Source: a virus. From it: a stretch of 29,604 bases of DNA. Positions within the stretch are counted from its first letter, which is position 1, and each line of letters starts with the position of its first letter. A program made the position numbers and the translations under genes. Positions 1 to 29,604 of the stretch are shown piece after piece. The stretch covers positions 1-29,604 of the IMG/VR virus record IMGVR_UViG_3300029448_000273; one strand, given 5' to 3'. Below the pieces are notes generated by a model. The model was not told where the DNA came from. It made no database searches and was given only the letters and a program-made list of their open reading frames with translations.

Positions 1-387
1 ACCACCTGAAAAATATATTACTGGATTACTAGAATCAGCTTTATTAAAAGGGTCATTTAAGTAAGACGATATATCACCAATTTGAATAACTTTAACGTTT
101 ACTTTTGGACTATTTTTTACATAAACTGACAAAAGCCTTCCATAAGTATGAGATAAATTACCTACACTAAAAGGAGTCTCATCTGATATATCTTTTTCTT
201 CATATGTAACTATTTTTTCTAGCTTATCTCTACTGTCTTGAGTAGTTTCAAATGCCATATAATATTGCTGCAAAAACTCATCAGTAGCCATTTCCATAAA
301 CTCGTCTAACTCTGCATTACTAAAGTACGCAGTTGTTTCACTGTCTATAATGTTTCTAATTCTGTTTTGTGCGCCAGTAGCATCCAT
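1..387 (-). CDS. Phage head-completion / adaptor-like protein (3' end outside window)
   Basis: An open frame of 129 codons runs off the left edge without a stop. Its ATG at 387 overlaps the stop of the upstream gene in a TAATG junction, so the two are translationally coupled. The N-terminus (MDATGAQNRIRNIIDSETT) is helical, and a central acidic helix contains ELDEFMEMATDEF. I do not recognise a defined family. Its place two genes downstream of the major capsid protein in a late operon is where tailed phages usually encode head-tail adaptor or head-completion proteins. That functional suggestion is inference from synteny; the reading frame itself is clear. Confidence 0.6.
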   Translation of the reverse strand, partial: MDATGAQNRIRNIIDSETTAYFSNAELDEFMEMATDEFLQQYYMAFETTQDSRDKLEKIVTYEEKDISDETPFSVGNLSHTYGRLLSVYVKNSPKVNVKVIQIGDISSYLNDPFNKADSSNPVIYFSGG

Positions 388-1064
388 TAATCTTCTATTT
401 TAACTTTTTTAGTTTTGATTGGCGTTTTTTCTCCACGAATTTCATGCTTTAAGATAGCTAAAATATCTTTGTTATTTTTTAACCAAACCAACACTTGTTC
501 TTCGTTTGTACCAATTGCTTCTTTCCCGTAATAGAAAGTATCGTTCTCGTAATTAATCTTTCTTTCTCTAACAGCTTCTATAATAAACACGCGCAAATCT
601 TTTTCTGGGTCAAAATGAGTTTCCATGAAAACATCTGCATTTTCTTGTGCATCTTCAATAATTCTAGCTCTTAAAACATCTGTATCAGAATTTAAATTAA
701 ACCTTCTCATTGTTGAGTATTGTTTAACTTCTTTATCAGTCATTTTAGCAGCTTCTATTATAGCTCTTGCTGAATCTAGAGTTGCTTTTGTTTTTTCTTG
801 TTCTTGCTTTCCTATATCTGTTCTTTTCCATTGACCAGCTCTAACAGCGGGGTAATTTTTTAAAAAATTATCTATCAATACATGACCTTCATTATCCATG
901 TCTAATAGAACAGTAGGGCTAGTAAATCTTAATGGTTGAACATCACCATTAATATCTTTATATTCTACTCTTTTTCCATCTAAACCTTTGTACGCATTAA
1001 ATTCAAAAAACATAAAGTTTTTAATTTTAAAAAAATCGTACTGTACAAAATTTCTTGCTTTCAT
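387..1064 (-). CDS. Hypothetical late protein downstream of the capsid gene
   Basis: A 225-aa protein starting MKARNFVQYDFF. The frame stays open 11 codons further upstream, but that extension runs through the capsid terminator hairpin region, so the internal ATG at 1064, preceded by an A-rich tract, is preferred. The middle is charged and helical (EQEKTKATLDSARAIIEAAK) and the C-terminus is lysine-rich (KTPIKTKKVKIED). No enzymatic motif or membrane segment is visible. It lies just after the capsid terminator and is coupled by TAATG to the next gene. A structural or assembly role is plausible from position only. Confidence 0.65.
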   Translation of the reverse strand: MKARNFVQYDFFKIKNFMFFEFNAYKGLDGKRVEYKDINGDVQPLRFTSPTVLLDMDNEGHVLIDNFLKNYPAVRAGQWKRTDIGKQEQEKTKATLDSARAIIEAAKMTDKEVKQYSTMRRFNLNSDTDVLRARIIEDAQENADVFMETHFDPEKDLRVFIIEAVRERKINYENDTFYYGKEAIGTNEEQVLVWLKNNKDILAILKHEIRGEKTPIKTKKVKIED

Positions 1065-1081
1065 TTTTTGCTTTTTTTTTG

Positions 1082-1114
1082 TTAAAAATAAGCACACCCC
1101 CGAAGAGGTGTGCT
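1082..1114 (-). terminator. Intrinsic terminator after the major capsid gene
   Basis: A perfect 8-bp stem (1091-1098 with 1107-1114) closes an 8-nt loop. On the minus strand the stem is followed by TATTTTTAAC (1090 down to 1081). It lies 14 nt beyond the capsid stop codon, as expected for a partial terminator that keeps capsid mRNA abundant relative to downstream genes. Confidence 0.8.
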
Positions 1115-1128
1115 CTATTAATTATATA

Positions 1129-2613
1129 CTATAGTACTACATCTACAGGATGTAAGATACCACAAGAAAGTGGATTACGAACTATAATACCTGATTGAGT
1201 TAACCAGTGACATTCAAATTTATCATCACCATTAGCTGCAAGCATTGATTTTGAATCATAAGGATTAATCATACCAGGAACGTATTTCTTAACCCAGTTA
1301 CGATTAGTACCTTCAGCGCCTTTAGCAATCAATTCAATGTTAGGTACACCTTGTGTACTTCCCATATCTAAGAATACCATAACACCTGATAATTTTTGAC
1401 CTGCAAATGCATTACCTAAAGCAGCGTCATTAGCATAACCTGGAGCAGGAGCAATATTAGGGTCATCAAATACTGGACAGTGAGCTAAAGTAATTTTATT
1501 ACCTAAAGCGTAAAAAGTAGAGAAGTTAGCACCTAATGCAACATCTTGACCAGCTTTGTCAATAAATACAGAACCTGCACTTCCACCGCCTGAACCATTA
1601 GTAATTAAATCCTTCATTGCTTTGTGGAATTGGATTTTACCTTGTGTACCAGTAAATACAACCCACTCATTACCTGTTGCGTTTTCAGCATTAAGAGATA
1701 AGTTTCCAATAAACTCTAAAATCTTGTCTTCAGTTAATGTTGCAGAAGTTGCAGAACTAGAACCAGAAGCTTCATAAGTTAATGTGTTAGCACCTTTAAT
1801 TTGTTCTAAGATACCATCTCCCATAACAGGAACGCCAGTTTGTTGTGATTGAGCACCACCTGGAGTTGTAATGTTTCCAGACATAGATGACTTACCAAAC
1901 CAACGCATAACCTCTAGGTCATACATAAATTGAGCTTCTGTTTGCTGCTCTTTAGTAAAGAACCATAAACGGTGTCCATTGTGCTCAACCCATGTAACAT
2001 CTGTTAAGTCACGAGCATCAATAACTAATTTCTTACGAGAAATAGTCACGTAGTTTTTACGAGTTTCAGGGTAAGAATAACCTTGACCTACGTCATCACC
2101 CGAAGAACCTTCTCCAAAAGCGTTACCAATAACAGCAACAACAGAATCAGCTGCTAATACTGTAGCAGCTGCAGAAGAAGCTGTTAATGCTTCTGTAGTA
2201 AGAGCTCTAGAACCACTTGAAACAGCAGCAACACCAGTTACATAATATTTAGAACCATCAGCAAGACGAATAATATCGTACTTGTTAACCATACAAACAT
2301 CATCACCAGCTTCAACAATTTTAATATTAGTGTCTGTATCACCAACTGCTACATTAGTACTTGAGTTGTTAATTGCTGTTTTTAATTTTTGCAATTGTCT
2401 GTATCGGCCCATAGACTTCCATTCGAAAGAATTGTCTCCTAATACTTTTTCACTAGCACCAAAACCTAATTTTTCAAGAAGGTAAGTTGTAGTGTATCGA
2501 GGATAAAGCTCGATTACTTTTTTTGCAATTTCTGGGTACTTTAATAAGTTTGCCACCAGAGAATTGCTTTCGTCATTATACGCGGCATCGTATTTAGCGG
2601 TATATACTCTCAT
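1129..2613 (-). CDS. Major capsid protein (HK97-fold candidate)
   Basis: A 494-aa protein beginning MRVYTAKYDAAYNDESNSL. It has a helical N-terminal part ending in YLLEKLGFGASE. An insertion rich in Ala, Ser and Thr at about residues 125-165 looks like a surface or domain-insertion loop. A conserved-looking core follows (RDLTDVTWVEHNGHRLWFF, then EAQFMYDLEVMRWFGKSSM), and the C-terminal part is rich in beta-strand and glycine. Length, position right after the scaffold-like gene, its own terminator, and its place after terminase and portal all fit the capsid gene. No protease or other catalytic motif is evident. The HK97 fold is inferred, since capsid sequences diverge strongly; a different abundant virion protein cannot be fully excluded. 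Confidence 0.8.
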   Translation of the reverse strand: MRVYTAKYDAAYNDESNSLVANLLKYPEIAKKVIELYPRYTTTYLLEKLGFGASEKVLGDNSFEWKSMGRYRQLQKLKTAINNSSTNVAVGDTDTNIKIVEAGDDVCMVNKYDIIRLADGSKYYVTGVAAVSSGSRALTTEALTASSAAATVLAADSVVAVIGNAFGEGSSGDDVGQGYSYPETRKNYVTISRKKLVIDARDLTDVTWVEHNGHRLWFFTKEQQTEAQFMYDLEVMRWFGKSSMSGNITTPGGAQSQQTGVPVMGDGILEQIKGANTLTYEASGSSSATSATLTEDKILEFIGNLSLNAENATGNEWVVFTGTQGKIQFHKAMKDLITNGSGGGSAGSVFIDKAGQDVALGANFSTFYALGNKITLAHCPVFDDPNIAPAPGYANDAALGNAFAGQKLSGVMVFLDMGSTQGVPNIELIAKGAEGTNRNWVKKYVPGMINPYDSKSMLAANGDDKFECHWLTQSGIIVRNPLSCGILHPVDVVL

Positions 2614-2635
2614 TTTTTCTGAGTGTTTTTAAATT

Positions 2636-2658
2636 AAAAATTGTTTTATATTAACAAT
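2636..2658 (-). terminator. Weak AT-rich hairpin between scaffold and capsid genes
   Basis: On the minus strand a 6-bp stem (2653-2658 with 2640-2645, 7-nt loop) is followed by five T residues (2640-2636). It lies just after the scaffold stop and before the capsid start. The stem is almost all A-T, so it may only attenuate or define an mRNA end. Confidence 0.3.
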
Positions 2659-2667
2659 GTATAATTA

Positions 2668-3693
2668 TCAAGCCATAAACTTATTCGGGTCAAAGCCTTT
2701 GCTTGGAGCCTCAAAACTATTTGCGGAGCGATTACCTCTATTTGGAGAAGTAATACCATCCAGAACCTTCGACTTTCCTTGTTCAACGCCTTGCGTTTTA
2801 ATCATCTTGAAAATCTTTTCCTTGTTTCGCCATAAGAAAGCGGCCTCCGCAACATTGGCATGAGACTCGAAGATGTCTTGGGCAAAATCTCCTTTGGTTA
2901 TATAATTATACAGTTGTTTCTTGTCTTTCTGAGAAACTTTACCTCCAAAGAACTCTTCTTTACCTTTAATAAAGCTTTGTAGTTCTTTGCGAGATTTATT
3001 AGCATTCTCAGTTTTGCTTTGCTCTGCTTGAGCTTTTTCTTCTCTTATTCTGTCTTTTTCAGAGTGTATGTGCTTGTTTAGTTGTTGTCTAACTAAAGTT
3101 GCTTCTCTTTTTAAAAGACCTGCTGTTTCTAATCTTTCAATAGTATCTTCAATGTCTGCATCATCATATTTTGCTGCACGCATATCAGCTATTACTAAAT
3201 CTTTATCAGACAACTCTAAGTAAGTGCCTAATGTTTTAATTGTATCATTAGGCTCTACATCTGGCTTCATAGCATCTTTAACTTGAGCTATAAACTCTTC
3301 TTTACTTGAAGCCTCGATTCCTGCTTCTTTACTTAAACCTTCCCAGTCAAATTCTGCCGTTACAGGTTCTTCTTTGTTTTCTACTACCGTGTCTTCATTA
3401 TCCCAATCATTGTCTTCTTCAGTCTTCTCTTCTGCTTTGGGGTCATTAGTTTCTTCGCCCACTTCGGAATCAACTTCGACTGAATCCCACGAAAAGTCGC
3501 CTTCGCTCTCTGTTTCGCTTTCTGATTCGGTATTATCTTCTGATTTAACCTCTTCAGGCTGTTCTTCATTCGTTAAAGATTCTACTTTTTCAGCAGCTTC
3601 TCCATCGAGAAATGCTGTTGGGTCAAAGCCCTGTTCTTTTGTTTCTTCAGTAGATTCAACTACATCTTCAATAATTTTGCTTTCTTCTGCCAT
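2668..3693 (-). CDS. Scaffold-like capsid assembly protein, acidic
   Basis: A 341-aa protein with no globular-domain signature. Residues 1 to about 115 are extremely acidic and low-complexity (runs of Glu, Asp and Ser). About 150-290 is charged and helical, with coiled-coil potential (HIHSEKDRIREEKAQAEQ). The C-terminus is basic and short. This composition and the position between portal and major capsid protein are typical of phage scaffolding proteins. An odd feature is a GFDPxxF motif near both ends: GFDPTAF at residues 22-28 and GFDPNKF at 333-339, one residue short of the penultimate position. A promoter-like TATATTTG lies 22 nt upstream of the ATG, so it probably begins its own transcript with the capsid gene. 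A fused prohead protease is unlikely because no catalytic triad is visible. Confidence 0.7.
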   Translation of the reverse strand: MAEESKIIEDVVESTEETKEQGFDPTAFLDGEAAEKVESLTNEEQPEEVKSEDNTESESETESEGDFSWDSVEVDSEVGEETNDPKAEEKTEEDNDWDNEDTVVENKEEPVTAEFDWEGLSKEAGIEASSKEEFIAQVKDAMKPDVEPNDTIKTLGTYLELSDKDLVIADMRAAKYDDADIEDTIERLETAGLLKREATLVRQQLNKHIHSEKDRIREEKAQAEQSKTENANKSRKELQSFIKGKEEFFGGKVSQKDKKQLYNYITKGDFAQDIFESHANVAEAAFLWRNKEKIFKMIKTQGVEQGKSKVLDGITSPNRGNRSANSFEAPSKGFDPNKFMA

Positions 3694-3714
3694 TTTATTT
3701 TGCTTTTATGTTTA

Positions 3715-3722
3715 CAAATATA
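3715..3722 (-). promoter_or_regulatory. Bacteroidota -7 box for the scaffold-capsid transcript
   Basis: The minus strand reads TATATTTG, an exact match to the Bacteroidota TAnnTTTG -7 element, in the 29-nt gap after the portal stop and 22 nt before the scaffold ATG. No clear upstream TTTG box lies at the usual distance, so it may be weak or need an activator. Confidence 0.5.
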
Positions 3723-5972
3723 TTACTTTTTTATCTTATTTTTTTTCGCTTCTATTTCTTTACTGTGCTCCATTTCTTTTTCTTTTTGCTGAGCACCCAT
3801 ATCAGCCTTAACTTTTTCTAGAACAATTTTATTCTTTTCACGAACATCATCCATATCTCTATTAGCATCTGATGCAACTTCCTGCGCTACTATTCTAGCT
3901 TCAGCATTTATTTCAGCAACTTTAATACGACCATCAATTTCCATTTGCTTAAGCTTCATTTCAGATTGCATTTTAGCATCATCTGCTTGTGCTTGAGCTT
4001 GTTGCATTTGTTGTTGCTGAGCCTGTAGTTGTTCTTGTTGACCTTTCATAGCCTCAATACCCTGTTCTAATACAGCTTGTGCTTCAGTCATAGTATCTGC
4101 TTTTAATACTTTGAGAGCATCTAACAATGTAATAGTTCCTGACTGTAATGCAGCTTGTGACATTTGCTGTACTTGTTGTTTTAAAGCGTCGTCTTTACCA
4201 GAGTCGCCCATAAAAATACCATAGTCATTTAATGCTACATCAGGTAATATATTGAGCATTTTATATCCAGCATCACCAAATATAAATGCAGCTTTTTTAC
4301 CTCCAGCCCAAGCTATTTTCATTAGATTAGCCATTTTCTCCATAACTTTTTTCTTCATTATGTTATGAGAATAGAACCAACCTCCTGTTGATATAGATGA
4401 CTGCACAACGCTACGTTGTACATTACCTACGTATTCATATTGTGCAACGGAACCTTCTCTTTGCGGTGACACGCCAGATATTTGGCCTGCCGTCTGCTCT
4501 AACATCATTTTAAGGTTTATAAGCTGTTGTACAGAATTAGATAAAGTAAAGTCTACTTGTTGGAATTGATTAAACGCTGCAGTATCCCCACCCTCATCTC
4601 TTGTATTAATTGGTATAATACCATCATTCTTTAAATGGTACATAACCTCTTGCATGTCCATACCAACATTACTTGGCATTTGTGATACATCATATACAAC
4701 TGCTTTACCACCTGCTCTTGCAAGTGTAAGCTCTATATGATACATAACAATATTGTAAAGCATTTGAATATGACTTAACACATCCATTAAACTTGTAGAG
4801 CGTCCTGTTGTGTGGTTATATACGCAACCTACATAAGAAAGTGATGCACTACCAGCGTCGTCTACAGACCTAACCTGATTCGGGCGTCTTCGACAATTAA
4901 CCAATATTTTACCACCAATCTTTGTGCCTTCCCATATATCATCAACATGCTTGTATTCAATATTATCTCCTTTACGAACTTTATAATTTTCACTAATTAC
5001 TTTTTGAAATGGTTTTTCTGGATTGTATTTGTTTTCTGATACTTTAACTCTAATAGTTTTAATAGATTTCCATTCAGCACAAATAACTCTTACTTTAGTT
5101 GTTTTGAATCTATCTATTTCTACCCAATTAAAATCGCTATTAAATCTATCTATAGTGTCGTTAGTTACTTGACGCATTTCTTCAAGTTCACGAACATCGT
5201 CATCATCTAATTGGTCTCGGTACTCATCAATAATTTCATTTACTGTTAACCATCTTTCTTCTCCAGCCCATTGCGCATCATCTAAGAAATCAGAATCTAT
5301 AGACTTATCAAAAACAAATGTTCTTGGGTCTACTCTTCTAAAGTAAGGGTCTCCATTTTTAACGTATATTTTATAGAATTCTTTACCAGTAACAAGTAAG
5401 TCTCGCATTCCTTCATGGAATACTTTTTTCATTTGGTATTTTTCAGCTAAATAATCAATACCATCTCTTATAGATTCTTCTATAACTTCTTTATACTCGA
5501 AACGCATAAAGTGGTCTATATCATCTGGAATAGGAAAGTCCTTGTTATCCATATCCAATTCCATACCATAAGTTTGTTCTAGCTTATCATTTATATCTTT
5601 TAACAAATCATTTGCAATTAAAGACACTTTAAATTGTTCTTTTCTTAAAGCCGCATCCATGTTAACTGCAAAAACAGACTTATCTATTGGTCTGTTTAAA
5701 TCTTCGTTACATAATAAATCAATTTTATTTTTAGATAAAGGAAAATTAGACAAGGTGGCAGGAGAAGGCATATTGTATTGCTCAGTTACATAACTGTAGT
5801 CTTCATGCTCTACATCACCGTTATATAAACGATAGTTTTTTATATCCTTATCGTAATCGCTTATATAACCTTCTTGGTTATTATAATCTAATGCTTTTAC
5901 TATAGAATCTAAATTCTGTTCGCACCACTCTTGTGTTTTTTCACTCTCTGGTAAAAATTGTTTAGGAAACAT
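3723..5972 (-). CDS. Portal protein
   Basis: A 749-aa protein immediately downstream of TerL with a 4-nt gap. The body has features usual in large portal proteins: an acidic N-terminal helical region, a wing-like segment (GKEFYKIYVKNGDPYFRRVDP), a long central helix region (LSHIQMLYNIVMYHIELTLARAGG) and the segment SGVSPQREGSVAQYEYVGNV, typical of podovirus-type portals. The last about 105 residues (645-749) are a Gln-, Lys- and Glu-rich coiled coil, which could form a barrel extending into the capsid as in P22-like portals. It would form the dodecameric DNA channel and packaging-motor dock at one capsid vertex. Function is well supported by order and length; the barrel reading is inference. 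Confidence 0.88.
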   Translation of the reverse strand: MFPKQFLPESEKTQEWCEQNLDSIVKALDYNNQEGYISDYDKDIKNYRLYNGDVEHEDYSYVTEQYNMPSPATLSNFPLSKNKIDLLCNEDLNRPIDKSVFAVNMDAALRKEQFKVSLIANDLLKDINDKLEQTYGMELDMDNKDFPIPDDIDHFMRFEYKEVIEESIRDGIDYLAEKYQMKKVFHEGMRDLLVTGKEFYKIYVKNGDPYFRRVDPRTFVFDKSIDSDFLDDAQWAGEERWLTVNEIIDEYRDQLDDDDVRELEEMRQVTNDTIDRFNSDFNWVEIDRFKTTKVRVICAEWKSIKTIRVKVSENKYNPEKPFQKVISENYKVRKGDNIEYKHVDDIWEGTKIGGKILVNCRRRPNQVRSVDDAGSASLSYVGCVYNHTTGRSTSLMDVLSHIQMLYNIVMYHIELTLARAGGKAVVYDVSQMPSNVGMDMQEVMYHLKNDGIIPINTRDEGGDTAAFNQFQQVDFTLSNSVQQLINLKMMLEQTAGQISGVSPQREGSVAQYEYVGNVQRSVVQSSISTGGWFYSHNIMKKKVMEKMANLMKIAWAGGKKAAFIFGDAGYKMLNILPDVALNDYGIFMGDSGKDDALKQQVQQMSQAALQSGTITLLDALKVLKADTMTEAQAVLEQGIEAMKGQQEQLQAQQQQMQQAQAQADDAKMQSEMKLKQMEIDGRIKVAEINAEARIVAQEVASDANRDMDDVREKNKIVLEKVKADMGAQQKEKEMEHSKEIEAKKNKIKK

Positions 5973-5976
5973 ATAT

Positions 5977-7776
5977 TTAATCTTTGTAAGGAATTAATCT
6001 ACCGTTTTCTCTCCTGTAGTAAACGAATCCTATTCCTTGTTTTTGTATTTTATCTTGTCTTACTTGTTTGTCGTATAAGTCTATATCGTGTATTAAACAT
6101 AATCCAAACGCTATAACCCTATCCGTATTTCTTAAACCATAACTACCTAGCTCATCAAGTAGGTCTACAAACCATATGTCTTGACAGTTTTCTTCTATGT
6201 AGTTTTCTAAAAACTGTTCCATTACAGCTTTAGTGTGCTTATTCATTTGTAAACCATATCTATTTCTATTTACGGTTTTAGGTGAATGAGCTGTTGACGG
6301 CCTTTCTTTTAAAAATTTTTTTCCACCAGCCCTTTGAAAATAACCTATAATACCTATTCGAGTAAACTCTATTAACATCTTAGCATTATAGTATACTGCT
6401 AACTTTAAACAACCATCCCAAAACTCTTCTGCTGTATCAGGTCTTTCTGTGTATTCTGCTATAGGATAGTTACCTGCTATATCTGTGTTAAAGAACCTTC
6501 TAAATATAATAGCTGAACCTAAAGATGATGTAGATGCTTCGTCTTGGTCATATGAATCAATACCTCCTATGTCTAAACCTATAAGTTCTGGTTTTGGGTG
6601 AGCAAGTATTCTATAAGGACCACCTTTATCTAAAACAAATCTTACATCCATTCCTTCTCCGTCCCATTCTAAGCGACCATGTTGTATCTGCCCTTGTAAA
6701 GACTCATTACTTAATATTTCGCTTCTCTGCGCGTTTATTTTAGCTATATTAAATCTTGAGTTTTTAGTTTGTAAGAATGCTTCTTCTACAGACAAAGGGT
6801 AATTCTGTAATTCTAAGTTATAACCTTTTTGGTTTCCAGACTTATGTAGTTTTTCTCTGCGTTCTTTAAGAGCCTTTGTAGCTCCATCGTTATCTGATAC
6901 ACCTGTCTTTAAATCAAAAAACCCATGATAACACATAGATGCAGGAATAAACATAGGAATTAAATTAAACGCATCTGAATTATAATACATCTCCATAAAA
7001 TCTTTAGACGCTGCTTCAATGTCACCACCCGTACCACCAATAATAGGTACGCCATACTGAACATCACCATCCATAAAACAAGCTTTAGATGACATATAAG
7101 CATTTAAGAGTTCTTTGAACTCCCCTGCTTCTTCAAATACCATAACAGATAAACGCTCACCTTTATATACTTCAGGGTTACTCATAGTACGGCAATGTAT
7201 AACTGACTGAAAACCAGCCACTCCCCATTTACCATCTTGGCCTTTTATCTTATAGCCTGACTTCATGACCTCTTCACCTTCTTTAAAAGTGGAATGTCTA
7301 AAATTTGTATGCTGATTATTTAAACCAGCTTTCACTTTGTCAAAGAACGATGTTGCTGTAACTTGTAAACCAGCGGCTACACCAACGTGGTTGTAAGGAT
7401 AGAATGTGTATTCATGTGCAAGGATACCTGAGTTCATATAAGAGAACCCTTTATCCCTTGCTTTAATAACAATCATTCCTTTCTCTTCGGTCTTGCAGGT
7501 ATCGAATAAATCAAAATATGCTTTATCCATATCCCTATACCAAGGCGCTATAAGAGTTTTTCTGCTATTTCCCTTAACACCATCACTACCTAAAATTTTA
7601 TAGAAATTTAAGTAATAATAATGTTTACCTGTAATCATGTCCATACCCTTAGGTTTGAACCCTTCCTTACATCTTCTTATTTGCTCATCCCAATACTCCC
7701 TGTATGCTACGCTTTCCGTATTTAAAGCTGGGACACCTTCGTACACTAAAGGTTGATATTTTTTTATATCACCCAT
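5977..7776 (-). CDS. terL: Terminase large subunit (packaging ATPase and nuclease)
   Basis: A 599-aa DNA-packaging motor. The N-terminal ATPase shows a divergent Walker A (KARDKGFS, 105-112) and a Walker B with catalytic carboxylates (VMVFEEAG, 211-218). A GGTGGD segment at about 247-252 fits motif III or C. The C-terminal RNase H-like nuclease shows an acidic residue in GLDIGG (Asp402), a second in MLIEFTRIG (Glu470) and a third near FGLCLIHDID (around Asp564). It would cut the concatemer and pump DNA through the portal encoded just downstream. It overlaps the upstream gene by 8 nt, indicating translational coupling. Confidence 0.95.
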   Translation of the reverse strand: MGDIKKYQPLVYEGVPALNTESVAYREYWDEQIRRCKEGFKPKGMDMITGKHYYYLNFYKILGSDGVKGNSRKTLIAPWYRDMDKAYFDLFDTCKTEEKGMIVIKARDKGFSYMNSGILAHEYTFYPYNHVGVAAGLQVTATSFFDKVKAGLNNQHTNFRHSTFKEGEEVMKSGYKIKGQDGKWGVAGFQSVIHCRTMSNPEVYKGERLSVMVFEEAGEFKELLNAYMSSKACFMDGDVQYGVPIIGGTGGDIEAASKDFMEMYYNSDAFNLIPMFIPASMCYHGFFDLKTGVSDNDGATKALKERREKLHKSGNQKGYNLELQNYPLSVEEAFLQTKNSRFNIAKINAQRSEILSNESLQGQIQHGRLEWDGEGMDVRFVLDKGGPYRILAHPKPELIGLDIGGIDSYDQDEASTSSLGSAIIFRRFFNTDIAGNYPIAEYTERPDTAEEFWDGCLKLAVYYNAKMLIEFTRIGIIGYFQRAGGKKFLKERPSTAHSPKTVNRNRYGLQMNKHTKAVMEQFLENYIEENCQDIWFVDLLDELGSYGLRNTDRVIAFGLCLIHDIDLYDKQVRQDKIQKQGIGFVYYRRENGRLIPYKD

Positions 7777-8293
7777 TCTTTTGAGCTTGTAGAGTTTCTA
7801 AATAACTCAGCTCTCTATTACCAGCAATTTTAGACCTCTCACCTCTTCTTTCAATAGACTCTAAGAGTGTCTGTCTTGTAGCTAATATCTTATCAACTCC
7901 AATCATTACTTTTTGTATATCCGCTGCGTTATCTATATTAATCTTTGTCTTGTCTAATAATGTAGTATATTCATCTATCTTCTCATTAAAAGCAGACAAC
8001 TGAGCATCTAGGGGGTCATATTGAAGCTCATTGTATTTCTTAATCGCGTGAGCGATTTTTTTATTTTTCTGACCCTTCCACTCATAGTTTCCGAATAAGT
8101 CTTTAGAAACTACCCTCATTCTTTCATCTTCAGTAAAATGTCTGTACGGAGAATCGTAGTCTGCTATGTAAGCTACAAACATTAGCCCTTTTGCTGCAAG
8201 ACCACTAGTCTTAATTACCTCTACAAACTCAGGTATACCATAAACGCCATCGTCTGTTATCTCTCCATTTTTACTAATCTTCAGTAGGTACAT
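7769..8293 (-). CDS. Hypothetical protein upstream of TerL (possible small terminase analogue)
   Basis: A 174-aa protein, mainly alpha-helical, with a charged C-terminal half of coiled-coil character (FNEKIDEYTTLLDKTKINID, later TRQTLLESIERRGERSK). It overlaps both neighbours (20 nt upstream, 8 nt into TerL), so it is part of the packaging operon. A small terminase subunit is usually found here, and the size fits, but I see no convincing helix-turn-helix. The N-terminal motif YIADYDSPYRHFTEDERMR is distinctive but unassigned to me. Treat the small-terminase idea as a positional guess. Confidence 0.6.
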   Translation of the reverse strand: MYLLKISKNGEITDDGVYGIPEFVEVIKTSGLAAKGLMFVAYIADYDSPYRHFTEDERMRVVSKDLFGNYEWKGQKNKKIAHAIKKYNELQYDPLDAQLSAFNEKIDEYTTLLDKTKINIDNAADIQKVMIGVDKILATRQTLLESIERRGERSKIAGNRELSYLETLQAQKNG

Positions 8294-8585
8294 ACTTTTC
8301 TAATCTAGTTTTCATTATAATGTAACCATGGTTTACTATAGGGGCACTACCCTCTATAACTTCTCCGTCTTCGTCTAGATATTTAAAGTCTATACTTGAC
8401 ACATTACCACCCATTACCTTATACTCATTACTCCTGATAGAATACCCTAGATTAAGATACTCTGTCATTATCAATACTTCCCTTTCTGAAGTCATACGAG
8501 TGACGTTAACGTACCCATATATCTTACCATTAGGCATTATCTCAATAATACCATACTTTGTTTTTTGCTTGTCCATTGTTTTCAT
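8274..8585 (-). CDS. Small hypothetical protein, first gene of the packaging operon
   Basis: A 103-aa protein starting MKTMDKQKTKYGIIEIMPNG; an in-frame ATG three codons later (8576) is an alternative start. A frame open further upstream would be translated through the terminator hairpin at 8600-8627, so it is rejected. The predicted structure is beta-rich (KYGIIEIMPNGKIYGYVNV). The C-terminus overlaps the next gene by 20 nt. It is the first ORF after the promoter and attenuator-like leader. No recognised family. Confidence 0.6.
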   Translation of the reverse strand: MKTMDKQKTKYGIIEIMPNGKIYGYVNVTRMTSEREVLIMTEYLNLGYSIRSNEYKVMGGNVSSIDFKYLDEDGEVIEGSAPIVNHGYIIMKTRLEKYVPTED

Positions 8586-8599
8586 GATGTAAAGATAAT

Positions 8600-8627
8600 A
8601 AAAAAAAGGGCTCATTTTACTGAACCC
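8600..8627 (-). terminator. Intrinsic terminator / candidate attenuator in the packaging leader
   Basis: On the minus strand a 7-bp GC-containing stem with one G-T pair (8627-8621 with 8614-8608) and a 6-nt loop is followed by eight T residues (8607-8600). It lies between a -7 box at 8646-8653 and the ATG at 8585. It can therefore stop both read-through from the upstream basic-protein genes and initiation from the proximal promoter. Confidence 0.8.
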
Positions 8628-8645
8628 CTCTTTAACCAAACAAAC

Positions 8646-8653
8646 CAAATATA
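8646..8653 (-). promoter_or_regulatory. Bacteroidota -7 box upstream of the packaging operon
   Basis: The minus strand reads TATATTTG, matching TAnnTTTG, in an AT-rich gap after the stop at 8664. The predicted start is near 8640, so the transcript would run into the hairpin terminator about 13 nt later. No clear TTTG box is visible upstream. Confidence 0.5.
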
Positions 8654-8663
8654 TTATATTATT

Positions 8664-8831
8664 TTAATCGTGCTGAACACGACCACCATCATTATACCTT
8701 TGCTTCAATAATCTATTAACAACTGGACGAGTAGTGTCTTTAGTTACTGTTTCACGAAATTTATTTTTTATTTTTTGAGCAACTTTCTTAACTTTAGCCT
8801 TGAATTTGCCTTTCTTTTTTTTATCAGCCAT
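8664..8831 (-). CDS. Small lysine-rich protein with GGRVQHD tail
   Basis: A 55-aa protein, starting MADKKKKGKFKAKVKKV and ending NDGGRVQHD. It begins 2 nt after the stop of the upstream basic protein (TAGGTATG junction), so it is co-translated. The N-terminal 25 residues are almost continuously basic, suggesting nucleic-acid or acidic-protein contact. The last seven residues mirror the tail of its neighbour (GGFIQHD). Small proteins of this style occur in marine phages, but I cannot assign a function. Confidence in the gene comes from the shared tail and tight spacing. Confidence 0.7.
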   Translation of the reverse strand: MADKKKKGKFKAKVKKVAQKIKNKFRETVTKDTTRPVVNRLLKQRYNDGGRVQHD

Positions 8832-8833
8832 AC

Positions 8834-9145
8834 CTAGTCGTGTTGAATGAATCCTCCTTTAGAGTAACCCATAACAGCATCTATTGCTCCCTTTACTCTT
8901 TTTTTAGCAGTTTGATTTAACTTCTTTGCTCTTGTAGATAAAGGTTTTTGTAAAGTGCTTTGTACTTTTTGTCTACTAGTTGTCTTAGTAATTTTACCAG
9001 AACCAGCTGAACCACTCTTTACAGGGTCTGAAGTTTTACCTGCAACCTTTTTCATTACAGCTGCCGCTTGAGGGTCTACACCCTTTCCTTTCTTAAGTTT
9101 TCTTACGGTCTTCTTCGTTGATTTTTTTCTCTTAGGTTTCTGCAT
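8834..9145 (-). CDS. Basic protein with GGFIQHD tail
   Basis: A 103-aa, very Lys-rich protein (MQKPKRKKSTKKTVRKLKKG) of low complexity, ending YSKGGFIQHD. It is the first gene of the leftward block: a TATATTTG -7 box lies 20 nt upstream of its ATG. Composition suggests a disordered nucleic-acid-binding or virion-packaged protein. The C-terminal tail is shared with the next gene, implying a common partner or processing. No enzyme motif. Confidence 0.7.
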   Translation of the reverse strand: MQKPKRKKSTKKTVRKLKKGKGVDPQAAAVMKKVAGKTSDPVKSGSAGSGKITKTTSRQKVQSTLQKPLSTRAKKLNQTAKKRVKGAIDAVMGYSKGGFIQHD

Positions 9146-9165
9146 GACTTAATTATTGTTTGATA

Positions 9166-9173
9166 CAAATATA
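9166..9173 (-). promoter_or_regulatory. Leftward promoter -7 box
   Basis: The minus strand reads TATATTTG, the Bacteroidota -7 consensus, 20 nt before the ATG at 9145. It faces away from the rightward promoter at 9243-9271, so the 70 to 90 bp between them form a divergent control region. Confidence 0.65.
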
Positions 9174-9242
9174 GTGTAAAAAATTTTTATATTTTTTCGA
9201 GTGTGGATGTATTCCTGTGAACCCCCCCGCTACTGCCAACCT

Positions 9243-9271
9243 TTTGCGCACCCACCCTTCAATTATATTTG
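9243..9271 (+). promoter_or_regulatory. Rightward early promoter (TTTG-N17-TATATTTG)
   Basis: TTTG at 9243-9246, a 17-nt spacer, and TATATTTG at 9264-9271 match both Bacteroidota promoter elements at normal spacing. The expected start is near 9278, giving a leader of about 34 nt before the ATG at 9312. This is the best promoter in the window and probably drives the early operon. Confidence 0.8.
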
Positions 9272-9285
9272 TTAGTTTTTCCTCT
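9270..9285 (+). repeat. 16-nt leader repeat, copy 1
   Basis: TGTTAGTTTTTCCTCT here is repeated exactly at 9762-9777. This copy begins at the last two bases of the -7 box and covers the predicted transcription start, so it could be an operator or a leader RNA element. Confidence 0.6.
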
Positions 9286-9311
9286 CACTAAATAACTAAA
9301 ACTTATTAGAC

Positions 9312-9536
9312 ATGAAAGACTTACAATTCCTTCCGTTAAATGTAGTAATGAATACTATCGAAGAAAAGGATATACTCGGCTTCTGCAAAGCATTCGGTAT
9401 TCCATTCGTAGTTAATATTCTATTACCTAACGACGAACCACAAAGACTTTCCTTCCACGACTTCAAAGAGTGGAACGAGTATCTTGCTGACTTAGCAGGT
9501 AGTGTGGATATGAAAGAAGTACAGGCATCACTTTAG
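9312..9536 (+). CDS. Small hypothetical early protein
   Basis: A 74-aa protein, MKDLQFLPLNVVMNTIEEKD, with alternating hydrophobic and charged helices and an acidic C-terminal half (FHDFKEWNEYLADLAG). It is the first rightward gene, directly behind the strong promoter. This is where phages often place host-takeover proteins, but nothing in the sequence identifies a target. Confidence 0.6.
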   Translation: MKDLQFLPLNVVMNTIEEKDILGFCKAFGIPFVVNILLPNDEPQRLSFHDFKEWNEYLADLAGSVDMKEVQASL

Positions 9537-9965
9537 TGTGAGCTTGTACCTTTTTTTATAAAAGGATGCTCCGCGTTGCTTCGCGTTTGTTTAACACTGC
9601 ACAAACTTTTCTGTTTGTTTGTGTCTGTCAACCACTTCCATAACGCTGTTTTCGTGTGTTATTGTAGTGTGTTCGTCGTTGTTCTTGTTGCGTTTCGCTT
9701 AGCTAATGTGTTCACTATCAGCGTTTTGTTGTGGTTGCAGTAGGACGACAAACCCAAGGCCTGTTAGTTTTTCCTCTTCCTAATTAACCAATCATATTTA
9801 TTTATATGTTTGGCGTGCTTTGGGAGTATTAAACCACTTACCCACCAAAGTTACAATATTTATTTGACATAGTCAAGTCGGAGTTGATAGCCCGATGCCA
9901 TCTATGTTATTTATTTATACGTTTAATAGTGGTACATTATTTATTAACTAAACTTGTTAGAAATT
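9537..9965 (+). other. Non-coding leader region, G+T-rich, with small inverted repeats
   Basis: There is no credible ORF on either strand. Bases about 9575-9760 are strikingly rich in G and T and poor in A on the plus strand, unlike the surrounding DNA. It holds CGCG(N6)CGCG near 9574-9590, the second 16-nt leader repeat, a TATGTTTG that matches the -7 consensus at 9805-9812 without a -33 box, and a nested inverted repeat at 9867-9907 (ACATAG/CTATGT enclosing TCGG/CCGA). It could be a regulatory RNA, an origin or a long leader. Confidence 0.5.
9762..9777 (+). repeat. 16-nt leader repeat, copy 2
   Basis: An exact copy of the element at 9270-9285, 492 bp downstream, followed by a similar CTAA-containing A/T-rich tract. 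No -7 box precedes it here, which favours an RNA or operator function over a promoter part. Confidence 0.55.
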
Positions 9966-10631
9966 ATGTTTGATATACCTTCAAACTCTTCGCGTGATAC
10001 CTATAAAAGGTCATCACTTCGCCTATCAGTTGCTTCCGATAAAGTAACTGCAGTCATTAATAAATTAGTTGACGACACTACAGATAAGTATGTTGACGGT
10101 CAGCTTGTAGGCTCAATACCTCAAGCACGACTTAAACTCACTTTTCCTACGTTCGCAACTGATAATAACGACTGTCATTTTGATTTGCGTTTTAGAAATA
10201 AAACCATCAAATGGATAGAGCTTGCAATTTACTTATATGAACTTAAAGAAACCCCTAAAGGTAACTCTAAGTTAGGTAAGTGGATAATTTCTGAGAATGT
10301 AGACGGCAACTCACCTTGTCACGACGACGACGGACAACCATTGTTCGAAAGTCTTGCACACTTCTCAGAAAAGTACAAGATTAGTGGTTCAGTACATAAG
10401 TTATACTCTATCCTTAGAGAAAACCAAATTAAATTTGGTTATAACACCTTAGCTTCTGATATTTCATCTCAGAAACTTGCTGTTAAAACTTATTTCAATA
10501 CGGAAATCAATGATTACACCATTGCAACCGTAGACTTCACCTCTAATCGTGAACGCAAGGACGAAAATAGCGAGCCACGTGCGAAAGCGTACTCTGTACG
10601 CAGACGCAACGCAGGCACGCCATTCGCGTAA
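9966..10631 (+). CDS. Hypothetical early protein
   Basis: A 221-aa protein from ATG 9966 (MFDIPSNSSRDTYKRSS). A TTG four codons upstream is possible but less likely in this host group. The N-terminal 90 residues look beta-rich; the C-terminus is basic and low-complexity (REREDENSEPRAKAYSVRRR-like composition), suggesting nucleic-acid contact. I recognise no family. A GC-rich hairpin with a T tract follows its stop by about 9 nt. Confidence 0.6.
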   Translation: MFDIPSNSSRDTYKRSSLRLSVASDKVTAVINKLVDDTTDKYVDGQLVGSIPQARLKLTFPTFATDNNDCHFDLRFRNKTIKWIELAIYLYELKETPKGNSKLGKWIISENVDGNSPCHDDDGQPLFESLAHFSEKYKISGSVHKLYSILRENQIKFGYNTLASDISSQKLAVKTYFNTEINDYTIATVDFTSNRERKDENSEPRAKAYSVRRRNAGTPFA

Positions 10632-10639
10632 CAGGAGTA

Positions 10640-10671
10640 GGCTGCGCCTCAGAGCGTGGCCACCCCTTTTT
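10640..10671 (+). terminator. Hairpin with T tract after the 9966 gene
   Basis: GGC and CGC segments (10640-10647) pair with GCG and GCC (10654-10661) around TG/TG mismatches. ACCCC and five T residues follow (10667-10671). The C run before the Ts weakens it, so it may be a partial terminator. Confidence 0.5.
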
Positions 10672-10728
10672 ATCACTATCACGATGCAACGTACTACTGT
10701 ACTATGCACAGTTAATAGATAATGTGAA

Positions 10729-10796
10729 TACATAATTAAGAGTAGTGCACATCTGCTAGCCTCGAGATACTTTGCCATTCAGTAGCTAATTATGTA
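10729..10796 (+). ncRNA. Structured element closed by a 10-bp stem
   Basis: TACATAATTA (10729-10738) pairs perfectly with TAATTATGTA (10787-10796), enclosing 48 nt. The interior can form at least one short arm with a G-T pair (AGTAG with CTGCT). The size is tRNA-like, but no T-loop or CCA is present. Confidence 0.35.
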
Positions 10797-10894
10797 ATGT
10801 TTAACTAAACCGAATATGGCTATTATGTAACAATCAAGCGTAACATCAATTCTCTAAACGCTTTATAAATTCGAGAAACAGTAAATTAACAACA

Positions 10895-10918
10895 CTCTAT
10901 AGGTTCGAAACTATAGAG
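10895..10918 (+). ncRNA. Perfect 8-bp hairpin with GTTCGAAA loop
   Basis: CTCTATAG (10895-10902) pairs exactly with CTATAGAG (10911-10918) around an 8-nt loop, GTTCGAAA. The loop contains the TTCGAAA heptamer typical of tRNA T-loops, although the stem register is offset by one from a true T arm. Confidence 0.4.
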
Positions 10919-10964
10919 GAGATTTAGTTCCTACAACGACTTCGTTCCGATAAGGTCGGTAGGG

Positions 10965-11036
10965 ATATAGTTGCGGTAGCTCGCAGATTTGCCTATGAAT
11001 CTATAGGTAAACGAGTCCTTAGCAGGATAACTATAT
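10965..11036 (+). ncRNA. 72-nt cloverleaf-like RNA fold
   Basis: An 8-bp closing stem (10965-10972 with 11029-11036) encloses three arms. Arm 1 is GCG/CGC with a 6-nt loop (10973-10984). Arm 2 is a 9-bp stem with one G-T pair (10988-10996 with 11003-11011). Arm 3 is TCC/GGA with a 6-nt loop (11016-11027). Overall size and three-arm layout resemble a tRNA, but there is no T-loop motif, and arm 2 is too long for a normal anticodon arm. A tRNA-like structured RNA is the cautious call. Confidence 0.4.
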
Positions 11037-11271
11037 TAATAGACGTCTAAAAAAAAACTAATTATTAGATAGGTATTAAGTTGGGTTTTACAAGGCACAC
11101 CATTGCCTTCACTCAACCAAGATTAGATACGTAGATGCGTATAAACCAAGGTGCAGTAATGTATGAGGTTAGCCTGCCAAGGCAGTGATATGATACCGAA
11201 AGGGCAGAAGGTGTGACAACCAGTGGTAGTCTATTCAGGGGTAGTGCCCTGCTAAATCGCGTTGTTATTTT

Positions 11272-11314
11272 GATGCATATGGTACAAGTATAGGTTCGAT
11301 TCCTATGTGCATCA
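11272..11314 (+). ncRNA. Mini tRNA-like element: acceptor stem plus T arm only
   Basis: A 7-bp acceptor-like stem (GATGCAT 11272-11278 with GTGCATC 11307-11313, one T-G pair) is followed at once by a perfect T arm. That arm is 5-bp ATAGG/CCTAT (11290-11294, 11302-11306) with a canonical TTCGATT loop, and then a discriminator-position A. Between acceptor and T arm are only 11 nt, including ATGGTA, which resembles a D-loop core. D stem and anticodon arm are absent, so it cannot decode. It may be a tRNA deletion remnant, an RNase P substrate or a tRNA mimic. Confidence 0.55.
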
Positions 11315-11349
11315 CTATTAATTAAACATTCACTAAATATATTTATGTT

Positions 11350-11772
11350 ATGAAAATAACCAAAGCTATGGTCGTTGACCAAATCCTGAAGAACTTTCAG
11401 AAAAACGGTGTACACGTCAAGAAAGGTGGTAAAAGTTTTGTACCTCAAACGGTAGAAGACCTACAACCACGCGTTGTTAAACGTATAATTAACAAGAAGA
11501 ATAACAAACACTACGATAAAGCGTATTCGCAATTGTATTACAAGTTTGTTAAAGGACCAAAAGACAGAGCAAAGACAGCTAAAATTAACAACAAGTTAAA
11601 GAAAAGCAGTCGTACTAATATAGTAGCTATGCCTGAAGTTGGACCAACATATCCATCTATTCGTTCAGGTAGAGTTGAACAAACTACAGCTAAGAAATTA
11701 GTTGTAAACTTATCGTCTACTATGACTTGTACTATTTCAGATACAGGTTTAATTACTGTAGACTTTAAGTAA
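11350..11772 (+). CDS. Basic hypothetical protein
   Basis: A 140-aa, strongly basic protein (MKITKAMVVDQILKNFQKNG, then KKGGKSFVPQT), Lys- and Asn-rich to about residue 90. The C-terminal beta-rich segment ends TISDTGLITVDFK. No family is recognised. Charge suggests RNA or DNA binding, notable because it is flanked on both sides by structured RNA-like segments; that link is inference. Its stop codon lies in the first base pair of the fold at 11772-11857. Confidence 0.6.
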   Translation: MKITKAMVVDQILKNFQKNGVHVKKGGKSFVPQTVEDLQPRVVKRIINKKNNKHYDKAYSQLYYKFVKGPKDRAKTAKINNKLKKSSRTNIVAMPEVGPTYPSIRSGRVEQTTAKKLVVNLSSTMTCTISDTGLITVDFK

Positions 11773-11857
11773 GTAGATGAGCAACATGTGAGATTCACGT
11801 TGGGGCGGCATATAGCCTACACAGGTTAAATTCCTGTAGCAATAATATGTATCTACT
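11772..11857 (+). ncRNA. 86-nt three-arm RNA-like fold
   Basis: A perfect 7-bp closing stem (AGTAGAT 11772-11778 with ATCTACT 11851-11857). Inside are a bulged hairpin (CAAC...GTTG), GGC/GCC around ATATA, and ACAGG/CCTGT around a 7-nt TTAAATT loop resembling a weak T arm. The T-like arm is 13 to 15 nt from the closing stem, so it is not a standard tRNA. Confidence 0.4.
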
Positions 11858-11860
11858 TTA

Positions 11861-11924
11861 TACACGTCTTGAGTGCAGAATTTGGTATACCATCTAATCG
11901 CACTCTTGATGTGTATTTTTTTTT
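11861..11924 (+). terminator. Two-tier hairpin terminator
   Basis: TACACGTC (11861-11868) pairs with GATGTGTA (11908-11915, one G-T pair). After a TT/TT internal loop, GAGTGC (11871-11876) pairs with GCACTC (11900-11905). Nine T residues follow (11916-11924). The large 23-nt apical region can form TGG/CCA. This should end transcripts covering the structured region. Confidence 0.7.
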
Positions 11925-11951
11925 ATAAACACTAACTAAATAAACTTTATT

Positions 11952-12137
11952 ATGAAATTTAAATCTAATTTCGCTATTGTATACCTTTTTAGTATACTAT
12001 TTACATGCGCAGTAGCAGCTGCAGTTTACCTTGCTTACACTCTTGGAATCATGTCCACTATCATCGCGATATGCATGGTAGCCTTTATTTATTTTGCTTA
12101 TTTACTGTATGTACAACTTAATTGTTTTAGACGATGA
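11952..12137 (+). CDS. Small membrane protein, two transmembrane segments
   Basis: 61 aa with two hydrophobic helices (about 8-29 and 33-54) and a basic end (NCFRR), so probably an inner-membrane hairpin with the C-terminus in the cytoplasm. It starts soon after the terminator at 11861-11924 and overlaps the next gene by ATGA, so the two are coupled. Small membrane proteins in early operons can act in superinfection exclusion or host membrane modulation, but there is no direct evidence here. Confidence 0.6.
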   Translation: MKFKSNFAIVYLFSILFTCAVAAAVYLAYTLGIMSTIIAICMVAFIYFAYLLYVQLNCFRR

Positions 12138-12646
12138 AAGTAGATATTACAGGAGGTATTATGTCGTTTGTATATGAACGGTGGAATCTTAACATAGATA
12201 TTGTTAAAGTTGTAGATAATCCACCCTCTGACGACACTATTATGTTCACTTGCAATGACAATAACGATTATAGTATGTCAGTACTACAATACGCTAGAAT
12301 CAATGCTGAACCAACAGTATACGACATTAGAATTATACGTGGTGGTAATAATATTACTGCAAGCTTTTTTAGTTGGCTAAAAGGTCAATATATATTTGCT
12401 TATGCAGAAGAGCTTATCCAACCAGCGTATAGTTTTAACACTTGCATAAAGATTAAAACGGAAGGTCTTCCATTTGTATTGCAATGCATGAATGAAGAAA
12501 AATTACATTCTTTTATGGTTAATACACCAGAAGTATTAGCAAATGAAATCCAAGGTAAATTTAATTTAAGTAAAGATGATTACAGAGAAATCATACAACA
12601 TGTTAAAACAATTGAAGAACTATCTTCTTCAAACGTTCAAGATTAA
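12134..12646 (+). CDS. Hypothetical early protein
   Basis: 170 aa starting MKVDITGGIMSFVYERWNLN; an in-frame ATG at residue 10 is an alternative. The N-terminal 110 residues are beta-rich; the C-terminal helical region ends with EELSSSNVQD. It overlaps the membrane-protein gene by 4 nt and the following gene by about 47 nt. No family is recognised. Position suggests it acts with the preceding membrane protein. Confidence 0.55.
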   Translation: MKVDITGGIMSFVYERWNLNIDIVKVVDNPPSDDTIMFTCNDNNDYSMSVLQYARINAEPTVYDIRIIRGGNNITASFFSWLKGQYIFAYAEELIQPAYSFNTCIKIKTEGLPFVLQCMNEEKLHSFMVNTPEVLANEIQGKFNLSKDDYREIIQHVKTIEELSSSNVQD

Positions 12647-12845
12647 GCCTAAAAACTTTACTCTAGGCTTCAAGTTAAAAGATGAAGGCGAAGTGTGGTC
12701 AAATGTAGGTGTGTTGCAATGCAATAAAGAACAACTAGACATATATGTAGTTGTTAAAAACGAAAGCGGAACAACAATTACAGTAGACGACAAAACAGAG
12801 AAAGAAATAGGTAGATTTTTTTACAGAAACAGAAAACTAAACTAA
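12600..12845 (+). CDS. Small hypothetical protein
   Basis: 81 aa from the ATG at 12600 (MLKQLKNYLLQTFKIKPKNF). The frame also has an ATG at 12576, which would deepen the overlap with the upstream gene from 47 to 71 nt, so the shorter start is preferred. It has one N-terminal amphipathic helix, then a beta-rich body (LDIYVVVKNESGTTITVDD). Overlapping translation with its neighbour and no recognisable family. Confidence 0.5.
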   Translation: MLKQLKNYLLQTFKIKPKNFTLGFKLKDEGEVWSNVGVLQCNKEQLDIYVVVKNESGTTITVDDKTEKEIGRFFYRNRKLN

Positions 12846-12858
12846 ACAAACAGAAATT

Positions 12859-13896
12859 ATGTGCGGAATTGCAGCGTACTCTGGTAAGAGTATAAACATA
12901 CTAAAGGCTATGCATCTATTAAACGACAACGACGAGCGTGGTGGGCATAGCACAGGTATATATGTTGAGAACGGAACGTTCAAGAAACTATATAAAACGA
13001 CAGGTAAGAGTAGAAACTTACTAAAAACTATAGACCATACTTATGCAGAGTTGTTTATAGGTCATACACGTTATGCTACTCACGGTGAAAAGACTGCTGA
13101 GAACACACACCCTTATATGATTGGTAATTATATCGGTTGTCACAATGGTGTGTTAAATAATTACGAAGACCTAGCAAAAAAGTATAAGTTTAAAGTACCA
13201 GATGTAGACAGTAAAGCAATATACAAAGCTTTAGAAGCAGCAGGTACTGAGACTCTTGGTGAACATGGAGGCACAATCAATGCAGTGTGGACAGAAAGAG
13301 ATGGAAAGCTCTATGTTTATCGTAGAAATAACCCATTGTATATACTAGAGACAGAAGATGGTGTGTATTTCTCATCATTAGAAGAAGGTCTTGAGTCTAT
13401 ATGTCCTGATGAATGTAAAGTAGTTGAAGTAGAACCTGAAATACTATTCATATATGAGAATGGTAAGCTTATAGATTCAGTTGCTATTGAAACTACATAC
13501 AAGCCAGAGCCATACAAGGTTGTTAAGAATTGGACTGACTACAGAAATGTTGATAAAGGTGGTAAAAATTATAATGGTGACTATGATGCACAGTGGTTTA
13601 ATAGCTACAACACTACATACAATAAAGCTTACAAAGGTAAAGGTACATTACTTTATGAAGAAACTCCAGACTTTGGTCTTGAGATATACCCTGATAAAGA
13701 CTGCCAACCTAAAGAATTATCTGATGTTATGCATAGCATAGAGTTATTAACATCTATTATAGAAGAGAATTATGAGTTCTTTTCAGATAGAGATATTGAT
13801 ACTTTAAATACAATGTTAGCAGAGTTAGCCAGGTCATGCGATGAGCTTGAAGATTGGTTAGCAGCTGATAATTCACAAGAAGAGTTACCATTCTAA
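12859..13896 (+). CDS. Class II glutamine amidotransferase
   Basis: 345 aa. Residues 1 to about 200 form an N-terminal-nucleophile GAT-II domain. Met-Cys-Gly-Ile at the start places Cys2 as nucleophile once Met is removed, which fixes this start. Arg27 and GG lie in DERGGHSTG; GHTRYATHG (68-76), HNGVLNN (95-101) and DSKA (117-120) match glutamine-binding motifs of the GlmS, PurF and AsnB superfamily. It would release ammonia from glutamine. Residues about 210-345 are not an obvious synthase domain; they are Tyr/Asn-rich, then helical, ending EELPF, similar to SSB tails. The gene is coupled by TAATG to a 58-aa ORF and then an amidoligase, suggesting ammonia or glutaminyl chemistry for that enzyme. 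Confidence 0.88.
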   Translation: MCGIAAYSGKSINILKAMHLLNDNDERGGHSTGIYVENGTFKKLYKTTGKSRNLLKTIDHTYAELFIGHTRYATHGEKTAENTHPYMIGNYIGCHNGVLNNYEDLAKKYKFKVPDVDSKAIYKALEAAGTETLGEHGGTINAVWTERDGKLYVYRRNNPLYILETEDGVYFSSLEEGLESICPDECKVVEVEPEILFIYENGKLIDSVAIETTYKPEPYKVVKNWTDYRNVDKGGKNYNGDYDAQWFNSYNTTYNKAYKGKGTLLYEETPDFGLEIYPDKDCQPKELSDVMHSIELLTSIIEENYEFFSDRDIDTLNTMLAELARSCDELEDWLAADNSQEELPF

Positions 13897-14072
13897 TGAT
13901 GGCTAATATGGAAAAGAACTTAATCTTTATATCTGACCAAAAGTATATTGATTCTGTTCTTACTCTCACACGAGAGCTACGAGAGCGTTCTAATAATAAG
14001 AACGATGTTGATACAGTTATTGATAAACTTCTAAATATCAAAGAGTTATGCCAGAAGAAAACGAAGAGTTAG
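13896..14072 (+). CDS. Small helical protein between amidotransferase and amidoligase
   Basis: 58 aa, MMANMEKNLIFISDQKYIDS and onward, ending CQKKTKS. Its ATG overlaps the amidotransferase stop (TAATG) and its stop lies 25 nt inside the amidoligase gene, so all three are translationally linked. It is predicted helical and charged (TRELRERSNNKNDVDTV). No family is recognised; a subunit, adaptor or simple coupling peptide are all possible. Confidence 0.55.
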   Translation: MMANMEKNLIFISDQKYIDSVLTLTRELRERSNNKNDVDTVIDKLLNIKELCQKKTKS

Positions 14073-15541
14073 AAATATTTGCAGACAATGCAACTAACGA
14101 ATCTAACGATTTAGATGTTACACAGTTTGCAAACCCTGAACCTGTATGCGAGCCTGTTGTAGAATTACCTGAAGATTATGTATTAGCTAGAGTTGAAGAT
14201 GGAGCTGAATACAAAGAGTATGCAGTTCCTAAAGCTTGGGTTAATGAAGAAGGTTTCATTATGACATGCCTTGGATGTTGTGAAGTAGAAGAACTAATAG
14301 ATATGCATGAGATTGCATATGTAGAAGGTTCATGGCGTGAGATATGTAACTTCGATGACATAGTATGGTCAGAAGCATGTGAAGAATATCTAAATAGAGA
14401 TAATGCTCAGTTTGTATACACAAGGCATGGTGAAGATTATGTTCACTATGAAGATGATTACGTTAGATGTAATGATACAGACGATTGTTATATCAATCAA
14501 GATGTAGCTAATTATCATGACTGTCATTACTGTGAAAGCTGTGATGAATGGCGTGCATGTGATAACCATGATTTTGACGAATGTGGTAACGAGAGCCGTG
14601 GAGGTAGATTTAATAATCAAAAGAACTCTCAACCACACTATACAAATGCTGCTCAAAAACTAAAGTATCACAAAGACTATGGTACTAATAGTCCTACATG
14701 GTCTATAAGTAATGGTCTTAGATATACATTTGGTGTAGAGATAGAAACAGATAGCGGTAGATTAGATGAATGGGATGACCTTAATCTAAATGCTGTATAT
14801 GATGGTTCTATTAATGGTAATGAATATGTTACAGGTGTATTACGTGGTGACTATGGTTTCAATCATCTCAAGAAGATAATGAACCGTATTAACACTAGTG
14901 ATGTTCAGCATCATGTTACACGCAGTTGTGGTATACATGTTCATATCGGTGGTCGTTTCAATAGACGATTCACTATCATGCTTCTGCGATTGTGCTATCA
15001 CTTGCAAGATGATATATTCCGTATGCTCCCACCTTCGCGTGTAAACAACACTTACTGTAAGTTTATACCTACATGGGCTTCTCAAGTTAATTTTACTAAC
15101 TACAAAGAAGTTCTTGCTAAGTATATATACGGTGGAGATGGCGAAATAGTTCTTGATAAAGAGCATAACAAAAAGCGTGGTATCGACAGGTATCGCGGTA
15201 CACGTTATACATGGGTTAATATCAACAACTTTAGCACAGCCAGCGGGAGACCGACTGTAGAATTCAGACCACACAGCTCAACACTCAATTATGATAAAAT
15301 TCGTAATTGGATATTGATATGTATGTCCCTTGTATACTATGCAGAGAACATGCAAAAACAAATTTACTACAACATTGGAGATGTTACACTTAAAGGTGTA
15401 TTAGATGCAGCGTTAGGTAGTAATTTTGGTAAACAGTTATATGATTATCATTTAGAACGTAGAGGAAAGTTTGCAGCACAGCATAAAGACAATGCTAAGT
15501 TGCCATCTGACATCATCAGACTTAATGGTAGTATTGTTTAA
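14048..15541 (+). CDS. COOH-NH2 amidoligase (Amidoligase_2-like) with N-terminal Cys-rich domain
   Basis: 497 aa. Residues about 70-180 are Cys/His-rich, with clusters at C74/C77/C78, C141/C147, C159/C162/C165 and C171/C179. These probably form one or two zinc-ribbon or treble-clef modules. Residues about 225-430 carry motifs of the glutamine-synthetase-like amidoligase family: FGVEIE (228-233), DGSI (252-255), CGIHVHIG (294-301), WVNINNF (389-395) and TVEFRPHSSTLNYDKI (403-418). Such enzymes are thought to use ATP to join a carboxylate to an amine, forming peptide-like bonds. With the GAT-II gene upstream and a GGCT-like gene later in the operon, it forms a peptide-modification module. Substrate unknown: cell-wall peptide, a protein side chain or a small metabolite. 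Confidence 0.85.
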   Translation: MPEENEELEIFADNATNESNDLDVTQFANPEPVCEPVVELPEDYVLARVEDGAEYKEYAVPKAWVNEEGFIMTCLGCCEVEELIDMHEIAYVEGSWREICNFDDIVWSEACEEYLNRDNAQFVYTRHGEDYVHYEDDYVRCNDTDDCYINQDVANYHDCHYCESCDEWRACDNHDFDECGNESRGGRFNNQKNSQPHYTNAAQKLKYHKDYGTNSPTWSISNGLRYTFGVEIETDSGRLDEWDDLNLNAVYDGSINGNEYVTGVLRGDYGFNHLKKIMNRINTSDVQHHVTRSCGIHVHIGGRFNRRFTIMLLRLCYHLQDDIFRMLPPSRVNNTYCKFIPTWASQVNFTNYKEVLAKYIYGGDGEIVLDKEHNKKRGIDRYRGTRYTWVNINNFSTASGRPTVEFRPHSSTLNYDKIRNWILICMSLVYYAENMQKQIYYNIGDVTLKGVLDAALGSNFGKQLYDYHLERRGKFAAQHKDNAKLPSDIIRLNGSIV

Positions 15542-15542
15542 T

Positions 15543-15627
15543 ATATAATAGGTAAGAGAAATGAGTAAACTCTTTTAAGACCGTGACTCCAGATGAGCCT
15601 GTCAAACATCATGTGCGCCTATTATAT
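15543..15627 (+). ncRNA. Intergenic structured element closed by a 10-bp stem
   Basis: ATATAATAGG (15543-15552) pairs perfectly with CCTATTATAT (15618-15627) just after the amidoligase stop. Inside, AAGAG (15554-15558) pairs with CTCTT (15570-15574), and a second arm is possible around TGAC/GTCA (15584-15604). There is no T tract, so it is not a terminator. It resembles the other closed folds in this operon by layout, not by sequence. Confidence 0.45.
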
Positions 15628-15640
15628 TAACACTTAAATT

Positions 15641-15850
15641 ATGGGATATTACAAAAAGCTAGCTATTATGCTAGAAGAACAACGTCTTGCTGAACTATAT
15701 GAAGGAGCTAACTTAGAGCTTATTATATTAGAAGCAAGAAGAAGAGAAGAACAAGAAAAACTTTTCGAACAAGAACAAGTAATTCAAGAAGCTATTAACG
15801 AAGATAAAGAAAAAAATGGATTTGACAGTAGAACAACAGAGAAGCCGTAA
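15641..15850 (+). CDS. Small coiled-coil protein
   Basis: 69 aa, nearly all helical and highly charged (LEARRREEQEKLFEQEQVIQ), so likely a coiled coil or partner-binding helix. Its last 35 nt overlap the next gene in another frame. It begins 13 nt after the fold at 15543-15627. No family is recognised. Confidence 0.55.
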   Translation: MGYYKKLAIMLEEQRLAELYEGANLELIILEARRREEQEKLFEQEQVIQEAINEDKEKNGFDSRTTEKP

Positions 15851-16700
15851 TATATTCTTACGAGAACATGGCTTAGACTTTACAGTAAGCAAAAGAAAAA
15901 GTATGTTTCACGACGCAGGTGATTCAGTAGAAACACCATTCTTTTGCACAGTAAACGACAAAACAAAACAAGCATTAGGTGCTGTAAAAAGTAAATACGT
16001 AGTTAAACAAAACGCAGATTTACTCGACATTATTCTTCACAAAATTGGTGATGGTAATTATGATTTATTTAACTCTAAAGGTGGTACGTTTAATAATGGT
16101 AAGAAAGTTTATTTCTTTATTAAACATAAAACAACATCTGATTGGGGTCAAGAACATGCTGAAAACTATATATATGCTTTATCATCTCATGATGGTAGTC
16201 AAAGATTAGTATTCGGTGTAGCTAATAAGATACACAGTTGTAGTAATATGTTTGGTATGCTGATGAATGATTCAGAAAACAAACATATGATTAAACACAC
16301 TAAACGTATTGATGATTTACAATATGACAATACATTAGATGCTTTAATCCAGAACAACTTTAAGGGTATCTCTTATCTAATGCGTAAAATGCAGGAAGTT
16401 AGTATACAAGATAGTATTAAAGATAAAATCTTTGATATTGTAGCTAACTCTAAAGCTCAGCGTTTATCTGCTAAATATCACAAAGACCGTGACTTGCTAT
16501 CACAATGTGTGATGGATGAGTTAGGTACTAAAGGTGATACGCTTTATGGTTTATTTAATGGTGTAACTAATTTTTATACACACCACGCTTTTGAAGATGA
16601 TAAATTAATTAGTAATATTACAGGTTCAGGTAACAAGAAAATTACCACTGTAGTTAAAGCACTAGTTAACGATATGAAAGAGCGAGGATGTCTGAATTAA
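15816..16700 (+). CDS. DUF932 phage/plasmid-like protein
   Basis: 294 aa. The N-terminal half matches the pattern of the DUF932 / TIGR03299 phage-plasmid family: a start with FLREHGLDFTVSKRKSMF, then FFCTVNDKTKQALGAVKSKYVVKQNADLLDII, and a later beta-rich core (KKVYFFIKH, HDGSQRLVFG). The length is slightly short for the family. These proteins are common next to phage and plasmid replication genes, but their biochemical role is not known. Here it is followed, with overlaps, by the helicase-loader and DnaB genes, so a replication-linked role is the reasonable inference. Confidence 0.75.
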   Translation: MDLTVEQQRSRNIFLREHGLDFTVSKRKSMFHDAGDSVETPFFCTVNDKTKQALGAVKSKYVVKQNADLLDIILHKIGDGNYDLFNSKGGTFNNGKKVYFFIKHKTTSDWGQEHAENYIYALSSHDGSQRLVFGVANKIHSCSNMFGMLMNDSENKHMIKHTKRIDDLQYDNTLDALIQNNFKGISYLMRKMQEVSIQDSIKDKIFDIVANSKAQRLSAKYHKDRDLLSQCVMDELGTKGDTLYGLFNGVTNFYTHHAFEDDKLISNITGSGNKKITTVVKALVNDMKERGCLN

Positions 16701-17281
16701 CCAAAGCAGCAAACAATCTAATAAAAGCATGGGAAGATGCAGAGTTGAATATTACTCTGTTATCTTTCCTTGTATTAGATTATCACATATCTATGCAAGT
16801 GAACGAAACAAGAAATGAAGTTCTAATGCATATATATGGTCTAACACCTGACCAGTTAGATGATTGCTATGCGGACCTAGAGTTTGCAGGTTATGTAATT
16901 GACAAAGGAGAGTTTATATCTATAACAGGTAAAGCTAACCAGGCATTTAACAGGAGAATAAAACGCATGTCACAAGGAGAAAAGAATTCTCTTGAATATG
17001 ATTTCGAAAGATTTTGGAAATTGTTTCCTCGTAAGGCAGGCAAGAAAAAAGCTTTATTCGAATGGATGCGTTTACGTCCAGACAAAAATGCTATAGAATA
17101 TATTCTTAAGTCTTTGCGTAATCAGATTAAATGGAAGAAACAAGAAGAAGCAAAATTTAATTTTGTTCCTGAGTTTCAAGACGCAGAAAGATGGCTAAGA
17201 AATGCAAGGTATGATGATGAGTATACATTAGATAAGCCAAAAATAAATATTAATACTAAACCAGACAGAGATGAAAGATGA
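16688..17281 (+). CDS. Replication initiator / helicase-loader-like protein
   Basis: 197 aa. Residues about 15-90 look like a winged-helix domain (LTPDQLDDCYADLEFAGYVI, then a beta hairpin). A linker leads to a C-terminal module (FERFWKLFPRKAGKKKALFEW, with FVPEFQDAERWLRNARYDDE at 160-180) of the kind found in phage replication organisers and DnaT/DnaD-like loaders. It would melt or mark the origin and recruit the DnaB helicase, whose gene overlaps it by 11 nt. Family-level call is good; the DNA site is unknown. Confidence 0.75.
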   Translation: MSELTKAANNLIKAWEDAELNITLLSFLVLDYHISMQVNETRNEVLMHIYGLTPDQLDDCYADLEFAGYVIDKGEFISITGKANQAFNRRIKRMSQGEKNSLEYDFERFWKLFPRKAGKKKALFEWMRLRPDKNAIEYILKSLRNQIKWKKQEEAKFNFVPEFQDAERWLRNARYDDEYTLDKPKININTKPDRDER

Positions 17282-18578
17282 TGTAGAAAAGATATTGTTG
17301 TCTAAGTTGATGAACAAGCAGAAAGATTATTACGATAATCATGAAGCGTTGCAACCTAGCTTATTTAACAATATAGTATATAAAGATATTTTTAATTGGT
17401 TAGATGCAGAGTATCAACAAGGTAATAAGTTTGATATGATTAAGGCTAGTAATGATTTATCTCATATAAAAGATATATCATATGTATTAGCACAGTTGTA
17501 CAGCGACAATGCAACGTGGACTTATCATACTAAATCTTGTATTGAACACCTTAAAGATGCAAGTAAACGTGATGCTATTAAAAATCTTTGTCACGATGTT
17601 TTATCTTCATTAGATGATAAAGATGTATCTGAACATATTACTGCGTTAGAAAACTCTTTAGTTAATATGAACCGTTCTGACAATGGTGGTATCATTGAGT
17701 TAAAGACTCACATGAAACAAGCTGTTGCCCTCATAGAAAAGAATTCACTATCACAAGGTCTTTCAGGTATACCTTCAGGCTTTCCGTCTATAGATAAGTT
17801 TACAGGCGGTTGGCAACCACAAGACCTTATTATCGTCGGTGGTGCATCTTCTATGGGTAAGACATCGTTTGCATTAGCTCTTGCATATAACGCTGCCCTA
17901 AGTGGCTGTAAATCGGCTGTTTTCTCTTATGAAATGTCGTCTAATCAGCTTGTTTCAAGAATTATTAGTAACGAAACAGGTATTGACAATAGGTATCTAA
18001 TTAAAGGTACACTTACAGATGATGAATGGTCGTCAATTCATAGTTCTATGGGACGTATTGAAAAAGTGCCTATGTTTATTGATGAATGTAGCAATACAAG
18101 CCTCAGGTATTTAATGAACAAAGTTCGACAATACGTAATAACTAAGGGAGTAAAACTTGTAATGGTAGATTACCTTCAACTTGTTAGTAATCTTGTAAAA
18201 GGAAGAAGCAGGGAGCAGGAGGTATCTATCATTGCAAGGTCCCTTAAGAACTTAGCTAAAGAATTAGATATAACTGTAGTTGCTTTATCGCAATTAAGTA
18301 GAGGTGTAGAAAGAAATGAAGGTTCTAGACCAATGTTATCTAATCTTAGAGAATCAGGTGAGATAGAACAAGCAGCCGATGCAGTGTTGTTTGTATATAG
18401 ACCAGAGTATTATGGAATTCTCGCAGACCATAATGGTAACAATATTAAAGGTATGGCCGAAATAATTTTTGCTAAAGGTCGTAACATAGGTATTGGTAGC
18501 AAATGGCTACGATGGATTAATTATCTAACAAAGTTTGAAGAACTTTCTAATAAAGATAAAGATATGATTTTTTGTTAA
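17271..18578 (+). CDS. dnaB: Replicative DNA helicase, DnaB family
   Basis: 435 aa, typical length. Residues 1 to about 110 are a DnaB-like N-terminal domain and about 165-435 a RecA-like motor. Motifs include SGFPSIDKFTGGWQPQDL before Walker A GASSMGKTS (191-199), the catalytic glutamate in FSYEMS (Glu221), Walker B LVMVDYLQLV, ITVVALSQLSRGVE with the conserved Gln/Ser sensor, and LRESGEIEQAADAVLFVYRPE. It unwinds DNA 5' to 3' at the fork. No primase domain is fused, and no primase or polymerase is seen here, so these are either elsewhere in the phage or supplied by the host. Confidence 0.95.
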   Translation: MKDDVEKILLSKLMNKQKDYYDNHEALQPSLFNNIVYKDIFNWLDAEYQQGNKFDMIKASNDLSHIKDISYVLAQLYSDNATWTYHTKSCIEHLKDASKRDAIKNLCHDVLSSLDDKDVSEHITALENSLVNMNRSDNGGIIELKTHMKQAVALIEKNSLSQGLSGIPSGFPSIDKFTGGWQPQDLIIVGGASSMGKTSFALALAYNAALSGCKSAVFSYEMSSNQLVSRIISNETGIDNRYLIKGTLTDDEWSSIHSSMGRIEKVPMFIDECSNTSLRYLMNKVRQYVITKGVKLVMVDYLQLVSNLVKGRSREQEVSIIARSLKNLAKELDITVVALSQLSRGVERNEGSRPMLSNLRESGEIEQAADAVLFVYRPEYYGILADHNGNNIKGMAEIIFAKGRNIGIGSKWLRWINYLTKFEELSNKDKDMIFC

Positions 18579-18598
18579 TAAAAAAAACATTATATTTG
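18571..18598 (+). promoter_or_regulatory. Internal promoter before the HU-like gene (TTTG-N16-TATATTTG)
   Basis: TTTG at 18571-18574, a 16-nt spacer and TATATTTG at 18591-18598 match the Bacteroidota promoter. The ATG follows the -7 box by only 9 nt, so the mRNA would be nearly leaderless. It probably boosts the recombination genes independently of the early promoter. Confidence 0.75.
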
Positions 18599-18607
18599 TA
18601 CAATCTT

Positions 18608-18871
18608 ATGAAAACTACTGAAAACATTATAGATAAGATAAGCAAGGAGTTACCTTTTGATAAAAAAACTATTCGTGAAGTTGTTAATAAAACCTTCTCA
18701 GAAGTTAAAGAACGAATGGGTAAAAAAGAAAAGGTAATGCTTAGAGGTTTTATGAAATTTGTATGTGCACAAGAAAAGAAAACACAAACAAACAAAACCA
18801 TAGATGAAATAAAAGAGTACCAAACAATCAAAACCAAACCAAATGAAACCAAACGTAATAGTAGTAGGTAA
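18608..18871 (+). CDS. HU/IHF-like DNA-binding protein
   Basis: 87 aa from ATG 18608 (MKTTENIIDKISKELPFDKK). An upstream in-frame ATG lies inside the promoter and is rejected. The pattern of an N-terminal helix pair (ISKELPFDKKTIREVVNKTFSEV) followed by KVMLRGFMKFVC matches the HU/IHF GxGxF-type saddle region, with Met in place of one Gly. The usual beta-arm is short or divergent and the C-terminus is Lys/Thr-rich. It would bend or coat phage DNA in replication or recombination. Overlaps the Sak4-like gene by 29 nt. Confidence 0.65.
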   Translation: MKTTENIIDKISKELPFDKKTIREVVNKTFSEVKERMGKKEKVMLRGFMKFVCAQEKKTQTNKTIDEIKEYQTIKTKPNETKRNSSR

Positions 18872-19478
18872 AAGTGGCTCAGGTAAGTCCACATCCCTAC
18901 GTAATCTCAACCCAGAGACTACAGCTGTAATTAATACAGAAAGAAAACAACTACCATTCAAAGGTGCAAAGAATTTTATGAACGTACCTGTACAATCTCT
19001 TAAAGATTTTAATGCAGCAATGACTAAAGCAATGAGCTCTGATAAAGTAGAGACTATTGTTATAGAGTCATTTACTTCTTTAATAGAAATGATATACCGT
19101 GAAGCTGATGTAAGATTTAAAGGCTTTGATGTATGGTCTTTTTATAACAAGGAAATAGATAGAATACTAAACATGTCTAAAAACACAGACAAACACATAG
19201 TATATCTTGCTATAGACGGTGCTTACGAAGGAGATGATGGAGTACAAGAAAGATTTGTTGCAGTCGATGGTAACAGATGGAAGAAACGTGTCGAGAAAGA
19301 GTTCGTTGTATGCTTATATACAGACAACCACTACAGTAACGACAAAACAGATTACAGATTTAGAACACAATCACAGGGTAAAGACTCTGCAAAAAGCCCT
19401 ATGGGTATGTTCGATGAACTGTATATAGACAATGACTTGCAAAAAGTTATTGATAAGTGTAATGAGTATTATAACTAA
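18843..19478 (+). CDS. Sak4-like RecA-fold recombinase ATPase
   Basis: 211 aa with Walker A GKSGSGKST at residues 9-17, Walker B-like TIVIESFTSL (71-80) and a compact RecA/AAA_24 core (about 70-190), the size of phage Sak4 single-strand annealing proteins. It would pair complementary DNA strands during phage recombination or repair. The SSB-like gene follows by 11 nt, and Sak4-family proteins typically act with a cognate SSB. A RecE-like nuclease and RusA-like resolvase lie further down the same operon. Confidence 0.8.
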   Translation: MKPNVIVVGKSGSGKSTSLRNLNPETTAVINTERKQLPFKGAKNFMNVPVQSLKDFNAAMTKAMSSDKVETIVIESFTSLIEMIYREADVRFKGFDVWSFYNKEIDRILNMSKNTDKHIVYLAIDGAYEGDDGVQERFVAVDGNRWKKRVEKEFVVCLYTDNHYSNDKTDYRFRTQSQGKDSAKSPMGMFDELYIDNDLQKVIDKCNEYYN

Positions 19479-19489
19479 AACCAGAAACT

Positions 19490-20035
19490 ATGTTTCCAAA
19501 CCTAAACACAGTAGAAGTTAAAGAAACAACTAACTATCTACCCGAAGGAGTACACACGCTTAAAATAGATAGCGTGTCTAACTCAAATCAAAAAGAAGGA
19601 TACACAGGTATCCCTTATGTAGAGTTTAAAACATCTAACAAAGATGGTGTAGCATTTTTAAAGTTTAATGGCGTTGAAGATACAACGTCACCTAAAGCTG
19701 CTGAAATACGTACATCTATCTTTAAAGGATTTTTAACTAATGCAGGCGCAAGTTCATTTGATAACCTACCTAAAGCATGTAAAGAAGTAGTAGGTAAAAC
19801 ATTAAATGTTTGTTTAGCAAGCAGAGAGTATTGGACTAACGATAAAGATACGGGCCAACCCGTAGTTAAATCAATAGTTGAATACAAATTTTCTAACCCA
19901 GAAGGTAAGTCTATTATGTGGAAAGATTCATATAATAAAAAGTTATCACCAACAGACCAAGCAGCATATCAAGCAGCTTACAACGCGTATGTAGGAGATA
20001 ACACTGTGGATAATAGCACAGACCTACCATTCTAA
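19490..20035 (+). CDS. Single-stranded-DNA-binding-like protein
   Basis: 181 aa. The N-terminal about 145 residues are beta-rich, with a plausible OB-fold character (EGVHTLKIDSV, YVEFKTSNKDGVAFLKFNGV, KTLNVCLASREYW). The C-terminus is an acidic tail ending STDLPF, which matches the protein-docking tip of SSBs. It probably coats ssDNA and partners with the Sak4-like protein encoded just upstream. The sequence is far from classical bacterial SSB, so this is a function call by tail and context. Confidence 0.65.
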   Translation: MFPNLNTVEVKETTNYLPEGVHTLKIDSVSNSNQKEGYTGIPYVEFKTSNKDGVAFLKFNGVEDTTSPKAAEIRTSIFKGFLTNAGASSFDNLPKACKEVVGKTLNVCLASREYWTNDKDTGQPVVKSIVEYKFSNPEGKSIMWKDSYNKKLSPTDQAAYQAAYNAYVGDNTVDNSTDLPF

Positions 20036-20036
20036 T

Positions 20037-20106
20037 ATAATATGTAGTGACCTATGATGGTTCCTTTAACTTTTTCATTACTTGATTAGGTCACTACTTA
20101 TATTAT
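20037..20106 (+). promoter_or_regulatory. Long intergenic stem enclosing the next start codon
   Basis: GTAGTGACCTA (20044-20054) pairs perfectly with TAGGTCACTAC (20087-20097). ATAATAT (20037-20043) pairs with ATATTAT (20100-20106) after a 2-nt bulge. The outer stem includes the A and U of the start codon at 20105, so translation should be repressed unless the hairpin is opened or cut. A 32-nt loop is T-rich. No T tract follows. Confidence 0.65.
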
Positions 20107-20503
20107 GAAACTAAAACACATTGCTAAAGTTGTAGACAGTAAGCTACACTTTGCTAATAAAGAAAGACTTAACATAGATGTTACCAGATACAATGATAAA
20201 ACTGTAGAGGTAACAATCAAAGAATATAAACCAAAACGTAGTAATCAATTGAATCAATACTATTGGGGAGTTGTCGTGAAAATTATATCTGATTATACAG
20301 GGTATACAAAAGAAGAAACTCATGAGCTATTAAAGCAAACTTTTTTAAAAAAGAAAGTCCTCATAGAAGATACATGGTATGACACTACAGACAGCACTAC
20401 TAAATTAAACAATAAAGAAATGCTAGAGTTTATAGAAGAAGTTAAGCAGTGGGCAGCGCAAACGCTGTATGTATATATACCAGACCCTCATGAAAAACAA
20501 TAA
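20105..20503 (+). CDS. NinB-like recombination-associated protein
   Basis: 132 aa. The central motif PKRSNQLNQYYWGVVVKIISDYTGYTKEETHELLKQTFL resembles the ORF/NinB recombination protein family (RS-x-QN-x-x-W pattern) found next to RusA-like resolvases in lambdoid phages. NinB-type proteins bind ssDNA and assist recombination. Its start codon lies in a strong hairpin, and its end overlaps the RusA-like gene by 14 nt. The similarity is modest, so the family is a best guess. Confidence 0.55.
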   Translation: MKLKHIAKVVDSKLHFANKERLNIDVTRYNDKTVEVTIKEYKPKRSNQLNQYYWGVVVKIISDYTGYTKEETHELLKQTFLKKKVLIEDTWYDTTDSTTKLNNKEMLEFIEEVKQWAAQTLYVYIPDPHEKQ

Positions 20504-21089
20504 AATTTTTATACCAGGAAATGTACCGTCCAGTAAAAACAGTAAACAATGGACAGGTAAAATGCTTATACACAGTAAGGCTACAAGAAATTATATTAGA
20601 GATACTAAACAAGTTTATGTAAAGAATAAAGAAGAGTTCAAGTCCCAGGTAGTAGACCGAGCGGGAATCGAACTCCCTTATCCTTTACATATTGACATGT
20701 ATTTTATAAGAAGCAGCCGTCGCAAATTTGATTATATCAATCCAGCTCAAACAGTACAAGACCTTATGGTTAAATGGGGTTGGATAGAAGATGATAACTG
20801 TGATATAATTATACCACACTTTAGTGGGCATCATGTAGATAAAGATAATCCAGGAGTATTAATTAAAGTTTTAGATATGAGCGAAGAATCATCAATTATG
20901 TGGGGTTACGAAGAGCCTAATCATATAAGAAGCGAAGAACATAGAAAGTTTCTTATTGAACAGTATAATCGTAACAGACCTACAGAAGAACACGTGCATA
21001 GTATGGCACAATTAAACAGAGCATTATTAACTAACGAAATAAAAGCATTAAGCGATGGCAAGGGAGACACACAAGACAAGACTACTTGA
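20490..21089 (+). CDS. RusA-like Holliday junction resolvase
   Basis: 199 aa from the ATG at 20490 (MKNNKIFIPGNVPSSKNSKQ). An upstream in-frame ATG would add seven residues inside the previous gene. The N-terminal IPGNVPSSKNS and central DYINPAQTVQDLMVKWGWIEDDN fit RusA: Asp/Asn-containing catalytic region plus the D-x-x-x-K-x-G-x-x-x-D-D pattern. It resolves branched recombination intermediates before packaging. About 70 C-terminal residues beyond the usual RusA length are charged and helical, a family extension of unknown role. Confidence 0.75.
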   Translation: MKNNKIFIPGNVPSSKNSKQWTGKMLIHSKATRNYIRDTKQVYVKNKEEFKSQVVDRAGIELPYPLHIDMYFIRSSRRKFDYINPAQTVQDLMVKWGWIEDDNCDIIIPHFSGHHVDKDNPGVLIKVLDMSEESSIMWGYEEPNHIRSEEHRKFLIEQYNRNRPTEEHVHSMAQLNRALLTNEIKALSDGKGDTQDKTT

Positions 21090-21297
21090 TTACCTAAAAA
21101 GGTATGGTAGTATAACATCATTAGAAGCTATAAGAGATTTAGGTAACACTAGATTATCTGCTACTATATTTGTTCTTAAAGATGAAGGACACAACATAAC
21201 AACAAAAGATAGTAGAGTAGCGACAAGATGGACTAACAAAGACGGAAGCAGAAAAACAACAACAGTATCTAAATATATATTAAATGAAAGCAACTAA
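21055..21297 (+). CDS. Winged-helix DNA-binding protein
   Basis: 80 aa with MARETHKTRLLDYLKRYGSI followed by TSLEAIRDLGNTRLSATIFVLKDEGHNI. This matches the helix-turn-helix_39 style found in many phages, with a wing at VATRWTNKDGSRKTTTVSKY. It overlaps both neighbours (35 nt upstream, 14 nt downstream). It is a probable small transcription or DNA-binding regulator; the target is unknown. Confidence 0.75.
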   Translation: MARETHKTRLLDYLKRYGSITSLEAIRDLGNTRLSATIFVLKDEGHNITTKDSRVATRWTNKDGSRKTTTVSKYILNESN

Positions 21298-22141
21298 AGA
21301 AAAAGTAGAAGACGTAAAAGCTCAAGAAAATAATATACCTGAACAACTAGAGCTTAGAGAAATTAAAAAATTAAGCGACGATTACATTATAGATGATGAA
21401 ACATATTTCGCTGACAACATGTATGTAACAAACAGTATGCTTAAAACTTTACTAACAGGTAGTACATATAACCTAGAGCATTACATAAACTCTGAGCATA
21501 AAGAAACAGAGTCTTTAATAGTAGGTAGCGCTTTTCATTGTTATCTATTAGAAAGAGATGAGTTTGATTCTCGTTACGTATATGAGCCAAAGTTTGATAA
21601 AAGAACTAAAGCAGGTAAAGAAGCGTACGCTGAATTTGAAAAAACTTTAGACGGCAGAAAACCTATACCTGAACATTATCAACAAGTCTTTGAAACTATT
21701 ATGAAAAGACTAGACTCTCATGATAACGCAAGAGAAATGATTAAAGATGCACCTGACAGAGAAGTAATACATTTCTGGGAAGATGTAAAAACAGGTCTTA
21801 AATGTAAAGGTAAAGTTGATGCAGAAGGTAAAAATTATTTGTTAGATATAAAAACTACAAGTAAAAAAGCTGACATGGTATCCTTTCAAAAGTATGCAAC
21901 AGATTATATGTTAGCACAACAAGCTGCTTTTTATATAAATGGTACAGGTAAAAAAGATTTTTACTTTATTCTATTTGAATTAAAGGCTCCATATAACATA
22001 GCTGTATACAAAATGAGTGATAACGCTATATCATATGGTAGTGCTTATGTAGATATGACATTAAATATGTACAAGGAATGGAAAGATTCAGGAGAGTCTT
22101 GGAAGCAACACCTTAATGCAGGTAGAATAATTCTTGTATAA
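21284..22141 (+). CDS. RecE/exonuclease VIII-like PD-(D/E)XK nuclease
   Basis: 285 aa. After a 35-residue charged lead, VTNSMLKTLLTGSTY starts the core. Motifs are IVGSAFHCYLLE (80-90), KGKVDAEGKNYLLDIKTTSKK with D179, D188 and K190, and a QAAFYI motif (about 213-218, Gln212). These fit PD-(D/E)XK nucleases of the YqaJ/RecE type. It would resect phage DNA ends to make 3' ssDNA for the Sak4-like annealing protein. The Sak4-SSB-nuclease-resolvase set makes a complete phage recombination module. Confidence 0.8.
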   Translation: MKATKEKVEDVKAQENNIPEQLELREIKKLSDDYIIDDETYFADNMYVTNSMLKTLLTGSTYNLEHYINSEHKETESLIVGSAFHCYLLERDEFDSRYVYEPKFDKRTKAGKEAYAEFEKTLDGRKPIPEHYQQVFETIMKRLDSHDNAREMIKDAPDREVIHFWEDVKTGLKCKGKVDAEGKNYLLDIKTTSKKADMVSFQKYATDYMLAQQAAFYINGTGKKDFYFILFELKAPYNIAVYKMSDNAISYGSAYVDMTLNMYKEWKDSGESWKQHLNAGRIILV

Positions 22142-22548
22142 TGGAGAATGTATTTGTATATGGCACATTGAAAAGAGGTCACGGGAACCACGTTTTATTA
22201 AAAGACAGTGAGTTCCTTGGACCCGCTTCAACTAAAGATAAGTATATAATGTACAGTTCAGGTATACCTTATGTATCTAAATCAATGAATCTTACTAGAA
22301 TAATAGGAGAGCTATACAATGTAGATGAATTAGTTTTAAACTATTTAGATATGTTAGAGAACCATCCTGGCTGGTATAAAAGAGAAAAGATAACTATAGA
22401 TTATATAAGTAATAAAGGAAAAGTTAAATCAACAGATGCATGGTTGTATTTTAATGAACAAGTACCACATTTAGCATCTGTTATAGAATCAGGAGTTTAT
22501 GGAAAAGAAGAAAAGTCGATACTACACGAACAAAAGTATAAGAGCTAA
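22141..22548 (+). CDS. Gamma-glutamyl cyclotransferase-like (AIG2/GGCT fold) protein
   Basis: 135 aa. VFVYGTLKRGHGNHVLL (4-20) is the family substrate-loop signature (YGTLK). LDMLENHPGWYKRE carries the probable catalytic glutamate (Glu73) and SDAWLYFNE-like strands end the core. Family members open gamma-glutamyl-amine linkages to give pyroglutamate or a cyclised product. Its ATG overlaps the nuclease stop. In the same operon are GAT-II and amidoligase genes, so it may reverse or trim the bond they make. Small GGCT-fold proteins also have non-enzymatic roles. Confidence 0.8.
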   Translation: MENVFVYGTLKRGHGNHVLLKDSEFLGPASTKDKYIMYSSGIPYVSKSMNLTRIIGELYNVDELVLNYLDMLENHPGWYKREKITIDYISNKGKVKSTDAWLYFNEQVPHLASVIESGVYGKEEKSILHEQKYKS

Positions 22549-22729
22549 AATAGATAAGCTTTTATTTAAAAATGCGCAAATACAATGCACACTTGTAGAA
22601 GATAGTACAGAAGAAGAAAAAGACAAGGCAAGAAATCACACGCAAAAAATAGCTTATGCTATATATGAAATAGACAAAACATTTGCTGAAGAAAACTTTC
22701 CTCATATAGATTTTTGTGAAGTGCTATGA
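22499..22729 (+). CDS. Small helical hypothetical protein
   Basis: 76 aa, basic at the N-terminus (MEKKKSRYYTNKSIRAKIDK) then acidic and helical (VEDSTEEEKDKARN). Overlaps the GGCT-like gene by 50 nt and the next by 4 nt. Coiled-coil potential; no family is recognised. It could be a subunit or regulator for its neighbours, without evidence. Confidence 0.5.
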   Translation: MEKKKSRYYTNKSIRAKIDKLLFKNAQIQCTLVEDSTEEEKDKARNHTQKIAYAIYEIDKTFAEENFPHIDFCEVL

Positions 22730-23253
22730 GAGTTGAGTCAGAACGTGTTAATGTATCAGAGACGATTCCATCACCTTGGTTTCCAGCTCAATACGCTTTA
22801 AGAAAGATAGACACAATAAGCGATAAGGATAAAATTGTAATATTAAGAATTATTAGAAAAGCATATCAATATAAAGACATTAAAATTAATATGCTTAATA
22901 CAAGGAGAAGACCTTTAGTTGAAACCAATAGTATTATATCTAAAGTAATTAAACAATATTACAATTTACCCTTAGCTGTTATAGGAAAATTATTTAACAA
23001 ACATCATGCTACTATACTACACTACATAGAAAGTTATGAAGAAGTTTTATGTGTTCAAAATAAACACAAAGAACTTTTTAATTATTTAGTTCATGTAATA
23101 AATGAAAATAAATATGGAGAAGACGAACCATTAAGAGTTGATTCTAATTCTAAAACTTATTTTGATTTATTAAACGATTACAATGAATTAGTTGTTAAAT
23201 ATAAAACAGTTAAAGAACAAGTTATAAAAATTAAATCTATATTAGATGGCTGA
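22726..23253 (+). CDS. DnaA domain IV-like DNA-binding protein
   Basis: 175 aa with no ATPase motifs. Residues about 60-110 (TRRRPLVETNSIISKVIKQYYN, then LPLAVIGKLFNKHHATILHYIESY) closely resemble the DnaA box-binding helix-turn-helix of domain IV, including a motif of the type IGxxFxxxHxTIxH. The remainder is helical and charged. A standalone DnaA-binding-domain protein could recognise DnaA-box-like sites to block host initiation or to act at a phage origin. The ATG overlaps the preceding stop by 4 nt. Which role applies cannot be seen here. Confidence 0.7.
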   Translation: MRVESERVNVSETIPSPWFPAQYALRKIDTISDKDKIVILRIIRKAYQYKDIKINMLNTRRRPLVETNSIISKVIKQYYNLPLAVIGKLFNKHHATILHYIESYEEVLCVQNKHKELFNYLVHVINENKYGEDEPLRVDSNSKTYFDLLNDYNELVVKYKTVKEQVIKIKSILDG

Positions 23254-23539
23254 TAAAAATAGCATGCCAATATATTTTAGTACTCTTACATACAAGATTA
23301 CTCACTATGTAAAGAAGAATAAAAAATTGGAGTTATCAAAGCCATACACTCGCTCAAGTAGGGAGGTGCACATAGGTAATACAATAGAAATTTTAAACGA
23401 TAGAAAATACAACAACAGGGTTCTAAATATGTTAGTAAAAGAGAACGAAAAAAAACATGGTTGTATTGTATCTATAGTTGGAGTTGAACCTATAACACAG
23501 TGTGGTTACACAACAAAAAGATTTGAAGATGAAGAGTAA
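23246..23539 (+). CDS. Hypothetical protein
   Basis: 97 aa, MADKNSMPIYFSTLTYKITH and onward, beta and basic in character. Overlaps the upstream gene by 8 nt and the downstream one by 11 nt. No recognised family or motif. Cys100-like metal sites are absent. Position in the replication/recombination operon is all that can be said. Confidence 0.5.
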   Translation: MADKNSMPIYFSTLTYKITHYVKKNKKLELSKPYTRSSREVHIGNTIEILNDRKYNNRVLNMLVKENEKKHGCIVSIVGVEPITQCGYTTKRFEDEE

Positions 23540-23717
23540 GTATACAGAGCAAGAAGACCAGATAATAACAGCAGTAGCTGATATGTATGACAATGAGCAG
23601 AAAGGTTTGAATAAAGCTAAACGTGCTTTGAGAAAAAAGTTTGGTATTAATGTAAGCGAAGGTGAACTTCGTAGACGTATACATACTCTTAAAGAAAAGC
23701 GTGAGCAAGCTACGTGA
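23529..23717 (+). CDS. Small Myb/SANT-like helical protein
   Basis: 62 aa from ATG 23529 (MKSKYTEQEDQIITAVADMY). The spacing of an aromatic, an acidic pair and two hydrophobic helices, then KRALRKKFGINVSEGELRRRI, resembles a SANT/Myb-type or homeodomain-like three-helix DNA-binding unit. An upstream ATG at 23502 is rejected because it deepens the overlap with the prior gene. DNA binding is suggested, not shown. Confidence 0.5.
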   Translation: MKSKYTEQEDQIITAVADMYDNEQKGLNKAKRALRKKFGINVSEGELRRRIHTLKEKREQAT

Positions 23718-23734
23718 GTGCTGCATATCTAAAT

Positions 23735-23816
23735 CCTAGTTCTAAGCAATATGGCTAGGTTGTTCTTGTACTCGGAGGGGCAAATAAACTTAGTCGTCTA
23801 TGCGGCCCTCCGATAC
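23735..23816 (+). ncRNA. Intergenic structured element with a strong GC stem
   Basis: TCGGAGGG (23772-23779) pairs exactly with CCCTCCGA (23806-23813), extended by GTA/TAC with one bulge (23768-23770, 23814-23816). A second hairpin, CCTAG (23735-23739) with CTAGG (23755-23759), lies upstream. No T tract follows, so it is not a classical terminator. It occupies the only sizeable gap in this part of the operon. Confidence 0.5.
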
Positions 23817-23837
23817 TTTAACTAAAAAAAATAAATT

Positions 23838-24062
23838 ATGAGTATTATAGCATTAAGCGTTATATGTTTTATAGTAGGTTATGTTACCTGGAAAACTATT
23901 AAGTATAACAAAACAAAAAAAGAAAATGAAAAGAATAATAAAGAACGTTCTTGCAGTAGCAAAAAAAAGAAACAAAAACCTAAACGTTATAAAAAGATTT
24001 CTAAATCTAAAACACAAAATAAACGTAAGTATAACAGTGCTAAAGAAGAGATTGAAGAATGA
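23838..24062 (+). CDS. Small single-pass membrane protein with basic tail
   Basis: 74 aa: a hydrophobic N-terminal helix (residues about 3-20, IIALSVICFIVGYVTW) followed by an extremely Lys-rich cytoplasmic tail. It could anchor DNA or an acidic partner at the membrane. It overlaps the next gene by 4 nt. No family is recognised. Confidence 0.55.
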   Translation: MSIIALSVICFIVGYVTWKTIKYNKTKKENEKNNKERSCSSKKKKQKPKRYKKISKSKTQNKRKYNSAKEEIEE

Positions 24063-24280
24063 AAACTAAATTAGTTAAATTCCTATTTGAATTTGGAGAT
24101 TGGTGGAAGGAACAAGAAAAGCCTGACACAAATGATTTTATTAAAATGAAAATAGACGAAGGAAAATTAAATGAGTTACCTGAATTTACAAATATGCTTG
24201 TTCAGCTATCTGATTTATTAGGGTATAAACATGATACAGGTATTGTAATTCCTGAAAATAAAAAAGATGATAAATCATAA
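24059..24280 (+). CDS. Small acidic helical protein
   Basis: 73 aa starting MKTKLVKFLFEFGDWWKEQE, with an amphipathic first helix (aromatic-rich) and acidic remainder. It sits between a basic-tailed membrane protein and an HNH gene, overlapping both by a few bases. A complementary-charge partner role is possible but unsupported. Confidence 0.5.
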   Translation: MKTKLVKFLFEFGDWWKEQEKPDTNDFIKMKIDEGKLNELPEFTNMLVQLSDLLGYKHDTGIVIPENKKDDKS

Positions 24281-24533
24281 AAAAGTCTATTGTACTTTTT
24301 TTAACTTAGACACAAGTGACCACATTCTATGTACCAATTGTGGACAAGTTGCGCAAGACATTCATCATATACTCCCTCGGGGTATGGGTGGGTCAGAAAA
24401 GGATTATATAGAAAACCTTGTAGCGCTATGTAGGACATGTCACGATAAGGCTGAGTCAAGTTCTCCATTTAATAAAAGTATAAGGATTAAACATCTTAAT
24501 AAAGTATTATATAAATTAAAAGAAGGTATTTAA
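24267..24533 (+). CDS. HNH endonuclease
   Basis: 88 aa. Metal-site cysteines C22-C25 and C55-C58, the H33-H34 pair with HHILPRGMGG, Asn50 in YIENLVALC and H59 form a complete beta-beta-alpha HNH motif. It resembles small phage HNH nucleases that assist packaging or process recombination junctions. It is the last rightward gene, ending in the convergent terminator. Confidence 0.85.
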   Translation: MINHKKVYCTFFNLDTSDHILCTNCGQVAQDIHHILPRGMGGSEKDYIENLVALCRTCHDKAESSSPFNKSIRIKHLNKVLYKLKEGI

Positions 24534-24547
24534 ATATACCTTTTTTT
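24523..24547 (+). terminator. Convergent-end terminator
   Basis: AAGGTAT (24523-24529) pairs with ATACCTT (24536-24542), the stem overlapping the HNH stop codon, followed by further T residues (24543-24547). Weak T content on the other side may give some leftward termination as well, but the leftward gene stop is only at 24574. Confidence 0.7.
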
Positions 24548-24573
24548 ATTTTACCTATTGGTATGCAGAGTAC

Positions 24574-25725
24574 CTACATTGGTACATTGTAATAGTACTC
24601 ACATTGCATTCCATCTTTCTTGTGCCATACAAAAGCATGCGCACGCTTTATTGCAGATATGTATCCACTATCATCATGCCATTGGTCTGTAGGACTCATG
24701 CTTCCAAGATGTCTTACTGCAATACCGTTTAACTCTTCTACTTGACCCATAATACCCGTTTTAAGGCTATGTAAGTGCCCTCTATGGACTTCAATGTGTT
24801 TTACAGTACTCCACACTTCACGAAAACGTTGTGAGATTACAGAGGCTAAATTTTTATAACTCTTAACTCTATGCCCATGGTCAAATATAAGTAGACATTC
24901 TCCATATACATATCCTTTCATTAAACTTCTTCCGTTGTCTACTGTTATATGCGGAGTATTTTCATACAATGCCTCTAATGCATCACCCATGTGTAACATA
25001 GATTCTTCGTCGTGATTACCTGGAACAACAACAACACGAACAGGAGCTTTTTGCGACAAGGCGTTTACACATTCAACAAGAAGCTTTCTACCAAATCTAT
25101 ATGCGTCGTATGGAGATACAGAGTTATTTTGTGGAGTCCCTGCTGTAGTTGATGCAAATGGTTTTGCTTTATCTACATTTAAAAAATCATTACCCACTAC
25201 AAATACTATTTCTTCAATTTCGAATCCTCTCGCTCTGTGAAAAAGGGAATCAATAGCATCGTAAAGCCTAGTCCTAGCCACATCAAGAGAATAATCGTCA
25301 CCACTAATGCCCAACTTACCAAGATGCAAGTCGTATGCCCCAATTTCGAGCAGATACTTTTCACCACCTTTTGGATTAATTTTATAAGTCGGTCTAAATG
25401 CATATGATTGAAAGCTTTCGAATAAGTCTTGTTTTAAATCTTCTTTTAATTTAGGTATGTTTTTCCATACATCTATCTTCTTAAATTTAGCTTTTGTCCT
25501 ATACATAGTAACTGTAATAGGTCTACGTCTTTTATCAAAACCTGTTACTTCATATGTACCAACATCAAACCAATCTACCTCCCATGTTTCTAAATCTACA
25601 TTACAACTTTTTACTAAATCATCTAGCGACTTAACTCTAACGCTATCCTTTACAGATACTATAAGAGAATCTTTCTTTTCATTTTTGATTATTTCTTGCT
25701 TAGGTATTTTATTATTTTTTTCCAC
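24574..25725 (-). CDS. Calcineurin-like metallophosphoesterase
   Basis: 383 aa. Dimetal-site motifs run in order: DLH (132-134), GND (178-180), GNHD (236-239), DHGH (282-285) and GHLH (316-319). Residues 1-120 are a charged lead with WDVGTYEVTGFDKRRR-like character, probably an accessory domain. It should hydrolyse a phosphodiester or phosphomonoester; phage members are proposed to act on nucleic-acid ends or nucleotides. It lies at the end of the leftward lysis-side block. Substrate undetermined. Confidence 0.9.
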   Translation of the reverse strand: MEKNNKIPKQEIIKNEKKDSLIVSVKDSVRVKSLDDLVKSCNVDLETWEVDWFDVGTYEVTGFDKRRRPITVTMYRTKAKFKKIDVWKNIPKLKEDLKQDLFESFQSYAFRPTYKINPKGGEKYLLEIGAYDLHLGKLGISGDDYSLDVARTRLYDAIDSLFHRARGFEIEEIVFVVGNDFLNVDKAKPFASTTAGTPQNNSVSPYDAYRFGRKLLVECVNALSQKAPVRVVVVPGNHDEESMLHMGDALEALYENTPHITVDNGRSLMKGYVYGECLLIFDHGHRVKSYKNLASVISQRFREVWSTVKHIEVHRGHLHSLKTGIMGQVEELNGIAVRHLGSMSPTDQWHDDSGYISAIKRAHAFVWHKKDGMQCEYYYNVPM

Positions 25726-25990
25726 GGTTTCTTGCTCTATTTTTAGATTGTCTTTCTTTCACTAACTTACCACCTTTAGTGTGTGACATGTCTTTCCTAT
25801 CCTTATTTCCATAAGTTTTAGCCTTCCTATTTGCTTTATTTAATTTAGCTCTATACTTTTTACGCTCTGGCGTTGAATGATATGCTTTATCATAAGCTTG
25901 TTTTTTTTTCTTTGCTTCAGGGTTTGCAGCGTAGTACTTAGCACTTCTACTTTTCCCCTTACTTTTACCAGCTAATGTATTTCGTGCCAT
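25712..25990 (-). CDS. Degenerate HNH-like basic protein
   Basis: 92 aa, very basic. SAKYYAANPEAKKKKQAYD and ARKxRARxKLNKANRK-like helices, then DMSHTKGGKLVKERQSKNRARNR, resemble the tail of phage HNH proteins of the DVDHKNGNP..NLRVVSRKKNR type. The HNH Asp-His core is only partly kept and the Asn-Leu-Arg segment is lost, so it may bind DNA without cutting. Its ATG overlaps the upstream 48-aa gene (TAATG). Confidence 0.6.
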   Translation of the reverse strand: MARNTLAGKSKGKSRSAKYYAANPEAKKKKQAYDKAYHSTPERKKYRAKLNKANRKAKTYGNKDRKDMSHTKGGKLVKERQSKNRARNRGKK

Positions 25991-26136
25991 TATTCTTCTT
26001 TATTAGGTTTATTAAGAAATGCTATGTATAAAAAAGGTAAATATATATGATGTTCAGTGTAAGGATAATGTTCGTTTTCAGGAAAACTTCTTACTCCTAA
26101 CATAATCCCTAAATATAACCCTATTTGTACCTCCAT
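25990..26136 (-). CDS. Small hydrophobic protein
   Basis: 48 aa, MEVQIGLYLGIMLGVRSFPE and onward. Hydrophobic at residues about 4-15 and 31-42 with a charged middle, so perhaps membrane-associated. TAATG junctions at both ends couple it to the amidase-like gene upstream and the basic-protein gene downstream. Confidence 0.55.
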   Translation of the reverse strand: MEVQIGLYLGIMLGVRSFPENEHYPYTEHHIYLPFLYIAFLNKPNKEE

Positions 26137-26516
26137 TACATTATGTTTTTATCGTTAACTCCTATATCTTTAAGCCATTGTCTTATTTTAATACCTTCTT
26201 TTTCATCAAAAAAAAGTGATGAACCTCCTATTTTTAAATGTTGATTATATAATAGGTGATACATCACAATGTGTTCTAGACTGTCGTACTGTTTCCAAGT
26301 AGCAGTGTCAGAAGCTTTGCCTTCTAATCTTCCTCCAATATAGGCGACATGTTTATATGTCTTTTTGTTAGAAGGGTGCTCTGAATCTGCTTTATACTTA
26401 GACAGCTGTCCATTAAAATGGACTATATCGCAAGATACAGATAAATTATATTCTTTTTTCTCAGGTACATAATCTTTAGCAGTGCCTGTAGAATGAATAA
26501 TTAAATATTCAATCAC
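26136..26516 (-). CDS. Amidase_2-like protein lacking catalytic residues
   Basis: 126 aa. Blocks YLIIHSTGTA (4-13), HVAYIGGRLEGKASDTAT (56-73) and KIGGSSLFFDEKEGIKIRQWL (95-115) line up with Bacteroidota N-acetylmuramoyl-L-alanine amidases. The usual second zinc histidine (GHRD) reads GGSS at 97-100 and the catalytic Cys/Lys segment reads KEGIKI. Only His8 is kept of the metal site. It is probably a peptidoglycan-binding or regulatory protein rather than an enzyme. It overlaps the holin gene by 4 nt. Confidence 0.65.
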   Translation of the reverse strand: MIEYLIIHSTGTAKDYVPEKKEYNLSVSCDIVHFNGQLSKYKADSEHPSNKKTYKHVAYIGGRLEGKASDTATWKQYDSLEHIVMYHLLYNQHLKIGGSSLFFDEKEGIKIRQWLKDIGVNDKNIM

Positions 26517-26899
26517 CTTTTTTTAATTTTTTCTATACTTCTACCAGCAAAATAAGCACCGTATACAGTGATTAAGAGCGTTTGGTAGATTGGAACATAA
26601 GCTGGAGAAATACTAAACTCTCCTGCGTTGCCATCAAATATGGATATTACAACAAACATAGCCGTTAGAAATATACATATTAAAGGCCTTATGTTTTTAG
26701 ATAACCAATTATCAGACTTCATGTCGGCTTCCCATCGCCTTGTGACTTGTTCTTGAGCCTGAGATTCAGCTTCCATCATTACTTCTTTAATAGCTTTTTT
26801 AGCTACTAAAGCCTCTTCTTTAGATGTAGATAAATTATCTATTACATTGCCTACCTTTTCTATTACTCCCCCGCCTAAAAAACTTAATAATTTACTCAT
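26513..26899 (-). CDS. Holin (3TM, gene-transfer-agent type)
   Basis: 128 aa. A charged N-terminal half (residues 1-60) ends in WLSKNIRPLICIFLTAMFV, the signature of GTA_holin_3TM proteins. Two clear transmembrane helices follow (about 70-88 and 103-122), then YFAGRSIEKIKKR. It would permeabilise the inner membrane to release the endolysin encoded immediately upstream. Confidence 0.8.
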   Translation of the reverse strand: MSKLLSFLGGGVIEKVGNVIDNLSTSKEEALVAKKAIKEVMMEAESQAQEQVTRRWEADMKSDNWLSKNIRPLICIFLTAMFVVISIFDGNAGEFSISPAYVPIYQTLLITVYGAYFAGRSIEKIKKR

Positions 26900-27363
26900 A
26901 TACTTGTAACTATATCTGCAACTTTATATGCTGTGTCACCATCTTTATCTTTATAAGCTTCTAAAACCATATTCCTGTTTTTCTTTTCTTTTAAAGATAT
27001 ATGAATCCAAGCAAAGTCAAATTCATTAATCATTTGGTCAAATTGTATACCTGACTTTAAAATCCAGTTATATATTTTTTGATTATTCATTTGACCTTCA
27101 GACCAAAATTGAATATCAACTGCTTCAGCTTTACTATGTTGCGATTTTTTACTTCCTCCAATAGCCCTATTTAATTCAGGGCTACGATAACCAGAAGTTA
27201 TTCTAATAGGCCCGAGCTCATCACGCATAGGTTGTATAAGGTTAGTTATTAACCTTTGCATACTTTTTAAGTGCTCGTTCTTTGGAGTATTATCTATATT
27301 TAATCTTTTTGCCGTGTTACTTCTTGTAACCTCTGACAATGTAAAGTTTTTACTTAGTCTCAT
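26896..27363 (-). CDS. M15-family peptidase endolysin
   Basis: 155 aa. ITSGYRSPELNRAIGGSKKS leads to the metal-binding motif HSKAEAVD (His76, Asp83), then WIHIS with His121. These match Peptidase_M15_3 D-Ala-D-Ala-type or L-Ala-D-Glu peptidases used as phage endolysins. The protein lacks a signal peptide, as expected with a holin-released lysin. It overlaps the holin start. Confidence 0.85.
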   Translation of the reverse strand: MRLSKNFTLSEVTRSNTAKRLNIDNTPKNEHLKSMQRLITNLIQPMRDELGPIRITSGYRSPELNRAIGGSKKSQHSKAEAVDIQFWSEGQMNNQKIYNWILKSGIQFDQMINEFDFAWIHISLKEKKNRNMVLEAYKDKDGDTAYKVADIVTSI

Positions 27364-27367
27364 TTAT

Positions 27368-27709
27368 TTAAAATGCTTCCATTATTATACCATCAACTGA
27401 TTCTTGTACTTCTTTTCTAGTAGCTTCCATAGTCATCATAATGTTTGCCTGGAATCTTTTAACCTCTTCGTTGTTATTAAAAACTACTAATGTAGGTACT
27501 ACAACAATTTTATAATCGCTTGCCCATCTAGAGTCAGTTGTTATATCAACTCGTTCTGTATCACAGTCTGTAAGCTTATTTAGCCAAGCTACTTCATTGG
27601 TTTTGTTAAAACTAGCATTAAATTCAACTACATGCAATCCACTAGGAAAATCTTGTGAACATGCAATTGTTGATAAAAACATACATAATGTTCTAATTAT
27701 TTTTTTCAT
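27368..27709 (-). CDS. Thioredoxin-fold protein lacking the CxxC site
   Basis: 113 aa with a probable signal peptide (MKKIIRTLCMFLSTIACSQ; a weak lipobox could place it on the inner or outer membrane). VVEFNASFNK (27-36) aligns with the VVEFWASWCxxC pattern, but both cysteines are replaced by Asn/Thr-type residues. The cis-proline (VVVPTLVVF, Pro72) is kept. It is probably a non-redox binding or chaperone-like module in the lysis cluster. Confidence 0.6.
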   Translation of the reverse strand: MKKIIRTLCMFLSTIACSQDFPSGLHVVEFNASFNKTNEVAWLNKLTDCDTERVDITTDSRWASDYKIVVVPTLVVFNNNEEVKRFQANIMMTMEATRKEVQESVDGIIMEAF

Positions 27710-27713
27710 AACC

Positions 27714-27998
27714 TTATTTTAATTGGTCAATCTTATCCTCCATCCTCAGCATTTGTGTTTTAATTTCTTTAACATCGTCTTGTGTAGTCATAATTGTTTG
27801 ACGAATAAGTTGGTCTTTCATATCGTACTCCATACGAGTAATCTCAGGGTCTGGAGGTAATGGTAGTTTTTTAGCTTCTGCTATATCTCCTTGTAGTACA
27901 AACCAACCACTAATTACTGCAGCCATAATAACACCTATACCTGCTAAAGTTTTTAAACTTACCTGTACTGACGTATCCTCATTTAATTCTTTTGCCAT
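27714..27998 (-). CDS. Spanin-like membrane/coiled-coil protein
   Basis: 94 aa. One transmembrane segment (about 16-36, LAGIGVIMAAVISGWFVL) is followed by a Pro-rich hinge and a long C-terminal coiled coil (MEYDMKDQLIRQTIMTTQDD). The layout fits an inner-membrane spanin (Rz-type) in a phage lysis block, but no matching outer-membrane spanin is recognised. Confidence 0.55.
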   Translation of the reverse strand: MAKELNEDTSVQVSLKTLAGIGVIMAAVISGWFVLQGDIAEAKKLPLPPDPEITRMEYDMKDQLIRQTIMTTQDDVKEIKTQMLRMEDKIDQLK

Positions 27999-28001
27999 CT
28001 T

Positions 28002-29036
28002 TTAAAATATTACATAATTAAGTCCTACACTAAAGTTGTGCCATTTTCTATTCCAATACTTATTATACTTCCCTTCTACAAATATACCTAAACTTTTGTT
28101 AAACCTATATCCAAAGATTAAACCACCAGAATAGTCAACCCATTGATTACCTTTGTAGTTATAGTAAGAGTAGTCGTTACCTGTATCTAAATGATAAGGC
28201 ATTACGTTACCCCATGAGTGTAACCAAAAGTCTTTTGTAAAATAATAATAATCAAAACCAAATACAAAAGAATACTCTACAATGTTTTTTAAAGTATTTC
28301 TTTGTTTTTCTACATAATTATTTATAACTTCAGGTATGACAACTTCTTCCCAGACTTCTTGACTATTAGCTACAAGAGTTCCGTCAGGAGAAAAATACTC
28401 GCCCCCGAGAGTAATGTTATATCCTTCTTGTAATGCAAGGTATGTATAATGCAATGTACCATTATCTAAAACCCAATCTGCAAGAGGGTCAAAACCATAA
28501 GGTTCGGCAAGTCTTTGCACTAAACCCCCGTTAAATGAAAGCTTGCCGTCCCTTATTTGTTTTCTATATCTTTCTGATGCTTCAAAATATTTTATATCTG
28601 CAAATCCATCTTCTAAATATTCTACTTTACCCACCCATTTGTCTGCTACATAACGGACAAAATGATGTTGGTTTGTAAAGTTAACACCTAAACGTCTTAC
28701 AAAATCAGCTTCGAATAAATACTCAAAGCCATCGACTCTACCAATTGTGGCTGCATCACTGTATGAATTTTCTGTACCATTATAAAAGGTAAGAGCTCTA
28801 TTTTCATAACCAAATCTTTTTATTTTTCTTATACCTATAGATAATGTATAATCAAAAGGTGTTTCTATTATTTGCTCTTCTAATGTTCCAGATGTAATAG
28901 ACCAAATTTGGTCATCTCCAAGAGATGTACCACCGTTAACGGCTGCATATACAGTAGAGTATTTAAATATCTTATGTAATCCCTGAGCACTTCCTAAAAA
29001 AGGGACAAGTAATAATATTATTAGTATTTTTTTCAT
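28002..29036 (-). CDS. Predicted outer-membrane beta-barrel
   Basis: 344 aa with a signal peptide (MKKILIILLLVPFLGSA). The body is rich in alternating aromatic/hydrophobic strands (YNITLGGEYFS, GFDYYYFTKDFW, YSGGLIFGYRF). The C-terminus SVGLNYVIF ends in Phe, as in outer-membrane barrel proteins. It probably inserts into the host outer membrane or is secreted. Its ATG overlaps the upstream gene by 4 nt. Rare in phages, so a moron-like or host-surface-modifying role is possible. Confidence 0.6.
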   Translation of the reverse strand: MKKILIILLLVPFLGSAQGLHKIFKYSTVYAAVNGGTSLGDDQIWSITSGTLEEQIIETPFDYTLSIGIRKIKRFGYENRALTFYNGTENSYSDAATIGRVDGFEYLFEADFVRRLGVNFTNQHHFVRYVADKWVGKVEYLEDGFADIKYFEASERYRKQIRDGKLSFNGGLVQRLAEPYGFDPLADWVLDNGTLHYTYLALQEGYNITLGGEYFSPDGTLVANSQEVWEEVVIPEVINNYVEKQRNTLKNIVEYSFVFGFDYYYFTKDFWLHSWGNVMPYHLDTGNDYSYYNYKGNQWVDYSGGLIFGYRFNKSLGIFVEGKYNKYWNRKWHNFSVGLNYVIF

Positions 29037-29604
29037 TTCTTTAATACTTTTGTTGTGCTAGTGTTACCATTATATGTCACGCTAAAATTATATATTCCAG
29101 AAGGAAGTAAACTTACATCGAGTTGATTTAAACCTTTATGTGTTTGACTTTCTTTTATTTTAATAATAAGTTTACCTGTTATATCATATACTTTAATTCC
29201 TACAGAACCATTAGTTAAAATATTTAACGTGTCATCCATAGGGTTAGGATACATAACTACATTATGTCCTCTAAGTAAATCTCTTGTGTCTAATGCGCTA
29301 TCCCAAGAACAACTCCAATATATTTGTTGACATTTATCATCCCAAGAATTATTACAACAATAAGGGTCAATCATAATTACCCAAGCATAACACGTGTCAT
29401 TTAACCAATACGGAACTCCTGGGCCATCAATACACCCTGCGTCATATAAACAACTACCATCTTCAGTATTTGCTAGTGCATTATAATTATGTGCGGTGTT
29501 ATCCATACAACCTTCATCTACTGCAATACAGCCACCATTGTTTGTGTTAGCTAAAGAGTCATAGTTAAATGAATCTTCATCTGTACAACCGTAAACTATA
29601 TCTA
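29033..29604 (-). CDS. Repeat protein with T9SS sorting domain (5' end outside window)
   Basis: The frame stays open to the window edge; about 190 residues are visible. They contain at least two copies of a GC-[TM]-D-x-[AS]-x-NY-[ND]-x-[LA]-A-N-T-x-[DN]-G-[SG]-C-type unit (for example GCMDNTAHNYNALANTEDGS) that is widespread in secreted Bacteroidota proteins. About the last 80 residues form a T9SS type A C-terminal sorting domain (VVMYPNPMDDTLNI, VYDITGKLIIKI, LPSGIYNFSVTYNGNTSTTK). The domain would direct a periplasmic protein across the outer membrane for attachment or release. It precedes the barrel gene with a 4-nt overlap. Confidence 0.85.
   Translation of the reverse strand, partial: DIVYGCTDEDSFNYDSLANTNNGGCIAVDEGCMDNTAHNYNALANTEDGSCLYDAGCIDGPGVPYWLNDTCYAWVIMIDPYCCNNSWDDKCQQIYWSCSWDSALDTRDLLRGHNVVMYPNPMDDTLNILTNGSVGIKVYDITGKLIIKIKESQTHKGLNQLDVSLLPSGIYNFSVTYNGNTSTTKVLKK

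Follow-up and report, generated by a model that had tools for sequence, protein, structure and literature searches.

A reduced amidotransferase, amidoligase and cyclotransferase cassette predicted in a clade of crAss-like phages

A cassette built around a class-II glutamine amidotransferase (GAT-II), an amidoligase and a gamma-glutamyl cyclotransferase (GGCT) occurs in many unrelated phages, and its role has only been guessed at since 2009. The window, the whole 29,604-base marine IMG/VR virus contig that was analysed, contains a gene for each of these three enzymes, and raises the question of whether they form one functional unit and, if so, what bond they make and on what acceptor. Judged by its major capsid, portal and large terminase genes the window is a fragment of a crAss-like phage; the capsid protein matches Crass_capsid (7.8e-29), the terminase is ~29% identical to those of sequenced crAss-like phages, and a DNA-level search against sequenced phages revealed no close relative.

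All three enzyme genes lie in the early/replication region of the window (Table 1). A DUF932 gene follows the amidoligase directly and is kept in 15 of 23 related loci. The SSB-like protein ends in DLPF, with a similar tip in most of its homologues. Near the right end and on the other strand, a GTA_holin_3TM holin-like gene adjoins an M15_3 peptidase gene, and the two are likely a lysis pair. The last gene, the N-terminus of which is cut by the contig end, codes for a protein with a type IX secretion sorting domain (Por_Secre_tail), which is also present in a 726-aa ORF of related contig G003 (L025) and a 713-aa ORF of G023 (L160); a CHU_C domain is encoded in L160:12704-13972(-), and these phage proteins may make use of the host type IX secretion system (T9SS).

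Table 1. Coordinates and main properties of the features discussed, in window positions.
Feature	Coordinates	Strand	Properties
Early/replication region	11-24.5 kb	+	Genes for DUF932 protein, replication initiator-like protein, DnaB helicase, AAA_24 (Sak4-like) ATPase, SSB-like protein, RusA-like nuclease, PD-(D/E)XK exonuclease
Class-II glutamine amidotransferase (GAT-II)	12859..13896	+	345 aa; Cys2 nucleophile; Pfam GATase_6 E=1.6e-13, above the curated cut-off
58-aa ORF	13896..14072	+	Small protein of close relatives, between GAT-II and amidoligase
Amidoligase_2 protein (glutamine synthetase/GCS-fold carboxylate-amine ligase)	14048..15541	+	497 aa; domain ~aa 222-478
Cys/acidic/aromatic-rich front domain of amidoligase	14165..14620	+	~aa 40-190; specific to the reduced clade
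DUF932 protein	15816-16700	+	6e-16
SSB-like protein	19490-20035	+	
GGACT/GGCT-fold gamma-glutamyl(amine) cyclotransferase	22141..22548	+	135 aa; YGTL motif, catalytic Glu73
Holin-like and M15_3 peptidase genes	26513-27363	-	GTA_holin_3TM 5e-7; M15_3 1.1e-17
Por_Secre_tail protein	29033-29602	-	2.5e-14

The sequence-only reading had described a GAT-II with intact Cys2, a 58-aa ORF, an amidoligase and a GGCT-like ORF; all four are where it placed them, and the three enzymes score above their Pfam cut-offs. Residues C2, R27, G28, R71, N96, G97 and D117 of GAT-II are invariant in an alignment of 38 sequences, and alignment with GlmS (profile match 4e-19) shows the same glutamine-site residues in both (R71, T74, H75, N96-G97 and D117). 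Unlike GlmS, AsnB and PurF, GAT-II carries no synthetase domain in cis; the C-terminal part of the AF2 model (pLDDT 85) consists of a disordered linker (230-273) and a helical hairpin (helices 285-303 and 310-338), and EgtC and other stand-alone class-II members likewise lack such a domain. The model fits EgtC (4zfj, TM 0.72 by target) as well as it does the GlmS glutaminase domain (0.68), so that two roles are live: GAT-II could release ammonia from glutamine, or could cleave a gamma-glutamyl amide in the manner of EgtC or Dug3.

The translational overlaps noted earlier are 1 nt and 25 nt long: the TAA stop codon of GAT-II and the ATG of the 58-aa ORF have one base in common (13896), and the last 25 nt of the ORF are shared with amidoligase, the ATG of which is at 14048. 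The closest relatives have a homologue of the ORF in this position, and its product reached no family cut-off in a Pfam search. We rejected it as an essential partner, since GAT-II overlaps amidoligase directly (gap -14 to -20) in L022, L036, L043 and others; it is a clade-specific gene that only close relatives have and that the wider clade can do without.

The amidoligase matches Pfam Amidoligase_2 (PF12224) over aa 255-428 (E=2.2e-15; 57.6 bits, cut-off 22) and has the GxExE, HxH and EFR active-site motifs of that family, with E231, E233, D252, E259, H297, H299, R386, E405 and R407 invariant among 46 sequences. Foldseek matches of its AF2 model (pLDDT 85.6) include many phage amidoligases and YbdK, glutamine synthetase (GS), GmaS and glutamate-cysteine ligase (GCL), all glutamate-carboxylate ligases. 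The scores against solved structures are modest (best E 1.8e-4, TM ~0.4 by target), and these relationships emerge by fold search only, a sequence search of solved structures with the amidoligase profile giving no match. At the sensitivity used, a search of bacterial genomes yielded essentially no homologues of the window-type amidoligase; the sole chromosomal match is a 5-kb archaeal MAG contig that lacks GAT-II, GGCT or other partners.

The GGCT protein matches Pfam GGACT (PF06094; E=8.3e-22; 78.4 bits, cut-off 22.8), and among solved structures it is best matched by chains of AIG2-like domain-containing protein 1 (2kl2, 3jub). Y7, G8 and L10 of the YGTL loop (Y7-G8-T9-L10) are invariant and E73 is conserved in at least 90% of 18 sequences, and thus the active-site residues on which the earlier reading depended are intact and conserved in amidoligase and GGCT alike. 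That reading also placed GGCT in the same operon. The gene is indeed on the same strand in a tight run of genes, but it lies 6.6 kb downstream of amidoligase with ~11 genes between, and the gene that it overlaps, by 1 base, is the upstream exonuclease gene, so that co-transcription can only be presumed. Because of this distance and the coupling to the exonuclease gene, the tie between GGCT and the module rests on other genomes.

An amidoligase alignment search retrieved 80 viral contigs, 74 of which have at least 600 bases upstream and could be evaluated; GAT-II immediately precedes amidoligase in 72 of these 74. Two layouts can be distinguished. In 35 loci the module is full, with a COOH-NH2 ligase, an ATP-grasp ligase or both, and often with a class-I GATase and GGCT nearby; full modules are present in phi14:2, cr108_1, a Leptolyngbya phage, PaP3, GP100, and Alcaligenes, Klebsiella and Vibrio phages. 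The other 45 loci lack these ligases in the stretch available, most of them belonging to the clade of the window and a few being full-type contigs cut short. GGCT is present in 20 of the 23 reduced-type or unclassified loci with enough flanking sequence (12/12 where the flanks are long and 8/11 where only the downstream one is), positioned in related loci 5.5-7.7 kb downstream of amidoligase. GAT-II, amidoligase and GGCT all persist in L032, L044 and L046 despite the loss or relocation of the replication genes beside them. Full modules often contain a second, shorter GAT-II-like gene directly 3' of amidoligase (L050:9070-9732, L052:9050-9712, L058:9094-9843 and others), which in L050 matches GATase_4 (1.3e-5).

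An independent, GGCT-anchored scan of viral contigs revealed 15 that encode single-chain fusions of a GAT-II domain followed by GGCT and that fall into 7 clusters at 90% identity (L160:9494-10558, L168:9509-10549, L163:6085-7050 and 12 others); the Pfam match of the fusions is strong to GGACT and weak to GATase. The fusion adjoins a clear amidoligase (1e-19) in L163, L164 and L182, and elsewhere, as in L160 and L168, a divergent protein with GFEIE/GIEAE, ERDGS, CGGHIT and E[FI]RLF motifs and weak profile scores; L151 and L157 have compact cassettes of amidoligase, GAT-II and GGCT, and a B. subtilis phage, 055SW001, has amidoligase along with GGCT. Because the layout is conserved in independent contigs, chance linkage is untenable. 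That the three enzymes belong together, as the sequence-only reading had proposed, is strongly supported by the genomic comparison of adjacency, GGCT retention and fusions, and the co-occurrence in related phages on which it had staked that proposal is found. The same evidence, along with the invariant active sites and the persistence of the layout over deep divergence and after synteny breaks, makes it very improbable that these are bystander auxiliary metabolic genes for glutamine or glutathione salvage that are near each other by accident; GGCT and GAT-II folds are common in metabolism, but related amidoligases are, at the sensitivity of the search, all but missing from bacterial genomes.

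The evaluable reduced loci form a single clade, all lying on one side of a branch with SH-aLRT 100 in an amidoligase tree of 84 rows built by a quick method with a midpoint root; 16.7 changes are expected when the labels are shuffled. Neither the window nor any of 18 related contigs (38-71 kb) has a match to the profile for the type 2 COOH-NH2 ligase (PF14395) or to that for ATP-grasp, although both profiles match in 3/3 positive controls; the Pfam RimK model gives no match either. As the surveyed contigs are mostly fragments, this absence from the reduced clade appears strong, not absolute. The window thus seems to represent a well-supported crAss-like clade that has dropped the ATP-grasp and COOH-NH2 ligases, has dispersed GGCT, and has a different, Cys/acidic-rich front on its amidoligase. 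Most of this front domain is predicted confidently in the AF2 model, and its HMM matches 61 survey amidoligases, finding those of this clade but only one full-type amidoligase, weakly (E=0.022). The cysteine-rich front noted earlier exists, although its cysteines are not strictly conserved: in 29 reduced-clade sequences C162 is present in 14, C165 in 18 and C179 in 18. Because of this partial conservation we rejected a zinc-finger reading; some members may have a structural zinc site, which would not be an essential feature of the domain.

What might these three enzymes do together? Class-II amidotransferases turn glutamine, or a different gamma-glutamyl amide, into a gamma-glutamyl thioester, ligases of the GS/GCS fold activate glutamate-type carboxylates, and GGACT-type enzymes split gamma-glutamylamines, so a gamma-glutamyl amide is one chemical group on which all three can act. 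The explanation that we favour, with a probability of roughly 0.5, is that the phage GAT-II/amidoligase/GGCT cassette has here been pared down to three enzymes, with GAT-II and amidoligase acting as a glutamine-dependent amide or isopeptide synthetase and GGCT removing gamma-glutamylamine products. The stand-alone GAT-II would form the thioester on Cys2 and pass ammonia (or the gamma-glutamyl group) to the translationally coupled amidoligase, which would use ATP to activate a carboxylate, probably of glutamate type, and then make an amide or isopeptide bond; GGCT would cleave gamma-glutamylamine products with release of 5-oxoproline, so that the modification could be trimmed, edited or recycled. 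We infer the physical coupling of GAT-II to amidoligase, the direction of the chemistry and the role of GGCT. The idea of the sequence-only reading that a peptide or amide tag is made and removed fits this chemistry, but its steps stay predicted. As to the target, we can only guess; a peptide made or modified early in infection seems likely, with host cell-wall stem peptides as the leading candidate.

Modification of host cell-wall peptides, for superinfection exclusion or lysis timing, is a claim about the target that overlaps the explanation above, and we regard it as plausible though somewhat short of an even bet. Iyer et al. 2009 is reportedly the common source of this idea, with Hardies et al. 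2013 also said to be behind it, and LtsA/AsnB-type enzymes are a precedent for glutamine-dependent amidation of the wall. Glutamine-dependent cell-wall amidation by MurT/GatD is another (PMC3267633). For the larger cassette a change of the cell surface against superinfection has been put forward as a hypothesis (PMC5498523, PMC10580990, PMC11945000, PMC11318856), which extends to the cassettes of phiEco32, RIO-1, LUZ24 and PSA-HP1 (PMC5498523, PMC10580990, PMC11945000), and the passages on the larger cassette in these four papers report no experiment on its function. The sequence-only reading was thus right that function in phages is not established, but a larger version had already been published as a putative peptidoglycan-modification or superinfection-exclusion cassette (PMC5498523, PMC10580990, PMC11945000). 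The M15_3 peptidase and holin-like protein of the window phage are compatible with a link to the cell wall and are not proof of one; against it, the module of the reduced clade sits among replication and recombination genes and shows no linked wall-synthesis gene.

A different use of the same enzymes, which we consider possible but on balance unlikely, is a pathway that installs and removes gamma-glutamate by the logic of EgtA/EgtC or BtrJ/BtrG, with no transfer of ammonia: amidoligase, which resembles gamma-glutamyl ligases, would put gamma-glutamate on an amine, from which it would be taken off by GAT-II, working as a hydrolase, and by GGCT, working as a cyclotransferase. A role of GAT-II as a remover is favoured by its EgtC-like fold, on a protein that stands alone without a synthetase domain, and by the GAT-II::GGCT fusions, which suggest one substrate for both. 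The near-universal adjacency and overlap of GAT-II and ligase, however, resembles a glutaminase-synthetase pair and for that reason favours one, and two different removers would be redundant. We place the glutaminase-synthetase reading ahead of the remover reading.

A stronger version of the favoured explanation holds that the cassette was reduced once, in one deep crAss-like clade, to a self-sufficient core of GAT-II, amidoligase and GGCT, that the new front domain took over substrate recognition from the lost ligases, and that the outcome is a minimal, glutamine-dependent system for peptide tagging, equipped with a remover of its own and aimed at a protein rather than at peptidoglycan; this conjunction strikes us as quite doubtful. 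Slightly less credit still goes to a phage or host protein, nucleotide or DNA modified at the replication complex. The module has a variable early region on one side and the genes for DnaB, the SSB-like protein, RusA and the exonuclease on the other, and its place in the window beside replication genes, not lysis genes, makes a nucleic-acid or replication-protein target conceivable, but early metabolic genes of phages are often at such positions anyway. The GAT-II of the window also ends in EELPF, resembling the SSB acidic tip ([DE]..[IL]PF) and the end of the phage's own SSB-like protein, with DIPF in L001 and TLPF in L046. We rejected this tip as a sign of a role at the replication fork, as it is confined to these 3 of ~30 reduced-clade GAT-IIs, and similar tips are scattered elsewhere, including the ends of short ORFs in L019, L029 and L060.

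The reduced clade and the GAT-II::GGCT fusions point to an irreducible core of the cassette; reconstitution would then need two or three proteins instead of six or seven, which makes the bond and acceptor directly testable. No published description of either was found, Iyer et al. 2009 and Hardies et al. 2013 being represented by papers that cite them; as far as the literature search reached the reduced clade is new, and the kind of system is already published. The published form, as the source passage describes it, is a 'peptidoglycan modification cassette' of seven genes, among them those for amidoligases, ATP-grasp, GGCT and glutamine amidotransferase, in RIO-1-like phages, phiEco32, 7-11, PA11, tf, LUZ24, PaP3 and CW02 (PMC5498523). 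Like the window, it has homologous GAT-II, Amidoligase_2 and GGCT in the early/replication region, but it adds a PF14395 ligase, an ATP-grasp and often a class-I GATase and is mostly contiguous, whereas in the window clade the first two ligases are missing, GGCT is dispersed and the amidoligase front domain is different. The nearest annotated relatives by phage lineage are Cellulophaga phage phi14:2 and cr108_1 (Crassvirales), in which GAT-II also adjoins amidoligase (22-25% identity) and, in phi14:2, GGCT is present; they differ from the window in having a full module beside a uracil-DNA glycosylase, a longer GAT-II (492-638 aa) and no detected Cys-rich amidoligase front.

Outside the phages, ergothioneine synthesis similarly combines a GCS-type ligase, EgtA, with a stand-alone hydrolase of class-II amidotransferase fold, EgtC, that acts on a gamma-glutamyl amide, and of the two only EgtC was matched by fold here; unlike the window, this pathway has no GGCT and its substrate is a small molecule. 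In butirosin synthesis the ligase BtrJ adds a gamma-glutamyl group and the GGCT-fold enzyme BtrG removes it as 5-oxoproline, but BtrJ is an ATP-grasp enzyme and there is no GAT-II. MurT/GatD is alike in being a two-protein complex for glutamine-dependent amidation of a glutamate carboxylate, and yet is unrelated, pairing a class-I GATase with a Mur-ligase fold where the window has a class-II GATase and a GS-fold ligase.
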